Source of the DNA: Winogradskyella sediminis
GTDB lineage: Bacteria > Bacteroidota > Bacteroidia > Flavobacteriales > Flavobacteriaceae
DNA: 64,000 nucleotides
NCBI RefSeq assembly: GCF_003387355.1
Contig: NZ_QUNH01000002.1
Location: 847,606 to 911,605, forward strand
Direction of reading: 5' to 3'
In this document: positions 1 to 64,000 of the stretch, piece after piece
How positions within the stretch are numbered: position 1 is the first letter of the stretch
Layout of the letters: every line of letters starts with the position of its first letter
Translations under genes and position numbers: made by a program
The notes under the pieces: model-generated
The model's database searches: none
What the model saw: the letters and a program-made list of their open reading frames with translations, nothing else
Told to the model about the DNA's origin: nothing

Positions 1-882
1 ATGCAGCATCCTGTAGGTTATGAAATTTTAGATAATGGTAAATATGTTTTAGAAAATTTCTCGGCACTTTTTACAAATCCATGGTTATTACCTGCTTTTC
101 TGCATAATCAAATGGCCTCGGTTGTAACATCGGCTTTTGTAATGGCAAGTATTGGAGCTTTTTATATATTAAGAGATAAACATTCTGAATATGGTCATCT
201 GTTTTTAAAAACAGGTGTGATATTCGGATTAATATCTAGTGTTTTAGTTGCGTTTCCTACTGGCGATTGGAATGCCAAAAATGTCGCCAAATACCAGCCA
301 GGAACTTTTGCTGCTATGGAAGGTATTTTTGAAACCGAAGAAGCCGGAGCAGAAATTGTCTTAATTGGTCAGCCTAATATGGTAGAAAAAAAGCTAGATA
401 ATAAAATTGCGGTACCTAATATATTAAGCTTTTTAACGTATCAGGAATGGCATAGACAGATTCCTGGGATGGATCAGTTTAAAAAAGAGGATTTGCCAGA
501 TAATATACCAGCATTGTATTATTCGTATCATATTATGGTTGGATTAGGTACAATATTTATTGCAGTTATGGCTTTAGCACTGTTTTTTTTATGGCGAAAG
601 AAATTGTATACCATCAAATCATTATTATGGACAATTATGTTCTTAGTGCCTTTTCCTTATATCGCCAATATCACAGGTTGGTATACTGCAGAATTAGGTA
701 GACAACCTTATTTAGTTTATGGGTTATTAAGAACAAGCGATGGAGTTTCACCTACCGTATCTTCAGGTAATACCCTCTTTACATTATTAGGATTTGTTGC
801 ATTATATCTACTTTTAGGATTGTTGTTTTTAATCTTAGTCGGAAAAACTATTAACGAAGGTCCAACCCCTAAACCACATTAA
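1..882 (+). CDS. cydA: Cytochrome bd quinol oxidase subunit I (3' part, cut by window start)
   Basis: C-terminal part (about 293 residues) of the haem-bearing subunit of cytochrome bd, which oxidises quinol and reduces oxygen to water in the inner membrane. The visible part opens with HPVGY, an internal CydA motif, so the true start lies upstream of the window. Several hydrophobic helices are visible, and the stretch GRQPYLVYGLLRTSDGVS matches the conserved region after the quinol-binding loop. The stop is 2 nt before cydB, so the two are co-transcribed. Family identity is firm; only the 5' end is missing. Confidence 0.95.
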   Translation: MQHPVGYEILDNGKYVLENFSALFTNPWLLPAFLHNQMASVVTSAFVMASIGAFYILRDKHSEYGHLFLKTGVIFGLISSVLVAFPTGDWNAKNVAKYQPGTFAAMEGIFETEEAGAEIVLIGQPNMVEKKLDNKIAVPNILSFLTYQEWHRQIPGMDQFKKEDLPDNIPALYYSYHIMVGLGTIFIAVMALALFFLWRKKLYTIKSLLWTIMFLVPFPYIANITGWYTAELGRQPYLVYGLLRTSDGVSPTVSSGNTLFTLLGFVALYLLLGLLFLILVGKTINEGPTPKPH

Positions 883-884
883 TT

Positions 885-1958
885 ATGGAACTATTTTGGT
901 ACATCGCAATCGGTATTGTTTTAACGGTATTTTTTGTTTTAGATGGTTATGATTTTGGAGCTGGAATTATTCATTTATTTTTTGCTAAAACCGAAAAAGA
1001 TAAGGAGGTAATTACCAAATCGGCAGGTTTGTTCTGGGATTCTAATGAAGTTTGGTTGGTAGCCGCTGGAGGCATGCTTTTTATGGCATTTCCAACATTT
1101 TATGCCTCTGTTTTTAGTGGTTTCTATTTACCATTAATAATCGTGCTTTGGTTAATTATTTTTAGAGCTATCGGATTAGAGTTTAGAGGACAATTTAAGT
1201 ACGATATGTGGAAAGCTATTTGGGATAAATCCTTTGGACTTTCTAGCTTGTTATTGGCTTTGTTTTTCGGTATTGCTTTAGGAAACATTGTAAGAGGTGT
1301 CAATTTAGGAAGCGTAGAAAATGGTGTTTCAGTCCACGAAGAACATTATTTTTTCTTACCGCTTTGGAATAGTAGTTTTAGTCCTTTAACGGATCATCCA
1401 GGAGTGATAGATTGGTTTACAATTATTATAGGTGTAATAGCTGTAGTCACGCTCGCTATTCATGGAGCAAATTGGATCATTTTAAAAACAAATTCATCTA
1501 TAAATCTAAAACTGAAGGGTGTTATTTTTAAACTGAATATAGTATTAGCAGTGCTTACTGTGTTCTCTTTATATGTATGGCAGTTGGTTAATCCTACTTC
1601 ATTAGATAATTTTATCCACAAACCTTATTTGATGGTGTTTCCAATCATTTATTTAATTGGTGTAATAGGCTTGTTTTTTATAAAAAAGATAAAAAAAGAT
1701 GGTCACGCTTTTATGTTATCGACACTTATAATTGTTGGAGGGATTACGTCTTCATTAGCATCATTATTTCCTGTAATATTACCTTCAATAAATAATGTTA
1801 ACGGCCATTTAACTATATACAATACATCTGCGTCAACATACGGCTTGTCTGTTGCTATGATTTGGGGCATTATTGGGTTTTCGCTTCTATTGGTGTATTT
1901 CATTGTACAAAAAAGACTTACTGCCGGAAAAATTGATCATATGGATTATGGTCACTAG
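885..1958 (+). CDS. cydB: Cytochrome bd quinol oxidase subunit II
   Basis: 357-residue, almost entirely hydrophobic partner of CydA. It begins with the typical N-terminal helix followed by LDGYDFGAGI and SNEVWLVAAGG, both hallmarks of CydB. Length is normal for the family (about 340-380). ATG lies 2 nt after the cydA stop, giving the standard cydAB operon. The complex is a high-oxygen-affinity terminal oxidase that contributes to the proton gradient. No CydX-like peptide was recognised directly downstream; a different small membrane gene follows. Confidence 0.96.
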   Translation: MELFWYIAIGIVLTVFFVLDGYDFGAGIIHLFFAKTEKDKEVITKSAGLFWDSNEVWLVAAGGMLFMAFPTFYASVFSGFYLPLIIVLWLIIFRAIGLEFRGQFKYDMWKAIWDKSFGLSSLLLALFFGIALGNIVRGVNLGSVENGVSVHEEHYFFLPLWNSSFSPLTDHPGVIDWFTIIIGVIAVVTLAIHGANWIILKTNSSINLKLKGVIFKLNIVLAVLTVFSLYVWQLVNPTSLDNFIHKPYLMVFPIIYLIGVIGLFFIKKIKKDGHAFMLSTLIIVGGITSSLASLFPVILPSINNVNGHLTIYNTSASTYGLSVAMIWGIIGFSLLLVYFIVQKRLTAGKIDHMDYGH

Positions 1959-1966
1959 TTAACTTC

Positions 1967-2272
1967 ATGGTAATGACAGGAACTCTTATTTCTTTAATTA
2001 GTATCTTAGTAGGAATTGTTTCGGCTAATCTTTGGGGATTCTTATATAAGACTTATTCTTTTGGTGTGATAGGAAACACCTTAGTTGGTGTATTTGGAAG
2101 TATCCTTTTCATTAAAACTTTTGGAAGATTAGGGTTCAATCCTTGGTCTATAATGAATGATGGTGATTTTGATGGTTTTCTTCTTATGGTTAACTTAGTG
2201 GTGTCTGCATTGGGAAGTATAATACTGATGATTCTTGTTAAGTATATATCGAAACGCATGAATAAATCGTGA
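1967..2272 (+). CDS. Small membrane protein of unknown function downstream of cydB
   Basis: 101 residues with about three hydrophobic segments (roughly 4-25, 28-52 and 71-95) separated by a short polar stretch containing NPWSIMNDGD. The gly-rich segment IGNTLVGVFGS is reminiscent of small GlsB/YeaQ-type membrane proteins, but I do not claim membership. It starts 8 nt after cydB and is probably in the cyd transcript, so it may be made together with the oxidase. It has no CydX signature. Function unknown. Confidence 0.6.
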   Translation: MVMTGTLISLISILVGIVSANLWGFLYKTYSFGVIGNTLVGVFGSILFIKTFGRLGFNPWSIMNDGDFDGFLLMVNLVVSALGSIILMILVKYISKRMNKS

Positions 2273-2384
2273 AAATCAACTTCTATTTTCTTATGATTTA
2301 ATTCCCTAAGGTCATAATAATAACACCTAATGTAATAGCGAAATTTAGAAGCAGAAAAAATATAAAAACAAGTTGTGACAGATT

Positions 2385-2993
2385 TTATACTATAGTTTTA
2401 GTACTTACAATTTTAATGCCTTTATGAATCATTTCTTTCTTTAGCTTTTCAAATCCGTCGTTATCCAATGCTTTAGAGGCGTCTTCTATAAAAGTACAAT
2501 AAAAACCTTCATTAAAAGCATCAATGATTGAAAAGTAAACACAAATATCCGCGGCCAAACCACAGAGAAATAGTTCCGTTACGCCTTTTTCTTTTAAGTA
2601 ACCTGTTAATCCAGTAGATTTTAAATGGCCATTGTCGTAGAATGCACTGTAACTATCAATAGTTTTATCTGTACCTTTTCTAAAAATAGCTTCAAAGTTT
2701 TCAGTATTTAAATCCGGATGAAAATTTGCACCTAATGTCCCATTTACACAGTGATCTGGCCATAAGGTTTGCGATTGGCCATGTAATTCTATGACTTCAA
2801 AATTAGATTTTCCGTTATGATTACTTGCAAAACTTATATGATCTTTTGGATGCCAATCTTGCGTGGCTAATACCAAATCAAAATTATTTTGAATTGAATT
2901 AATTAATGGGACTATTTGATCTCCATGAGGAACAGGAAGTGAGCCACTTGGCATAAAATCATTTTGAACATCAATGATGAGTAAGGTTTTCAT
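2385..2993 (-). CDS. pncA: Nicotinamidase
   Basis: 202-residue isochorismatase-fold amidohydrolase that converts nicotinamide to nicotinate for NAD salvage. The catalytic triad is visible as D8 (LLIIDVQNDF), K106 (FRKGTD) and C151 (GLAADICV). Metal ligands D46 and H48 (TQDWHP) and H81 (WPDHCV) are in place. The length is typical. It lies 38 nt downstream of pncB on the same strand, so the two consecutive steps (nicotinamide to nicotinate, nicotinate to nicotinate mononucleotide) appear to be co-transcribed with pncB first. Confidence 0.95.
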   Translation of the reverse strand: MKTLLIIDVQNDFMPSGSLPVPHGDQIVPLINSIQNNFDLVLATQDWHPKDHISFASNHNGKSNFEVIELHGQSQTLWPDHCVNGTLGANFHPDLNTENFEAIFRKGTDKTIDSYSAFYDNGHLKSTGLTGYLKEKGVTELFLCGLAADICVYFSIIDAFNEGFYCTFIEDASKALDNDGFEKLKKEMIHKGIKIVSTKTIV

Positions 2994-3031
2994 AGAAATA
3001 ATTTCAAGGTGAATGTCTATAGAGTATTTAA

Positions 3032-4429
3032 TTAAAATTTATGCTGATTAATTAAAGCATCACGTTCTTTCTTTAACTGAGAACTAAGGCCTATTTTGTA
3101 GATATGTGGATTCTGAAAACGCTTATATTCATTAGGCAATTGTTTTAAACGCGATTGCGAGTACTCAGCAATTTCAGCAACCGTTCTAATAGGTATTGTT
3201 CTTTTGCCATCTTTCATTACTTGATTTAAAAGTGGTTCATGCGTAAACCTATTTAATTCTAGGCTTTTTGTAATATCAAAAGGATGTTCCATTTTTGAAA
3301 CTTTCGTTTCGGAATGAATCGCTATGGCATCAGCACCGTAAAACATACCATTATCATCAATCATACGATAGACTTGCTTTTTAAATGGTAGCGATGTTTT
3401 TATAATATTCTCTGATAATTTAATTCTTGGAGTGTCGTTAAAAGCCGCTAGTTTATATACACCAGCAAGCGCTGCATCTGGTTTACCAGTAACTAAATTA
3501 GTACCCACACCAAAAATATCGATAGGTGCTCCTTGTTCTTTTAAACTTTTTATCACGTATTCATCTAGTTGATTAGACACCACAATCTTTACGTAACCTA
3601 AATTTGAATCGTCTAAAATCTGACGTGTTTTTTTTGCTAAATAGGCTAAATCTCCACTATCTAAACGAACACCTAACAAACGTTCACCGCGTTCTTCCAT
3701 TTCTTTGGCCACCGTAATGGCGTGTGGTAAGCCACTTTTTAACGTATTATAGGTGTCTATGAGAAGCACACAATTATCTGGTCGGACTTTAGCAAAATCT
3801 CTAAATGCTTGTAATTCATCTTCGTAACTTTGAATAAATGAGTGCGCCATTGTGCCTGTAGAAGGAATAGCATAATCTTCTGCGGCTTTTACATTACTCG
3901 TACTATCAAACCCACCAATAGCTGCAGCTCTAGAAGCATAATAGCCGCCTGTAGCATGGGCTCGACGTAAGCCCATATCTAATAGCACACCATCTTTGGC
4001 ACTGTACTTTATACGGCTGGCTTTAGTGGCAATTAAAGTTTGAAAATTAAGAATATTAAGTAAAAAGGTTTCTATAATCTGCGCTTCAATAATATTAGCT
4101 TCAACCTGTAGTATTGGTCGATTAGGGAACACAACATCGCCTTCTTGACAAGAATAAATAGCACCTTTAAAGCTGAAGTTTTCTAAGTAGTCTAAAAAAT
4201 CACTTTCAAACCCTTTATCCTTTAAATAAGTCATATCTGAAGATGAGAACTTTAGGGTTTCAAGGCTGGTTAAAACATCTTCCAAACCGGCAAATATAGA
4301 ATAGCCACTTTTAAAAGGGTTATGTCTAAAATAGTAGTCAAAAACGGCGCGTCCATTTGGTTTGGTCTCAAAATAAACTTGAGCCATTGTTATTTGATAT
4401 AAGTCGGTATAAGCTGCTGTAATATTCAT
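3032..4429 (-). CDS. pncB: Nicotinate phosphoribosyltransferase
   Basis: About 465 residues. Transfers phosphoribosyl from PRPP to nicotinate, feeding the Preiss-Handler NAD pathway. The N-terminus TDLYQITMAQVYF, the GLRRAHATGGYYASRAA block and the VRLDSGDLAYLAKK phosphate-binding region are family signatures. I chose the ATG at 4429: the longer reading adds only a TTG codon directly before it. It is first gene of the pncB-pncA pair and is divergent from the efflux locus. Confidence 0.95.
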   Translation of the reverse strand: MNITAAYTDLYQITMAQVYFETKPNGRAVFDYYFRHNPFKSGYSIFAGLEDVLTSLETLKFSSSDMTYLKDKGFESDFLDYLENFSFKGAIYSCQEGDVVFPNRPILQVEANIIEAQIIETFLLNILNFQTLIATKASRIKYSAKDGVLLDMGLRRAHATGGYYASRAAAIGGFDSTSNVKAAEDYAIPSTGTMAHSFIQSYEDELQAFRDFAKVRPDNCVLLIDTYNTLKSGLPHAITVAKEMEERGERLLGVRLDSGDLAYLAKKTRQILDDSNLGYVKIVVSNQLDEYVIKSLKEQGAPIDIFGVGTNLVTGKPDAALAGVYKLAAFNDTPRIKLSENIIKTSLPFKKQVYRMIDDNGMFYGADAIAIHSETKVSKMEHPFDITKSLELNRFTHEPLLNQVMKDGKRTIPIRTVAEIAEYSQSRLKQLPNEYKRFQNPHIYKIGLSSQLKKERDALINQHKF

Positions 4430-4598
4430 CAAAATGTAAATTATCTATTGCCAAAATTTGTGAAATCATCACGTGTAATTTTATAGCTAATGTTTAAAAA
4501 AATAAAGAGAATAAATTTAAACATATTTTACCATTTTGAGCAGTGCTTCTCGAGAAAGTTCTGCTTTTTAATCGTCACATAATAAAGACTTGACTTAA
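4430..4598. other. Intergenic stretch between pncB and the first operator
   Basis: AT-rich, non-coding on both strands. It must hold the pncB promoter (reading leftward), but I could not pick a convincing -7/-33 pair. The rest of this 459-nt gap holds the operator/promoter modules and the putative sRNA, listed separately. Confidence 0.5.
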
Positions 4599-4642
4599 GT
4601 AACATGAGTTACCAATGTTTACAGAATCTTAAATTACTTTTG
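4599..4642 (+). promoter_or_regulatory. Operator plus promoter of the putative sRNA
   Basis: An inverted repeat GTAAC-N4-GTTAC at 4599-4612 continues as CAA and is followed, after 19 nt, by TACTTTTG at 4635-4642, a perfect match to the Bacteroidota -7 element TAnnTTTG. No TTG is found at the -33 position; the operator's right half-site lies there instead. With transcription starting near 4648 the palindrome is centred near -42, the usual place for a class II activator. The same arrangement with identical spacing recurs before tolC. The regulator is not identified. Confidence 0.6.
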
Positions 4643-4647
4643 TGTAA

Positions 4648-4819
4648 TTAATTTATTTAAATTAGAAGTTATACATAGTTTAAAACCATTAGATTTAATG
4701 TGTTAATACCACTAACAAGCGGTATTGAAGATTTTAGGTTGAAAATTATAAACTGATGTGGTTATCAGTTTTTGGTTGGTTAGGGAAAAGCATTCATTTT
4801 TTTAATGAATGCTTTTTTT
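4648..4819 (+). ncRNA. Putative structured small RNA upstream of tolC
   Basis: Predicted transcript of about 170 nt between the promoter at 4635-4642 and a strong terminator. Hairpins read from the sequence: 4703-4710 with 4721-4728 (8 bp including one G-U, 10-nt loop); 4750-4757 with 4764-4771 (perfect 8 bp, loop GTGGTT); and the terminator stem 4786-4798 with 4804-4816 (13 bp) running into T's to 4819. Reading frames are short; the longest from an ATG is about 21 codons and runs through the terminator, so a coding role is unlikely. I recognise no known RNA family. It could alternatively be a tolC leader, but tolC has its own promoter beyond the terminator. Confidence 0.5.
4786..4819 (+). 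terminator. Rho-independent terminator of the putative sRNA
   Basis: Perfect 13-bp stem (4786-4798 / 4804-4816), T5 loop, and a T tail to 4819. It lies between two promoters reading the same way, with no protein gene before it. Confidence 0.8.
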
Positions 4820-4824
4820 AGTTA

Positions 4825-4869
4825 GGTAACAATGGTTACCAAGTAAGTTTTTTGTTCGCTCTACTTTTG
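4825..4869 (+). promoter_or_regulatory. Operator plus promoter of the efflux operon
   Basis: Perfect 6-bp inverted repeat GGTAAC-N4-GTTACC at 4825-4840, then AA, 19 nt, then TACTTTTG at 4862-4869 (TAnnTTTG -7 element). Start of transcription is expected near 4875, 14 nt before the tolC ATG. No TTG sits at -33. Operator core, the shared GTTACCAA and the 19-nt gap repeat the module at 4599-4642, implying control by the same, probably activating, protein. The 5-4-5 layout resembles Crp/Fnr-type boxes; that is inference. Confidence 0.65.
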
Positions 4870-4888
4870 TATCAGAAATATAATAACT

Positions 4889-6199
4889 ATGAAAAACCAA
4901 ACTTTTAAAATCCTGTTTTTTGCATTAATGGTTAATTTGAGTCTACACGGACAAGAGCAAATTGCTATTACAAAAAAGGACGTTTTATCTAAAGTTTCAG
5001 AGCGCAATACAAGCCTTAAAATTTCGGAGGAAGATTTTCAGCAAGCCAAAGCAGATTTTAAACAAACTAATGCGGTGTTTTTACCAAATATTAGCGCAAG
5101 TCATACCGCCATGGCTACTACCAATCCATTAATGGCGTTTGGATCAAAATTGAATCAAGAAATTTTAACCCAGAATGATTTTAATCCTGCCTTATTAAAC
5201 GATCCATCTCAGATTGAGAATTATGCAACTAAAATAGAGGTTCAGCAACCTTTAATTAATATCGATGGCATGTATCAGCGAAAAGCAGCTAAATCTAAAA
5301 TGGATGCCATGGCTCTAAAGACTGAACGCACGCAAGATTACTTAGCATTTGAGGTTGAAAAAGCCTATATGCAATTGCAGTTGGCTTACAAAGCGGTTAC
5401 TGTTTTAGAAAAAGCACTAGAGGCGGCAAATGCCAATAAAAAGTTAGCAGATAATAGTTTTAAGCAAGGGTATTTGCAACGTGCGGATGTATTAAATGTT
5501 GAAGTCCGTGTCACTGAAGTTCAAAATCAATTGCAATCGGCAAAAAGTAATGTAGAAAATGCCTCAAATTATTTGTCTTTTTTAATGAATGATGAGACCT
5601 ATGTGGTTTATATACCAGCTGACGAATTAGAGGTAACTACGACAACAATAGAGGATAAATCAATTTCTGAAAACCGTTCAGATATTAAAGCGATGGAATT
5701 GGCCTCTAATGCTTACGAAGCTATGAATAAAGCAGATAAAATGGCATTCTTACCACGATTAAATGCTTTTGGAAGTTATGAATTGTACGACGACCAAATT
5801 TTTCAAGCCAATGCTAGTGGTTATTTATTTGGCGCACAATTAAGCTGGGATATTTTTCAAGGTTCAAAGCGTTTTGCTAAAGCACAAAAAAGTAAATCGG
5901 AATTTGAACAGTCAAAATTAGAATACCAACAATATGTGTCGCAAAGTAATTTAGAACTCAACAAAGCGAAACGTGCTTTTTTAGATGCTGCGAATAAATT
6001 GAAGTTGATAACATTGGCCTTAGAACAATCTGAAGAATCTTTAAGAATTAGAACGAATCGATTTAAAGAAGGTCTTGAAAAAACATCGGATTTGTTAATG
6101 GCTGAAACCCAATTTTCACAAAAACAATTGGAATATTATCAAACCATTTTCGAATACAATTATGCGCAAGCTTATTTAGAATTTTTAACCAAAGAATAA
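4889..6199 (+). CDS. TolC-family outer membrane efflux protein
   Basis: 436 residues with a signal peptide (about 1-22). Two repeats of outer-membrane-efflux-protein type, rich in long amphipathic coiled-coil helices (for example around 150-215 and 320-420), predict the trimeric outer membrane channel of a tripartite pump. It is the first gene of a tolC - adaptor - RND pump operon, and its ATG lies about 14 nt after the expected transcription start. Typical length for the family is 420-480. Substrate cannot be read from the sequence. Confidence 0.92.
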   Translation: MKNQTFKILFFALMVNLSLHGQEQIAITKKDVLSKVSERNTSLKISEEDFQQAKADFKQTNAVFLPNISASHTAMATTNPLMAFGSKLNQEILTQNDFNPALLNDPSQIENYATKIEVQQPLINIDGMYQRKAAKSKMDAMALKTERTQDYLAFEVEKAYMQLQLAYKAVTVLEKALEAANANKKLADNSFKQGYLQRADVLNVEVRVTEVQNQLQSAKSNVENASNYLSFLMNDETYVVYIPADELEVTTTTIEDKSISENRSDIKAMELASNAYEAMNKADKMAFLPRLNAFGSYELYDDQIFQANASGYLFGAQLSWDIFQGSKRFAKAQKSKSEFEQSKLEYQQYVSQSNLELNKAKRAFLDAANKLKLITLALEQSEESLRIRTNRFKEGLEKTSDLLMAETQFSQKQLEYYQTIFEYNYAQAYLEFLTKE

Positions 6200-6204
6200 T
6201 ATTT

Positions 6205-6231
6205 CCTGCAAGGTTTCTAAAACCTTGTAGG
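6205..6231. repeat. REP-like palindrome, copy 1 (tolC - adaptor gap)
   Basis: Imperfect palindrome of 12-nt arms (CCTGCAAGGTTT / AAACCTTGTAGG, one mismatch) around a 3-nt centre, followed by TAT. The same arms recur at 7367-7416, 10765-10791 and 10811-10836. Confidence 0.8.
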
Positions 6232-6253
6232 TATCAACATAAAAACAATCAAA

Positions 6254-7330
6254 ATGAAAAAAACATATACAATTCTAACATTTTCTTTAGCCTTGTTATT
6301 AGCAAGTTGTGGCAGCGAAGACAATAAAAATGTAGCAGATAATTCACCAGCAATCCCAGTAAAAACGAGTCAGGTAGAAGCTGATACGAATAGTCCGTTT
6401 TTAGCAGTTAGTGGAAAAATTCAAGCCGTAAATAGTGCCGATTTAAGTACCAGAATGATGGGGTATGTAAATAAAGTTCATGTTAATGTAGGAGACAAGG
6501 TAAGCAAAGGTCAGTTATTGGTTTCTATCAACAATACTGATTTACAAGCCAAGCGTGCTCAAGTCAATGCAGGTATTGCAGAAGCCACTGCGGCTTTTAA
6601 TAATGCTCAAAAAGATTACAATCGATTTAAAAATTTATTCGCAGAAGAAAGCGCCACACAAAAAGAACTGGATGATATTATAGCAAATTTTAATATGGCA
6701 AAAGCACGATTAGAATCTGCAAAACAAATGAAAAACGAAATAAATGCTCAGTTTTCTTACAGTAATATCACAGCTCCTTTTAGCGGAATTATTACAAGTA
6801 AATCTATAGAAGCAGGTAATATGGCAAACCCTGGAGTGCCATTAATTAGTATGGAAACACCAGGACATTTTGAAGTGATGGCTATGGTACCAGAATCTGA
6901 AATTTCTGGAATTAAAAAAGGAACCACTGTAGATGTTTTGGTAAAATCTATCAACCAAACCATTAAAGGAAAAGTGGCTGAAGTCAGTACATCGGCAAAA
7001 AACACAGGTGGACAATATTTAGTAAAGATAGATTTAGAAACTACTGAAGCCAATATTTTATCAGGCATGTTTTCAACCGTACAATTTCCGGTAGAAAGAA
7101 AGGCAGAGACGTCAATGGTTTTAATTCCAACGGATGCTATTATAACAAACGGACAATTATCTGGTGTATATACCGTAAGCCAAAGTAATACAGCAATGTT
7201 ACGCTGGTTACGTTTAGGAAGAACGTTTGGAGACCAAGTAGAAGTATTATCGGGATTAAATGCGGATGAAGCCTATATCGTTTCTGCTGAAGGAAAACTT
7301 TACAATGGCACTAAGATTAGCATTCAGTAG
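6254..7330 (+). CDS. RND efflux periplasmic adaptor (membrane fusion protein)
   Basis: 358-residue lipoprotein: hydrophobic leader ending in the lipobox LLASC with Cys19 as the acylated residue. A barrel-sandwich (lipoyl-like) domain is split around a helical hairpin: GYVNKVHVNVGDKVSKGQLL near 70-90 and YSNITAPFSGIITSKSI near 170-190. A beta-barrel and membrane-proximal domain follow. It links the inner membrane pump to the TolC-like channel. It lies 54 nt after tolC with a REP-like palindrome between them. Family assignment is firm, substrate unknown. Confidence 0.93.
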   Translation: MKKTYTILTFSLALLLASCGSEDNKNVADNSPAIPVKTSQVEADTNSPFLAVSGKIQAVNSADLSTRMMGYVNKVHVNVGDKVSKGQLLVSINNTDLQAKRAQVNAGIAEATAAFNNAQKDYNRFKNLFAEESATQKELDDIIANFNMAKARLESAKQMKNEINAQFSYSNITAPFSGIITSKSIEAGNMANPGVPLISMETPGHFEVMAMVPESEISGIKKGTTVDVLVKSINQTIKGKVAEVSTSAKNTGGQYLVKIDLETTEANILSGMFSTVQFPVERKAETSMVLIPTDAIITNGQLSGVYTVSQSNTAMLRWLRLGRTFGDQVEVLSGLNADEAYIVSAEGKLYNGTKISIQ

Positions 7331-7430
7331 GCATCAGTAGACAGTCGCAGTTACAGTTTTCAGTATCCTGCAAGGCGAAGTGCTGAATTCATTTCAGTAT
7401 CTAAAAACCTTGTAGGTATTATAAAGAAGA
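7321..7430. repeat. CAGT-rich degenerate array with split REP-like palindrome (copy 2)
   Basis: Directly after the adaptor stop there are several CAGT/CAGTA words at irregular spacing. The left arm of the REP-like palindrome (CCTGCAAGG, 7367-7375) and its right arm (AAACCTTGTAGG, 7405-7416) are separated by about 29 nt instead of 3, as if an insertion had split the element. The intervening sequence contains its own small inverted repeat, CTGAA/TTCAG. Confidence 0.65.
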
Positions 7431-7451
7431 GTAAATCACATAAGAGTAAGC

Positions 7452-7533
7452 GCGTTAAGGATAGCAATGGAAATCCTTTTTTTGCTGCCATATATGGCAA
7501 AAAAAGATTGCAATGGATAGCCTGTTAAAACGC
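7452..7533. repeat. 82-bp palindromic intergenic element
   Basis: Outer arms GCGTT (7452-7456) and AACGC (7529-7533) enclose a nested palindrome with a perfect 14-nt core TGCCATATATGGCA (7486-7499), flanked by T7 on the left and A7 on the right. GCAATGG occurs on both sides. It lies between the adaptor and pump genes. Its shape is that of a short non-autonomous palindromic (MITE/REP-like) element; it could also act as a transcript-level hairpin setting adaptor:pump ratios. No protein is encoded. Confidence 0.6.
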
Positions 7534-7551
7534 CCAAAATAAAGAAACAAA

Positions 7552-10500
7552 ATGAAAGAAGGAATCGCAGGTAAAATCGCCAAAGTCTTTATGCAATCGA
7601 AGTTAACCGTGTTGTTAATGATTGTATTTATGGTGGTTGGTGTATATAGTTCGTTTTTAATTCCACGTGAGGAAGAGCCGCAAATTGATGTGCCAATGGC
7701 AGACATTTTTGTGGGTTATCCAGGAGCAAGTCCAACGGAAGTTGAGTCACGTGTTATTAAGCCATTAGAGCAATTAATTTCGAATATTAAAGGGGTTGAA
7801 TATGTGTATTCCACGTCCATGAAAGAACAAGGTATGGTCATTGTTCAGTTTTATGTGGGGGAAGATATTGAGCGTTCGTTTGTAAAATTATACAACGAAA
7901 TTAACAAACACATGGATCAAATGCCAGCTGGTGTTACGTTTCCGTTAGTAAAAACACGTGCTATTGACGATGTGCCCATGTTAGGATTGACCTTATGGAG
8001 CGAGAATTACGATGATTACCAATTAAGCCAAATGGCACAAGAGTTAGAGGCTGAAATTAAAAAGGTCAAGGACGTAGCCATTACTCATAAAATAGGAGGA
8101 AGAGACCGTCAGCTACGTGTGGTTTTAGATAAGGATAAATTGGCGGCAAGTGGATTAGACTTCTTGTCAGTATCTGAAATGATTAAGGCCAATAACAGTC
8201 AGTTAAGTGCTGGAAGTTTTGATAAAAGTGATACTGAGTTTTTGGTGAATACGGGCAAGTTTTTAGCTTCAGTAACAGATGTTGAAAATTTAGTTGTTGG
8301 TGTGCAACAAAATCAGCCGATATACTTGAAGCAAGTCGCTAACATTATTGATGGCCCGGAAGTACCACAAAACTATGTGAGTTTAGGTTTTGGAAAAGGA
8401 AGTGTAAAAGCTGATGATTATAAATCTGAATATCCTGCGGTGACGATTTCTGTCGCTAAACGAAAAGGAGCAGATGCTATGAAAATCGCCGAAGTGATTA
8501 TAGATAAAGTAGATCATTTACGAGCAACTTTAATTCCAGATGATGTTCATGTAGAAATTACAAGAAACTACGGAGAAACTGCGTCTCATAAAGTATCGGA
8601 ATTATTATTACACCTTATCGGTTCAATCTTTGCAGTAACCATTGTAGTAATGTTAGCTATGGGCTGGCGAGGAGGCTTGGTCGTATTTTTATCAGTACCC
8701 ATTACGTTTGCTTTAACCTTGTTGAGTTACTACATGATGGATTATACGCTTAACCGAATTACGTTATTCGCATTAGTATTCGTAACAGGAATCGTGGTCG
8801 ATGACTCTATTATCATTGCCGAAAACATGCATAGGCATTTCAAAATGAAACGCTTGCCATTTAAACAAGCCGCTTTATATGCCATTAACGAAGTTGGTAA
8901 TCCAACCATCTTAGCAACATTTACGGTAATTGCTTCGGTATTGCCAATGGCCTTTGTGTCTGGATTAATGGGACCGTATATGGCACCAATGCCAATTGGA
9001 GCATCAATTGCTATGATTTTATCGCTATTTGTGGCTTTAACCATTACGCCTTATTTGGGTTATATTTTCTTAAGAGAGAAAGATAAAAAAGGAGCGGAGG
9101 AGAAGCCTGAAAAAGCAGTAGAGGACACACTGATTTATAGAATTTACAACAAATTTGAAAGACCGCTTTTAGAAAGTAAAGGCAAGCGTTGGTTGTTTTT
9201 ATTAGGAACGTTTGCTGTCTTATTAGGAACGATGGCCTTATTTTTTACTAATTCGGTTGCTGTAAAAATGCTGCCTTTTGATAACAAGAATGAGTTTCAA
9301 GTGGTGATTGATATGCCAGAAGGCACCACCTTAGAACGCACAGGTGTTGTAGCTCAAGAGATTTCTCAGTATTTATCGACCCGACCAGAAGTAGTGAATT
9401 ATCAAAACTATGTTGGGACGTCTGCACCAATTACGTTTAACGGTTTAGTACGTCATTACGATTTACGTGGTGGTTCTAATATGGCAGATATTCAAGTAAA
9501 TTTATTATCTAAAGAAGACCGTTCAGCGCAAAGTCATGATATCGCTAAATTATTGCGACCAGATATTCAGAAGATTGCTTCAAAATACAATGCGAATGTG
9601 AAGTTGGTTGAGGTGCCACCAGGACCACCTGTATTATCGACTATAGTTGCTGAAGTTTATGGACCTGATTATGAGGAACAAATTAAGATAGCAAATCACA
9701 TTCAAGATATTCTGAGAAATACTGATGATGTGGTTGATGTTGATTGGATGGTTGAAGATGATCAAACCGAATATCAATTCGACATCAATAAAGAGAAAGC
9801 CATGTTATATGGTGTAGCACCACAGCAAATAGCGTATACTATGAACATGGCGTTATCTAATAGAGCCATCACCAATTTATATGATGAAAATGCAGTTAGC
9901 CAAGTAGGCTTAGTATTAGCTTTAGATGAGAAAGAAAAATCGACGATTACGGATATTTCACTATTAAAAGTGAAATCAAAACAAGGCCATATGGCGCCAA
10001 TTGCTGATTTGGTAACGATTAGTGAAACAACTGCAGCAAAAAGTATCTATCGAAAAAATCAAAAACGTGTGGTGCATGTCATGGCAGATATGGCTGGAGA
10101 TTTAGAAAGTCCTGCATATGCCATTTTAGGTATGGAAGAAAAATTAAAAGATATTCCATTACCACAAGGTTTTGAGATCAATGAAATGTACTTAGGGCAG
10201 CCAGAATTTGAAGATGATTATACCGTAAAATGGGATGGTGAATGGCAAATTACTTTAGAAGTCTTTAGAGATTTAGGTATTGCCTTTTTAGGTGCTATTA
10301 TATTGATTTATATCTTAATAGTAGGATGGTTTCAAAATTTTAAAGCGCCTATTGTAATGATGGTTGCAATACCATTATCCTTAATAGGAATAATTTTAGG
10401 CCATTGGTTGATGGGAGCATTCTTTACTGCCACCTCATTTATAGGTATGATTGCTTTAGCCGGAATTATGGTAAGAAACTCAGTATTGTTGATAGACTTT

Positions 10501-10746
10501 ATCAATTTAAGAACAGCTGAAGGCGTACCATTAAAACAAGCCGCGATTGAAGCAGGAGCTGTGAGAACCACACCAATTTTATTAACTGCGGGAACCGTTG
10601 TTATTGGAGCCTTTGTGATACTATTTGACCCCATTTTTCAAGGCTTAGCCATTTCATTAATGGGAGGAACCATTGTGTCAACGGTGTTAACCTTATTGGT
10701 GGTGCCATTAGTGTATTATATGATAGAGAAGAAGAATTATAAGTAA
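7552..10746 (+). CDS. RND-family efflux pump, inner membrane transporter
   Basis: 1064-residue AcrB-like proton antiporter with two homologous halves, each one helix, a large periplasmic loop and a helix bundle. The conserved helix-4 acidic pair is D417 and D418 in GIVVDDSIIIAEN, the proton-relay site of this superfamily. Length is typical for drug-type (HAE) pumps. It completes the tripartite system with the upstream adaptor and TolC. It is preceded by an 82-bp palindromic element and followed by two opposed REP-like palindromes, so expression may be tuned within the operon. Substrate range cannot be inferred. Confidence 0.95.
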   Translation: MKEGIAGKIAKVFMQSKLTVLLMIVFMVVGVYSSFLIPREEEPQIDVPMADIFVGYPGASPTEVESRVIKPLEQLISNIKGVEYVYSTSMKEQGMVIVQFYVGEDIERSFVKLYNEINKHMDQMPAGVTFPLVKTRAIDDVPMLGLTLWSENYDDYQLSQMAQELEAEIKKVKDVAITHKIGGRDRQLRVVLDKDKLAASGLDFLSVSEMIKANNSQLSAGSFDKSDTEFLVNTGKFLASVTDVENLVVGVQQNQPIYLKQVANIIDGPEVPQNYVSLGFGKGSVKADDYKSEYPAVTISVAKRKGADAMKIAEVIIDKVDHLRATLIPDDVHVEITRNYGETASHKVSELLLHLIGSIFAVTIVVMLAMGWRGGLVVFLSVPITFALTLLSYYMMDYTLNRITLFALVFVTGIVVDDSIIIAENMHRHFKMKRLPFKQAALYAINEVGNPTILATFTVIASVLPMAFVSGLMGPYMAPMPIGASIAMILSLFVALTITPYLGYIFLREKDKKGAEEKPEKAVEDTLIYRIYNKFERPLLESKGKRWLFLLGTFAVLLGTMALFFTNSVAVKMLPFDNKNEFQVVIDMPEGTTLERTGVVAQEISQYLSTRPEVVNYQNYVGTSAPITFNGLVRHYDLRGGSNMADIQVNLLSKEDRSAQSHDIAKLLRPDIQKIASKYNANVKLVEVPPGPPVLSTIVAEVYGPDYEEQIKIANHIQDILRNTDDVVDVDWMVEDDQTEYQFDINKEKAMLYGVAPQQIAYTMNMALSNRAITNLYDENAVSQVGLVLALDEKEKSTITDISLLKVKSKQGHMAPIADLVTISETTAAKSIYRKNQKRVVHVMADMAGDLESPAYAILGMEEKLKDIPLPQGFEINEMYLGQPEFEDDYTVKWDGEWQITLEVFRDLGIAFLGAIILIYILIVGWFQNFKAPIVMMVAIPLSLIGIILGHWLMGAFFTATSFIGMIALAGIMVRNSVLLIDFINLRTAEGVPLKQAAIEAGAVRTTPILLTAGTVVIGAFVILFDPIFQGLAISLMGGTIVSTVLTLLVVPLVYYMIEKKNYK

Positions 10747-10764
10747 TGATTCTTAGTTAGTTAT

Positions 10765-10836
10765 CCTGCAAGGTTTCCAAAACCTTGTAGGTATAAAAGC
10801 AATAATGAAACCTACAAGGTTGGTGAAACCTTGCAG
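10765..10836. repeat. Inverted pair of REP-like palindromes (copies 3 and 4)
   Basis: Copy 3 (10765-10791) reads CCTGCAAGGTTT-CCA-AAACCTTGTAGG. Copy 4 (10811-10836) is the same unit in the opposite orientation (CCTACAAGG arm first, CCTTGCAGG last). They are 19 nt apart in the gap between the pump and PII-like genes. An inverted doublet is typical of bacterial REP organisation; it could fold as two hairpins or as one long stem. Confidence 0.8.
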
Positions 10837-10856
10837 GTTGTATAAAATAGAAACAA

Positions 10857-11162
10857 ATGAAATTAGTCATAGTTACAGCAGTTGAGCAGTATCAAAAGGA
10901 GGTTTTAAAACTATTCAAAAAAGCAGATATAGAAAACTTTAGTAGTTCAGAAATTGATGGACATAAAAATGGTTCGTCTTTATTAATGACTTCAAATTGG
11001 TTTCCTGCTGAAAAAGGAGGTAACGAATCTAGCATGTTCTTTTCATTTACAGATGATGAACATATCGATGCTTTATTCGAAGCTATAAAAGAATTTAATA
11101 AAAACTTAGAAACAAATAACCCTATAAAAGCGGTTGTAGTTCCGATAGAAAGATTTATATAA
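10857..11162 (+). CDS. PII-like small protein encoded with the RND pump
   Basis: 101 residues. It starts with a beta strand (KLVIVTAV), followed by a helix, a central loop rich in Gly/Ser, and a final strand KAVVVPIERF. The pattern resembles the ferredoxin-like fold of PII/DUF3240-type proteins, some of which are encoded beside RND pumps. The family assignment is by pattern only. No T-loop nucleotide motif can be confirmed. It follows the pump by 110 nt (two REP-like elements between) and precedes the DUF2892 gene by 18 nt, suggesting a pump-linked sensory or trafficking role. Confidence 0.55.
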   Translation: MKLVIVTAVEQYQKEVLKLFKKADIENFSSSEIDGHKNGSSLLMTSNWFPAEKGGNESSMFFSFTDDEHIDALFEAIKEFNKNLETNNPIKAVVVPIERFI

Positions 11163-11180
11163 ACTTAAAAAATAATTGAA

Positions 11181-11390
11181 ATGTTAAATACATATTTTAG
11201 AACCATTGTTGGGATCATGGTATTGTTAAGTGTAGTACTAACCTATTACGTTAATCCAAATTGGATGTGGTTTACCGTATTTATTGGCGTGAATTTAATT
11301 CAGTCTGCATTTACAAAATGGTGTTTGTTAGAAACTATCCTTGTTAAGTTGGGTGTAAAGAAAGAGGGTGGAAGTTGTTCGTCTTGTTAA
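11181..11390 (+). CDS. DUF2892 family inner membrane protein with Cys-rich tail
   Basis: 69 residues. Two hydrophobic helices with the DUF2892 pattern (YFRTIVGIMVLLSVVL, then VNPNWMWFTVFIGVNLIQSAFTKWC) match the small membrane domain also fused to rhodanese YgaP-type proteins. The C-terminus ends GGSCSSC, so two cysteines three residues apart hang at the membrane surface and could bind a thiol or metal. It is the last gene of the efflux cluster. In other bacteria this domain often accompanies sulfur-handling proteins. Confidence 0.75.
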   Translation: MLNTYFRTIVGIMVLLSVVLTYYVNPNWMWFTVFIGVNLIQSAFTKWCLLETILVKLGVKKEGGSCSSC

Positions 11391-11454
11391 TTTTGTATAA
11401 TGTAGTGTAACAAATTAATTCAGTTTGCGTCCTATTAGTGTAAAATCATCAATT

Positions 11455-11817
11455 ATGGAATCAAATTATCACACCCTTAAACGTTCGGACAACCAATTAT
11501 TAGTTATTACTCATTTATCACAATTGCTGACCTATGTTACAGGATTTGGTGGACTTATTGCACCACTTATTATCTGGGCGACACAAAAAGAGCAAGTTGA
11601 TGGTATGGACGCTCATGGAAAGTCTATTTTAAACTTCCAATTAAGCATGTTAATCTATTCTATAATTAGTATTCCGTTAATCTTTGTTGTTGGATTAGGA
11701 ATCTTAACCTTAATATTAGTTGCAATTTTGGCTTTTGTGATGCCAATTGTAAACGCTATAAAAGCTAGTAATGGAGAATTACCAAGCTACCCATTATCTC
11801 TTAATTTTATTAGTTAG
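11455..11817 (+). CDS. DUF4870 family membrane protein
   Basis: About 120 residues with the DUF4870/Tic20-like arrangement: HLSQLLTYVTGFGGLIAPLIIWATQK, then DAHGKSILNFQLSMLIYSI, then a third hydrophobic segment. I start at the ATG at 11455; a longer frame begins at a TTG (11425) but adds residues not expected in the family. Function unknown; members are small inner membrane proteins. It is followed by two inverted repeats, the second a good terminator. Confidence 0.8.
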   Translation: MESNYHTLKRSDNQLLVITHLSQLLTYVTGFGGLIAPLIIWATQKEQVDGMDAHGKSILNFQLSMLIYSIISIPLIFVVGLGILTLILVAILAFVMPIVNAIKASNGELPSYPLSLNFIS

Positions 11818-11856
11818 TGAATTCCTTTAAAGAAGGGAATTCTTAAGAGATAAATT

Positions 11857-11886
11857 AAAACGCTTGCAGAAATGTAAGCGTTTTTT
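11857..11886 (+). terminator. Terminator after the DUF4870 gene
   Basis: Stem AAAACGCTTGCA (11857-11868) with TGTAAGCGTTTT (11873-11884), 4-nt loop, then T's. A second inverted repeat (GAATTCC ... GGAATTC, 11819-11842) precedes it. Confidence 0.75.
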
Positions 11887-11948
11887 GTTTTTAGAAAAAA
11901 AATACAGCGTTACAGAAGAATTGACCTTTATGTAAATAATTAAATATT

Positions 11949-11956
11949 TAAGTTTG
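11949..11956 (+). promoter_or_regulatory. -7 element of the sensor-kinase operon
   Basis: TAAGTTTG matches TAnnTTTG and lies 18 nt before the ATG at 11975. A TTG occurs 25 nt upstream, slightly further than the usual 19-21 nt, so only the -7 element is assigned. Confidence 0.5.
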
Positions 11957-11974
11957 TGAATTGTACACTACATT

Positions 11975-14884
11975 ATGTATAATTTTAAAACACATATATT
12001 TATTATAGCCTTGTTTTTAATGGCGGCATTCGTTTATGCGCAGAATCCTGTATATGAAAATATGTCTGATGTGTCCACGCTTCCTGATGTAGAATTTTAT
12101 GACATACTAGAAGATGATGAACATTATATTTGGTTTGCTGCTGATAAAGGCTTATTTCGTTATAATGGGAAGTCGTATCAACGTTATAGCCATCCCAATC
12201 AAAAATCAAATTCACTTTTTCAATTAAAGTTTGATACCGAAAACAAACTATGGTGTAATAATATTTACGGTCAATTATTCTATGTAGAAAATGATCAATT
12301 GGAATTGTTTTACGACGCTAGTGATTTGGTAAAAGGCCAATTAGCAGCCTATACTATTTTAGAACAGCATATCCGTTTGTTTACGACCTCAGGTATTTAT
12401 GATATTCATAAAAACACTAAGAAAGTTACAAAAATTTTTGATGGCTGGTGTATTAGTAATGCCAATAGTAAAGACAGTGATTATGTATTTGTGCTGAATA
12501 AAGAGGGACAATTTAAAAAACACCGTGTTTATAAAATAACAGGTGCTAAAACTACAAAGTTACTTGAAATTAAGAGCTTAAAATTAATACAATCTCCTAA
12601 GTTATTTGCCTTTAAAGATGAGGTGTTTTTAACCCACAAAAGTGATGCGGGAAATATTATGTATGTCATAAATAAAGCGGATGATACTGCAGAGAAAATA
12701 AAGACTCATAATGCTTTAAAATCTGAAACTATTTATAATCTCTTAAATTTTGGTAGCGATTATTGGTTTTTAACAACTGCAGGTGTATTTGTTTTTGAAT
12801 TTAAAGAGGGACATTTTAATTATAAAGATCGTTTTTTTAAATCGGAATCAATAACTGATGTTGCGATAGATTTTAATCAGAATTATTGGTTTGCAACCTT
12901 AGATAATGGTGTGTTGGTGTCGCCAAATCTAAACATTAGACAAACAAATTTAGATTATATAGACGCTAAAGTTACCGCAGCTATTGGGCTAAACCAGAAT
13001 AATTTTGTTTTAGGAACTAATAATGGAAAACTACTTTTTTATAATAAGAATCAACTTATAAAATCAATTCAATTACCTGGAAAAAAAATTATTGGGAAGT
13101 TTTTTTATGATGCTATGCATGAGCAATTAGTGGTGAGTATTAATGCGTCAGAATCTGTTATTGTTAATTTAAATACGGATGAAATTACAGATGTTAACAA
13201 TCGGTTTTCCGTTGCTAAAGCATTTTCTAAAATAGATGACAATACCATGTTTTATGGTAACTATCGTCAAGGTATCGTTTATAAACAGCCTTTTAATAAT
13301 CCAGAAAAAAAGGTTCTAAAAGAAAGTCGTGTCAAAGCTTCGGAGGTTTTGGACAATCACTTGTTTGTTTCCTATATCGACGGATTTTATAAATACAATA
13401 CCAACACCTTTGTTTCAGAAGAACTAAAATTCGAAAGCAACAGTCTATTGGTGAATGCCATTACAAAAAGCAATGACATCCTTTGGCTAGCAACACAGCA
13501 TAACGGCTTACTTAAATATGAAAATAATCGTTTATCAAAAGCTGAAATTGATTTGTCAAATCATCTTCAAATAAATAACATACACTGTGATGGTGATGTC
13601 CTGTGGATCTCTACAGACGCAGGCTTATTTCAGTATCAAGTAACGCGTAAAACCCTTAAATTACTCAGTGCTCAAGACGGTTTAAATACAGCGGTCAATG
13701 ATTTTTTGATACTTCAAGATCAAATTATTGTTCCTTTACCAAAAGTGTTTTATACACTGCCTAAAACGCCAGATTTATTTAAAACCTTTAAAACGTCTAA
13801 GGTTAGGGTAGAGGCTGTTTCAATAAACGATCGGGATACATTGGTGGCAAGCAACTATAAATTGCCTCACGATTATAATAAAATTGGATTGACTTTCAAT
13901 GCTAACGGCTTTCAATCTAATCAGCACGTCAACTATCAATACCGTGTAAAACAGATCGACTCAAGTTGGCAAACTATACCATTAAACACACACTTTGTCA
14001 ACTTTAATAGTTTATCTAGTGGTACCTATACGTTTGAGCTTAAAGCAAAAAATATCAGTGCTAAAACACCTGTTTTTGCTGCGCCAATAACCTTTGAAAT
14101 AGCAAAACCATTTTGGGAAACTTATTGGTTTTATGGTTTGGTTTTATTGACTGTTTTCGGGTTGATTTGGTTGTATTTTAGGTGGAGATTACAACAAAAA
14201 GAAGCCCAACGTATTGCAGAAATTGATAAAATTTTAATCGATAAAAAAATCACGAATTTAAGATTGGAAAATCTGCGTTCGCAAATGAATCCGCATTTTA
14301 TTTTTAATGCTTTAAATTCCATTCAAGATTATATTGTATCGAATGAAAAGGAATTAGCAAGCTCATATTTAGTAAAGTTTAGCCGATTAATTCGTATGTA
14401 TCTCGATTATAGTCAGCAAAACGAAATCACCTTACAAGAAGAATTGAATGCTTTAAAATTGTATTTAGAATTAGAAAAAGTACGTTTTGAAGACGAGTTA
14501 GAATATCAAATTCATATAGATCATCAACTAAAAACAAAACAAATAAAAGTGCCGTCGTTGTTCATTCAGCCTTATGTAGAAAATGCTTTAAAACACGGCT
14601 TATTACACAAAACAAAGGATAGACAATTAAAAGTTGAAGCTAAAATTACTGAAAACAATAACTTACAAATTACCGTTGAAGATAATGGTATAGGTAGAGC
14701 ACAATCCGAAAAATTAAAACGACCCAACCAACAGCACAAACCTTTTGCAACCAAAGCCAATGAAGAACGTGTGCACCTTTACAAAAATAAATTAAAACGT
14801 AATATAACCATTGCTATTGAAGATTTGTACAATGAAAATCAAACCGCTTCAGGAACCAAGGTGGTTATAACAATGCCTATATAA
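11975..14884 (+). CDS. Two-component-type sensor histidine kinase, propeller plus LytS-like kinase
   Basis: 969 residues. Signal peptide (1-22) is followed by about 690 residues of beta-propeller repeats recognisable by 'WFAADKGLFRYNG', 'YWFLTTAGVFVF' and 'LWISTDAGLFQY' motifs. A Y_Y_Y-type domain (around 640-705), one transmembrane helix (about 712-735) and a LytS/YehU-class kinase domain follow. The phospho-acceptor His lies in QMNPHFIFNALNSIQ near 774, the N box is QPYVENALKHGL near 865 and the G box VEDNGIGRA near 900. The periplasmic propeller probably senses an extracytoplasmic ligand. The cognate LytTR regulator starts 7 nt downstream. Confidence 0.92.
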   Translation: MYNFKTHIFIIALFLMAAFVYAQNPVYENMSDVSTLPDVEFYDILEDDEHYIWFAADKGLFRYNGKSYQRYSHPNQKSNSLFQLKFDTENKLWCNNIYGQLFYVENDQLELFYDASDLVKGQLAAYTILEQHIRLFTTSGIYDIHKNTKKVTKIFDGWCISNANSKDSDYVFVLNKEGQFKKHRVYKITGAKTTKLLEIKSLKLIQSPKLFAFKDEVFLTHKSDAGNIMYVINKADDTAEKIKTHNALKSETIYNLLNFGSDYWFLTTAGVFVFEFKEGHFNYKDRFFKSESITDVAIDFNQNYWFATLDNGVLVSPNLNIRQTNLDYIDAKVTAAIGLNQNNFVLGTNNGKLLFYNKNQLIKSIQLPGKKIIGKFFYDAMHEQLVVSINASESVIVNLNTDEITDVNNRFSVAKAFSKIDDNTMFYGNYRQGIVYKQPFNNPEKKVLKESRVKASEVLDNHLFVSYIDGFYKYNTNTFVSEELKFESNSLLVNAITKSNDILWLATQHNGLLKYENNRLSKAEIDLSNHLQINNIHCDGDVLWISTDAGLFQYQVTRKTLKLLSAQDGLNTAVNDFLILQDQIIVPLPKVFYTLPKTPDLFKTFKTSKVRVEAVSINDRDTLVASNYKLPHDYNKIGLTFNANGFQSNQHVNYQYRVKQIDSSWQTIPLNTHFVNFNSLSSGTYTFELKAKNISAKTPVFAAPITFEIAKPFWETYWFYGLVLLTVFGLIWLYFRWRLQQKEAQRIAEIDKILIDKKITNLRLENLRSQMNPHFIFNALNSIQDYIVSNEKELASSYLVKFSRLIRMYLDYSQQNEITLQEELNALKLYLELEKVRFEDELEYQIHIDHQLKTKQIKVPSLFIQPYVENALKHGLLHKTKDRQLKVEAKITENNNLQITVEDNGIGRAQSEKLKRPNQQHKPFATKANEERVHLYKNKLKRNITIAIEDLYNENQTASGTKVVITMPI

Positions 14885-14891
14885 TACAACC

Positions 14892-15644
14892 ATGAAAGCC
14901 ATAATTATAGACGACGAAAAACGCGCCAGACACTTACTATCTAAGCTCATAACTGAACATTGTACAAGTATCACAAGTATTGCCGAAGCGCAAGATTTAA
15001 CCTCTGGTGTGGACTTAATAAAGTCTTCAAAACCAGATATTGTATTTTTAGATATTGAAATGCCTAACCAGTCAGGTTTAGATATTTTAGAGTACTTTCC
15101 AAATCATATCGATTTTAAAATCATATTTGTCACCGCGTATAACCAATATGCTATTGAAGCCTTTAAGTTATCTGCAGTAGATTATCTGTTAAAACCTGTA
15201 GATACTAGCGAACTAAAAGAAGCGGTGGCCAAAGCCGAAGAAGCTATAAAAGCCAACAATTTAAACGATCAATTAAATAAGTTGCGCGACTCTTTAAAGC
15301 AGTTATCCATGGATAAAATAGCCTTAGAAATCCCTAAAGGCATCATGTTTGCGTCTCATAACGACATTATTTATTTTGAAGCCGATAGCATGTACACCAA
15401 TGTACAGCTTATAGATGGCAAACAAAAAACAATTTGTAAACCTTTAAAGCATTTTGTAGAACAATTAGAAAACAATGCCATGTTTTTTAAATGTCACCGT
15501 TCCTATTTAATCAACCTAAAATACGTAGACGAATTGGTAAAAGATGATGGCGATTATCTATTGATGACGAATAAAAAAAGAATACCTATTTCAAAATCTA
15601 AACGCGATCAGTTTTTAGAAGTCATTAAGGAAACGTTTTTGTGA
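14892..15644 (+). CDS. LytTR-family response regulator
   Basis: 250 residues: an N-terminal receiver (acidic pocket D7/D8, phospho-acceptor D54 in VFLDIEMP, T/K switch residues in FVTAYNQYA and LLKPVD) followed by a LytTR DNA-binding domain from about 145 (FEADSMYTNVQL, FFKCHRSYLINLKYV). It is encoded immediately after the propeller-LytS kinase, so the two form a dedicated pair. LytTR proteins bind direct repeats upstream of targets; the target genes are not known here, but the next gene (secreted, same strand) is a candidate. Confidence 0.93.
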   Translation: MKAIIIDDEKRARHLLSKLITEHCTSITSIAEAQDLTSGVDLIKSSKPDIVFLDIEMPNQSGLDILEYFPNHIDFKIIFVTAYNQYAIEAFKLSAVDYLLKPVDTSELKEAVAKAEEAIKANNLNDQLNKLRDSLKQLSMDKIALEIPKGIMFASHNDIIYFEADSMYTNVQLIDGKQKTICKPLKHFVEQLENNAMFFKCHRSYLINLKYVDELVKDDGDYLLMTNKKRIPISKSKRDQFLEVIKETFL

Positions 15645-15757
15645 TATTAGCTTAAAATTTCGTTTTCATTCAGAAAAAAAATCCACAGCTTTAGAAAAAT
15701 CACTATTAAGAATGGTGGTTTAGTTACTTCTTTTGAAGTCTATTAAACACAATTCTT

Positions 15758-16981
15758 ATGAAAAAAATAATTCTATTATTAGTTTTAGCATTATGCTACA
15801 ATACATCCCATGCACAATTGGGCAAAATGCTAAAGAAGAAAGCCAAAGCTGCTGTAGAGAAGAAGCTGAAAAACAAAGAGGAGGCAAGCTCATCTTCAAA
15901 ATCCGACAATGCTACAGGAATGGTTGGTAGTACTTCAACTTCCAATCAAAATTCATCTAAAACCGAATATACCGATGAAGAATTTAAAGCAGAGTTAGCC
16001 AAAAAATACCCTAACGACCAGGCGAAGCAAGATTTATACTATCAAAAATATCTTGAGAAAAAGCAACAGGAAGCCGACGCTAATAAACCTAAAACAGCCT
16101 CCAATATAAGTGATGACTTTTTATACATGTCCTATCCTTTTGCGATGACCAAAGGGATGAGTGCTGTTGGTGTAGACCGTGTAAAATTAAGACGTCAGAT
16201 GACTGATATGGGCGATAATATCGATGTATTACCAGCCCAAGATCCTGATTATGCCTGGTTACGTTTTTTAACAACTCCAGAGTTAGAAGCCATGTCTCCG
16301 GAAGGTTATATAGGTTACGAGCTGGTTTCTGGGATGTTTACCACCAAAGTTGGTACAGACCGATCACAAACGCTCGAGCTTGGTACAGGAATGCCAATAT
16401 TGGTAAGAGGAATGCTTATTGCAGACGATGTGTTTGTTATTTACGCGGCATCGCATCAAGGCGGACATGCGTTTAATGTACCATCGTATATGCATCAAAA
16501 AGACATTACCATTTTGAATGTAATTGGTAAAGGTGAGCAGCAATTTCATTTAGATTGGCTAGAAAAAGCAAAACCTATTGTGCAAGAATTTGAAGCGACC
16601 TTAAAAGCTAATTATGATGCCGCAGCAAAATCTACTATGGCGGCTATAAAAATGCCAAAAGCTGGAGCAATGAATAGTAACACATCATTAGTAAGCTTTG
16701 CCAAACAAAATGTGTCTAAAACTATTGAAAAAGATGGCGCTCAACTTTTGAAGTTAAATATAGAATCTAACGATTGGAGTGTGGTTAAAAACAAATATAC
16801 CGGTCACATTTTGTACCGTTGGATTAAAGGGGCATTTACCGAAAAAAATAAAAATAACGACTGCTACTTACAAGGCTTTTTAATTAAGCAGTACTATGAT
16901 GGTTCTGGCTATGGTAGTTCGGAATTTGGTGGAATTATACACGGCCAAATGCCTTACGGCCAAAAAATGAATTGCGAGTAA
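15758..16981 (+). CDS. Secreted protein of unknown function next to LytS/LytR pair
   Basis: 407 residues with a clear signal peptide (MKKIILLLVLALCYNTSHAQ). A lysine-rich segment (KMLKKKAKAAVEKKLKNK) and a Ser/Asn low-complexity linker to about residue 70 follow. A larger globular part starts near FLYMSYPFAMTKGM; no recognisable catalytic motif. It has a separate upstream gap of 113 nt and its own terminator, so it is probably monocistronic. I do not recognise the family. Regulation by the adjacent LytTR regulator is plausible but not shown. Confidence 0.6.
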   Translation: MKKIILLLVLALCYNTSHAQLGKMLKKKAKAAVEKKLKNKEEASSSSKSDNATGMVGSTSTSNQNSSKTEYTDEEFKAELAKKYPNDQAKQDLYYQKYLEKKQQEADANKPKTASNISDDFLYMSYPFAMTKGMSAVGVDRVKLRRQMTDMGDNIDVLPAQDPDYAWLRFLTTPELEAMSPEGYIGYELVSGMFTTKVGTDRSQTLELGTGMPILVRGMLIADDVFVIYAASHQGGHAFNVPSYMHQKDITILNVIGKGEQQFHLDWLEKAKPIVQEFEATLKANYDAAAKSTMAAIKMPKAGAMNSNTSLVSFAKQNVSKTIEKDGAQLLKLNIESNDWSVVKNKYTGHILYRWIKGAFTEKNKNNDCYLQGFLIKQYYDGSGYGSSEFGGIIHGQMPYGQKMNCE

Positions 16982-17010
16982 AAGGAGTTATCGTTTTTAT
17001 GGGTCATTAA

Positions 17011-17038
17011 AGTCTGCTTATCAAAGCAGGCTTTTTTT
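17011..17038 (+). terminator. Terminator after the 407-residue secreted protein
   Basis: Stem AGTCTGCTT (17011-17019) with AAGCAGGCT (17024-17032, one G-T), short loop, then T7. Confidence 0.75.
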
Positions 17039-17171
17039 ATGAGCTTTAATATAGGTATAAACTTTAGATTTCATTTAGAAAGAAATTTCAGTTATTCAGA
17101 AAAAAGCAAATTGAAAACCTTTTAGTTGATTGTTGCTTTGTATTCTATTAATTGAAAAAATCTCAACTAAA

Positions 17172-20100
17172 ATGAAAAAAACTTTACTCTTATTTACAAC
17201 CTACTTGTGTTTGGGTTTGTTTTCGGCTTTTGCCCAAAATGTGAACATTCCAGATGTTAACTTTAAAGCATATCTTGTTGGAGATACAGCTCTTAACACT
17301 AATAATGATTCAGAAATTTCTGTAGCCGAAGCACAAGCTTTTACAGGAGCATTAGATGTAAGCAATTTATCAATTGCAGATTTAACTGGTATAGAAGCCT
17401 TTATTAATATTACTGGACTAGATTGTTATAGTAATAATTTAACAGCTATTGATGTAAGTAGTAATTTGGCTTTAACACGTTTACATTGTGCTGATAATAG
17501 CATCACATATTTGGACATAAGTTTAAATACGCAGATTGATGAAATTCTGTGTTATAATAATCAACTTACAAATTTAAATATAGCCAATGGTAAAGGTGCT
17601 GCGTTTACATACATGAAGTCTTATAACAACCCTAATCTTAGTTGTATTCAAGTAGATGCTGGAACTGCACCACCGGCTAACGTAGGTGTGTATGATGTGG
17701 GATGGACGCGAGATTTAGAAACTAGAGTCGTAGAAGACTGTAGTACTAGTATTACTTATGTGACCATTCCAGATGCTAATTTTAAGTCTTATTTAGTTGG
17801 CAACAGTACAATTAACATAGATTATGATCAAGAAATATCTGTTGAAGAAGCTCAGGCGGTTACAGGAGCATTAGATGTAAGTAGTTTGTCAATTTCAGAT
17901 TTAACTGGTATAGAAGCTTTTATTAATCTTACCGCATTAGATTGTAGTGATAATACAATATCTGCTTTAGATGTGTCAACTATTACAGGTCTTACCAATT
18001 TAAATTGTAAAGAAAATAATATTGGTAGTTTAAATGTGCAGGGGACTTCTTTAATTACCTTGGATGCTGAAGATAACAGTTTAACGAGTTTAGATGTTTC
18101 AAATCTAGCGACCTTAACAACTTTAAATACGAGATCAAATAGTATTTCAAATTTAAATCTTCAAGGTGCAACTGCTCTCGAAGTTTTAGATTGTAGCGAT
18201 AATAGCTTAACTACGTTAAATGTAAGTTTAAATACAAATCTTATTGATTTAAATTGTAGTGATAATAACTTAACGACTGTAGATGTGACTAATTTAACAA
18301 CTTTAACAGATTTAAATATTAGTGACAATGCCATCTCATCAATTGTACTTACCGCGAATTCTAATTTAAATAGTTTAATTGCAAGCGATAATAACTTTGC
18401 TAGTATTGATGTTTCTAATAACACTTTGTTAACTGAATTAATTGTGGCAAGTAATAGCTTAACAAGTATAGATATTACTAATAACACAATGCTTACTGCT
18501 GTAGATTTCCAAGATAATTCAATCAGTAACCTAGATATTAGCAATAACCCTAGTTTAACTAGAATTCACGCTGCTTTTAACCAATTTACAACTTTTGATA
18601 TTAGCGCCTACCCTCAAATAAATCAATTGTTAATCTATGACAATCAACTTACTAGCTTAAACGTGGCTAATGGTAATAACTCTAATTTTGTATATATGAA
18701 GGTATATAATAATCCTGATTTAACATGTGTACAAATAGATTCAGGATATACACCAAACCAAGTAGGTGTGTATGATAATGGATGGACAAAAGATACAACC
18801 ACAAACTATAGTGAAAATTGTATACCTACAGTGTATTATGTGAATGCAAATGCTACAGGGAATAATGACGGAAGCTCTTGGGCAGATGCTTTTACTACCA
18901 TCAACGATGCATTAAATAATGTATTATTAAATGATGAAATTTGGGTGTCTCAAGGTGTGTATAGTCCGGCAACAGCTACTTCAGTTCTCACATTAGATTT
19001 AGAAAGTTTAAAAATCTATGGAGGTTTTGATGGTACTGAGTCAACCATTGCAGACCGAGATTTAACTAAAGTATTTACCGATAACGCTACTATTATTTCT
19101 GGAGATATTAATGGTGATGATATTGAAGGTGATTTCACAACTCATAAAACCGATAACGCTACAACATTAGTTAGCCTTGAGGCGGATAACGTAATTTTTG
19201 ATGGTTTTGTACTTCAGAATGCGTATACCTCTGGTTCTAGTCCAGTAATAGCAGCTAATACCGATGTTACCAATTTTACATTAAGAAACACATGGATTGC
19301 AGAGAATTATAGTAATGGATTGCTTTTAGATTGGAGAGATTTTTCTGGAGACTTGGTGGTTGAAAATGTAGCAATAACCAACAATGCGACCAATAATGGT
19401 GTTGTTTTGGTAGAGCATAGCGCTTCAAATTCAGATGAGTTAACGTCTCATTGGTCAAATATTCTATTTACAGATAATACGTATAATTCAGACTTTGGTG
19501 CAATTTGGTTTAGAAGAGGTTCATCTTCTAATGGTAACAGAAGTATAGTTCACTATTTAAATAATGCTACAATTGTAAATAACGTTAACAACCATGCTTC
19601 CGTTGAACACGTTATTAATGTAAGTGGAAGTGGTTGGATTCGTCTTGAAACACGAAACAGTATTTTTTGGCAAAATAAATATAATGGAAACCAATTCAGT
19701 ACGGTAGATATTGAAAACAGTAAAACAAGTGAAGGTGATAGCCAAACCATAAATGTTTACAACGCTGTAGCGCAGGTTACATCAGCTGCAACTTCTGGGA
19801 CTTACAATGAAAGTAATTTGACGATATTAGACCCATCAACGGATAATGTAAATTTAGATGCTGCTTATAAACCAACGACGGCTTCAAATTATATCATAGA
19901 TCAAGGAGATAATACGTATTATGACACAGCTATTTTTGCAAGCTTGGATTTATCTGGGAACGATAGATTTTTCAATAGCACTATAGATTTAGGTGCTTAT
20001 GAGTACAATTCTACATTAGGTATTGATGATGTTTCTTTAAACACAAATGCAGTAAAACTATACCCAAATCCTGTAACTGATACATTACATATTCAATCTA

Positions 20101-20267
20101 CTGCACAGATTGAGAGTGTAACTATTTATACCATAAATGGGCAGTTAGTTAAACAATCTCAGGGTATAGATAATGGAATCAATGTGTCTAATTTACCTGC
20201 AGGATTATATCTTATTCAAATGCAAACTGCTACAAAAACCGTAAACCAGAAGTTTCTTAAAAACTAG
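17172..20267 (+). CDS. T9SS-exported leucine-rich-repeat and beta-helix surface protein
   Basis: About 1031 residues from the ATG at 17172, which opens a clear signal peptide ending SAFAQ; a longer frame adds 14 non-signal residues. Two homologous N-terminal modules start IPDVNFKAYLVG and IPDANFKSYLVG. Each is followed by about 21-residue leucine-rich repeats of the internalin-like type (LTxLxCSDNxLTSLDVS). From about residue 555 (VYYVNANATGNNDGSSWADAF) a right-handed beta-helix follows. The end is a type A sorting domain (LYPNPVTDTLHIQS...QKFLKN), so it is exported across the outer membrane and probably anchored at the surface. An adhesion or polymer-binding role is inference. Confidence 0.88.
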   Translation: MKKTLLLFTTYLCLGLFSAFAQNVNIPDVNFKAYLVGDTALNTNNDSEISVAEAQAFTGALDVSNLSIADLTGIEAFINITGLDCYSNNLTAIDVSSNLALTRLHCADNSITYLDISLNTQIDEILCYNNQLTNLNIANGKGAAFTYMKSYNNPNLSCIQVDAGTAPPANVGVYDVGWTRDLETRVVEDCSTSITYVTIPDANFKSYLVGNSTINIDYDQEISVEEAQAVTGALDVSSLSISDLTGIEAFINLTALDCSDNTISALDVSTITGLTNLNCKENNIGSLNVQGTSLITLDAEDNSLTSLDVSNLATLTTLNTRSNSISNLNLQGATALEVLDCSDNSLTTLNVSLNTNLIDLNCSDNNLTTVDVTNLTTLTDLNISDNAISSIVLTANSNLNSLIASDNNFASIDVSNNTLLTELIVASNSLTSIDITNNTMLTAVDFQDNSISNLDISNNPSLTRIHAAFNQFTTFDISAYPQINQLLIYDNQLTSLNVANGNNSNFVYMKVYNNPDLTCVQIDSGYTPNQVGVYDNGWTKDTTTNYSENCIPTVYYVNANATGNNDGSSWADAFTTINDALNNVLLNDEIWVSQGVYSPATATSVLTLDLESLKIYGGFDGTESTIADRDLTKVFTDNATIISGDINGDDIEGDFTTHKTDNATTLVSLEADNVIFDGFVLQNAYTSGSSPVIAANTDVTNFTLRNTWIAENYSNGLLLDWRDFSGDLVVENVAITNNATNNGVVLVEHSASNSDELTSHWSNILFTDNTYNSDFGAIWFRRGSSSNGNRSIVHYLNNATIVNNVNNHASVEHVINVSGSGWIRLETRNSIFWQNKYNGNQFSTVDIENSKTSEGDSQTINVYNAVAQVTSAATSGTYNESNLTILDPSTDNVNLDAAYKPTTASNYIIDQGDNTYYDTAIFASLDLSGNDRFFNSTIDLGAYEYNSTLGIDDVSLNTNAVKLYPNPVTDTLHIQSTAQIESVTIYTINGQLVKQSQGIDNGINVSNLPAGLYLIQMQTATKTVNQKFLKN

Positions 20268-20290
20268 GTTATTAGCTTGTTAATAGTATT

Positions 20291-20319
20291 AAGCGCTCAC
20301 TACTGTGGGCGCTTTTTTT
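20291..20319 (+). terminator. Terminator of the LRR/beta-helix gene
   Basis: Stem AAGCGCTCAC (20291-20300) with GTGGGCGCTT (20305-20314, one G-T), 4-nt loop TACT, then T's to 20319. Confidence 0.8.
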
Positions 20320-20343
20320 ACCAAATCACATAAAATTTATAAC

Positions 20344-20892
20344 ATGAAATCACTTAAATATTTTGCAATAGCATTATTTGCCTTAGTTATGACGGCTTGT
20401 GCTTCAGATGATAGTTCTAATTCAAATTCTTATGAAAATAATATTACAATAGAAGCTTCTACATACCCAATGAATTCCGCTCTTGTAGAGACTTCATTTA
20501 ATAGTGTGTTTTTAAATTTAACTAACATTACAGAGGCACAAATAGAAGATTCTTTTTCTGGAGTTACAATTAATAATGTCGATTTGTTTTCCATACAAAT
20601 TAATGATTTTGATTTGACTCCTAATAGAACTTATGACTTATCTGAAATTTCGAGTTTAGAATTCATTGTAAATGGAAGTATTGTCGGTGGAGAGTATGAA
20701 GATGGTTTTTTTCAGTTTTATAAAAGCGGAAGCAATTCAAACTTAGAAATAACCGAGGGAAGTTTAACCATTATTGATTATGATGTAGAGGGTATTCAGT
20801 TAACATTTACATTTACAAGGGCAGATGGTGAGGAAATTTCTGGAGCTTATGAAGGTGCGTTTATTTATATAAATAACACAGATTTAGATTAA
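20344..20892 (+). CDS. Lipoprotein of unknown function
   Basis: About 182 residues from the ATG at 20344. The leader MKSLKYFAIALFALVMTAC carries a lipobox with Cys19, then an acidic/Ser/Asn stretch (ASDDSSNSNS), a pattern common for outer membrane lipoproteins of this phylum. The rest is beta-rich with alternating hydrophobic residues (for example LEFIVNGSIVGGEYEDGFF). A longer frame begins inside the preceding terminator at a GTG and is not believed. No family recognised; the gene stands alone between two terminators. Confidence 0.7.
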   Translation: MKSLKYFAIALFALVMTACASDDSSNSNSYENNITIEASTYPMNSALVETSFNSVFLNLTNITEAQIEDSFSGVTINNVDLFSIQINDFDLTPNRTYDLSEISSLEFIVNGSIVGGEYEDGFFQFYKSGSNSNLEITEGSLTIIDYDVEGIQLTFTFTRADGEEISGAYEGAFIYINNTDLD

Positions 20893-20912
20893 TAATAGCA
20901 AAGACATGCTAC

Positions 20913-20946
20913 AAAAAAAGCTCACTAATAGTAGTGAGCTTTTTTT
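20913..20946. terminator. Bidirectional terminator between lipoprotein gene and dnaN
   Basis: Perfect stem AGCTCACTA (20919-20927) / TAGTGAGCT (20932-20940) flanked by A7 on the left and T7 on the right, serving the plus-strand lipoprotein gene and the minus-strand dnaN gene. Confidence 0.85.
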
Positions 20947-20975
20947 ATATATAAATATTATGAGTAATAAATAGT

Positions 20976-22094
20976 TTAGCTATTAAGCATCACAGGCATT
21001 ACAAGCATAGTTACGTGTTCACCTTCATCTAAACCGTCTGTAGGTGTTAAGATACCAGCTCGGTTTGGTAAACTCATTTCTAGTTGTACGTTATCTGAGT
21101 TGAGGTTGTTAATCATTTCAGTTAAGAAACGCGAGTTAAACCCAATTTGCATATCGTCACCTTGGTAATCACAAGTTAAACGCTCTTCGGCTTTGTTAGA
21201 GTAATCGATATCTTCAGCAGAAATGTTTAATTCTGCACCAGCAATTTTAAGTCTAATTTGATGTGTCGTTTTATTAGAGAAAATACTAACACGCTTTACT
21301 GAGTTTAAAAATTGATTTCTATCAATAACCAATTTATTCGGGTTCTCTTTAGGAATTACCGCTTCGTAATTTGGATATTTACCATCAATTAAACGACAAA
21401 TTAAAACTGAGTTTTCAAAAGTGAACTTAGCATTAGATTCGTTGTATTCTACTAGAACATCGTCATCGCTACCTGCTAATATCCCTTTTAAAAGATTTAA
21501 AGGTTTTTTAGGCATTATGAATTCAGCGGATTCAGTAGCACTGACATCATTTCTTGTATATTTCACTAATTTGTGCGCATCAGTTGCGACAAAGGTTAAG
21601 TTGTCTTGAGAAAATTGAAAGAATACACCACTCATCACTGGTCTGAGATCATCATTTCCTGCTGCAAAAATGGTTTTACTAATTGCAGTAGCTAAAATGT
21701 CTCCCATTATAGTAGTGGTACTGGCATCTTCAATAGAAACCGCATTCGGGAATTCTGCGCCATCAGCGTAAGCTAAAGCATATTTACCATGATTAGAGCT
21801 AATTTCTACCGTATTATTTTCTTCAACAACAAAAGTTAAAGGTTGTTCAGGAAACGTTTTTAACGTATCTAAAAGCAGTCTTGCAGGTAATGCAATACTT
21901 CCTTCAGAATCACTTTCAACATCTATTGTAGCAGACATCGTAGTTTCTAAATCACTAGCCGAAATGGTTAATTTTGATTGACTAAGTTCAAATAAGAAAT
22001 TGTCTAATATTGGTAATGTATTACTGTTATTAATTACACCTCCTAAAACTTGAAGCTGCTTTAATAAATAGGTACTTGAAACAATAAATTTCAT
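20976..22094 (-). CDS. dnaN: DNA polymerase III beta subunit (sliding clamp)
   Basis: 372 residues, the normal clamp length, with the three repeated clamp domains. Family patterns include MKFIVSSTYLLKQLQVLGGVI at the start, FAAGNDDLRPVMSGVFFQF near the second domain and the C-terminal MLVMPVML. The clamp forms a ring around DNA and tethers polymerase and repair proteins. Here it lies 224 nt downstream of the gldG stop on the same strand. It has its own -7 element (TATATTTG at 22234-22227, minus strand), so it is likely independently transcribed. Confidence 0.97.
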   Translation of the reverse strand: MKFIVSSTYLLKQLQVLGGVINNSNTLPILDNFLFELSQSKLTISASDLETTMSATIDVESDSEGSIALPARLLLDTLKTFPEQPLTFVVEENNTVEISSNHGKYALAYADGAEFPNAVSIEDASTTTIMGDILATAISKTIFAAGNDDLRPVMSGVFFQFSQDNLTFVATDAHKLVKYTRNDVSATESAEFIMPKKPLNLLKGILAGSDDDVLVEYNESNAKFTFENSVLICRLIDGKYPNYEAVIPKENPNKLVIDRNQFLNSVKRVSIFSNKTTHQIRLKIAGAELNISAEDIDYSNKAEERLTCDYQGDDMQIGFNSRFLTEMINNLNSDNVQLEMSLPNRAGILTPTDGLDEGEHVTMLVMPVMLNS

Positions 22095-22226
22095 GTGTTA
22101 TATCTTAATTGTTTTTTTAATTTGTTACATGGAACATCTCAATTTGAAATTTTAAGATAAAACCCAACCGCAATGGTTAGATGTTTCATGCTGAATAGAT
22201 GTATTTTATACTTTTAATTCGTACTA

Positions 22227-22234
22227 CAAATATA
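22227..22234 (-). promoter_or_regulatory. -7 element of dnaN
   Basis: Minus strand TATATTTG (reads 22234 to 22227), a TAnnTTTG match about 130 nt before the dnaN ATG. A TTTG lies 24 nt further upstream, a little beyond the usual spacing. Confidence 0.45.
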
Positions 22235-22318
22235 TCTTAATAGAAGGGTTTTTTAAAACAAACTTATTAACAAATTCTGCTATTTATTGCGGTGTTTTAT
22301 TGCATTAAAAACAACTTT

Positions 22319-23989
22319 TTAAGATGTGTATTTACGTTTTCTTAAATAATTAAAGGCAAAACCAAAGAGCCCTAAAAGTATGAGTGGCAAAGCAATATTG
22401 ATAAATTGCCATGTAGATTTGCTATTTTTTATTTTTTCAGCATCTAAAAAAGCGATATTTATTTCTTTAGATCGTATGTTTATAAGTCCAGAATCGTCTA
22501 AAAGATAATTTACAGTATTTAGTAAAAATTCTTTGTTTCCAAACGATTTTCCTGTGAGTTGATCAAAGCCTAATTCTTGTGGTCTATTTCTAATAATCTC
22601 ATTTTTTATGACATCACCATCTGAAATAACGACCATTTTTGTTGTGGTACTTTTAGATTTATAATCTTGGACTTTAAAAGGTAAGATACGATGGTCATAA
22701 ACCGAAGAAAATTCACCTTCTAATAATACCGCTAAATTTTGTGGACCTTGATTATAACTGGCTTCATCAGGAGGACTTGTAACGTTAGATAATGAAATTG
22801 TAGTAGGTGCTCCTTCTAACTTTGAGTTGGGTGAACTTTGTAACAGAATAGACTTTTTAATACTGTTTTTTAAGGTGTCTATCGGACTAGCAAAATCAAA
22901 TTTTACCAAATTTAAATTCTTCGTAATAGGATGCTTCGGATTAGATGCCGCTAAAGGTGAATATTGCCATTGTATAGGTTGCATTTGTGTTTGGCTACCT
23001 TCTCCAATCGCTAACATAATAGGCGCAGAGAAGAGGTCTTTTACTAATGTGGGATTTACACGAACACCGTATTGAAAGAAAAAATCATTGAGTTGTAAAT
23101 CGCGCATAATCGATACTCCTGTTCCCGTCTGGTTGTATAAGCTGTCCTTATCCATAGCAACAGATTCTGTTAACCATAAACTTTTTCCGCCATTCATGGT
23201 GAATTGATCTAAGACTAGCTTTTCCTTTTCAGTAAATGGAATACTTGGTTTAGCTGAGATAATTAAATCGTATTGATTTAGTTTATCTAAAGTGCCTTGC
23301 GGATTAGTAGCTACACTATCTAACGTAAATTTGCCTAAATTATAATAAGGTTTTAATGTTTCGAGAAAATTAGCGATAGAAAGATCACCCAATTGTCCAT
23401 TTCCTTTTAATATGGCAATCTTTTTATTTTTTGCTTTTACAAGTTTACTAAATCCGTCCGCAAATGCATATTCTAATGCTTGTACAGAATTATTAATTTG
23501 TTCTGGTAAACCTTCGGTAATACTTCGTTTTAGAAGTGGAATTTTTAAGGTTTGATCTTTATAACTGGCAAAAGCCCAAGGAAAAATTATGTCTTGTGTT
23601 ACTTTTCCGGTACTATTATCAGTATTAATATAAGGTTCTAATCCGGCATTAGTGAGTTGTTCAATATATTGTTGACGCGTGGTTTCATCTTCAATAGGAT
23701 CAATATAATTAACAAATATCTGATTTGATTCTAATTGAAATTCATCAATAATTTGTTTGACTTCGGTTTGAAGTAATCTAAATTCTGAAGGAAAATCTCC
23801 TTCTAAAAATACATCGATTATTAAAGGCGAATCTAAATCGCTTATTAAGTTTTTTGAAACTTCAGAAAGTGTGTAGCGTTGATCTTTTGTTAAATCGAAA
23901 CGTTGATATACCGCACTCGAAACAGCATTAACAATGATGAGACCAGCAATGATAATAACAATAGATAATATAGATTTATTCGTTTTCAT
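22319..23989 (-). CDS. gldG: Gliding motility ABC transporter auxiliary protein GldG
   Basis: About 556 residues. One N-terminal transmembrane helix (SILSIVIIIAGLIIVNAVSSAVY), a large periplasmic region with the FDLTKDQRYTLSEVSKNLI and IVISDGDVIKNEI motifs of the GldG/ABC-auxiliary family, and a C-terminal transmembrane helix before RKRK. With GldF and the ATPase GldA it forms an ABC complex needed for gliding in some flavobacteria. I use the ATG at 23989; a TTG two codons upstream is possible. Its start overlaps the preceding unknown gene by 14 nt, indicating translational coupling. Confidence 0.92.
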   Translation of the reverse strand: MKTNKSILSIVIIIAGLIIVNAVSSAVYQRFDLTKDQRYTLSEVSKNLISDLDSPLIIDVFLEGDFPSEFRLLQTEVKQIIDEFQLESNQIFVNYIDPIEDETTRQQYIEQLTNAGLEPYINTDNSTGKVTQDIIFPWAFASYKDQTLKIPLLKRSITEGLPEQINNSVQALEYAFADGFSKLVKAKNKKIAILKGNGQLGDLSIANFLETLKPYYNLGKFTLDSVATNPQGTLDKLNQYDLIISAKPSIPFTEKEKLVLDQFTMNGGKSLWLTESVAMDKDSLYNQTGTGVSIMRDLQLNDFFFQYGVRVNPTLVKDLFSAPIMLAIGEGSQTQMQPIQWQYSPLAASNPKHPITKNLNLVKFDFASPIDTLKNSIKKSILLQSSPNSKLEGAPTTISLSNVTSPPDEASYNQGPQNLAVLLEGEFSSVYDHRILPFKVQDYKSKSTTTKMVVISDGDVIKNEIIRNRPQELGFDQLTGKSFGNKEFLLNTVNYLLDDSGLINIRSKEINIAFLDAEKIKNSKSTWQFINIALPLILLGLFGFAFNYLRKRKYTS

Positions 23990-24473
23990 TCTCAAAAGTT
24001 ATGTCTTCTTGATAAGTTTTTAATGCCACAACGGTATCGTTTTTAAATGTAATTTCAACACATTCTCTCTCGCCTGTAAACGCGCCAGGTTTTATACCTA
24101 ATCCGTAATTCCATTTATTAGTATCGTGTGTGTTTTTTGCTTCATCCCAAGTTAACCATTCGGCTTCACCTAAAAGCGCAGTTATTTGTTTTTTTGAAGC
24201 CGTCATTAGTGTATCGGAAGCTACTGTATGATCTATCATTTCATATCGCAATGCAGGCTGCTCTAACCATGTTTCGCTATCAAAATATTTTTGGTAATGG
24301 TAGCTACTTATAATATTTAAAAACGGATAAAAAATAAAGAAAAAGGCAAAAGGGGTTAATATCAAACTGATGATGCCAGATAGCCATTTGCGCTTATCTA
24401 CAGTGTTTAAAAATAAAAACAACAGTATAAAAACAACGATGAGGAATATGACTAATAAAGGTGTGATGATCAT
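23976..24473 (-). CDS. Unknown membrane protein between gldF and gldG
   Basis: 165 residues: two N-terminal transmembrane helices (about 5-24 and 31-55, ending FIFYPFLNII), then about 110 polar residues with the repeated-looking WLEQPALRYEMIDHTV and WLTWDEAKNTHDTNKWNYGLG. It starts 4 nt after the gldF stop and overlaps the gldG start by 14 nt, so it is fully embedded in the gld operon. gldF and gldG are adjacent in the flavobacteria I know, so this is an insertion in an otherwise conserved pair. No family recognised. Confidence 0.7.
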   Translation of the reverse strand: MIITPLLVIFLIVVFILLFLFLNTVDKRKWLSGIISLILTPFAFFFIFYPFLNIISSYHYQKYFDSETWLEQPALRYEMIDHTVASDTLMTASKKQITALLGEAEWLTWDEAKNTHDTNKWNYGLGIKPGAFTGERECVEITFKNDTVVALKTYQEDITFENENE

Positions 24474-24477
24474 AAGG

Positions 24478-25197
24478 TTACTTTTGAATTCTAAGTTTTG
24501 TAAATAACAAAAAGGCTAAAGCGATACTAATAAAATAAACTAAATCTCTAGTGTCTATGACTCCGCGACTCATGCTATTGTAATGAGCAGACATTCCTAA
24601 ATTTTCGATATTAACGAGGTTGCTAAATACATTATAGTTAGATAAGCCCTCAAATCCAAAATAGAAAAAGAAACAGATAAAGACGGCAATGATGAAAGCC
24701 ACAATTTGATTGTCTGAAAGTGTTGAGGCAAATACACCAATAGCTGTATAAGCAGCAACTAAAAAGAGCAGTCCAAAATAAGAGCCTATAGTACTACCCA
24801 TATCGAGATTACCTTCAGGATTTCCTAATTGTGAAACGGTATAAACATAAAGAAACGTCGGTATCAAAGCCATTACAATCAGTGCAAATGCTCCAAAATA
24901 TTTCCCTAATACAATTTGAAAATGTGAAATAGGTTTGGTTACTAATAACTCTAAAGTACCTTGTTTTTTCTCATCACTAAAACTACGCATAGTTACTGCT
25001 GGTACTAAAAAAATAAGAATCCATGGAGCGAGTAAAAAGAACGATGCTAAACTTGCTTGTCCTGTATCTAAAATATTAAAATCTCCTTTAAAAACCCATA
25101 GAAATAAACCGTTGAGTAATAGAAATACACCAATAACTAAATAGCCAATTGGTGAAGCGAAGAAGGTGTTTATTTCTTTTTTTAGTATTGCTAACAT
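24478..25197 (-). CDS. gldF: Gliding motility ABC transporter permease GldF
   Basis: 239 residues with six predicted membrane helices. The N-terminus MLAILKKEINTFFASPIGYLV and the RSFSDEKKQGTLELLVTKPIS loop are typical of ABC-2-type permeases and of GldF. It forms the membrane channel of the GldA-GldF-GldG complex linked to gliding. It is first gene of a tight gldF - unknown - gldG operon. gldA is not in the window, as is common because it is usually encoded elsewhere. Confidence 0.93.
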   Translation of the reverse strand: MLAILKKEINTFFASPIGYLVIGVFLLLNGLFLWVFKGDFNILDTGQASLASFFLLAPWILIFLVPAVTMRSFSDEKKQGTLELLVTKPISHFQIVLGKYFGAFALIVMALIPTFLYVYTVSQLGNPEGNLDMGSTIGSYFGLLFLVAAYTAIGVFASTLSDNQIVAFIIAVFICFFFYFGFEGLSNYNVFSNLVNIENLGMSAHYNSMSRGVIDTRDLVYFISIALAFLLFTKLRIQK

Positions 25198-25241
25198 AGA
25201 TTAGTGTTCAATATTTAGTGTTCATAATTCAGTATTTTTAT

Positions 25242-25264
25242 GTTAGCTGTTGCTAACAGCTAAC
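25242..25264. repeat. Perfect 10-bp hairpin upstream of gldF
   Basis: Stem GTTAGCTGTT / AACAGCTAAC with a GCT loop, lying between the ABM gene and gldF. No T-run follows on the minus strand, so it is not an ordinary terminator. TTCAGTATT/AGTGTTCA words precede it, as in the CAGT-rich stretch at 7321-7365. Confidence 0.55.
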
Positions 25265-25266
25265 AG

Positions 25267-25563
25267 CTATTTAAGCGAAGCGACTTTGTCTACACTCCAA
25301 GCTTCAGGCTTAGCACTAAATAATGGCTTTGTGTTAGCCCATACACCTTTAAACAAATCGGAGTGTCTGTAAAGATTTAGCTCCGTTTCAGAATCCCAAT
25401 AACTGTATGTAAAGAAAATATTTGTCGCATTCTGATCGCGATATAATTCTAAAAAATTACAGCCATCGAAATTGCGAATTTTTTCTTTAACCACCTCAAA
25501 ATCAGCTAAGAATTCTTCAATTTTAGTAGGTTCAAAAGTCATTTTTACAATTCTTACTAACAC
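25267..25563 (-). CDS. ABM-domain (antibiotic biosynthesis monooxygenase fold) protein
   Basis: 98 residues forming one ferredoxin-like ABM domain: strand MLVRIVKMTF, helix KIEEFLADFEVVKEKIRNF, and the FLELYRDQNATNIFFTYSYWDSETELNLYRHSDLFKGVW segment that defines the family. Members dimerise and range from haem- or quinone-acting monooxygenases to stress proteins, so the substrate is not inferable. It starts 3 nt after the SAM hydrolase-like gene, suggesting co-translation. Confidence 0.85.
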   Translation of the reverse strand: MLVRIVKMTFEPTKIEEFLADFEVVKEKIRNFDGCNFLELYRDQNATNIFFTYSYWDSETELNLYRHSDLFKGVWANTKPLFSAKPEAWSVDKVASLK

Positions 25564-25566
25564 CTT

Positions 25567-26403
25567 TTATTCGTTTAAAAAATTTACAGTTACCGTATCC
25601 ATAGTTTTTAAGCCCATTAAAGTAGATGCGCCTCCAACAGTTGTGCAATTGCTTTTGTAAACCGCAATCTCTAAATAACCAGAAGAGTTAAACACAACCA
25701 AACCTTTACCTTCTACAGTGCGGTTAGATTCTTCTAAACTAAAATCTATAATATCACTGTATTTGTTATGTATTTTTTCGAATTTATGATTCCGAGCCGA
25801 AATTTCATATGTTCTCGTTTTCTGAATAGATTCAAAAAATTTACGCTTAATATTTGTAACGACATTACCATAATTATCAATATAAATCACAGTGCCAATA
25901 ATTTGGTTGTGCTCGTCGTTAATAAATGGAATTAAATTCTTTATAGGTTTAATAGTGTTAATAACTTTTCCGATGACGTCTAAGGTACCTCCACGTGCAA
26001 TATGGCAAGCTACCTTTACAAAAATATCGAGTACAGGGAAATTGGTTTCAACCCTATCATGAATGTTAATTTCTACAATCTTTTCTGGAGCTATGTCATT
26101 ACAAATCATACTCATAATGCCGTTATTAGCACATATAAAGTAATGGTCGTCTAGTTTTAGTGCAATGTGCTTATTTTCAGGGCTTAACTCCGAATCGATT
26201 CCTATTAAATGAATCGTTCCTTTGGGGAAACTACTGTAAGCATTTTGAATAATATATGCCGCTTCAGAAATATTAAAAGGGGACACTGAGTGCGAAATAT
26301 CTACAATTTTTATCTCATCAAGTTCACTATAAATAGCTCCTTTTATGGCTCCCGCAAAGTGATCTTTTTCTCCAAAATCAGTCGTTAAAGTGATTATCGC
26401 CAT
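25567..26403 (-). CDS. SAM hydroxide adenosyltransferase / DUF62 family protein
   Basis: 278 residues, start MAIITLTTDFGEKDHFAGAIKG with the conserved N-terminal Asp/Gly region, then IVDISHSV and IDSELSPENK. These mark the family related to fluorinase/chlorinase whose ordinary members hydrolyse S-adenosylmethionine to adenosine and methionine. No halogenase-specific evidence was seen, and the housekeeping context suggests plain SAM hydrolysis. It is divergent from phoH and is followed by the ABM gene 3 nt away. Confidence 0.88.
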   Translation of the reverse strand: MAIITLTTDFGEKDHFAGAIKGAIYSELDEIKIVDISHSVSPFNISEAAYIIQNAYSSFPKGTIHLIGIDSELSPENKHIALKLDDHYFICANNGIMSMICNDIAPEKIVEINIHDRVETNFPVLDIFVKVACHIARGGTLDVIGKVINTIKPIKNLIPFINDEHNQIIGTVIYIDNYGNVVTNIKRKFFESIQKTRTYEISARNHKFEKIHNKYSDIIDFSLEESNRTVEGKGLVVFNSSGYLEIAVYKSNCTTVGGASTLMGLKTMDTVTVNFLNE

Positions 26404-26449
26404 GGATTGATTGTTGATATTTTTTTAAGAATTATGGTTGTAAAATTAT

Positions 26450-26457
26450 TAGATTTG
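26450..26457 (+). promoter_or_regulatory. -7 element of phoH
   Basis: TAGATTTG matches TAnnTTTG, 67 nt before the phoH start. No well-spaced TTG was found upstream. Confidence 0.4.
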
Positions 26458-26524
26458 TGTGTCACCACAAGAATTACAAAATTAAGAAAAGAAAACAGAT
26501 TAACACACTAAATACATCTCGCTT

Positions 26525-27478
26525 TTGAATGAACTTATCTTAGAACTCGAAGAAATATCTCCAAAGGAATTCTTCGGAGCGCAAAATGCAAATATTAAAC
26601 TTTTAAAAAACTATTTTCCAAAACTTAAAATAGTAGCTAGAGGCAATAAATTAAAGGCTTATGGCGACGAAGATTTACTCGAAGAGTTTGATCGAAGAAT
26701 GACCATGTTAATGAAACATTTTGCAAAGTATAATAAGCTTGATGAAAATGTGATTGAACGTGTGTTAACAAGTCAAAGCAGTGCAGATTATACCACAACA
26801 GGTAAAGGAGATGAAGTTATAGTCCATGGAGTTGGAGGCAAACTAATTAAAGCACAAACCGCAAATCAACGTAAGTTGGTAGAAACTATGCGAAAAAATG
26901 ATATGGTTTTTGCTATCGGTCCAGCCGGAACAGGTAAAACCTATACTGGTGTGGCATTAGCTGTAAGAGCTTTAAAAAATAAAGAAGTTAAGCGTATCAT
27001 TTTAACACGACCAGCCGTTGAAGCTGGTGAAAATTTAGGGTTTCTTCCAGGTGATTTAAAAGAAAAATTAGATCCTTATATGCAGCCGTTGTACGATGCG
27101 TTACGCGATATGATTCCTGCAGAAAAATTAGAAAGCTATGTAGAAAAAGGTGTGATTCAAATTGCTCCTTTGGCTTTTATGCGAGGTCGAACTTTAGATA
27201 ATGCATTTGTAATTTTAGATGAAGGACAAAATACGACCCATGCCCAAATGAAAATGTTTCTCACCCGAATGGGAAAGAATGCAAAATTTCTATTAACAGG
27301 AGATCCTGGTCAAGTAGATTTACCGCGTCGTACTATTTCGGGATTAAAAGAAGCCCTTCTTGTTTTAAAGAACGTAGAAGGTATTGGCATGATTTATCTT
27401 GATGATAAAGATGTTATTCGTCACAAACTCGTTAAAAAGGTCATAGCAGCTTATAAGAGCATTGAAAATAGAGAATAA
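26525..27478 (+). CDS. phoH: PhoH family ATPase
   Basis: 317 residues. Walker A GPAGTGKT at 132-139, Walker B-like AFVILDEGQNTT near 235-245, and FLTGDPGQVDLP downstream are PhoH signatures. PhoH-like NTPases are linked to RNA metabolism and stress. The start is unusual: the only in-frame start giving the conserved N-terminus NELILELEEISPKEFFG is TTG at 26525; the ATG at 26529 is out of frame. Monocistronic; divergent from the SAM hydrolase-like gene. Confidence 0.92.
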   Translation: MNELILELEEISPKEFFGAQNANIKLLKNYFPKLKIVARGNKLKAYGDEDLLEEFDRRMTMLMKHFAKYNKLDENVIERVLTSQSSADYTTTGKGDEVIVHGVGGKLIKAQTANQRKLVETMRKNDMVFAIGPAGTGKTYTGVALAVRALKNKEVKRIILTRPAVEAGENLGFLPGDLKEKLDPYMQPLYDALRDMIPAEKLESYVEKGVIQIAPLAFMRGRTLDNAFVILDEGQNTTHAQMKMFLTRMGKNAKFLLTGDPGQVDLPRRTISGLKEALLVLKNVEGIGMIYLDDKDVIRHKLVKKVIAAYKSIENRE

Positions 27479-27576
27479 GGTGTTAAGCTCTGTTTTACAG
27501 TAAATTAGCTGTTTTTGCCTTCTGATTATATAAGATTATCACGAAATTGTATAAATCTTTTACATGTAAACCTGTT

Positions 27577-27584
27577 TAAATTTG
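27577..27584 (+). promoter_or_regulatory. -7 element of the 171-residue outer membrane protein
   Basis: TAAATTTG (TAnnTTTG), 25 nt before the ATG at 27610. Confidence 0.5.
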
Positions 27585-27609
27585 TCCACATAACCAAAAT
27601 TTAAATAAC

Positions 27610-28125
27610 ATGAAAAAGACATTTTTAATAATCGGAATCGTATTAGGATTAAACCCATTATTTGGACAAGAAGAAGACATTGATCTCAATGCAGATAATT
27701 CGTGGCTTAAGGCGGGTATAACTGCAGGAGTACCTGTTGGAGATGCAGATGATGTGTCCTCCTTTGCTTTAGGTTTAGATTTGAGAGGTCAATATTTATT
27801 TAATCCAAATTTAGGAGTGGGTATCGCTTCGGGTTACAGTAATTACTTTGGAGAAGATGATTATGATGATTTCGGTATTGTGCCAGTTGCAGGGTTTATT
27901 CGTTATTATTTTACACCAGATGGGCTTTTCTTTGGTACAGATTTAGGATATGGATTTGTAACAGGTGTTGATGACACAGATGGTGGACTGTACGTAAATC
28001 CACAAATCGGTTACCATAATCGTGATTGGAATTTTTACGCATACTACCAAAATACCTTTGCAGAAAATGATGTAGATATTCAGGCTGTAGGAGTAGGTGT
28101 TACTTATAATATCAGATTTCAATAA
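27610..28125 (+). CDS. Outer membrane beta-barrel protein (171 residues)
   Basis: Signal peptide about 1-20 (ending NPLFGQ), then alternating-pattern beta strands separated by short acidic turns (GEDDYDDFG, DDTDGG), ending with an aromatic residue-rich strand VGVTYNIRFQ, with the usual C-terminal aromatic residue near the end. Small eight-strand barrel size. Own promoter element and own terminator, so it is a single-gene unit. Function unknown; proteins of this size are often abundant porin-like or structural barrels. Confidence 0.75.
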   Translation: MKKTFLIIGIVLGLNPLFGQEEDIDLNADNSWLKAGITAGVPVGDADDVSSFALGLDLRGQYLFNPNLGVGIASGYSNYFGEDDYDDFGIVPVAGFIRYYFTPDGLFFGTDLGYGFVTGVDDTDGGLYVNPQIGYHNRDWNFYAYYQNTFAENDVDIQAVGVGVTYNIRFQ

Positions 28126-28155
28126 AGAAAATCATATAAAAAGTTAGATTAAAGA

Positions 28156-28180
28156 GGAGAAATTTTATTTCTCCTTTTTT
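28156..28180 (+). terminator. Terminator after the 171-residue barrel protein
   Basis: Stem GGAGAAAT (28156-28163) with ATTTCTCC (28167-28174), TTT loop, T6 tail. Confidence 0.8.
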
Positions 28181-28190
28181 ATTGAGTTTA

Positions 28191-28221
28191 TTGTCTGACC
28201 CAAGTAAAGAAATTACATTTG
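28191..28221 (+). promoter_or_regulatory. Promoter of purC
   Basis: TTG at 28191-28193, 20-nt spacer, TACATTTG at 28214-28221: a full match to the Bacteroidota sigma consensus (TTTG/TTG -33, TAnnTTTG -7). It lies 25 nt before the purC ATG. Confidence 0.7.
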
Positions 28222-28245
28222 TAGTTCAAAATAAATGATGATATC

Positions 28246-29190
28246 ATGAACACCATAATAGAAACCAATTTCAATTTTCCAAATCAAAAGAGTTTTTATA
28301 AAGGAAAAGTAAGAGCCGTTTATAATATTAATGACGAGCAATTGGTAATGGTTGCAACCGATCGTTTAAGTGCTTTTGATGTGGTAATGCCAAAAGGGAT
28401 TCCTTACAAAGGGCAAATTTTAAATCAGATTGCTACAAAAATGATGGAGGAGACGGAAGATATAGTCCCTAATTGGTTGCAAGCGACTCCAGATCCTAAT
28501 GTGGCTGTCGGAGAGCTTTGTGAGCCATTTAAAGTGGAAATGGTAATTCGTGGTTATATGTCTGGCCATGCAGCAAGAGAATATAAATTAGGGAAGCGTG
28601 TGCTCTGTGGAGTTGCTATGCCAGAAGGTATAAAAGAAAATGACAGATTCCCAGAACCTATTATTACACCAGCTACAAAAGCTGAAATGGGTGATCACGA
28701 TGAAGATATCTCTAGAGAAGATATTTTGAAAAAAGGCATTGTTTCTGAAGCGGATTATATGATTCTTGAAGATTATACCAGAAAATTATTTCAACGTGGA
28801 ACAGAAATTGCTGCAAATCGAGGCTTAATTTTGGTGGATACCAAATACGAATTTGGAAAAACTAAAGACGGTAGAATTGTTTTAATTGATGAAATTCATA
28901 CACCAGATTCTTCGCGTTATTTCTATGCAGAAGGTTATCAAGAACGTCAAGATAGAGGTGAGGCTCAGAAGCAATTGTCTAAAGAGTTTGTGAGGCAGTG
29001 GCTTATTTCTAACGGATTTCAAGGTTTAGAAGGACAAACACTTCCAGAAATGAGTAATGCTTATGTGCAGTCTGTAAGTGAGCGTTATATTGAGTTATTT
29101 GAACAGATCACAGGTGAAACTTTTGTGAAAGCAGATGTGTCAGATATACATAATAGAATTGAAACTAATGTTTTAAACTATTTACAATAA
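28246..29190 (+). CDS. purC: Phosphoribosylaminoimidazole-succinocarboxamide (SAICAR) synthase
   Basis: 314 residues of the longer SAICAR synthase type (as in yeast ADE1 and Bacteroidota). It ligates aspartate to CAIR with ATP in purine synthesis. Signatures: [11 protein letters not shown] near the start, [37 protein letters not shown], and [13 protein letters not shown] with [13 protein letters not shown]. Full promoter upstream, strong bidirectional terminator downstream, so it is transcribed alone. Confidence 0.97.
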
Positions 29191-29217
29191 ACAAAACCAA
29201 AAAGCTGTTTTAAAATG

Positions 29218-29252
29218 AAAAAGGTGTATAAATTATTTATACACCTTTTTTA
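29218..29252. terminator. Bidirectional terminator between purC and the collagen-like gene
   Basis: Stem AAGGTGTATAAA (29221-29232) / TTTATACACCTT (29236-29247) with a TTA loop, flanked by A's and T's; serves both convergent genes. Confidence 0.85.
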
Positions 29253-29273
29253 TTTATTTATATAAGTCTTTGT

Positions 29274-30515
29274 TTATAGGGCATACCATGAACCGCTTAG
29301 ATAAATAAGTTGCACTGTGCTGCCGGTTAATGTCAAGGGATCTGGGATTATAGCGCCAGCAGCTTTTAAGCTTTTTCCGTTTGCATTTAAGACCGTATTA
29401 CCTTCATGATAAATATATACAATTTGACCTTCTTGAGGAGTTGCTGGTAAAGTTAATGTCATTGTACCAGAGCTTATAACAATTTGACTTTCTGTAGTGA
29501 TAGTTGTATTAGAACTTACTACAGTGACTGTGTAATTTCCGCCATCAGCGCCATCTGCTCCTGCAGGTCCAGTTGGTCCTTGAGGTCCCGTAGCACCAGT
29601 TTCACCAGCAGGTCCTGCAGGTCCAGTTGGTCCTTGAGGTCCCGTAGCACCAGTTTCACCAGCAGGTCCTTCAGGTCCAGTTGGTCCTTGAGGTCCCGTA
29701 GCACCAGTTTCACCAGCAGGTCCTTCAGGTCCAGTTGGTCCTTGAGGTCCTGTAGCACCAGTTTCACCAGCAGGTCCTTCAGGTCCAGTTGGTCCTTGAG
29801 GTCCTATAGCACCAGTTTCACCAGCAGGTCCTTCAGGTCCAGTTGGTCCTTGAGGTCCTATAGCACCAGTTTCACCAGCAGGTCCTTCAGGTCCAGTTGG
29901 TCCTTGAGGTCCTATAGCACCAGTTTCACCAGCAGGTCCTTCAGGTCCAGTTGGTCCTTGAGGTCCTGTAGCACCAGTTTCACCAGCAGGTCCTTCAGGT
30001 CCAGTTGGTCCTTGAGGTCCCGTAGCGCCAGTTTCACCAGCAGGTCCTTCAGGTCCAGTTGGTCCTTGAGGTCCTGTAGCGCCTGTTTCACCTATAGGAC
30101 CAGGAATAGAACTACCAGATGTTTTTGCATATAAGGCATAGGGTACACTCATTAATTGACTAATTCCTGTTATGGTATAGTTCGTTCCTCCTGTAGGGTC
30201 GATTTCAGTTTTAATAAAATATAAATTGCTTCCCCAATCAATATCACTAAAAATACCAGTGGTATTAGTTCCGGTACCTATCTCAATAGACAATAAACCG
30301 TTATTATTTGTAGTAGGGTTTTGTGTTTCAACATAGATCGCATTACCATTAGTAGATCCTTCTAAAAGGCTAATTTTAATGCCTATATTCTGATTGGCTA
30401 ATATTTGGTCACTACTGTTTCTTACTATCGCTTGATAACTAATTTTATCTGGGGCTTGTGCCATAGCGGTTAATGATGTGGCTATCAAAATAAGAATTAA
30501 AGTAATTTTTTTCAT
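29274..30515 (-). CDS. Collagen-like repeat protein with Bacteroidota fibre N-domain
   Basis: 413 residues. Signal peptide (1-19), then an about 110-residue domain ([14 protein letters not shown] ... [13 protein letters not shown]) that commonly precedes collagen-like or fibre parts in this phylum. Residues 142-321 are ten 18-residue Gly-X-Y units of the [18 protein letters not shown] type (Ala/Ile variants in units 4-6, PAG variants in 9-10). A beta-rich C-terminal head of about 90 residues follows. It probably forms a trimeric triple-helical surface stalk. The T9SS-tagged gene 5 nt upstream is its operon partner. Confidence 0.9.
29553..30092 (-). repeat. Ten-unit, 54-bp coding tandem repeat
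   Basis: Ten consecutive 54-bp units encode the Gly-X-Y region of the collagen-like protein. Units differ at few positions (for example cccgtagca, cctgtagca or cctatagca at the same place), so the array is young and could change length by slippage or recombination. Confidence 0.92.
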
Positions 30516-30520
30516 TTCGG

Positions 30521-31039
30521 TTAGTTTTTAATTATTTTAAAGATTTGGGATGTTTGGTTTGTAGTGTTTTCAATTTGAAGTAAATAGGTTGCTATTTCTA
30601 ATTGATCTACATTAATTGTGGTAGTTTTAGCAGCAACTTTTCCTTGGGTTACCAATTGACCTAGTACGTTATACATTTTGTACGTAAGCGTATTGGGTTT
30701 AAAATCATCAATAGTAATGTTTAGTTGAGATGCTGTTGGATTAGGATAAGTAGTGATTTCTAAATTGGTTTTAACATCGACTACGGTGAGTGTTTGGTCT
30801 TCAAAATAGAATTGAATACCTTGAAAAGCAGAGATGTCGCCATCTGTTGTGGTATTCTGCACAACTTGTCCAACAGAATAGTTAACACTACCACCTGTAC
30901 CTGTGATATCGCCACCTGCGGCAACTACGGTGTCTTGAGCCTCCATATAATTGAAGCTTGAAATAAGCGCTCCTAAGAGTAAAAGAGATCTTGGGCTTAA
31001 CCGCAACGTGTACGCGCTAGCCAATTTGGTTGGTTTCAT
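30521..31039 (-). CDS. T9SS sorting-domain secreted protein upstream of the collagen-like gene
   Basis: 172 residues. Signal peptide to about MEAQD, a short domain with [22 protein letters not shown] (a segment often seen in this phylum's cell-surface proteins), then a C-terminal type A sorting domain ([15 protein letters not shown] ... QIFKIIKN). It is exported through T9SS. Its stop is 5 nt before the collagen-like ATG, so the two are coexpressed, and it may be an outer-membrane anchor or chaperone for the fibre; that link is inference. A TACATTTG -7 element (31111-31104, minus) lies upstream. Confidence 0.8.
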
Positions 31040-31103
31040 AAAGTAGGTTTTTAAATTTGGTTAATATGCTTGTTTTATCGACAAAAGGTTGATTTAAGCG
31101 GTT

Positions 31104-31111
31104 CAAATGTA
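31104..31111 (-). promoter_or_regulatory. -7 element of the T9SS/collagen-like operon
   Basis: Minus-strand TACATTTG (31111 to 31104), TAnnTTTG type, about 65 nt before the ATG at 31039. Confidence 0.5.
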
Positions 31112-31301
31112 GTTTAAATTTTAATAGAAAAAAATATAATAGTTATTATTTTTAATTTAATAACCTTAAGGTCAATACAAAGAATGAGGTTTTCTAGATT
31201 AAAATCACTTTAATGGAGCTGAGCTATAAATTTAGAACTGAATTTGAAAATGTTATTATAGAATTTACTCCAAGCTAGAAAGGTTATATTTTATATAAAA
31301 G

Positions 31302-31484
31302 CTAATTTGAATTGCTTGAGATATTACTATACTTTGCTTTTAATATGTTTGTATGTTGATCTGTTGTCCATTTGCCATCTGGTCCTTCAGGCCATAGGTG
31401 GTCCTATTGATGTTCTAGCCAAGTAATTAATGTGGAGTGTTTTACATCAATAAAATTGGTAACAGCGTCTTTATCTTTTAGAAT
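31302..31484 (-). pseudogene. Decayed fragment, possibly DinB-like
   Basis: On the minus strand, conceptual translation gives DAVTNFIDVKHSTLITWLEH, then Q, a stop at 31416-31414, then DHLWPEGPDGKWTTDQHT and NILKAKYS before a second stop. GPDGKWTTDQH resembles the N-terminal helix region of DinB/DUF1569-type proteins (GP-G-KWT-GQH). There is no intact start and the upstream frame is shifted, so this is a relic rather than a working gene. The family guess is by pattern only. The rest of the 31040-31558 gap shows nothing recognisable. Confidence 0.45.
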
Positions 31485-31558
31485 TTAATTGATAATAAAA
31501 GATAAAAATTTTTGTTGAATAGTTCATTTCATTGAATTAATTTCCTAACAATTAACAA

Positions 31559-32317
31559 CTATTCCTCAGCTTCTTTTTCCTGAATTATAATTTTATCTTT
31601 TTTAAAGATAGGAACTAGATAAGATAAATTAAAGCCATAGCCTCCTCCAAACCTACTACTGTCGTAAGTTCTATTATAACCTGGAACATATAAGTTTTCG
31701 TAATCTCCAGGTGCTTTGTCAGAAATTAATACTTTAAGTTGAACGTTAAAACCTGCGAAGAAGTTATTAAATATTTCTGCTTTTAATCCAATTTGTAATT
31801 CTGTCCATAACGCCGTTAAACCACTAAACTCTTCACTGTTTTCAACAGTATAGCGTCCATCCCAATATTGATTATTAATATCATAGATGGTATAACTGTT
31901 TAGAGTTTGTGTAAATGTACTAGCACCAATACGAATGCCTCCGTAAATCATATTTTCCATATCAAGCCAGTTTTGATAAAAATTCATATCAATTCCTGCT
32001 TTAAAATAGCTTCCTTTGGTGGTATTATGTAATACCTCGTTTTCTAGAATTCGTTCTTCATTTCCGAGTTCTCCAGCGATGTAAATACGCTTTGTAAGTC
32101 GATAATCTCCAATAAGTTCAAAACCGGTATAGTCATCAGATAAAAAAGTACGGGCGAGTTTGCTTATATCAGTTCCAATTCTAAGACCATACTTTTGTTT
32201 AAAAACTAAAGTATCGTTCACCGTTTTTGTCTCCTCTTGTGCCAAAGCTATTGTAGAAAACAACAGCAATAGGATGACGCTTCTAATGATAGATGCGTAC
32301 ATGTGTTGTGTTTTCAT
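31559..32317 (-). CDS. DUF6048 family outer membrane beta-barrel protein
   Basis: 252 residues, signal peptide ending ALAQ, then beta-barrel-like strands (GLRIGTDISKLARTFLSDDYTGFELIGDYRL, NMIYGGIRIGASTF, GGGYGFNLSYLVPIF). Recognised as the conserved flavobacterial protein encoded after DUF6452 and rlmD. It overlaps the DUF6452 gene by 35 nt, or 20 nt if the second Met (32302) is used. Function unknown; the fixed linkage suggests a shared transcript with the preceding lipoprotein. Confidence 0.75.
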   Translation of the reverse strand: MKTQHMYASIIRSVILLLLFSTIALAQEETKTVNDTLVFKQKYGLRIGTDISKLARTFLSDDYTGFELIGDYRLTKRIYIAGELGNEERILENEVLHNTTKGSYFKAGIDMNFYQNWLDMENMIYGGIRIGASTFTQTLNSYTIYDINNQYWDGRYTVENSEEFSGLTALWTELQIGLKAEIFNNFFAGFNVQLKVLISDKAPGDYENLYVPGYNRTYDSSRFGGGYGFNLSYLVPIFKKDKIIIQEKEAEE

Positions 32318-32909
32318 CTTTTATACTTGCTTGAGTGGTTTCTTCGATTTCTATATTGGTAATCCATTGGTCTGAGTCTGTAATTCTTTGAACACCTAAG
32401 CTGTTAAAATTACTAGAATAACCACATGCTCTTGAAACATATACAAACTCAGTATTGTAAGTGATTTCTATAATATCTATATTAGAATTTGTAAGTGGAT
32501 CGTCATCTTCAATTCTTAAATTGGTATCTTTCTCTAACACATAACGTACAGTAATTGGTGGTTGTCCTTCAGCGCCAACTAACAATGGTAATGCTATTTT
32601 ATTGCTGGTAACATTAAAGACATAAGAATCCTCATCATTATAAGTAGTGATTATTTTATCGGACGCTTCGGTTGGCTCTGTAGTTACACCATTTTCATCT
32701 GTAAAAATTCCGTCGCGATATACTGTAATACGTGATACATTTAATAATTCGTCGGTATCAGTAGCATCATAAAATTCTACAATGAGTCTTGGTGTCGTTT
32801 GGGTTGTTGCAGCACAAATATCATCGCGCTCACAGTTTTGTAAAGTAGTTATGGCTACAAGGCTAATTAGCAATGTGATACCATATTTTTTTTGAAATAA
32901 TGTTTTCAT
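32283..32909 (-). CDS. DUF6452 family lipoprotein
   Basis: 208 residues. The leader MKTLFQKKYGITLLISLVAITTLQNC ends in a lipobox-like Cys26, then ERDDIC. The following ICAATTQTTPRLIVEFYD and YVSRACGYSSNF segments fit the DUF6452 family, which in this group sits between rlmD and DUF6048. Probably outer membrane lipoprotein; role unknown. It overlaps the following gene by 35 nt, indicating translational coupling. Confidence 0.75.
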   Translation of the reverse strand: MKTLFQKKYGITLLISLVAITTLQNCERDDICAATTQTTPRLIVEFYDATDTDELLNVSRITVYRDGIFTDENGVTTEPTEASDKIITTYNDEDSYVFNVTSNKIALPLLVGAEGQPPITVRYVLEKDTNLRIEDDDPLTNSNIDIIEITYNTEFVYVSRACGYSSNFNSLGVQRITDSDQWITNIEIEETTQASIKDENTTHVRIYH

Positions 32910-33073
32910 GGAATCAATGAGATTCGTTTATTTAATCTTTTTCTATCGTTTATTATTTTTTAAGTGTTTTCTGAAGCGTTAATCGTGTTCAAAAATACAC
33001 TTCAACTATTCACAAAATAGCACACTTATTAAAACAGCTAGTTGTTAATAAATTGGCCTTTCAGCAAAAATCT

Positions 33074-34528
33074 TTAGCCTTTTTCAAATAATACAACTGT
33101 TTCGATATGTGCTGTATGTGGAAACTGATCGACCAAACTCATTTTTTTTATTTGGTATCCTGCCTCCATTAATTGCTCTGTATCTCTGGCTTGTGTTGCC
33201 GGATTACAAGATACATAAACCAAACGTTCTGCATTAAGGTTTATTATTTTTTTAAGAGTTTTGGGTGCTATGCCAGCTCTGGCTGGATCTAAAATAATAG
33301 TTCGGATTTTATTGGTGTATTCAGGATGTTCGGTAAGAAACTTTCCAACATCAGCTGCGTAAAACTTTAAACCTTCAATGTGATTTCTTTTGGCATTTTC
33401 TTTAGCATCTTTAATGGCAGCTGCAACAATGTCTACACCAACAATTTTAGTGTTTTCAGCTCTATTTGCTATAATTTGACCTATGGTTCCGGTACCACAA
33501 AACAAATCTAATACAACCGTATTGTCAATGGCTTCTTTATTTTCTAAGGCATATTCTACAACTTTAGAATATAATCGTTCTGCACATTTAGGATTGGTTT
33601 GAAAAAAGCTTTTCATGCTAATTTCAAAATTTAAACCTAATAGTTCTTCAACTATTTTATCATCTCCATATACCAAAGAAATTTGTCCAGTTGTGGCAAT
33701 GGTTCTATCGCCAGTTTCATCATTGATAGTGTGTAATAATCCCGCAACACGATCTCCAAATAATTCAACTAAAAAGTTGGCAAATTTATCTAAATCAAAT
33801 TGAGGCAAATCATAAGAAGTGGTTACTAAGTTAAATAATAACTGATTGGTCTTATACGATTTTCTAACTACAAAATATCTAAAGAAGCCTTCGCGTTTAG
33901 GTGGGTGCCAAGGTGCTAATTCGGTATTAATACAATAAGCTTTAATATCTTTAAGATGATTTTCAAATTCGGCATCAAATAAACCGGAGTCTTTTTTTAG
34001 ATCGTCTCCGCACCACCATGTGCCACGCTTTTTAAAACCTAGTGTAAACTCATCTACATCTGTTTTTAATTCGTGATCGTAACCAATAGCAGAAAATGCA
34101 TATTCCATTTTGTTTCTGTAATGAAAGGTGTTAGGAGAGGTTACAAACTCGTCGAATTTATCTTCAATATCGGCTACTTTACCAATGCGCTTAAATAATT
34201 CTAAGGTACTTTGCTTTTTGTAATTGTGCTGCTTTTCTATTGGTAAATTGATATATGGTGCGCCAGGAATACTTTGGTACGGCATATCAATTTCGTCTTC
34301 AGAGGGTTTTAGGACTTCAAAAAGTTTACACTCGGCGTATTTTTTACTGGTTTTTTTTACCTGCCCTCTTACCAATTGACCTGGTAAGGTATTCGGAACA
34401 AAAACAACAAATTCACCATGTTCGTTTCTAATGCGGCCAATACCTTTTCCACCAAAGGCGTAGTCTTCTATTAAAATCTCTATGATTTGTCCGCGTTTTA
34501 CAAATTTATTCCGTTCTCTTTTTGGCAT
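33074..34528 (-). CDS. rlmD: RlmD-like 23S rRNA (uracil-5) methyltransferase
   Basis: About 484 residues. N-terminal TRAM domain (GQIIEILIEDYAFGGKGIGRI), then a class I SAM methyltransferase: LDLFCGTGTIGQI binds SAM, ILDPARAG and VYVSCNPATQARD carry the catalytic Asp/Cys. It modifies a uracil of 23S rRNA (U1939 in E. coli). Start ATG 34528 is supported because the TATATTTG -7 element (34557-34550, minus) lies between it and the alternative TTG. Odd point: the usual four-Cys [4Fe-4S] motif (CxxxxxCGGC) is absent; the region reads IPGAPYINLPIEKQ. Confidence 0.88.
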   Translation of the reverse strand: MPKRERNKFVKRGQIIEILIEDYAFGGKGIGRIRNEHGEFVVFVPNTLPGQLVRGQVKKTSKKYAECKLFEVLKPSEDEIDMPYQSIPGAPYINLPIEKQHNYKKQSTLELFKRIGKVADIEDKFDEFVTSPNTFHYRNKMEYAFSAIGYDHELKTDVDEFTLGFKKRGTWWCGDDLKKDSGLFDAEFENHLKDIKAYCINTELAPWHPPKREGFFRYFVVRKSYKTNQLLFNLVTTSYDLPQFDLDKFANFLVELFGDRVAGLLHTINDETGDRTIATTGQISLVYGDDKIVEELLGLNFEISMKSFFQTNPKCAERLYSKVVEYALENKEAIDNTVVLDLFCGTGTIGQIIANRAENTKIVGVDIVAAAIKDAKENAKRNHIEGLKFYAADVGKFLTEHPEYTNKIRTIILDPARAGIAPKTLKKIINLNAERLVYVSCNPATQARDTEQLMEAGYQIKKMSLVDQFPHTAHIETVVLFEKG

Positions 34529-34549
34529 TTTTTTATTAGAATTTGAGTG

Positions 34550-34557
34550 CAAATATA
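34550..34557 (-). promoter_or_regulatory. -7 element of rlmD
   Basis: Minus-strand TATATTTG (34557 to 34550), TAnnTTTG type; transcription would start near 34544, 16 nt before the ATG at 34528. Confidence 0.55.
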
Positions 34558-34883
34558 GGTGCAATTTTGCAAATAGTTCAGCTCATTATACTTTGAATAC
34601 TGAAGTTTAATACTTAATCGTAATAGAAAACATTTTGAAGCTTATGTTACGAGCTTATTTATAAGAGCTGCGCGCTATAAATATAGACGTTAGTTACTCA
34701 TTTTTTTGCCAATGCATTATAGGCTTACAAAATTTGGGTGTATGTATTAAAGTCAGAAAGATTCTTTGTAAATTGCGTGTTCTTAGGGATGATTTCTTTC
34801 CCACGCTGAATTTTCGGACACTTCGAAAGGATAAAGGTAGATAAGGAATGGATATTTTATTCATTTATTAAATTATTTTTAAA
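34558..34883. other. Intergenic gap between rlmD and rocD
   Basis: About 326 nt without a gene, AT-rich. It holds the divergent rlmD promoter at its left edge. I found no good TAnnTTTG element for rocD, no strong hairpin and no conserved coding frame. Confidence 0.5.
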
Positions 34884-36125
34884 ATGGCTGTTTTAGACCA
34901 ATTAACATCGCAACAAGCGATAGATTTAGAAAACAAATATGGAGCTCATAACTATCATCCGCTTCCTGTAGTATTAAGTAAAGGAGAAGGTGTATATGTT
35001 TGGGATGTAGAGGGTAAAAAATATTACGATTTTTTATCGGCTTACTCTGCGGTTAATCAAGGGCATTGTCATCCTAAAATTGTAGCAGCGATGACAGAGC
35101 AAGCACAAACACTAACTTTAACATCGCGTGCATTTTATAACGATATGTTAGGGAAGTATGAAAAATATGCTTCCGAAACATTTAATTTCGATAAGCTTTT
35201 ACCAATGAATACAGGTGCCGAAGCTGTAGAAACAGCTCTAAAACTGTGTAGAAAATGGGCTTATGAAGTGAAAGGAATTGATGAAAATGAAGCTGAGATT
35301 GTGGTTTGTGAAAACAACTTCCACGGAAGAACAACAACAATCATTTCGTTTAGTAACGATCCTATAGCACGTAAAAACTTTGGACCTTATACCAATGGTT
35401 TTATTAAAATTGAATACGATAATTTAGAAGCGTTAGAACAAACACTAAGTAATAATAAGAATGTTGCTGGCTTTTTGGTAGAACCAATTCAGGGTGAAGC
35501 TGGTGTGTATGTTCCAAGTGAAGGCTATTTGTCTAAAGCAAAAGCTATATGTGAAAAATACAACGTGTTGTTTATTGCAGACGAAGTGCAAACAGGTATT
35601 GCAAGAACAGGTAAAATGTTAGCTGTTGATCATGAAAACGTAAAACCAGATATCTTAATTTTAGGTAAAGCCTTATCTGGTGGTGCTTATCCTGTCTCTG
35701 CGGTTTTGGCTAATAATCATGTGATGAATGTGATTAAACCTGGAAATCACGGAAGTACATTTGGCGGAAATCCTATTGCTGCTGCTGTAGCAATTGCGGC
35801 CTTAGAGGTTATAAAAAATGAAGATTTAGCAAACAATGCTGAAGATTTAGGACAATTATTTAGATCAGAGTTATCCCAGTTTATTGAAACAAGTTCTATT
35901 GTGAATGCGGTAAGAGGTAAAGGATTGTTAAATGCTATTTTAATTAATGATAGTGAAGACAGTGATACAGCTTGGAATATCTGTCTAAGATTAAGAGACA
36001 ATGGCTTGTTAGCAAAACCAACACATGGTAATATTATTCGCTTTGCACCACCTTTAGTTATGACAAAAGAGCAATTATTAGATTGCGTATCTATTATAAC
36101 AAAGACCTTAAAGGAATTTGAATAA
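34884..36125 (+). CDS. rocD: Ornithine aminotransferase
   Basis: 413 residues of class III PLP-dependent aminotransferase. It transfers the delta-amino group of ornithine to 2-oxoglutarate, giving glutamate semialdehyde. Signatures: [42 protein letters not shown] at the start, [23 protein letters not shown], and the PLP lysine K262 in [12 protein letters not shown]. Length and motifs fit bacterial ornithine aminotransferases rather than acetylornithine aminotransferase (ArgD). Transcribed alone; a strong terminator follows. Confidence 0.94.
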
Positions 36126-36148
36126 TAGCGACTAAAAGTAGAATTCAT

Positions 36149-36187
36149 AAAAAAAAGCGATTTTCAGTAAAGAAAATCGCTTTTTTT
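36149..36187. terminator. Bidirectional terminator between rocD and CCC-motif gene
   Basis: Stem AGCGATTTTC (to 36165) with GAAAATCGCT (36172 on), 6-nt loop, A7 before and T7 after; shared by the convergent genes. Confidence 0.85.
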
Positions 36188-36205
36188 ATTTGTATAGAGA
36201 TCGGA

Positions 36206-36538
36206 CTATTGCGCCATCATTTCTTGCATTTTTTCTTGCATTAACTCTTGGTTTTGTAAAGTTTCCCATCCAAAATAAGAGATAATCCATAAAATGTAAG
36301 CGACCATTAATACACTTAGTACGACACCAATAATTCCCATTATTCTACCAGCTTTTACATTTCCGAAACCTGAATAATTTTCAGGAGCTTCCATATATAC
36401 TTTTGTAGCTTTGCCGCCAAGTATTATTGCTACGATTCCAAAAATTAATCCAGGAACACCGTAACAACAGCATCCAATAATTGATAAAATTCCCATGATT
36501 AGTACTAGTGTACCATTTGGTATTTGTTGTTTCTCCAT
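36206..36538 (-). CDS. CCC-motif (DUF4190-like) membrane protein
   Basis: 110 residues with the GILSIIGCCCYGVPGLIFGIVAIILGGKA block that names the CCC-motif membrane proteins, and a second hydrophobic helix near 65-90. The C-terminus is polar and Gln/Met-rich (QNQELMQEKMQEMMAQ). Inner membrane location expected. Role unknown. It is downstream of a DUF2752 gene (12-nt gap), a pairing I have seen in flavobacteria, so the two are likely co-transcribed. Confidence 0.85.
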   Translation of the reverse strand: MEKQQIPNGTLVLIMGILSIIGCCCYGVPGLIFGIVAIILGGKATKVYMEAPENYSGFGNVKAGRIMGIIGVVLSVLMVAYILWIISYFGWETLQNQELMQEKMQEMMAQ

Positions 36539-36550
36539 TGTTAGTTGTTT

Positions 36551-36853
36551 TTAGTTGGTTAAAAAGGTTTTTATGATAAAACTTATTACAATAATACTAA
36601 TATTTAATAAAAAAAGCCCAAAAATTATGCGATGACCATTTTTAAATTGAAATTTTAGATGTAATAAAAGATAAGAAAAAAGTGCAATTAGCGAGTAAAT
36701 AGCAGGATACATGAAGAAGGCTGCAACAAATTCACCTTTTAAAATTAAAGATATAGAACGTTGCATGCCGCAACCCATACAATCAATATTGAAGGTTTGC
36801 TTCCATAAGCATGGTAACATATAATCATCGAGGCCTTTGGCAAGTAGTAACAT
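36551..36853 (-). CDS. DUF2752 family membrane protein
   Basis: 100 residues. The N-terminal PCLWKQTFNIDCMGCGMQRSISLILKGEFVAAF segment, with the CxxCGxxR motif, is the DUF2752 signature, followed by two membrane helices. The two close cysteines suggest redox or metal chemistry, but no function is established. It is upstream of the CCC-motif gene and divergent from the small membrane gene that precedes the Smr-domain gene. Confidence 0.85.
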   Translation of the reverse strand: MLLLAKGLDDYMLPCLWKQTFNIDCMGCGMQRSISLILKGEFVAAFFMYPAIYSLIALFSYLLLHLKFQFKNGHRIIFGLFLLNISIIVISFIIKTFLTN

Positions 36854-36944
36854 TTTGCTAAATTAACAATTTGCTAAAAACTTTTGTTATTGCGGTTACT
36901 ATTTTTCTATACCTTATTTTTGTGTTTTGTATAAATATTATAAT

Positions 36945-37160
36945 ATGAACATATCTAGACTCCTTAATTTGATTTGTATAGTGGTAGGTGGTAGTATTGC
37001 CATTTATGCCCAAGCACAAGAGCAACAAAATACCTATATTTTAATAGGAGGGATTGTATTGTTGGTTTTCGGGATTTATAGAACATCTAGAAACATACCG
37101 AGTAAATTTGATAAAGAAGAAGAGTCGTTTATAAAAACAGAAAAAGAAGATGAAATTTAG
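36945..37160 (+). CDS. Small two-helix membrane protein of unknown function
   Basis: About 71 residues from the ATG at 36945 (an in-frame upstream codon at 36927 adds six residues). Two hydrophobic helices (about 2-22 and 30-48: RLLNLICIVVGGSIAIYA and YILIGGIVLLVFGIY) are followed by a charged tail of about 20 residues ending KEDEI. A TATTTTTG element lies at 36915-36922. The stop overlaps the Smr-domain gene by 11 nt, so they are translationally coupled. Confidence 0.65.
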   Translation: MNISRLLNLICIVVGGSIAIYAQAQEQQNTYILIGGIVLLVFGIYRTSRNIPSKFDKEEESFIKTEKEDEI

Positions 37161-37707
37161 AGTTGGTGATACCGTAGAAACTATTGATGATGCCATTTCG
37201 GGAGTGATTACAAACATTACTGGAGATGTGATTTCGGTTGAAGATTCTAATGGTTTTGATTTTCAATTTGAAAAACATGAACTTATGTTAACAGCTTCAG
37301 GAAACTCATTGGAAACAGCTGTTTATAATACCGATTTTGAAGCTGTAAAAAAGGAAAAAGAATCTAAGAAAAGAAAGTCAGCTCCGACTATAAAACCTAA
37401 GGAACGTCATGCTCCAAAGTTTGAAGTAGATTTACACATTCATCATTTAACAAAATCATCTAAAGGCATGTCTAATTATGACATGCTGAACTTACAATTA
37501 GATACAGCCCGAGGACAATTAGAATTTGCTATTAGAAAACGAATTCCTAAAATTGTATTTATACATGGAGTAGGAGAAGGTGTACTGCGCCAAGAGTTAG
37601 AAACCCTTTTTAGTCGTTATAACAATGTTACGTTTTATGATGCCGACTATAAAACTTACGGTTTAGGTGCTACAGAGGTTCGTGTTTTTCAGAACGTAGA
37701 TCCTTAA
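37150..37707 (+). CDS. Smr-domain protein
   Basis: 185 residues. An N-terminal small beta domain (MKFRVGDTVETIDDAISGVITNITG), then a lysine-rich linker, then a C-terminal Smr domain with the VDLHIHHL and VFIHGVGEGVLRQEL motifs (the latter corresponds to the conserved HGxGxGxL nuclease loop). Smr domains nick or bind DNA/RNA, as in MutS2. It starts inside the end of the preceding gene. The stop overlaps by 3 nt that of the convergent TSP3-repeat gene. Confidence 0.85.
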   Translation: MKFRVGDTVETIDDAISGVITNITGDVISVEDSNGFDFQFEKHELMLTASGNSLETAVYNTDFEAVKKEKESKKRKSAPTIKPKERHAPKFEVDLHIHHLTKSSKGMSNYDMLNLQLDTARGQLEFAIRKRIPKIVFIHGVGEGVLRQELETLFSRYNNVTFYDADYKTYGLGATEVRVFQNVDP

Positions 37708-38645
37708 TCTAGAAAGTCATCACTAGATAACACTGTCGTGCGTGTTCCCATATCAATGATAGTACTTCTTAAGATTTCTAAATCTATATCAGTGATAATA
37801 AAATGAGTTTCTACAGTTCTTGTAAATTCATTTGTAAACGCAATATAATCTTCGTTAGGGTCTGGGATATAGGCAATACTTTCCTCATCATTTAGATAAT
37901 GAGCGACCAAAACTCCATTAACCGATACGCGGTCATCTCCAGGTCCATTTTCACCGTTGGTATCTTCATACCGTGTTAAAATTAGATCTCCATCATCATC
38001 TTTGTCTATATAATCTGGAGTGCCATCACCATCGGTATCTAAAGGATTAGTAGTTGGGTCGTCGTCATCGTCACTGTCGTCAATTTCATTTTTAGTTAAT
38101 ACGTTATCACCATCATCATCTATATCTATATAATCTGGTATACCATCATCGTCTGTGTCTAATGAATCATAATATATTCCATCATCACTAGGTAATCCAG
38201 ATACACCTTCAAAAGCAGTTGGCACTCCATCATTATCATCATCTTCATATGTAGAAGTCACTTGTATGGTTCCAGATTCTGCCTCATAGTCTTCTAAAAT
38301 AGCTAAATCATAAGGCGGTAAAATAGCACAAATATCTGAGGCTGTTATTGTTCTATTGTAAGTTCTATATATAAACCTAACAGTTGATGCGTTAATAGTT
38401 AACTCTACAGGTGAGCCCACTGTTGTTGGCGATGTAAATAAAGCATCATTGGTGGTAGACTTCGGAAAAATTAAAATAAGCGCTTCATTAGGGTCGCTAT
38501 TGGTATCGTAAATAAGATGATAGTCTTCAAAATTATCGCATTGTGCTAGTACTCCTTCAAATTCTAAATCAACAGTTAGAATATCGCCATCATCACAGGT
38601 TGTAAATAAAGCAAAACATAAGAGTATAAAAAAACGACGTATCAT
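37704..38645 (-). CDS. Lipoprotein with thrombospondin type 3-like calcium repeats
   Basis: About 313 residues from the ATG at 38645, chosen because it opens a lipoprotein leader (MIRRFFILLCFALFTTC, Cys17). The longer frame adds 17 residues with no signal. The middle part has repeated acidic Ca-binding units DTDDDGIPDYIDIDDDGD and DTDGDGTPDYIDKDDDGD, typical of TSP3/OmpA-type extracellular linkers. The N- and C-terminal parts are not recognised. It is convergent with the Smr gene, with overlapping stop codons. Confidence 0.75.
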   Translation of the reverse strand: MIRRFFILLCFALFTTCDDGDILTVDLEFEGVLAQCDNFEDYHLIYDTNSDPNEALILIFPKSTTNDALFTSPTTVGSPVELTINASTVRFIYRTYNRTITASDICAILPPYDLAILEDYEAESGTIQVTSTYEDDDNDGVPTAFEGVSGLPSDDGIYYDSLDTDDDGIPDYIDIDDDGDNVLTKNEIDDSDDDDDPTTNPLDTDGDGTPDYIDKDDDGDLILTRYEDTNGENGPGDDRVSVNGVLVAHYLNDEESIAYIPDPNEDYIAFTNEFTRTVETHFIITDIDLEILRSTIIDMGTRTTVLSSDDFLD

Positions 38646-38719
38646 AGGTTCAATTTTCAACAAAAATAAAGGATTTGTAAAATTATAACGCTCCATTATC
38701 TAAATAATTTTATTTAGGA

Positions 38720-38727
38720 TACTTTTG
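38720..38727 (+). promoter_or_regulatory. -7 element of the cysteine desulfurase gene
   Basis: TACTTTTG (TAnnTTTG), 93 nt before the GTG start; no well-placed -33 TTG. Confidence 0.4.
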
Positions 38728-38820
38728 CAATAAGAAACAGGCGAATTTTTACTTTTTATCATATTAAAAATGATGAATCGTTAATTTTTATGGTCTTTAA
38801 ATTAATTTATTTGTAAACAC

Positions 38821-39969
38821 GTGAAATCAGTATATTTAGATAATGCAGCCACCACAGCTTTGCGACCAGAAGTCGTAAATCGTATGACACAAGTACTTAG
38901 TGAAAGTTATGGAAATGCATCGTCGACTCATAGTTTTGGGCGTTTGTCTAAGGCGCTTTTAGAACAATGTCGAAAAAATATTGCTTCTTATTTTAATGTG
39001 TCGGCTTCCGAAATTGTATTTACTTCGGGTGGTACTGAAGCAGATAATTTAGCGTTACGAAGTGCGGTTAGAGATTTAGGAGTCACCGAAATAATTACTT
39101 CCAAAATAGAGCATCATGCCGTTTTACATACAGCTGAGCAGTTACAGAGAGAGTATAATACCGTTATACATTACGTTGACTTAAAAGATGGAGGACACGT
39201 TGATTTGTCGCATTTAGAAGAACTTTTACAAGCTTCTAATAAACCTTTGGTTAGTTTAATGCATGTAAATAATGAAGTTGGCAATATTTTAGACATCAAA
39301 ACGGTAGCTAATCTTTGTAAATCTTACAACGCTTTATTTCATTCAGATATGGTTCAATCTGTAGGGCATTACAAAATGGACTTACAGGAAATTCAGGTTG
39401 ATTTTATGGCTGCAAGCGCACATAAATTTCATGGTCCCAAAGGGGTTGGGTTTTGTTTTATTCGTAAGGAATCTGGATTAAAACCTTTAATTTTTGGTGG
39501 AGAACAAGAGCGCGGTTATAGAGCAGGGACGGAGTCTATTCACAATATTGTAGGTATGGACGAAGCCTTAAAGATAGCCTATACTCAACTGGAGGAGGAT
39601 AAAGCTTATGTATCGGAGTTAAAAGATTATTTTATTCAACAATTAAAGATATACTTACCTCACGTAAGTTTTAATGGAACTTGCGAAACCCATGCAAATA
39701 GCACCTACACCTTAGTTAATGTGTGTTTACCGATTGCTCCATCTAAAGCACCAATGTTGCAGTTTCAACTCGATTTAAAAGGCATTGCTTGCTCAAGAGG
39801 AAGTGCTTGTCAAAGTGGTAGCAGTCAGCAATCGCATGTGTTAACCGAAATTTTAAATGAAGATAGATTAAAGCAACCGTCGGTGCGCTTTTCGTTTAGT
39901 ATTTTTAATACAAAGGAAGAATTAGATTACGTAGTCACTGTTTTAAAGGCATTTGCAGAAAGTAATTAA
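38821..39969 (+). CDS. Cysteine desulfurase (IscS/NifS-like)
   Basis: 382 residues, GTG start (38821) giving the conserved MKSVYLDNAATTALRPEV. Class V aminotransferase fold. PLP lysine K202 in SAHKFHGPKGVGF; catalytic Cys C330 in CSRGSACQSGS. It removes sulfur from cysteine for Fe-S clusters or thio-modification. No isc/suf gene is adjacent, so it is a stand-alone desulfurase; whether it serves Fe-S assembly or tRNA thiolation cannot be told from the sequence. Confidence 0.92.
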   Translation: MKSVYLDNAATTALRPEVVNRMTQVLSESYGNASSTHSFGRLSKALLEQCRKNIASYFNVSASEIVFTSGGTEADNLALRSAVRDLGVTEIITSKIEHHAVLHTAEQLQREYNTVIHYVDLKDGGHVDLSHLEELLQASNKPLVSLMHVNNEVGNILDIKTVANLCKSYNALFHSDMVQSVGHYKMDLQEIQVDFMAASAHKFHGPKGVGFCFIRKESGLKPLIFGGEQERGYRAGTESIHNIVGMDEALKIAYTQLEEDKAYVSELKDYFIQQLKIYLPHVSFNGTCETHANSTYTLVNVCLPIAPSKAPMLQFQLDLKGIACSRGSACQSGSSQQSHVLTEILNEDRLKQPSVRFSFSIFNTKEELDYVVTVLKAFAESN

Positions 39970-39985
39970 GCACAATTTTAGCGAC

Positions 39986-41782
39986 TCATTTTTTTACAAT
40001 GATTTTTTGAGACGTTGTAGTTTTGCCTGAATCGGAAATCACATTAACCACATAGACTCCGTCTATTAAATGGACTGTAGATACATGGTATTGCTCTTGA
40101 GTTTCCTTAAAATGTAATTGGTTTATACGTTTTCCTGTAACATCATATATAGTAATGGTTTCAATATCTAAGTTTTGAGGATTTAGTACTGAAAGTTGGT
40201 GAAGCGCATTGTCTTGGAATATGGTCAATTCCGTATCTTTATACGTCTCTATTCCTAGCGTTTCTGTGGTGAATACGATACTAAAACGATCACTGTAATG
40301 GCCTGGATTTATATGTAGTTCGTAGTCTGTCTGTCTTAGATTTGTATAGGTGTCTGTAATGCTATCATGAATAAAAATACCTTGAGATTCATTAAAATTC
40401 TGAATGTCAAATATTCTAAAGCGTAGTGGTTGCTGATGCTCAATGTCTATAACCAATGGAATGGTAAGTGTTTCTTCAAATGGAAAAGCCTGACCAGAAA
40501 ATACGTTTTCATCCAACGAAAAATAAGCATCTGAAGCTAAACTTTCTGAACGAATAAGTTCTAAGCCATAATCAAATCCTGTAGTTGCAGATTCGTGAAA
40601 ATTTAAAACCAATTGTCTCGTGTAGTGTGCATTGTTAACAGTAAAATCTACGTTGATTCTAAAGCGTTTATAATCTTCTGGAACAATAGAAAGGCCGTTG
40701 TCTTGATACTGAATACCAACTGAAGTATTGGATTCTGTTAAGTTCGTGTTGCTACTTCTAAAAAAATAACTATTGCCATCCGATTCTTTAGCAAATACAC
40801 GATGTTCATTTTTGGTATATACTGTTGCCGGAGCAGAAGGAGTGCCAGCTCTGCCTTCTATCATAAAACCTTGTCCGATTGGAATATATCTTTTAGCAAC
40901 TTTACTACCATAAGAAGGCACAGGTAAAGGAAACGAGTTATCTTCTTCATCGTACGTCATAAATTGAGCTGGTGCAGTAGTAACTGTGGAACCGTCTTCA
41001 CTTATTGTAAATGAAGAATAACCTCCTCTGTATTCTACTAACACATGAGAAGGAATAGTGCCATCTTGTTCCCAGAATAACAATGTACCAGTAATTGAGG
41101 CTTGATTGTCATCATCATGAATAAATGCTGCAGCATCTATGGCACTAGGATACGGGTTACCTATTAATGTATTAACGCCATTAGCAACATCATTAGTAAT
41201 GGTGCCATTGTTGGGTTTACCTCTAAAATCATATAATTGGCTGCCCGTTTGCCCTGTACCGTTACCTTTCATAGTAAAACCCAGGCCAGGTTTAATAGCT
41301 CCTGTAGCACCAACATACACCCAATCAATATATTGCGTAGACATTTGGTAGGTCCATAGCCAACGCTTTGCTATAGATAAAGGACTTGCAGATCCATTAT
41401 AGCCCGAAACAAATAAGGCATCTGTACTAGAGGTTAATCCTGTAGCGTCGTCAATTAAATTAACGCGTGCGTCTTCATTACCAAAGGCAGGTGAGTTATT
41501 TCCAACAGGAGAACACCAATAATTATAACTCCATTGATTCACAGTTCCTGTTTGATAAACACTTAATTCGCCCTGACCAGAATTACCAGTAGTGCCGTTA
41601 CCTTGAAGTAATTGTGCTTCGTCTCTTAGATATATTTTAGAATCAACATCATCAATGTTAACGTCGTCCGTAACATAAACATATTGTTTTTTTACAAAGA
41701 CATAAGCATCATTTTGAACACTAAGTTGGGCAAAAGAAATACTACACAACAGTAGTAGAAATGAAAAGAGGGATAATTTCAT
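39986..41782 (-). CDS. T9SS-exported protein (598 residues)
   Basis: Signal peptide (1-18, ending SISFAQ), a large beta-rich body with the WSYNYWCSPVG segment seen in this phylum's surface proteins, and a C-terminal type A sorting domain (TIYDVTGKRINQL ... QKIIVKK). It is therefore secreted through T9SS. I recognise no enzyme domain. A TATTTTTG -7 element (41846-41839, minus) precedes the gene. It lies next to a TonB receptor but 124 nt apart and with its own promoter. Confidence 0.82.
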   Translation of the reverse strand: MKLSLFSFLLLLCSISFAQLSVQNDAYVFVKKQYVYVTDDVNIDDVDSKIYLRDEAQLLQGNGTTGNSGQGELSVYQTGTVNQWSYNYWCSPVGNNSPAFGNEDARVNLIDDATGLTSSTDALFVSGYNGSASPLSIAKRWLWTYQMSTQYIDWVYVGATGAIKPGLGFTMKGNGTGQTGSQLYDFRGKPNNGTITNDVANGVNTLIGNPYPSAIDAAAFIHDDDNQASITGTLLFWEQDGTIPSHVLVEYRGGYSSFTISEDGSTVTTAPAQFMTYDEEDNSFPLPVPSYGSKVAKRYIPIGQGFMIEGRAGTPSAPATVYTKNEHRVFAKESDGNSYFFRSSNTNLTESNTSVGIQYQDNGLSIVPEDYKRFRINVDFTVNNAHYTRQLVLNFHESATTGFDYGLELIRSESLASDAYFSLDENVFSGQAFPFEETLTIPLVIDIEHQQPLRFRIFDIQNFNESQGIFIHDSITDTYTNLRQTDYELHINPGHYSDRFSIVFTTETLGIETYKDTELTIFQDNALHQLSVLNPQNLDIETITIYDVTGKRINQLHFKETQEQYHVSTVHLIDGVYVVNVISDSGKTTTSQKIIVKK

Positions 41783-41906
41783 ATGTCTTATTTTTTGTAC
41801 GCAAGCTTAAAAGTATGACTTAAAGAACCTTAGTGACTCAAAAATAGGAAAATAAACTGATTTTCTTTAGAAGACCATAAGCAAAAGTTTTTACAGAATA
41901 CTATAC

Positions 41907-44375
41907 CTAGAATCGAGCAGACAAGCGCACATTAAAAATACGAGGAGTTAAGTAATTTGGAATAGCATACTGTTGCTTACTGTAAACATCTCTAACCCAC
42001 GTATTCGTTATGGAGTTTTGGTTGTTAAACATGTTATAAATTTCAAATCCAAGTGAGAGTTCTTTAAATGGCATTTTCCATCTAGAACTGTATGTTTTTT
42101 CTGGGTTCACAAGTTGGTATGAAATTCCTAAGTCAGCACGTCTATAATCGCGTAACCTCAATTGATAATTATAAGGATCTGCATAGCTTGGTGAACCACC
42201 TGGAACTCCCGTATTGTAAACTAAGTTTAAATACATTTTTAGGTCTGGCATATTGGGAACATAATCTTGAAACAGCGCACCAAACTTGAGGCGTTGATCT
42301 GTTGGTCTAGCAATATAACCGCGATCATCTATATTTTCTTCAGTTTTTAAATAGCCAAAACTAAACCAAGACTCTGTACCTGGCACAAATTCGCCATTCA
42401 GTCTTAAATCTAAACCATACGCATAGGCTTTGGCATTATTGTCTGCACTATAACGGATTCTAACATTCTCAATGGTATATGGGTTAACGTCAGTCATTCC
42501 TTTATAATAGGCTTCACTAACCAATTTAAAAGGTCTATTCCATATTTCAAAACTGTATTCATTTCCTAATACCACATGAAACGATTGTTGTGCTTTTACA
42601 TTAGGTTGCACAGCACCTTCAGAATCTCTTAATTCTCTATAAAACGGAGGTTGATAATACAAACCGGAGGCAATTCTAAAAAGCATATCCTTTTCCCAAT
42701 TTGGTTTAATTGCAAACTGCGCTCTTGGACTAATTACGGTTTGTGTGTCATTATCTGTAATACCGTCTCCACTGACATTCCAAGTATGCGATCGTACACC
42801 AGCATTGTAGAAGACTTCGTTGCCATCCCAATCTGTGCGTTTACTATATTGTACAAAAGCTTGAACCCTATTAATCTGCACACGGTTGGTGGCTCTGGTA
42901 TTCTCAAAGGCTACCAGTGGTCCCGAAAACGGTTCGTAAGGCTGAGGGTTGGTCTGACTAAAAAGCGGTGGCCTAATGGAGAATCCGGCAGAATCAATAA
43001 CTTCATATTCTACTAAACGGTCTCTAATATCTTCATGAGTGTATTTTGCAGACCATTCTACAGTACTTTCATCATCAATATTATAATCTCCACGATGCTC
43101 AACGTTAATTATAAAAGCGTCTAAATCGTTTCGTGCATGCGTTAATTGCGATCCAATACCTTCACTGAATTCAACTTCGCCTAAATTTTCATCTCCAATA
43201 TTGGTGTTTACTTCACCTAAACGGTATTGAGCTAAGATGTCAAAGTACTCTTGTTCTGTAGTGTGATAAGCAGATGCGATAAGCTTTAAGGTTAAATCGT
43301 CATTTGCAAAATAATTGGCTTTAAAGGCACCAAAATAGGTTTGGTATTGGTCTTTTTCTTGACCGTCATAAAACACTATTAATGCTACAGGATCTTGTAA
43401 GGTTCCGAAATTGGTTTGTCTGTTTTCTGGTTGAAAGTTGTATTTGTTAGAAGAAATATTGCCAAGAAAGTTTAAATGAAATTTACTTGAAAAACGATAT
43501 GTTAAATACGTTTGAGCATCTGCAAATACCGGTTCTACATTACCATCCGTTTCTAAACTGTTTAACAATAAACTATTGTCTCTATAACGTACACCTGCGA
43601 TACCTGAAAACTTTCCATCCTTTGAAATTGTTTCTGCGGTAAGGCTTCCACCTAGTAAACTCAAATCTGTACGAATGCCAAAATCAACGGGATTTCGATA
43701 GGTGATATCTAATACTGAAGATAATTTGTCTCCGTATTTTGCTTGAAATCCACCTGCAGAGAAATCGACATTATGAACCATATCAGTATTTACAAAGCTT
43801 AAACCTTCTTGATTCCCTGAGCGAATTAAAAATGGTCTGTATACTTCAATTTCATTAACGTATACTAGGTTTTCGTCAAAATTACCACCACGCACAGAAT
43901 ATTGTGTACTCAACTCGTTAGAGATATTAACGCCAGGTAAGGTTTTTAATATATTTTCAACACCAGGTTGTGCTCCTTTTATAGTTCTAATCATTTGCGG
44001 AGAAATGGATGTTACTCCATCTACAGACTGTCTTGTGTTGGTGTTAATAATTACCGTTGCTATTTGTTCTACTTCAATAAGCATCACAGGATTGTACTCA
44101 ATTTCTTGTCCGTTTTTAAGGTTGAATTTTTGTTCTACGCGCTTGTGAGAGACATGTGTAAAAGTAACTGTTACATCCTCACCAAATGGAATTTTAAGTT
44201 CGTAAAAACCATTGCTGTTTGTCGCAGTGCCTTCACCTGTGTTTGCTGTAATATTGACTCCTTCAATAGGTAAATTAGCTTCGTCTAATATGACACCTCT
44301 AATAATTGCAGATTGCGAAAAAGAAAGCCAACTAAATAGTAAGCTTATAAGGACTATAAAATGTAAGCGCTTCAA
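41907..44375 (-). CDS. TonB-dependent receptor with carboxypeptidase-like N-domain
   Basis: 822 residues. Signal peptide, an about 85-residue carboxypeptidase-regulatory-like domain (IIRGVILDEANLPIEGVNITANTGEGTATNSNG), a plug (QMIRTIKGAQPGVENILKTLPGVN, SVRGGNFDENLVYVNEIEVY), then a beta-barrel ending in an aromatic-type strand (LSARF). It takes up a TonB-energised ligand across the outer membrane. No SusD partner lies next to it, so glycan uptake is not supported; the ligand is unknown. Confidence 0.92.
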   Translation of the reverse strand: MKRLHFIVLISLLFSWLSFSQSAIIRGVILDEANLPIEGVNITANTGEGTATNSNGFYELKIPFGEDVTVTFTHVSHKRVEQKFNLKNGQEIEYNPVMLIEVEQIATVIINTNTRQSVDGVTSISPQMIRTIKGAQPGVENILKTLPGVNISNELSTQYSVRGGNFDENLVYVNEIEVYRPFLIRSGNQEGLSFVNTDMVHNVDFSAGGFQAKYGDKLSSVLDITYRNPVDFGIRTDLSLLGGSLTAETISKDGKFSGIAGVRYRDNSLLLNSLETDGNVEPVFADAQTYLTYRFSSKFHLNFLGNISSNKYNFQPENRQTNFGTLQDPVALIVFYDGQEKDQYQTYFGAFKANYFANDDLTLKLIASAYHTTEQEYFDILAQYRLGEVNTNIGDENLGEVEFSEGIGSQLTHARNDLDAFIINVEHRGDYNIDDESTVEWSAKYTHEDIRDRLVEYEVIDSAGFSIRPPLFSQTNPQPYEPFSGPLVAFENTRATNRVQINRVQAFVQYSKRTDWDGNEVFYNAGVRSHTWNVSGDGITDNDTQTVISPRAQFAIKPNWEKDMLFRIASGLYYQPPFYRELRDSEGAVQPNVKAQQSFHVVLGNEYSFEIWNRPFKLVSEAYYKGMTDVNPYTIENVRIRYSADNNAKAYAYGLDLRLNGEFVPGTESWFSFGYLKTEENIDDRGYIARPTDQRLKFGALFQDYVPNMPDLKMYLNLVYNTGVPGGSPSYADPYNYQLRLRDYRRADLGISYQLVNPEKTYSSRWKMPFKELSLGFEIYNMFNNQNSITNTWVRDVYSKQQYAIPNYLTPRIFNVRLSARF

Positions 44376-44447
44376 ATGTTTCTAATTTTCTTAGTTAGGA
44401 AAAACTCAAAGATTTAAAAAAAAACAAACCCTTGACTCATGATAAAT

Positions 44448-46136
44448 CTATTTTCTAAAAAATGTTGCTTCAAATGTAGAACTATTTCCAACATTATCGG
44501 TTACAATTATTTTTAATTCGTTCTTAGTATCTTTAACGATATTGTCGTTAAAATCGTGTATTAATGTATTTTTTTTATAATCGTATTCCATTAATATCCA
44601 CTTTCCGTTAACCGTAGCTCTATATTTGCTTATACCTGTCAACTTATCATCAATCTTAACTTTAAGGTAGCGGTAATTGCTAATCCATTTTTTGTCGTGA
44701 AAGTTAATCGGTGTAATTGAGGGAGGTTCGGTATCTGTCGCTAAAGCATACGTGCCTAAAGCTTTAGTTCTGGCAGTTAAGGTGTTGCCTTTTCTAGAGG
44801 TTGGTACATAATATGGTTTTTTATAACTGCCATAAAACCTAGCGACATACAGTTTGTCTTGATGCTCGGTTTTGTAATTACTTAAGTCATAATTAATATA
44901 GAAATTCTTCTGCATAGCAATAGCGTCTTCTCCTAAAAAGAGTGTATCTGAACTTACTTTAAAATCAATATAAGAATCATCATACACGGTGTTTTTATAG
45001 AAATCAACAGTAAAATTTCCTGCGCTTAATTTGGTGTTTTCATCATTGCGAACTAGTGATTTGTTAGAACGATCTTGGATGCTATCTTTTTCTATCACTT
45101 CATGTTTTCCTACGATGGGTATCATAACCCAAGATTCATTTTGGCTGAAGTCCCTAATTCTTACTTTATAAACCGAAGATGTACTATCTTCAACTTTTAC
45201 ATAGCCGTCATCATACACATCTTTGTAAATACTTAGAGGATTATTTTGTTCAATAAATAGTTTTTGAATTTTTGCTTTCCTACTTATAAAATACTGATAG
45301 TCTAAAAGGCGTTTAATGTGTTTAGTCTCATCAAAACTTATACGTTTAAAATCAATTTCTAAACTTTTATTACCATTAAAGAAGGTTTGTATGTTGCTTA
45401 CTCCATTATTATTTGGAGCCAAATCTTGTTTGTCAAATGAAATAACACCAAAACCAATATGTCCAAAAGCCTTAATCTCTTCAACAGCATAATCTCCATT
45501 TTTTTGCGGAATTAGTCGTAAAGGCACTCTTTCATTTTTACCATTAATAGTGGCGTTTTCATCTTTAGGATAGGCAAAAACACCCGACACATAAGGTCGT
45601 TTAGAGTCTTTTACGTCCATACCAAAAAGTAAAGGATTGATAGGACGTTCTTGGTTGTCTCTAATTTCAAAATGTAAATGCGGTCCACCAGAACTTCCTG
45701 TATTACCAGAGTATGCGATAACTTCATTAGGATGTATTTTTAGTTCTTCGCTATGCGGAAAAACTTCAACCTCAAAACTTTCTTTATCATATTGGCATTG
45801 TTTAATATAGTTTTCTAAGCGCTCAGAAAATTTTTGAAGATGACCATACACTGTAGTATATCCGTTAGGATGTGTAATGTATATAGCCTTTCCGTAGCCA
45901 AAGTGCGAAATCTTAATTCTACTAATATACCCTTCGGCAGCAGCATATACTTTTAAACCTTCTCTCTGCTGTGTTTTTATGTCTAATCCACCATGAAAAT
46001 GTGTAGAGCGTAATTCACCGAAAGTGCCAGAAAGCACTAAGGTAATATCTAGTGGATGTCTAAAATAATCTTTTGGGTATTCAGACTGTCCATAAATTGA
46101 ACAGGATATTAAAAAAAAAAGAAAAACTGGCTTCAT
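44448..46136 (-). CDS. M23 family metallopeptidase
   Basis: 562 residues with signal peptide (to about 16). The LytM/M23 fold is near the N-terminus: H48-GGLD52 (the HxxxD zinc motif) and HLHFEIRD about 100 residues later. The long C-terminal part is beta-rich and unlike the usual M23 proteins; it may bind or position the enzyme. It is expected to cleave peptidoglycan cross-bridges. It is upstream of the TonB receptor (72-nt gap) and divergent from the zapA pair. Confidence 0.85.
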   Translation of the reverse strand: MKPVFLFFLISCSIYGQSEYPKDYFRHPLDITLVLSGTFGELRSTHFHGGLDIKTQQREGLKVYAAAEGYISRIKISHFGYGKAIYITHPNGYTTVYGHLQKFSERLENYIKQCQYDKESFEVEVFPHSEELKIHPNEVIAYSGNTGSSGGPHLHFEIRDNQERPINPLLFGMDVKDSKRPYVSGVFAYPKDENATINGKNERVPLRLIPQKNGDYAVEEIKAFGHIGFGVISFDKQDLAPNNNGVSNIQTFFNGNKSLEIDFKRISFDETKHIKRLLDYQYFISRKAKIQKLFIEQNNPLSIYKDVYDDGYVKVEDSTSSVYKVRIRDFSQNESWVMIPIVGKHEVIEKDSIQDRSNKSLVRNDENTKLSAGNFTVDFYKNTVYDDSYIDFKVSSDTLFLGEDAIAMQKNFYINYDLSNYKTEHQDKLYVARFYGSYKKPYYVPTSRKGNTLTARTKALGTYALATDTEPPSITPINFHDKKWISNYRYLKVKIDDKLTGISKYRATVNGKWILMEYDYKKNTLIHDFNDNIVKDTKNELKIIVTDNVGNSSTFEATFFRK

Positions 46137-46259
46137 AAAATCTACTATTATAGCGAAAATATCAATTTGATAACGATTTGCAAATTATAAAATCGTATTA
46201 TTTTTATTAACGATTTAATTCCCTTCAACTTATAATAATAAAAAATAAATGTAAAAGAA

Positions 46260-46290
46260 TTGTATTTCTTATTTAGGTATGTTAACTTTG
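46260..46290 (+). promoter_or_regulatory. Promoter of the coiled-coil - zapA operon
   Basis: TTG (46260-46262), 20-nt spacer, TAACTTTG (46283-46290): a full consensus match, 24 nt before the ATG at 46315. Confidence 0.65.
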
Positions 46291-46314
46291 TTTTATTAGT
46301 ATTGAATTGCTTTA

Positions 46315-46605
46315 ATGAGTAAAATAGAAGACATTGTTGATGCGTTAGAGAATAAAATCAGTAAGATTTTACACAAGCAGGAGGTTTTAAAACAGACTAA
46401 TGCTAAACTCTCAGAACAATTAGAACAGCAACAACAAAGGCTTTTAGAGCAGCAAGAAGAAATTTCTGCTTGGGTAGAAAAATATGATACCCTCAAGATG
46501 GCGAATTCAATGCTTGGTAGTGACGAAAATAAACGAGAAACGAAACTCAAAATAAATGCACTTATTAGAGATATTGACCATTGTATAGGGCAATTATCAG
46601 AATAA
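46315..46605 (+). CDS. Small coiled-coil protein upstream of zapA (ZauP-like candidate)
   Basis: 96 residues, almost all helical with heptad pattern; the core QTNAKLSEQLEQQQQRLLEQ is a strong coiled coil. It is followed by a short second helix ending IDHCIGQLSE. It lies 20 nt before zapA in the same direction under one promoter. In Caulobacter a coiled-coil gene (zauP) directly upstream of zapA encodes a ZapA partner, and ZapB plays this part in E. coli. Homology to either is not shown; the role is inferred from context. Confidence 0.6.
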   Translation: MSKIEDIVDALENKISKILHKQEVLKQTNAKLSEQLEQQQQRLLEQQEEISAWVEKYDTLKMANSMLGSDENKRETKLKINALIRDIDHCIGQLSE

Positions 46606-46625
46606 TAATGTAAATTTAAATTATA

Positions 46626-46913
46626 ATGCCAGAACAATTAAAAATTAAACTTTCAATTGCTAACAGAGTTTATCCGTTAACGATAAACCCAAGTCAAGAA
46701 GAAGGTTTACGTAAGGCCACGAAAAAAATCGAGGTTATGATTGGGCAATTTGAGCAGAATTACTCTGTAAGAGATAAGCAAGATGTGTTGGCAATGTGTG
46801 CTTTACAATTTGCGGCTCAAGTAGAGCAAAAGTCAATAGATAAAGAGTATGTTAATGAAGAAGTACAAGAAAAGCTTGAAGCTTTAAATGAACTTTTAAA
46901 CCAACATATCTAA
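46626..46913 (+). CDS. zapA: Cell division protein ZapA
   Basis: 95 residues. N-terminal strand-rich part (KIKLSIANRVYPLTI), then the long helix (EEGLRKATKKIEVMI ... DVLAMCALQFAAQVEQ) that forms the ZapA tetramer coil. ZapA cross-links FtsZ filaments at the division ring. It is followed by the 6S RNA and rny. In many bacteria zapA is the neighbour of the 6S RNA gene, which supports both calls. Confidence 0.85.
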   Translation: MPEQLKIKLSIANRVYPLTINPSQEEGLRKATKKIEVMIGQFEQNYSVRDKQDVLAMCALQFAAQVEQKSIDKEYVNEEVQEKLEALNELLNQHI

Positions 46914-46968
46914 CTCGTACGTTCTTTTAAATAAAATTAAGGTTACTGCCTACATTAGTTACATTTTT

Positions 46969-47108
46969 TGATAAACTCAACGATCAATTCTTTAAAAAGG
47001 GTGAGTTTAAGTTGTAAAATCGTGCTGTTAGTGCTGAACTCGATTCAGTATCTTAGACAGATTTTTGATCAGCTTGTTAGCCCTAAACTTGTTTTTAAGG
47101 AGTTTATA
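46969..47108 (+). ncRNA. ssrS: 6S RNA
   Basis: The zapA - rny gap folds as a 6S-type rod: closing stem ATAAACT (46971-46977) with AGTTTAT (47101-47107); then CTTTAAAAA (46990-46998) with TTTTTAAGG (47092-47100), where a neighbouring pairing competes; further internal pairing AGTTTA with TAAACT; a central unpaired region; and an apical hairpin at 47025-47060 with TGCTGAA / TTCAGTA around a CTCGA loop. 6S RNA mimics an open promoter and sequesters RNA polymerase. The zapA neighbour fits known 6S synteny. Ends are approximate; the -7 box (ATTTTTTG) is a weak match. No protein frame. Confidence 0.6.
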
Positions 47109-47161
47109 CAAAACCGTTAACTGATGTGGGCTTTTTTATACACTAAAACTAAATAATAAAC

Positions 47162-48739
47162 ATGGACACTAACACAATTTTATATATTGTTGGAGGAGTA
47201 ATAATAGGAGTAATACTAGGATATATTATAGCCAAAGCTTTAGAAAAAGGCAAGGCTTCAAAATTAATTGCAAATGCAGAACTAGAAGCACAATCGATTT
47301 TAAAACAAGCAAAATCGGATGGAGAATCTATAAAAAAAGATAAAATACTACAGGCTAAAGAAAAATTTATTGAGCTAAAATCAGAGCACGAAAAAGTGAT
47401 TTTATCTCGCGATAAAAAAATGGCTGAAGCCGAAAAACGCATCAGAGATAAAGAGTCTCATGTGTCTAATGAATTGAGTAAGGCTAAAAAGTCTAATCAG
47501 TCTCTCGAAGATAAAATTAAGGATTACGACTTTAGATTAGAATTCCTTGATAAGAAACAAGAGGAAATTGAAAAAGCGCATAAAAATCAAATAAAACAGC
47601 TAGAGGTTATTTCATCGCTATCTGCAGAAGAGGCTAAAAGCCAATTGGTAGAGTCGCTTAAAGAAGAGGCCAAAACCGATGCCATGGCGTTTATACAAGA
47701 CCATGTAGAAGAGGCTAAATTAACTGCGCAACAAGAAGCTAAAAAGATAATTATTAATACCATTCAGCGTATCGGAACCGAAGAGGCTGTAGATAACTGT
47801 GTGTCTGTATTTAATATAGAATCTGATGATGTTAAAGGTAGAATCATCGGTAGAGAAGGTCGTAATATTAGAGCAATTGAAGCTGCTACTGGTGTAGAAA
47901 TTATAGTCGATGATACTCCAGAAGCCATTATCTTATCGTGTTTTGATTCTGTAAGACGTGAAATAGCACGTTTATCATTACACAAATTGGTAACGGATGG
48001 AAGAATACATCCTGCAAGAATTGAAGAGATTGTTAAAAAGACCGAAAAACAAATAGAGCAAGAAATTATTGAAGTTGGTAAACGTACGGTTATCGATTTA
48101 GGAATTCATGGTTTACACCCAGAGTTGATTAAAATGGTAGGACGTATGAAGTACCGTTCGTCTTATGGGCAAAACTTATTACAGCACTCGCGTGAAGTGG
48201 CAAAACTTTGTGGCGTAATGGCTGCAGAACTTGGTTTAAATCCTAAATTAGCCAAACGAGCAGGTCTATTACACGATATTGGAAAAGTACCATCCTCTGA
48301 AACAGATGTAGAAACTCCACACGCTATATTAGGGATGCAATGGGCAGAGAAACATGGTGAAAAAGCAGAAGTTTGTAATGCCATTGGAGCACACCACGAC
48401 GAAATTGAAATGACAACATTGTTATCGCCAATTATTCAAGTTTGTGATGCGATTTCTGGAGCACGACCAGGTGCAAGACGTCAGGTGTTAGATTCTTACA
48501 TACAACGTCTTAAAGATTTGGAAGATGTTGCCTTCGGATTTACAGGTGTAAAGAAAGCTTACGCTATCCAAGCAGGTAGAGAATTGCGCGTTATTGTAGA
48601 AAGTGAAAAGGTAACCGATGACAAAGCTGCAAGTTTATCGTTCGAGATTTCTCAAAAAATCCAAACAGATATGACTTATCCTGGGCAAGTTAAAGTCACT
48701 GTAATTAGAGAGACAAGAGCAGTAAATATTGCTAAATAA
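47162..48739 (+). CDS. rny: Ribonuclease Y
   Basis: 525 residues. N-terminal membrane helix ([18 protein letters not shown]), a long coiled-coil (about 30-200), a KH domain ([26 protein letters not shown]) and an HD domain with HSREVAKLC and LLHDIGKV. It is the membrane-bound endoribonuclease that starts mRNA decay. It lies directly after the 6S RNA and is followed by a strong terminator, so it is the last gene of the unit or has its own transcript. Confidence 0.96.
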
Positions 48740-48760
48740 ATCTCTAAACATAGATTAATA

Positions 48761-48792
48761 AAAAAAATCCGGTACACTACCGGATTTTTTTT
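48761..48792. terminator. Bidirectional terminator between rny and the PAS kinase
   Basis: Stem ATCCGGTA (48767-48774) with TACCGGAT (48778-48785), CAC loop, A7 before and T7 after. Confidence 0.85.
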
Positions 48793-48861
48793 ATGTCTTG
48801 TTTTCAAACGTCATACTACATAATTCCATAATAGAATTGGCAATAGAAGTTGAGTTTGGGA

Positions 48862-50052
48862 TTATTCTACAGCACGTGGCTGTTGCTTGTTAAAAGTAAG
48901 AATAAAGGTTGTACCCTCATTAAGCTTACTTTCTAATTCTATTTTTCCGTTTAAAGCTTCAACTTGCGTTTTAGTAATATAAAGTCCAATACCTCTAGAG
49001 TCCTTTCGGTCTGTACCATGAAACGTTTGGTACATATCAAACAACTGATCTTTGTATTTAGAAGTATCTATACCAATACCGTTATCAGAAATAAGTATTT
49101 TTATAGTGTCTTTATTATGAGTAGATTGAATTGTAATTTGCGATTTTTTATTCGGATCGGCATATTTAATACCGTTAGATATAATATTGTAAAACACACT
49201 TTCTAAATAAGAACGATTTGAATATAGGGTTTCGTCTGCTCTGAGTGTATTGTTAATGGTCACTTCGTTTTTAGTACTATCTAATTTTAGACTATCCGTT
49301 ATTTTATCAATACTTTGTTGCAAGTTAATGTGCTCATTACACTGGTTTAAATCTGCTTTAGATTTTATACTAATAATGTCATCAAGATCAACAATTGTAG
49401 TGGTTAAGGATTCTGAAATGGATCTCAAATGGCCAATTAACTCTTCCTTCTCAGATGCGTCTTGGGCTTCATCATAAAACTCAAGGATGTTTTTAAAATT
49501 ACCAATATGTGTTTTTAAATTATGAGATACAATATGGGTAAAGTTCTGAAGCCTCTTATTTTCACTACTAATTATCTGCAAATTTTTTGCAACAAGGTCT
49601 TTTCGCTTTTTAATATTTGTAATGTCAATTACTGTTCCAATTGCCCTTACAGGTTCGTTATTAGCGTCTCTTTCTATAACTTTTCCTTTGGCTAATACCC
49701 ATTTGTAATTACCATGTTTACATCGCACACGGTATTCGTGCTCATAAAGTTCATCTTCACCACTTAGGTGTCCATAGACTTTAGAAACATAATTATCAAA
49801 GTCGTCCGGATGAACTCTTTCGCGCCAAGCCTGTGGTTCGTCTCGTAGTTCGTTACCAGAGAGATTAATTATATTCTTTAATTCTTCAGAGAAAAATGAT
49901 TTCTTCTTTTGAATACTCCAATCCCATACACCTACATTAGAAATTTCTAATGCTATTTCGTGCTTTCTGGCCTCGTCTAATACACTTAAGGCTTTGTTAT
50001 CCTTCTTTTTTGTTGACTTAGAATTGATGAGATTTAGAATGGGCAATTTCAT
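48862..50052 (-). CDS. Cytoplasmic PAS-domain sensor histidine kinase
   Basis: About 396 residues from the ATG at 50052 (a GTG eight codons upstream is in frame). No membrane segment. A PAS fold lies at about 35-150, with EISNVGVWDWS and the PAC motif YRVRCKHGNYKWVLAKGKVI. DHp domain phospho-acceptor is H177 in FTHIVSHNLKTHIGNF; the ATPase domain follows with NIISNGIKYADPNKK, LISDNGIGID and GIGLYITK. The class is common in Bacteroidota. No response regulator is adjacent, so it is an orphan with a soluble, unknown signal. Confidence 0.9.
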   Translation of the reverse strand: MKLPILNLINSKSTKKKDNKALSVLDEARKHEIALEISNVGVWDWSIQKKKSFFSEELKNIINLSGNELRDEPQAWRERVHPDDFDNYVSKVYGHLSGEDELYEHEYRVRCKHGNYKWVLAKGKVIERDANNEPVRAIGTVIDITNIKKRKDLVAKNLQIISSENKRLQNFTHIVSHNLKTHIGNFKNILEFYDEAQDASEKEELIGHLRSISESLTTTIVDLDDIISIKSKADLNQCNEHINLQQSIDKITDSLKLDSTKNEVTINNTLRADETLYSNRSYLESVFYNIISNGIKYADPNKKSQITIQSTHNKDTIKILISDNGIGIDTSKYKDQLFDMYQTFHGTDRKDSRGIGLYITKTQVEALNGKIELESKLNEGTTFILTFNKQQPRAVE

Positions 50053-50268
50053 AGGTTGTGTTTTACAATAAGACACTAAACAATGGGGTTTGTCACAAAA
50101 AATATAAAAAAATACCTACAAGTTTTGCTTAGAATTTTACCTAATAAACATCCTCAATAAGGTCTAAATAATTTTTAGTGGACTGTAAATTTAATGGATT
50201 TAATTTAATTAAATACACTTAATTTATTAAAATTGATGTAGTTAGGTTTAAAACTTGCGTTTTCACGG

Positions 50269-51165
50269 CTACTTTCTGGGATGAAACTTATGTAATACCT
50301 CACTTAAATGCGAACGATCAACATGCATATAGATTTCAGTAGTTGTTATGCTCTCGTGACCAAGCATCATTTGAATCGCTCTTAAATCCGCACCGTTTTC
50401 TAATAAATGTGTGGCAAAGGAATGTCTAAAGGTGTGTGGAGAGACCGTTTTTTTTAACCCTGCTTTTTCAACCAATTGCTTAATAATTGTAAAAATCATA
50501 GCTCTAGTGAGTTGCTTTCCACGTCTATTTAAAAATAAGATATCTCGGTATTCTTCAATTACTGGAATATGTGGTCTAATGGCTTTTATGTATAGGGAAA
50601 TGTATTTTTTAGTTAATGGACTAATGGGAACAAAACGTTGTTTATCACCTTTACCTGTAACTTTAATAAAATCTTCCTCAAAAAATAAGTCCGATAGTTT
50701 TAGGTTGGTCAGTTCACTAACACGCAAACCACAACTGTACAAAGTTTCTATAATAGCTCTGTTACGCTCTCCTTGTGGATGCGTTAAATCAATAGCCGAA
50801 ATTAAAGTGTCAATTTCTTTTATAGAGAGCGTATCTGGTAATTTCCGTCCAATTTTTGGAGATTCTATTAAATCTAATGGGTTAGTTGTTCGGTAATTTT
50901 CAAAAATGAGATAATCAAAAAAGTTACGAAGTCCAGATATTAAACGTGCTTGAGATCTTGGATTAATGGTTTTAGAAATGGAATAAATAAAGGTTTTTAC
51001 CGTGTCGGTATCTATTGTCGTCGGATTGGCGCTAATAGAATGATTTTCAACATATAATATAAGCTTTTTTATGTCATAACTATAATTTTCAATAGAGTTA
51101 TGAGACAACCCACGTTCTATACGAAGGTAATGTGTGTAATCTGTTAAAGCGTGTTCCCATTTCAT
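50269..51165 (-). CDS. xerD: Tyrosine recombinase XerD
   Basis: 298 residues from the ATG at 51165. N-terminal SAM-like DNA-binding domain, then the catalytic domain with all six active residues: R148 (SCGLRVSEL), K172 (GKGDKQR), H244 and R247 (SPHTFRHSFATH), H270 (LGHESITTT) and nucleophile Y279. It resolves chromosome dimers at dif with XerC-type partners. Length and motifs fit a housekeeping XerD, not a phage integrase. Transcribed alone. Confidence 0.93.
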   Translation of the reverse strand: MKWEHALTDYTHYLRIERGLSHNSIENYSYDIKKLILYVENHSISANPTTIDTDTVKTFIYSISKTINPRSQARLISGLRNFFDYLIFENYRTTNPLDLIESPKIGRKLPDTLSIKEIDTLISAIDLTHPQGERNRAIIETLYSCGLRVSELTNLKLSDLFFEEDFIKVTGKGDKQRFVPISPLTKKYISLYIKAIRPHIPVIEEYRDILFLNRRGKQLTRAMIFTIIKQLVEKAGLKKTVSPHTFRHSFATHLLENGADLRAIQMMLGHESITTTEIYMHVDRSHLSEVLHKFHPRK

Positions 51166-51383
51166 AGTTAAAATTAACAATTTACAATGAAATTTTCCTG
51201 TGATTATTATACGTAATTTATCGTATTTTTTATCTTAATTGTTAATAATTGTATATGTAAATGCTTGGAATTTAAAGCGTTAAGTGTTTAGATGTGAAAA
51301 AATGTTAATAACTATGTGGTGAAACTTTTATATTAAGTAAAAAAGGCTTTAGTTTGTAGTAATCAATTTAAACTTATATTATT

Positions 51384-51926
51384 ATGAAAAAATTATTTTT
51401 ATGTGCTGCTATGGCAGTATTTGGTTTCGCTAATGTGAATGCACAAGATGGAAACTCTGATGGGCAAACGTCAGAAGGAAAGTGGTTAATCGAGGCTAAC
51501 ACTGGTAATGCCATGTTAGGAACTACAGGTATTTATTTTAGTTCAAGTGATGGATCATCAGAATACAATATTGGTCTTGATGGTGGTTATTTTATCATGG
51601 ATGATTTAGCTATTAAGGCTGGTTTAGGTTACGGTGGATTTAGTCCCGATGAAGGTGATGCTGCTAGCAGTTTTTCTTACAGAATAGGAGCTAAGTACTA
51701 TGTTAATAGTATGATACCTGTAACATTAGATTTGACAGGTGCTTCTGGAGAAGATGTTTATGGTGATGAAACACCATTATGGTTAGGTATTGGTGCTGGA
51801 TATGCATGGTTCGTTAGTAATAGTGTTTCAATTGAGCCAGGCTTAAGATATAACTTATCATTAAATGAGGATTATACTGATGAAGGTGTTTTGCAATTTA
51901 ATGTTGGATTTGCATTACATTTCTAA
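51384..51926 (+). CDS. Outer membrane beta-barrel protein, paralogue A
   Basis: 180 residues. Signal peptide MKKLFLCAAMAVFGFANVNAQ, then glycine-rich beta strands of a small porin-like barrel (IKAGLGYGGF, YRIGAKYYVNSMIPVTLDLTGAS) ending VGFALHF. The leader and size resemble the gene 386 nt downstream (MKKLFFTAAVAVLGFANVTAQ), so the two are paralogues. Own terminator; likely abundant. Function unknown. Confidence 0.78.
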   Translation: MKKLFLCAAMAVFGFANVNAQDGNSDGQTSEGKWLIEANTGNAMLGTTGIYFSSSDGSSEYNIGLDGGYFIMDDLAIKAGLGYGGFSPDEGDAASSFSYRIGAKYYVNSMIPVTLDLTGASGEDVYGDETPLWLGIGAGYAWFVSNSVSIEPGLRYNLSLNEDYTDEGVLQFNVGFALHF

Positions 51927-51946
51927 TGAACATAAATTTTATATTT

Positions 51947-51978
51947 AAAAAGAGAGGCAATGTGCCTCTCTTTTTTTT
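51947..51978 (+). terminator. Terminator of barrel paralogue A
   Basis: Stem AGAGAGGCA / TGCCTCTC (51951-51959, 51963-51970) with an ATG loop, then T8. Confidence 0.8.
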
Positions 51979-52311
51979 GTTCAAAACTCAAAATTTATGA
52001 CTTCAAAAATCATAAAGTTTGAAAAATAAGCAAGTATCAAATCGACGTATTTATATAGAGCATCTGTTAGAATTATACTATTGATTTAAATTTTAAAATA
52101 GAAGACTAATTATTTACATGGCGAAAGCGATTTTAGACATTTAGACCCAAATATTGTGTTTGTTGATTAATAGGTGGTTAGCATTATTTTGTGGTTTAAA
52201 AACAAATAATATCGATGAAATACGTTAAATTTTAACAAAATTACGATTTCTAGTATAAAAGTAAAGTCTACATTTGCCGACCAATTTAATTATCAAATTT
52301 AAACTTAAATT
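51979..52311. other. Gap between barrel paralogues A and B
   Basis: About 330 nt, non-coding. A weak hairpin occurs near its left edge (TTATGA ... TCATAA). A TACATTTG element at 52269-52276 is the likely -7 box of paralogue B, 36 nt before its ATG. Nothing else recognised. Confidence 0.45.
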
Positions 52312-52932
52312 ATGAAAAAATTATTTTTTACAGCTGCAGTTGCAGTATTAGGATTTGCAAATGTTACTGCACAAGAAGAAGCTAAAACTTTTGGTTTTTC
52401 TGAAGGAGATCTATTCATTGAAGGAATGGTTGGATTCAACAGTTCTGAAGACAAAAACACAGAAGAAAAAGCATCTGGATTTGAAATTAGCCCAAAATTA
52501 GGTTATTTCATCAGTGAAGATTTAGCTATTGGTGGTATGTTATCTTTTGAGTCAGCTAAAGAAGAAGTTGCTGGTACAGATACAGCTGACCAATCTACTT
52601 TCGGTGTTGGTGCTTTTGCTCGTTATTACTTTTTAGATTTAGGTGAGCGTTTTAAAACTTACGGTGAGTTTGGTGTTGGTTACGCTAGTACTAATTATGA
52701 TCTTGCAGATGTAAAAGAAAATACTATCGGTGCTGGTTTAGATTTAGGTATTAACTATTTCGTAACTGAAAAAATCGCTTTAACTTTTGGTCTAAAGAAC
52801 GTATTATCTTTCTCTTCTAGCAAGTTAGATGCTGATGATGCAGAAGCTGTATCAGAATTTAACTTAGGTTTTGGTGATGTTGCTAACCCATTTGGTGGAA
52901 ATGCTGCTTTTGGTATCTTATTCAAGTTATAA
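52312..52932 (+). CDS. Outer membrane beta-barrel protein, paralogue B
   Basis: 206 residues. Signal peptide MKKLFFTAAVAVLGFANVTAQ, nearly the same leader as paralogue A, then strands with acidic turns (SGFEISPKLGYFISEDLAIGGMLSF, YGEFGVGYAST, INYFVTEKIALTFGLKN) and a final aromatic-like strand AAFGILFKL. Small porin-like barrel. TACATTTG promoter element upstream and own terminator. Function unknown. It separates xerD from aroQ, which I expect to be close together in flavobacteria. Confidence 0.8.
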   Translation: MKKLFFTAAVAVLGFANVTAQEEAKTFGFSEGDLFIEGMVGFNSSEDKNTEEKASGFEISPKLGYFISEDLAIGGMLSFESAKEEVAGTDTADQSTFGVGAFARYYFLDLGERFKTYGEFGVGYASTNYDLADVKENTIGAGLDLGINYFVTEKIALTFGLKNVLSFSSSKLDADDAEAVSEFNLGFGDVANPFGGNAAFGILFKL

Positions 52933-52961
52933 GAATCTGAACACAACATAATAATATATTT

Positions 52962-52989
52962 AAAACCGAAGCGAACGCTTCGGTTTTTT
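52962..52989 (+). terminator. Terminator of barrel paralogue B
   Basis: Inverted repeat AAAACCGAAGC / GCTTCGGTTTT with a tight centre (GAAC), then T's. Confidence 0.75.
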
Positions 52990-53104
52990 TATGCCCAGTT
53001 TTTAATATATTTACTACATATAACCACATTTTTAAAGTACGGTGTAAAATGAAGTGGCTAGTAAGCCACAGCGAGTGATGTTAATTGAAAAGATAAAACC
53101 ACAC

Positions 53105-53530
53105 ATGAAAAAAATAATCATTATCAACGGTCCTAACCTTAATTTATTAGGTAAACGTGAAACCAATATATACGGTAGTTTAACGTTTACAGAGTTTTTC
53201 GATACCGTTGTCAGTAAATATGCTAATGTCACTTTAGAGCATTTTCAGTCTAATATAGAAGGAGAGCTAATAGATAAAATACAAGAAGTCGGTTTTACTT
53301 ACGACGGCATTGTTTTAAATGCTGCTGCGTATACACATACCTCAGTTGGTATTGGTGATGCGGTTAAGGCAATCACAACTCCAGTAGTGGAAGTTCATAT
53401 TTCTAATACCTTTTCTAGAGAAGAGTTTAGACATCAATCGTATATTTCTCCTAATGCTAAAGGTGTTATTTTAGGTTTTGGTCTACAGAGTTACGAGCTA
53501 GCTATTGAAAGCTTTATATCGGGCTCGTAA
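53105..53530 (+). CDS. aroQ: Type II 3-dehydroquinate dehydratase
   Basis: 141 residues from the ATG at 53105 (upstream in-frame codons add no family residues). It dehydrates 3-dehydroquinate in the shikimate pathway. Signatures: INGPNLNLLGKRETNIYG with R18 and catalytic Y23, LNAAAYTHTSVGIGDA (N72), and EVHISNTFSREEFRH with the catalytic base H98. Length 141 is normal. It stands upstream of a decayed porin gene (8-nt offset). Confidence 0.95.
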   Translation: MKKIIIINGPNLNLLGKRETNIYGSLTFTEFFDTVVSKYANVTLEHFQSNIEGELIDKIQEVGFTYDGIVLNAAAYTHTSVGIGDAVKAITTPVVEVHISNTFSREEFRHQSYISPNAKGVILGFGLQSYELAIESFISGS

Positions 53531-53532
53531 GT

Positions 53533-54266
53533 TTGCTTATGGATTCCGTTACTATTAAAATAGTAAGATGTATGAGTTTTACTACTAAGATGTTAGTGAT
53601 TTCACTTATAGTATTTTGTACGGGTAACGATCAAGCACAAATGGACTATGGCATTAAAGAAGGATTCAATGCCACTTTTTTTAAGGTGGAAGAAACTAGT
53701 TTCGGCGATACTACTGATACAACACCATACAAAGCACCAAAAGCCATGGCTGGTATAGCTGTACTATAAAGTTCTGCTGTATCAAACAAGAGGTTCACCC
53801 GTGTTTACTCCGTATCTAAGCCGTATCTAAGCCGTAGGTCATTCGGGTAAACGCTAGTGTTAAGTTGTGTTAGTGGTCAGGCCAAAACCATATACAAAAA
53901 TCATTTCCAGAATTCACTTGCTTATAATTCCGTATTTAAAAATAATGGCCTTACAATTTGGGTATTATGCAGGTTGTCTTGCCAGTTTCTCCATAGAAAA
54001 TGATTGGCATGCACAACCCAAATTACTTTTATGAGACTGATGCTCCTACATACTTCAAGTATCACATCTATCCAGACTTTAATATGTTCGTTGGTCCCAG
54101 TATCAATTATGTCTTTGATGTTTATAATGCCAAACTAAAGGTGAGAACGGATTTAGGTTTGGCTTATATCATTACTTCAAAATTAGATCTACACATAAAA
54201 TATGCCATCGGTTTTGAAGAAATTACACCAAATGGTTTGACTCTTGATCTTGGTTATAAATTGTAA
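53533..54266 (+). pseudogene. Broken porin-family outer membrane protein gene
   Basis: Pieces of one outer-membrane beta-barrel gene lie in different frames. A 5' piece has a leader (MSFTTKMLVISLIVFCTG) then DYGIKEGFNATFFKVEE and stops at 53769. A middle piece (53945-54034) reads FGYYAGCLASFSIENDWHAQ then stops. A 3' piece (54000-54266) reads FKYHIYPDFNMFVGPSINYV to LDLGYKL. A frameshift near 54030 and missing or scrambled sequence at 53770-53940, which includes an 11-bp tandem (53810-53831), break it. The order of pieces matches the intact porin gene at 54449, so it is a decayed relative. Confidence 0.7.
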
Positions 54267-54409
54267 TTTTTATTGTTTTCTAACAATAGAGTTAAGGTTT
54301 TTAGTGATAGAGCGGAGATAGGTGTTTTACTTTTACGATTGATTTTTACCGAAACTTAAAAACTTGTTAAACTGCTGTTAAGCCTTATGGTTACTGCGTT
54401 TTTGACTAT

Positions 54410-54417
54410 TAGCTTTG
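54410..54417 (+). promoter_or_regulatory. -7 element of the porin-family gene
   Basis: TAGCTTTG (TAnnTTTG), 31 nt before the ATG at 54449; no TTG at the usual -33 distance. Confidence 0.4.
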
Positions 54418-54448
54418 GTGTTTTAACCCAAATAAAACAATGATAATT

Positions 54449-55087
54449 ATGAAAAAATTAATAGTGTTTACAGGAGTATTTTTATTTGCATTAACATCGG
54501 TTTATGCTCAATCAGATTCTAACGCGATTCAGTTAGGAGTGAAAGGAGGAGTTAACTTCTCTAAGATTACTGGAGATGATTTTGACGATGTCGATGCAAG
54601 AACAAGTTTTAATGTTGGTTTGGTTGCCGAACTTCCAATTTCGGAACGTATTTCTTTTCAACCAGAGGTGTTTTACTCAGGACAAGGGTTTGATGTTTCA
54701 GAAATAGATCAGGATAATGTTTTTGATACGGATCAAAATATTGAATACCAATTAGACTATATTCAAGTACCATTGCTAATTAAAGCTTATTTAGTAGAAG
54801 GCTTAAGTGTTGAAGCAGGTCCGCAATTTGGATTTAAGATTCATGAAGAATTTGATTTTGAGCCAACTTCAGATGGAGGAGATATAGAAATTGATGAAGA
54901 GGACTCTTATGTTAAGGATTTTGATACCAGTATAGCATTAGGTACATCATATAAGTTTGATGGTGGATTCTTTGTAAGTGCAAGGTACACTATGGGCTTA
55001 ACGAGTATTTTTGAAGACGATACACCTTTTGAAGATGTTGATGGTAAAAATGAGGTTTGGCAATTTGGTGTCGGCTTTATGTTTTAA
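54449..55087 (+). CDS. Porin-family outer membrane beta-barrel protein
   Basis: About 212 residues from the second ATG (54449), which opens the usual MKKL signal peptide ending VYAQ. The barrel pattern (LGVKGGVNFSKITGDDFDD, FQPEVFYSGQGFDV, YIQVPLLIKAYLVEGLSVEAGPQFGFK) is that of the Bacteroidota porin-family/PorT-like barrels. The acidic insert DGGDIEIDEEDSYV lies in a loop. Intact homologue of the broken gene directly upstream. Function unknown. Confidence 0.82.
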   Translation: MKKLIVFTGVFLFALTSVYAQSDSNAIQLGVKGGVNFSKITGDDFDDVDARTSFNVGLVAELPISERISFQPEVFYSGQGFDVSEIDQDNVFDTDQNIEYQLDYIQVPLLIKAYLVEGLSVEAGPQFGFKIHEEFDFEPTSDGGDIEIDEEDSYVKDFDTSIALGTSYKFDGGFFVSARYTMGLTSIFEDDTPFEDVDGKNEVWQFGVGFMF

Positions 55088-55111
55088 ATCCACATAAAAT
55101 AGAGCGTATAA

Positions 55112-55141
55112 AAAAAGTTCCAGATAATTCTGGAACTTTTT
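55112..55141. terminator. Bidirectional terminator between porin gene and lpdA
   Basis: Stem AAAAAGTTCCAGA (55112-55124) with TCTGGAACTTTTT (55129-55141), TAAT loop. Confidence 0.85.
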
Positions 55142-55168
55142 ATGTATGTAAAATTAATAGCGTTTCAA

Positions 55169-56545
55169 TTATAAGTGAATAACTTCATCATAAGCGTCAG
55201 CAACAGCTTCCATAACCGCTTCACTCATTGTTGGGTGTGGGTGTACAGCTTTTAAGACTTCGTGTCCTGTGGTTTCTAACTTACGACCTAAAACAGCTTC
55301 AGCAATCATATCGGTAACACCAGCTCCAATCATATGGCAACCTAACCATTCGCCATATTTAGCATCAAAAATTACTTTTACAAAACCTTCTTTATTTCCA
55401 CCAGCACTTGCTTTACCAGAGGCAGAGAAAGGAAACTTACCGACTTTAATATCAAGGCCTTTATCTTTTGCTTGTTGTTCTGTTAAACCTACACTTGCAA
55501 TTTCTGGTGAACAATATGTACAACCAGGAATATTTCCGTAGTCTAAAGCTTCAACATGCTGACCAGCAATTTTTTCAACACAAAGAATACCTTCCGCAGA
55601 AGCGACGTGTGCTAAAGCTTGGCCTGGTGTAATATCTCCAATAGCGTAATATCCAGGGATGTTAGTTTGATAGAAATCATTAACTAAGATTTTATCTCTA
55701 TCTACAGCAATACCAACATCTTCTAAGCCTATGTTTTCAATATTAGATTTAATACCAACTGCAGATAATACAATATCAGCTTCTAATATTTCTTCACCTT
55801 TTTTAGTTTTTACAGTAGCTTTAACGCCAGTGCCAGAGGTGTCTACAGAAGTAACTTCTGCAGAAGTCTTAATTTTTATACCAGATTTTTTAAAGCTGCG
55901 TTCTAGTTGTTTTGATACTTCGTCATCTTCAACAGGTACAATTTTGTCTAAATACTCTACTATAGTAACTTCAGTTCCTATAGAATTGTAGAAATAAGCA
56001 AACTCTACACCAATAGCACCAGAGCCTACAACAATCATCTTTTTAGGCTGCTTTTCTAAAGTCATGGCTTGTCTGTATCCAATTACTTTTTTACCATCTT
56101 GTGGTAAACTAGGCAATTCGCGAGAGCGTGCTCCAGTAGCAATAATAATATGGTCTGCAGAATATTCCGTGCCTTCAACCTCTATTTTCTTTCCAGCTTT
56201 TAATGTTCCGTAACCTTCAATAACGTCTATCTTATTCTTTTTCATTAAGAATTTTACGCCATTACTCATACCTTCTGCAACACCACGACTACGCTTTACA
56301 ATGGCATCAAAATCGTGCTCAGCTCCAGAAACTTTAAGACCATAATTTTCAGCATGCTTTAAGTATTCAAATACTTGAGCAGATTTTAAAAGGGCTTTTG
56401 TAGGAATACAACCCCAATTTAAGCACACACCACCAAGGCTTTCTTTTTCTACAACGGCAGTTTTAAATCCTAATTGTGATGCTCTAATTGCAGTTACGTA
56501 GCCACCTGGACCACTTCCTAATACTATTATATCGTATTTACTCAT
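55169..56545 (-). CDS. lpdA: Dihydrolipoyl dehydrogenase
   Basis: 458 residues. It reoxidises dihydrolipoamide in 2-oxoacid dehydrogenase complexes, passing electrons to NAD. FAD motif VLGSGPGGYVTAIRA at the start; redox disulfide C41/C46 in GGVCLNWGCIPT; NAD site VVGSGAIGVEFAYFY; C-terminal active-site His/Glu in HPHPTMSEAVMEA. Length normal. Stand-alone gene; no E1/E2 genes are nearby. Confidence 0.96.
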   Translation of the reverse strand: MSKYDIIVLGSGPGGYVTAIRASQLGFKTAVVEKESLGGVCLNWGCIPTKALLKSAQVFEYLKHAENYGLKVSGAEHDFDAIVKRSRGVAEGMSNGVKFLMKKNKIDVIEGYGTLKAGKKIEVEGTEYSADHIIIATGARSRELPSLPQDGKKVIGYRQAMTLEKQPKKMIVVGSGAIGVEFAYFYNSIGTEVTIVEYLDKIVPVEDDEVSKQLERSFKKSGIKIKTSAEVTSVDTSGTGVKATVKTKKGEEILEADIVLSAVGIKSNIENIGLEDVGIAVDRDKILVNDFYQTNIPGYYAIGDITPGQALAHVASAEGILCVEKIAGQHVEALDYGNIPGCTYCSPEIASVGLTEQQAKDKGLDIKVGKFPFSASGKASAGGNKEGFVKVIFDAKYGEWLGCHMIGAGVTDMIAEAVLGRKLETTGHEVLKAVHPHPTMSEAVMEAVADAYDEVIHL

Positions 56546-56766
56546 GAGAAAGTTTTTTTATTGAATTTTGAAAGTACGAATTTACGAAATCGAAATTGAA
56601 TATTAAATTTTTATTCCCTGATACTAGACGCTTATTTTTAATGCCTTTTAGAATGGATATAAAACGGTAGAAAATATGAAGTGAAACAGTGACGGGTTAA
56701 TGTTTGCTTATTACTTCTAGTCAAGAGATTGGCAATAGTAAGCGTAGAAAGGTGAAGTACTTTTAA

Positions 56767-57318
56767 TTATAAATCATCAGTAAAATGTTTTCGACTTTTC
56801 TGGTGTTGAAATTTACTTTTATTGTAGAGTTTTGATTGTCCCTTTGCGATAGATAAGGACTCCCAGTGTTCTCCTTTTATTAATTTGCCAATAAACACAA
56901 TCTGACCTACATGATAAGCGTAATGCATCATTTGCCTGTTAATAGCTTCAGTAACCGAATGGCCTTGATGTCTTATATAAATGGTTTTTTCTAAATCGGA
57001 TGGTTTTAAAGGAGTTATAGCTTCAAATAAGCAAATCCAACCTTTATTCCACGCTTTTAATAATTCGGCTTTAGAGCTAAAGCTATCGACAAATTCATCA
57101 TCACGTTGTCTCCACTCTTTTTCACCGTCTTCAGTTAAAAAGTTAGTCCAGCGGCTTAACATATTTCCAACAAGATGTTTTACAATAATGGCAATAGAAT
57201 TTGAATCTGCAGCAAATTCGTTTTGCAAATCTTCAAAAGAGAGTTGCTCTATGGTTTTATCTCCAAGAGATTTATAATATTTAAACTGTTTTACGGTACT
57301 TGATAAATAGCTATTCAA
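56767..57318 (-). CDS. DinB-like (DUF1572) four-helix protein
   Basis: 183 residues of the DinB/YfiT-like fold, DUF1572 type. Three His ligands for a divalent metal are in place: H48 (IVKHLVGN), H132 and H136 (MHYAYHVGQI). Members are metal-dependent thiol or small-molecule transferases, and in flavobacteria may act with bacillithiol, consistent with the YtxJ gene at the end of the window; that link is inference. Flanking gaps of about 200 nt; monocistronic. Confidence 0.85.
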   Translation of the reverse strand: MNSYLSSTVKQFKYYKSLGDKTIEQLSFEDLQNEFAADSNSIAIIVKHLVGNMLSRWTNFLTEDGEKEWRQRDDEFVDSFSSKAELLKAWNKGWICLFEAITPLKPSDLEKTIYIRHQGHSVTEAINRQMMHYAYHVGQIVFIGKLIKGEHWESLSIAKGQSKLYNKSKFQHQKSRKHFTDDL

Positions 57319-57524
57319 AATAAAAAAATATTAATGATGTTAGCGAAGTTTTGTAACGGGTTTGTAATCAGTGTTTACCCAAAATGAGAATGTAAATTTA
57401 AACATTGACTTTATAATTTAAAACCTTTAATAGTTTTAAGGCTGTAAGTTTTACCAACATTTTAAGACTTTCTTGTAAACTAAGCTCTAGTTTTACTAAT
57501 TTACTATATATAAATGAATCCCTA

Positions 57525-58310
57525 ATGAAAAATTATATTATTGTCTTTATAGCCGTTTTACTTTTTAATTGTAAAAACGAAAACTCTAACCACATGGATA
57601 CCAATGTGGCACCAGAAGTAAAAGCGCTTACTGCAAATCAAATTATAGATAAATCTATTGACGTTTCGGGTGGTGATCGTTTTAAGCAATCGAGTTTAAA
57701 ATTTGAATTTAGAGATGTGTACTATCAAGCTTTACGTAAGAATCACGAATTTTTATTAGGACGCGTATTAGTAAAGGATAACGATTCTATTTTCGATATG
57801 CTAAGCAATGTTGGGTTTGAACGTTATAAAAACGATGCCTTTGTAAAACTTGAAGATTCTATTGCGAATCTGTATGCGGCTTCAGTAAATTCTGTCCATT
57901 ATTTTTCTGTTTTACCTTATGGATTAAACGATAAAGCTGTACATAAAACCTTATTAGGAAGTGAGCAGATAAAATCTAAAGATTACTATAAAATTAAAGT
58001 CACTTTTGATGAGTTAGGTGGAGGTGAAGACCACGAAGATATCTTTGTATATTGGGTAAATAAAGATACGTTTAAAGTCGATTATTTGGCATATTCTTAT
58101 GCCGAAACGAGTGGAGTAGGTATGCGATTTAGAGAGGCTTACAATGAGCGTTATGTTACCGGATTGCGTTTTGTGGATTACAATAATTACAAAACAGAAA
58201 ACAGCTCTATTCCTCTAGAAGGCTTAGGGAAAGCTTTTGAAGCCAATAGGTTAAAATTGCTATCAAAAATAGAACTCAAAAATGTAACCGTAGAGTTAGT
58301 TGACAACTAA
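57525..58310 (+). CDS. DUF6503 family lipoprotein
   Basis: 261 residues. The short leader ends LLFNC (Cys16, lipobox-like), then a polar stretch and a globular domain starting IIDKSIDVSGGDRFKQSSLKFEFRDVYY, which fits DUF6503. That family resembles LolA-like beta-sheet lipid or lipoprotein carriers, with YKIKVTFDELGGGEDHEDIFVYWV as another conserved block. Role unknown. Its 3' end overlaps by 15 nt that of the convergent histidine phosphatase gene. Confidence 0.75.
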   Translation: MKNYIIVFIAVLLFNCKNENSNHMDTNVAPEVKALTANQIIDKSIDVSGGDRFKQSSLKFEFRDVYYQALRKNHEFLLGRVLVKDNDSIFDMLSNVGFERYKNDAFVKLEDSIANLYAASVNSVHYFSVLPYGLNDKAVHKTLLGSEQIKSKDYYKIKVTFDELGGGEDHEDIFVYWVNKDTFKVDYLAYSYAETSGVGMRFREAYNERYVTGLRFVDYNNYKTENSSIPLEGLGKAFEANRLKLLSKIELKNVTVELVDN

Positions 58311-58808
58311 TTTCTTAGCTGTTTTTCCATCTTTTGTTATTGTAACGATATATAGACCTCCGTTGAAGTTGTCTGCCATATCTTCATATTTTTTTTCTCC
58401 TAATAGTTCATTGGTGAACTTTGGTGTAGTATTGCTATGACCAACAATTAAGACTGTTTGTCCTTTTGTATTGTTTATAAAAGTTTCAACTTGTAAATTG
58501 GATGGATTATAAATTTGAATTTCTAAGTTATTGGCGTTGGCTGTTGGTAGTGCTGTTTGTTTTGTTCGGTTATAATCCGAAGAATAAACGGCGTCAAATT
58601 TTATGTCTTTAAAATATTTGGCCCAATTTTCGGCACGTTTGAGTCCTACGTCAGTTAGATTAGGGTTGTGGTTGGAAGGATCTGTCCGATCTTTTTCAGC
58701 ATGTCTTATTAAGTAATATGTAGAGCTTTCGCCATGCTTTTGATTATTCTGAACACAAGACGTGTTTACAAATAAAGATACTAAAGCAATTAGGAATAAA
58801 TTTTTCAT
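58296..58808 (-). CDS. Histidine phosphatase family lipoprotein
   Basis: 170 residues. Leader ends VNTSC (lipobox, Cys18). The phosphatase domain starts YYLIRHAEKDR with the phospho-accepting H36 in the RHG/RHA motif, then YSSDYNRTKQTA and VLIVGHSNTTP with the second catalytic His. Similar to SixA/phosphoglycerate mutase fold. A periplasmic or outer membrane lipid-anchored phosphatase. Overlaps the convergent DUF6503 gene by 15 nt. Confidence 0.85.
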   Translation of the reverse strand: MKNLFLIALVSLFVNTSCVQNNQKHGESSTYYLIRHAEKDRTDPSNHNPNLTDVGLKRAENWAKYFKDIKFDAVYSSDYNRTKQTALPTANANNLEIQIYNPSNLQVETFINNTKGQTVLIVGHSNTTPKFTNELLGEKKYEDMADNFNGGLYIVTITKDGKTAKKLVVN

Positions 58809-58903
58809 TATACATCGTATTAGATTGCAGGCTAAGATAAGATTAAAAGCAATAGACTAGAATATGGCAAAAAATAACCCAATAATAAAAAAATAGATGG
58901 TGT

Positions 58904-59602
58904 CTATGCCAGTTCTAGGGCGATCTCAATCATACTTTTAAAGGTTGTTTCACGTTCTTTGCTGGTTGTGCTTTCACCTGTAACTAAAGAGTCAGAAATG
59001 GTTAATATCGCTAAAGCATTTACATTGTGTTTCGCCGCAACAGTATAGAGTCCGGCAGCCTCCATTTCAACACAGAGTACTCCGAATTCTGACCATTTTT
59101 TATAAGCTTCTTTGGTGTCTTCGTAAAAGATATCTGAAGATAAAATGTTACCGGCTTTAATATCGATGTTTTTAGCACGAGCGGCTTCAACCGCTTTCAT
59201 AAATAAACCAAAATCTGCTGTTGGAGCATAATTAGCTCCATTAAAGCGCGACTCATTAACTCCAGAATTAGATGAAGCAGCCATAGCCAAAACCACATCT
59301 CTGATTTTAACCTCTTTTTGATACGATCCGGCACTACCCACTCTGATTAGGTTTTTTACGTCATATTCCGTAATGAGTTCGCTGGCATAAATAGAAATAC
59401 TAGGTACTCCCATACCAGTTCCCATAGTAGAGATACGTTTGCCTTGGTAAGTACCAGTATAGCCAAACATACCTCTAACTTCATTAAAACATTTGGGATC
59501 TTCAAAAAATGTTTCAGCAATCCATTTTGCTCTCAACGGATCTCCTGGTAATAAAATAGTTTCTGCGATGTCGCCTTGCTTTGCTCCGATATGTACACTC
59601 AT
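58904..59602 (-). CDS. deoD: Purine-nucleoside phosphorylase (DeoD type)
   Basis: 232 residues of the hexameric type. It splits purine nucleosides with phosphate to base and ribose or deoxyribose 1-phosphate. Signatures: [29 protein letters not shown] at the start, [17 protein letters not shown] (phosphate/ribose site), and VEMEAAGLY and ISDSLVTGE with the catalytic acidic residue. It lies 27 nt after deoC, giving a nucleoside-salvage operon: DeoD yields the pentose phosphates whose deoxyribose 5-phosphate form DeoC cleaves. Confidence 0.94.
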
Positions 59603-59629
59603 ACGACAAAGTTAAGCAAAGTGATTTAA

Positions 59630-60292
59630 TTAATACGCAGCATTCGATGTAAGATTATTCATCATGGCCACTCCAGAAGAGGCACCGATTCTATCGACTC
59701 CGATATCTATATATTTTTGAGCTGTTTCAGCATCTCTAATGCCGCCAGAAGCTTTTATTTTAAGTTGTTTTCTAACTGTTTTTCTCATGATTTTAACAGC
59801 TGTTAATGTCGCTCCGCTTTTTGAAAAACCGGTGGAGGTTTTAACAAAATCGGCCTTGGCATCGATACAGATTTCACAAGCTTTTACAATTTCATTTTTA
59901 GAAAGTTCACTAATTTCTAAAATGACCTTTAGTGTGGTCTTGCCAATCGCATTTTTAACATCGCTGATATCTTTGAGGACAGCAAGATAGTTCTTGCTTT
60001 TAAGTCTACCGATATTCATTACCATATCGATTTCCGTAGCACCTTGCTCTATGGCTGTTTTCGCTTCAAATATCTTAGCAGCAGTAGACATGGCTCCTAA
60101 AGGGAAGCCGACTACGGTACAAATTTTTACGTTAGAACGTTCTAACGCTTGTTTCGCTAAAACAACATTACAGCTGTTAACACATACGGAGTAAAAATCG
60201 TATTTTAAGGCTTCATCGCAAAGTCTTAAAACGTCTGCTTCGGTAGCAGAGGCACTTAATAAAGTGTGGTCTATGTATCTATTCAAATTCAT
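59630..60292 (-). CDS. deoC: Deoxyribose-phosphate aldolase
   Basis: 220 residues. It cleaves 2-deoxyribose 5-phosphate into glyceraldehyde 3-phosphate and acetaldehyde. Schiff-base lysine K151 in ADFVKTSTGF; proton-relay K180 in KIKASGGIRD; EIDMVMNIG near 88. Length is normal. First gene of the deoC-deoD operon. No mutase gene (deoB) is in the window. Confidence 0.94.
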   Translation of the reverse strand: MNLNRYIDHTLLSASATEADVLRLCDEALKYDFYSVCVNSCNVVLAKQALERSNVKICTVVGFPLGAMSTAAKIFEAKTAIEQGATEIDMVMNIGRLKSKNYLAVLKDISDVKNAIGKTTLKVILEISELSKNEIVKACEICIDAKADFVKTSTGFSKSGATLTAVKIMRKTVRKQLKIKASGGIRDAETAQKYIDIGVDRIGASSGVAMMNNLTSNAAY

Positions 60293-60663
60293 CTATTATA
60301 AGTAGGGTTTATAACATAAGTTAGCCATTGTAATTCTCTGATTATAGAGGGATTACTGAACAATAATTAAAAAGTCTTAAAGTCTTGTTGGAATTAAATA
60401 GCTCGACAAAAGTAATCATTTATCCGTTAAAAGGAATGATAAAAATGATATTTTATCATGTATTTCGTCGAATTATTGTTAATAACTTTTAAACTATTTC
60501 ATAATAAGGCCAGTAGAATTAGACTTTAACACGATTTTAATATTTCTTTAAAATTATTAGAAAAAGGAAGAGCAACACTCCTTCCAAGCGCTTGAAATTT
60601 GTGTTGCTCTTTACCAACCAATCAATGTAATGACTATTTAAAATCTAAATTGTTACAATGAGA
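60293..60663. other. Gap between deoC and clpB, holding the clpB terminator
   Basis: 371 nt without a gene, AT-rich. It contains the hairpin 60568-60611 (listed separately). The deoC promoter must lie at its left part, but I found no clear TAnnTTTG/TTG pair there. Confidence 0.5.
60568..60611 (-). terminator. Long-loop hairpin downstream of clpB
   Basis: Perfect 11-bp stem AAGAGCAACAC (60568-60578) / GTGTTGCTCTT (60601-60611) with a 22-nt loop. The loop contains the palindrome CAAGCGCTTG. On the minus strand a T5 run follows (CCTTTTTC). It lies 53 nt after the clpB stop, so the likely job is clpB transcript termination or stabilisation. Confidence 0.55.
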
Positions 60664-63270
60664 TTACATTTTTTCTGCTACTAAATCCCCTTGATTTCTG
60701 AATACTAAATGGTTATCAAACTCATCTAACAAAATAATGCTATCTGTTGTAACACGGCCAGCTAAGATTTCTTTACTCAATTGATTTAAAACATCCTTTT
60801 GTATCACACGTTTTACAGGTCTAGCTCCGTATTCTGGATTATAACCTTTATCTGCTAGATAACTTACAGCTTCTGGTGTTGCATCGAATGTAATACCTTG
60901 CTTGGCTATCATTTTTGTAATACCTTTAAGTTGTAAACCGACGATATCTATAATATTCTCTTTGGATAAAGGAGTAAACATAATGGTATCATCAATACGG
61001 TTTAAAAATTCTGGTCTCACCGATTGCTTTAATATGGCTAGAACATCTACTTTGGCCGCTTCAATTGCTGAAGGAATATCTTTTGTAGCTTCAAAACGCT
61101 CTTGTATAATTTGACTTCCCATATTGGATGTCATAATTATAATGGTGTTTTTAAAATCTGCTACTCGTCCTTTGTTATCCGTTAAACGCCCTTCATCTAA
61201 TACTTGTAAAAGAATATTGAAGGTGTCTGGATGTGCTTTTTCAATTTCGTCTAACAATACTACAGAATAAGGCTTTCTGCGTACAGCCTCCGTTAATTGT
61301 CCGCCTTCATCATAACCCACGTATCCTGGAGGTGCACCAACGAGTCTACTAACGGCGTGACGTTCTTGATATTCACTCATATCTATACGCGTCATAGCGT
61401 TTTCATCATCAAACAAATACTCGGCCAACGCTTTTGCTAACTCTGTTTTTCCAACACCAGTTGTTCCTAAGAACAAAAAGGTACCGACAGGTTTTTGTGG
61501 GTTTTGAAGTCCAGCTCTAGAGCGACGAACAGCGTCACTAACGGCTTCTATAGCTTCTTCTTGTCCTACAACGCGTTTGTGTAATTCGTCTTCAAGTTTT
61601 AGTAATTTTTCACGATCACTTTGTAACATTTTGGTCACCGGAATTCCGGTCCACTTGGCAACAACCTCAGCTATGTCTTCATAGGTGACTTCTTCTTTAA
61701 TTAAAGATGTTTCATTCTGTTCTGATAATTCTTTTTGGAATTTTTCGAGTTGCGCATTCGCTTCTTTAATTTTTCCGTATCTAATTTCAGCTACTTTACC
61801 GTAATCACCATCACGCTCAGCACGTTCTGCTTCAAGTTTAAAGTTTTCAATCTGTTCTTTTATATTTTGAACATTATCTACTACTTCTTTCTCAGATTTC
61901 CATTTGGCATTAAGTTCGTTGCGCTCCTCTTTTAGATTAGCTAATTCGGCTTTTAAACTTTTTAATTTGGTTTCATCTTTCTCACGCTTAATAGCTTCAT
62001 GTTCAATTTCTAACTGCATTATTTTTCGATCTAAAACATCTAATTCTTCAGGTTTAGAGTTGATCTCCATGCGTAATTTGGACGCAGCTTCGTCCATTAA
62101 ATCAATAGCTTTATCAGGTAGAAATCGGTTGGTGATATAGCGTTGTGATAATTCCACCGCACCAATAATAGCTTCATCCTTAATTTGTACTTTATGGTGT
62201 GCTTCATATTTTTCTTTAATTCCACGTAAAATAGAGATAGCACTTTCGGTATCTGGTTCATCTACATTTACCATTTGAAAACGACGCTCTAAAGCTTTAT
62301 CTTTTTCAAAATACTTTTGATATTCATCTAGCGTTGTGGCTCCAATGGCTCTTAATTCACCACGTGCCAAAGCAGGTTTTAAAATGTTTGCGGCATCCAT
62401 AGCTCCTTGTCCACCACCAGCACCAACCAAGGTGTGAATCTCATCAATAAAAAGTACAATATCTCCATTGCTTTCTGTGACTTCTTTAATCACAGCTTTA
62501 AGGCGTTCTTCAAATTCGCCTTTATATTTTGCTCCTGCAATTAAAGCACCCATATCTAAGGCAAAGATTTGTTTATCTTTAAGATTTTCAGGAATATCTC
62601 CATCAATAATTCTGTGTGCTAAACCTTCAGCAATGGCAGTTTTTCCGGTTCCAGGTTCGCCTACAAGAATGGGGTTGTTTTTTGTTCTACGTGATAAAAT
62701 TTGAAGTATTCTTCGTATTTCTTCATCACGTCCAATCACAGGGTCGAGTTTGCCATCTTGGGCTAATTGGTTTAAATTCTTAGCATATTTGCTTAATGAA
62801 TTATATGTCTCTTCCTGACTTTGAGATGTTACACGGTCGCCTTTTCTTAGTTCATCGATGGCTGTATTTAAACCTTTTTCGGTAACACCTTGATCTTTTA
62901 AAATTTGAGCAATTTTACTTTTAGATTTAAAAATTGCTAAGATTAAATGTTCAATAGATACGAAATCGTCATTCATTTTTTTAGCAATGATAGACGCTTC
63001 GTTAAGCGTTTTACTAGCTTCTCTTGAAAGCATAATATCTCCGCCCGACACTTTAGGGAAACTCTCGAGTTCTTTATCAACTATTTGTTGAAGTATAGTG
63101 ACGTTTACATTCAGCTTTTTAAGTAAAAATGGTAATACATTTTCGTCTACTGTAAACAGTGATTTAAAAATGTGCTCATTTTCAATTTGCTGATGACCAA
63201 AACCTTGCGCGAGCTGCTGTGCTTGCTGTATGGCTTCTTGTGATTTAATGGTATAATTATTAAAATTCAT
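60664..63270 (-). CDS. clpB: ATP-dependent disaggregase ClpB
   Basis: 868 residues. Clp N-domain (1-145), first ATPase domain (Walker [11 protein letters not shown] near 205), the middle coiled-coil domain (about 400-540, rich in Lys/Glu) that defines ClpB, then the second ATPase domain (Walker [11 protein letters not shown] near 610; DRGVxx-like [15 protein letters not shown] near the C-terminus). With DnaK it dissolves aggregates after heat stress. Length is standard. Monocistronic; 256 nt separate it from divergent ytxJ. A heat-shock promoter was not identified. Confidence 0.97.
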
Positions 63271-63526
63271 CGTTTATGTTTTTATTGTTGATGTTGAAAA
63301 TAGATTCGTCGTCTTTAATGTTTAACTATATTCAATCCAACTTTGTTTTTAATTAAATGTTGTGTTCTAATAGATTTAGGCAATTATCTTACCAAGACTA
63401 AAATGTAAGAATTAAACGACAAAATGTCTTGTTTAAGAAGTTTTGATGTGACGTTTTGACGGTGTTGGGGTTTTTATTTTATAGTGTTGGTTTGTAAGTT
63501 TATGTATTATTAACGACTTTTAACAT

Positions 63527-63913
63527 ATGGGAATTTTTAATAAACTATTTAGTGGTTCTTCTGAACCTAAAGACGAAAAAATATTGCCTTGGCAAGAATT
63601 AAATGCTATTTCGCAATTGAACACCATTGTTGAAAAATCGAAATCTAAAACACAGCTTATCTTTAAGCACTCTACGCGCTGTGGTATCAGTCGTATGGTT
63701 ATGAATCAATTTGTGGCTTCGTACGATTTAGAATTAGATGCAGATTTATATTACTTAGACTTGCTAAGTTTTAGAGATGTTTCTAATGAAGTGGGGTATA
63801 AGTTTCAAGTGATGCATCAGTCGCCACAACTTTTAGTCATTAAGAATGGAGTAGTGGTTGCCAATGCTAGTCATGGAGGAGTTAATGATATGGATTTAGC
63901 TCAGATTGTGTAA
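63527..63913 (+). CDS. ytxJ: Bacillithiol-system redox protein YtxJ (monothiol bacilliredoxin)
   Basis: 128 residues, thioredoxin-like fold with the single active cysteine C52 in FKHSTRCGISRMV; the normal partner cysteine is absent, as in the family. LYYLDLLSFRDVSNEV and QSPQLLVIKNGVVVA (cis-Pro region) follow. Members reduce bacillithiol-mixed disulfides. It supports a bacillithiol-based thiol system in this organism. Divergent from clpB. Confidence 0.9.
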   Translation: MGIFNKLFSGSSEPKDEKILPWQELNAISQLNTIVEKSKSKTQLIFKHSTRCGISRMVMNQFVASYDLELDADLYYLDLLSFRDVSNEVGYKFQVMHQSPQLLVIKNGVVVANASHGGVNDMDLAQIV

Positions 63914-63960
63914 TTAAGCGCTTCGATTTATATTGTTTCAACCAAAGTGTTTGGGTTAAA

Positions 63961-63968
63961 TACCTTTG
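63961..63968 (+). promoter_or_regulatory. -7 element before the gene cut by the window end
   Basis: TACCTTTG (TAnnTTTG), 18 nt before the ATG at 63986. Confidence 0.45.
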
Positions 63969-63985
63969 CGTTATGTGAATACAAA

Positions 63986-64000
63986 ATGCCTTTAGAGCTG
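63986..64000 (+). CDS. First five codons of a further gene (cut by window end)
   Basis: ATG followed by codons for Pro-Leu-Glu-Leu up to the window edge, preceded by a TAnnTTTG element at a fitting distance. The product cannot be told from five residues. Other frames here close quickly, so this start is the most plausible one. Confidence 0.35.

Follow-up and report, generated by a model that had tools for sequence, protein, structure and literature searches.

Between pncB, which ends at position 4432, and tolC, which starts at position 4889 and belongs to an RND efflux pump operon, Winogradskyella sediminis carries an interval predicted to be non-coding, in which we found no open reading frame (ORF) of at least 50 amino acids. 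Is this interval an RNA gene in its own right, and if so, which part of it is conserved, what switches it on and what might the RNA do? The original prediction, made for the 64,000-nucleotide stretch of DNA analysed here (the window), placed in it an independent, structured small RNA (sRNA) of about 170 nt. The observation is real, yet its extent was overdrawn: evolution retains only a 72-nt 3′ module, at positions 4748–4819.

Layout of the locus

Several parts of the proposed gene are where they had been placed. The −7 element TACTTTTG of the sRNA promoter is present at 4635–4642, a T-run preceded by a long hairpin at about 4786–4819 forms the terminator, and the separate promoter proposed for tolC is represented by a TAnnTTTG element of its own at 4862–4869. 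A simple consensus scan of 4000–6000 returned no terminator and no plus-strand sigma-70 promoter, Bacteroidetes promoters lying outside its model. Transcription of the sRNA would start near 4648, and the segment 4648–4825 folds at −43.7 kcal/mol, versus −26.4 ± 3.1 for shuffled sequences (z = −5.6; 0 of 200 as good). Two perfect palindromes, at 4599–4612 and 4826–4839, had been overlooked; both lie 22 nt ahead of a −7 element. The features of the locus are listed below.

4599–4612, plus strand: operator GTAACATGAGTTAC of the sRNA promoter (from the sequence; equal to the HcpR2 consensus; at a fixed 22 nt from the −7 element)
4635–4642, plus strand: −7 element TACTTTTG of the sRNA promoter (from the sequence; at an equal offset in 11 of 13 stand-alone copies)
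4648–4747, plus strand: unconserved leader, including the first hairpin of the original prediction at 4703–4728 (identity at shuffle level)
4748–4819, plus strand: conserved 3′ module of the sRNA (covariance model R1 match at 4748–4821, 89.9 bits; alignments A1 and A3)
4750–4771, plus strand: conserved hairpin AAACUGAU-GUGGUU-AUCAGUUU, with the core CUGAU/AUCAG (covariation in 60 copies)
4769–4785, plus strand: conserved linker UUUUUGGUUGGUUAG, a proposed seed or protein-binding site (columns almost invariant; recurs in sigma54-type candidates)
4786–4819, plus strand: intrinsic terminator (fold; stem covaries, 94.4% of cells paired)
4826–4839, plus strand: operator GTAACAATGGTTAC of the tolC promoter (from the sequence; in 29 of 29 tolC-near copies, one mismatched)
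4862–4869, plus strand: −7 element TACTTTTG of the tolC promoter (from the sequence; at a fixed offset in 28 of 29 tolC-near copies)
4889–6199, plus strand: TolC-type outer membrane efflux protein (Pfam OEP, 151 bits)
6254–7330, plus strand: RND adaptor (membrane fusion) protein (NCBIfam RND_mfp, 224 bits, above cut-off)
7552–10746, plus strand: RND efflux permease (Pfam ACR_tran, 552 bits)

The original prediction recognised no known family for the RNA, and in our searches the interval has no match in Rfam 15; in a relaxed-threshold scan of 4400–4900, every match fell under its gathering score. Across the entire window, the Rfam scan returned only 6S-Flavo RNA (RF01685, 95.5 bits) at 46975–47105 and Flavo-1 RNA (RF01705, 59.7 bits) at 7445–7531, the latter in the gap that separates the adaptor gene from the permease gene in the tolC-RND pump operon.

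Conservation is confined to a covarying 3′ module

When the segment 4560–4888 was used for a DNA search of 68 genomes of the genus, strong relatives aligned mainly from about position 4737 onwards. An alignment of 28 copies (A1) contains the CUGAU-GUGGUU-AUCAG hairpin, then the linker UUUUUGGUUGGUUAG(U), then the terminator; 10 of its 19 predicted pairs show a pair-keeping double change, almost all of them within the terminator. The leader behaves differently from the module. Against 10 of the remaining 12 stand-alone copies, the window leader has an identity of 0.47–0.59, versus shuffle means of 0.45–0.56 and with none exceeding its own shuffle maximum, whereas the 3′ module reaches 0.72–0.88 in the same comparison. 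The first predicted hairpin (4703–4728) thus falls in sequence without conservation.

Compensatory changes were examined in a structure-free alignment of 60 copies (A3). In the core hairpin 97.6% of cells are paired, with 16 double-change cells versus 4.0 in shuffles (0 of 500 as high); pairs changed on both sides number 3 versus 2.0, a count that 106 of the 500 shuffles reach. For both stems jointly there are 11 both-side-changed pairs versus 7.4 and 98 double-change cells versus 29.1, and the covariation score of 0.424 versus 0.221 was matched by none of 500 shuffles and lies far above all slid controls. Kinship alone may beat shuffles without any structure, an explanation made less likely by the slid controls and by variants of the hairpin; in four further genomes (G002, G026, G032 and G044; loci L092–L095) a CUAG-type stem replaces CUGAU/AUCAG. 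The second hairpin and the terminator of the original prediction therefore covary in relatives, while the first hairpin is unconserved. Among the unpaired parts of the module, conservation is highest in the linker and in the GUGGUU loop.

The covariation analysis and the ORF tally below use the 60 copies of A3, and the context tally uses 61, L170 being omitted from A3 as its locus ends 76 nt upstream. Also left out of A3 were sigma54-type, other-type, antisense and partial matches (L112, L117, L122, L123, L125, L127, L096, L097, L133 on the minus strand, L136 on the plus strand and L034:6079); L145 stands in for L090, which is the same site.

At a threshold of at least 54 bits, the R1 covariance model finds the module in 23 of 68 Winogradskyella genomes, with two such copies in 7 of the 23. 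In a sample of 397 genomes of the family, 17 genomes from 14 other genera were retained, among the matches listed, after inspection of the neighbouring genes; named carriers include Algibacter, Lacinutrix, Bizionia, Polaribacter, Psychroserpens, Mariniflexile, Oceanihabitans and Arcticiflavibacter. Most of the weak matches listed, at about 30–45 bits, were treated as a background of terminators rather than read singly. One match in Lapidilactobacillus (L177) was judged from its own sequence to be due to chance.

The module lies behind a small ORF in most copies and stands alone in the window

A single genus shows the module in four settings: at the end of an oxidoreductase/small-ORF mRNA, after the small ORF on its own, after decayed small ORFs, and free under the operator of that mRNA; for loci of only 1.5 kb this upstream context is incomplete. 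An intact small ORF of about 45 amino acids, of the type MTQRISKYQRFKMMNP..QFFKFIYLSIKIM.VVAGGHGGTRK, lies upstream in 41 of the 60 copies. Its stop codon ends at module position 9, within the 5′ arm of the hairpin, in 31 of these, about 480–510 nt upstream of the module in 9 and at −18 in 1. Differences among eight sequences of the ORF are mostly at third codon positions (98, 14 and 405 at positions 1, 2 and 3), and a 45-aa representative has neither a Pfam nor an NCBIfam match at E 0.01. The ORF at L033 3642–3778 and its relatives form a family ending in GGHGGTRK that is protein-coding by these codon-position changes. The gene usually found ahead of the small ORF encodes a 485-aa oxidoreductase (Pfam Pyr_redox_2) whose nearest NCBIfam model is of the sulfide:quinone reductase type, with 57.5 bits against a cut-off of 525, so that "SQR-like" is a label we infer from this score. 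Several copies have a cytochrome-c-like lipoprotein (Pfam Cytochrom_C_2, under cut-off) between the small ORF and the module.

The remaining 19 copies have no intact small ORF, and 13 of them, among them the window, carry an operator at most 260 nt upstream. This stand-alone class (13 of 61 copies) has TAnnTTTG at the fixed distance from the operator in 11 of its 13 members. Remnants of the small ORF are clear in four ORF-less copies (L038:3854, L048, L132:5738 and L159; 0 of 300 shuffles as good) and weak in L049 (1 of 300); none was shown in the other ORF-less copies, including the window, whose leader scores at shuffle level. Three-frame translations of the four clear cases contain stops or frame changes, and their modules still score 68–89 bits. 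Such decayed ORFs ahead of well-kept modules indicate that the module was retained after loss of the protein.

The layout proposed for an independent sRNA thus holds for the window, where the RNA is sRNA-like and alone, but the free-standing form is a minority among the copies in relatives, most of which have an intact small ORF in front, a condition that the original prediction had named as refuting it. With module and terminator behind an intact small ORF in 41 of 60 copies and a terminator stem that is 94.4% paired, we read the ORF-preceded copies as a 3′-UTR-type sRNA that is free-standing here, rather than as a refutation of an sRNA.

The same arrangement could be read in another way. The module might be no more than an mRNA 3′-end element of the oxidoreductase operon, a stabilising hairpin plus terminator, with the free copies being leftovers that insulate tolC from upstream transcription. 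The position of the module behind the small ORF in most copies, with the stop codon inside the hairpin in 31, fits such an element. Its unpaired linker, however, ranks among the most conserved parts, several copies retain operator, −7 element and module without an intervening gene, and the linker recurs in other sRNA candidates (see below). We regard this explanation as unlikely and favour an sRNA gene at this locus.

A shared operator probably links the sRNA to the pump and to respiratory genes

In the W. sediminis genome, the palindrome GTAAC-N4-GTTAC lies exactly 22 nt ahead of a −7 element at the sRNA, tolC and cytochrome c promoters. The cytochrome c gene, which is followed by a thioredoxin gene, has its operator 2.3 kb ahead of the window, with the −7 element TATTTTTA; cytochrome c, thioredoxin and cydAB (window 1–1958) probably form one operon. 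Among distinct oriented operator segments, TAnnTTTG occurs at offset 22 in 64 of 204 and in at most 3 at every other offset, and WAnnTTTR is found at offset 22 on one side of 94 of 104 sites and is absent from 10; these segments and sites were drawn from loci around the sRNA–tolC cluster and are therefore related, not independent. Most of the oxidoreductase promoters listed have AACCTTTG, AACCTTTA or TACCTTTA at this offset, and two have GACCTTTA. Downstream of the module, tolC follows within 300 nt in 29 of 61 copies; an operator lies between in all 29, once with a mismatch, and TAnnTTTG keeps the fixed distance in 28. The layout common to sRNA and tolC makes the predicted co-regulation with the pump probable.

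The operator centre lies about 42 nt ahead of the presumed sRNA start, a position typical of class II Crp/Fnr activators. The exact palindrome as such is not enriched in the whole genome (7 sites versus 11 for the reversed control). A −7-like element follows at offset 22 in just 3 of these 7 sites, those of the sRNA–tolC–cytochrome c cluster, and the remaining 4 are within or beside the ends of other genes.

The Crp/Fnr regulator HcpR2 has the palindromic consensus GTAACnnnnGTTAC, and in their recognition helix HcpR2 regulators keep R180 and have P181 (PMC1274295). The operators found here place GTAACnnnnGTTAC ahead of promoters. Ten cNMP-binding proteins were found, of which only one (L061) has an HcpR2-like SRP recognition helix. 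It was rejected as the sole regulator, since among the 23 carriers it is absent in four (G003, G011, G022 and G028) and broken in one (G006). A second protein (L068), with an SRV helix and two adjacent cysteines, is present in 6 of 6 carriers examined; no operator with up to one mismatch was found ahead of its gene. Its gene comes first in a cluster that also encodes two sulfur-transport proteins, a TauE exporter and a metallo-hydrolase/rhodanese protein (three loci, the families being assigned from one). At L262 1318–5272, L263 and L265, an adjacent-cysteine Crp/Fnr protein is seen at the head of such a cluster, and is possibly a sulfide or persulfide regulator. TetR-type control is the common case for RND pumps; it was set aside here because the operator has the Crp/Fnr consensus, keeps a fixed promoter distance and is common to respiratory genes.

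The linker recurs in other RNAs and may act in trans

The linker also precedes terminators in a second type of RNA. Of 27 distinct linker sites examined, 19 have sigma54-like promoters (TTTGGCA-N6/7-TTG, assigned by resemblance to the general sigma54 consensus), and GTGGTT lies 34–39 nt ahead of the linker in 14 of the 27. An Rfam scan of 17 loci with sigma54-type linker sites returned nothing but tRNAs. Candidates with the GGUUGGUUAG linker ahead of a terminator, often with a GUGGUU loop, are found at L112, L117, L122, L123, L125, L127 and L128–L131, with arrays of two or three copies at L117/L130, L128, L129 and L131. W. sediminis itself has one sigma54-type linker site, at C2:518479 (L149 at 1501), outside the 17 loci scanned. 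At two other 3′ ends of its genome, L261 at about 1500 (C1:979745) and L151 at 1501 (C2:989997), the motif TTTGGTTGGTTA lies ahead of a terminator-like hairpin; in L261, a form that recurs in several genomes, TTTGGTTGGTTA is inside the hairpin loop.

The recurrence of the linker in sigma54-type candidates is a hint that these RNAs have a seed or a protein-binding module in common. In favour of pairing, the pattern AACCAACCAAA-N2-14-ATG has 245 matches in the 68 genomes versus 146 in the reversed control. Among the matches listed, 31 loci and then 20 hand-picked ones were read, and many or most were not true starts or were antisense of sRNA candidates. True-looking starts in more than one genome, with names assigned by eye, precede a secreted amidohydrolase-like protein (G000, G007 and G012), an ECF-type sigma factor (G012, G019 and G027) and a 150-aa protein (G010 and G019). 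In three carrier genomes (L280, L281 and L282), ACCAACCAACCAAAAAA lies directly ahead of the ECF-type sigma factor start, a possible sRNA target. Of 60 amidohydrolase orthologs, 30 were read for CCAACC ahead of the start: it is present in 6 of the 14 from carriers, in 2 of the 14 from non-carriers and in neither of the 2 from variant carriers. This correlation with the sRNA is suggestive at best; non-carriers may possess a sigma54-type RNA instead. Two recurrent "targets", AACCAACCAAAACGCATTTT..ATG and AACCAACCAAATTTAGTTTCATATG, were discarded: their ATGs start only short frames, the former resembles by eye the opposite strand of a coding start, and the latter is a hairpin ahead of a terminator. 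The target assignments are weak.

That the linker is instead a docking site for an RNA-binding protein, common to several sRNAs and 3′ ends, with the RNA titrating or needing this protein, would explain why an identical linker stands directly ahead of terminators in several otherwise different RNAs, in one case inside a hairpin loop. The surplus of AACCAACC sites upstream of ATG codons weakly favours pairing, and we consider docking a rather improbable account. Least credible of all is a cis-acting leader or attenuator of the tolC operon, which the end of the window terminator 70 nt before tolC might suggest, but an operator and a −7 element belonging to tolC lie past that terminator, and 32 of 61 copies, some of them convergent with pncA, have no tolC within 300 nt.

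A model for the sRNA and its relation to known systems

The sequences show a conserved RNA module, which in the window most likely forms a free-standing sRNA gene that is activated together with the RND pump. The gene would span 4599–4819 and yield a transcript of about 170 nt, with the 3′ module as its functional part. A Crp/Fnr-type activator bound at GTAAC-N4-GTTAC, about 42 nt before the start, would jointly induce the sRNA, the tolC-RND pump and the cytochrome c gene that lies ahead of cydAB. Its targets in relatives would further include the oxidoreductase/small-ORF mRNA, which ends in the same module. With moderate confidence, we propose that the RNA acts in trans through its linker, the stretch GGTTGGTT being the putative pairing seed. 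The GGUUGGUU linker, taken to be exposed and possibly assisted by the GUGGUU loop, would pair with A/C-rich translation starts (AACCAACC) and repress those mRNAs under the respiratory stress that induces the regulon, although in the predicted fold of the whole transcript the linker is partly paired with the leader, which counts against its exposure. Overall, the reading we prefer is thus a trans-acting, base-pairing sRNA that probably belongs to a Crp/Fnr-type respiratory-stress regulon including the pump.

In the literature on flavobacterial and Winogradskyella small RNAs, we recognised no description of this RNA, subscription papers being mostly outside the coverage. FnrS is a Crp/Fnr-controlled enterobacterial sRNA and CpxQ-type sRNAs are released from mRNA 3′ ends, both acting with Hfq; the RNA described here resembles them in control and in 3′-end origin, and we claim no homology. 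Closest in logic are FopS/GibS, SnoA and Rfp18. FopS/GibS of Bacteroides thetaiotaomicron are paralogous sRNAs with a common seed that repress translation starts, and one FopS member derives from an mRNA 3′ end (PMC11697453, PMC7366714). They are thus similar as Bacteroidetes sRNAs with a shared seed, a 3′-end-derived member and action at translation starts, but their seeds lie in the 5′ part. The GibS covariance model (RF04182) gave 20.9 bits on the minus strand against a gathering score of 115, and no sequence relation was found. The HcpR2 regulon shares the operator GTAACnnnnGTTAC, but it is built around hcp, with only hcp in most of the species listed, whereas here the operator serves cytochrome c, oxidoreductase, pump and sRNA (PMC1274295). 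SnoA of B. thetaiotaomicron is an RNA locus linked to an HcpR-type regulator in Bacteroidetes; unlike our candidate, it lies opposite the hcp promoter, is proposed to act at promoters and has an HcpR-independent level (preprint PMC13370916). Rfp18 of Flavobacterium psychrophilum is a structured flavobacterial sRNA conserved beyond the species (PMC9723704).

A further and more tentative proposal is that this locus captures a small RNA in the course of separating from its parent gene, with the linker GGUUGGUU shared with the sigma54-type tandem candidates. A single riboregulatory code, based on the common linker, would then receive input from two stress pathways, in a phylum, the Bacteroidetes, that is not known to rely on Hfq.

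In the papers we found, few regulatory RNAs of Flavobacteriaceae are described. The putative sRNA family adds one for which anatomy, distribution, promoter logic and a testable linker can be offered. It puts on view stages of an mRNA 3′ end turning into a free sRNA gene, and its operator layout links an RND efflux pump to respiratory genes.
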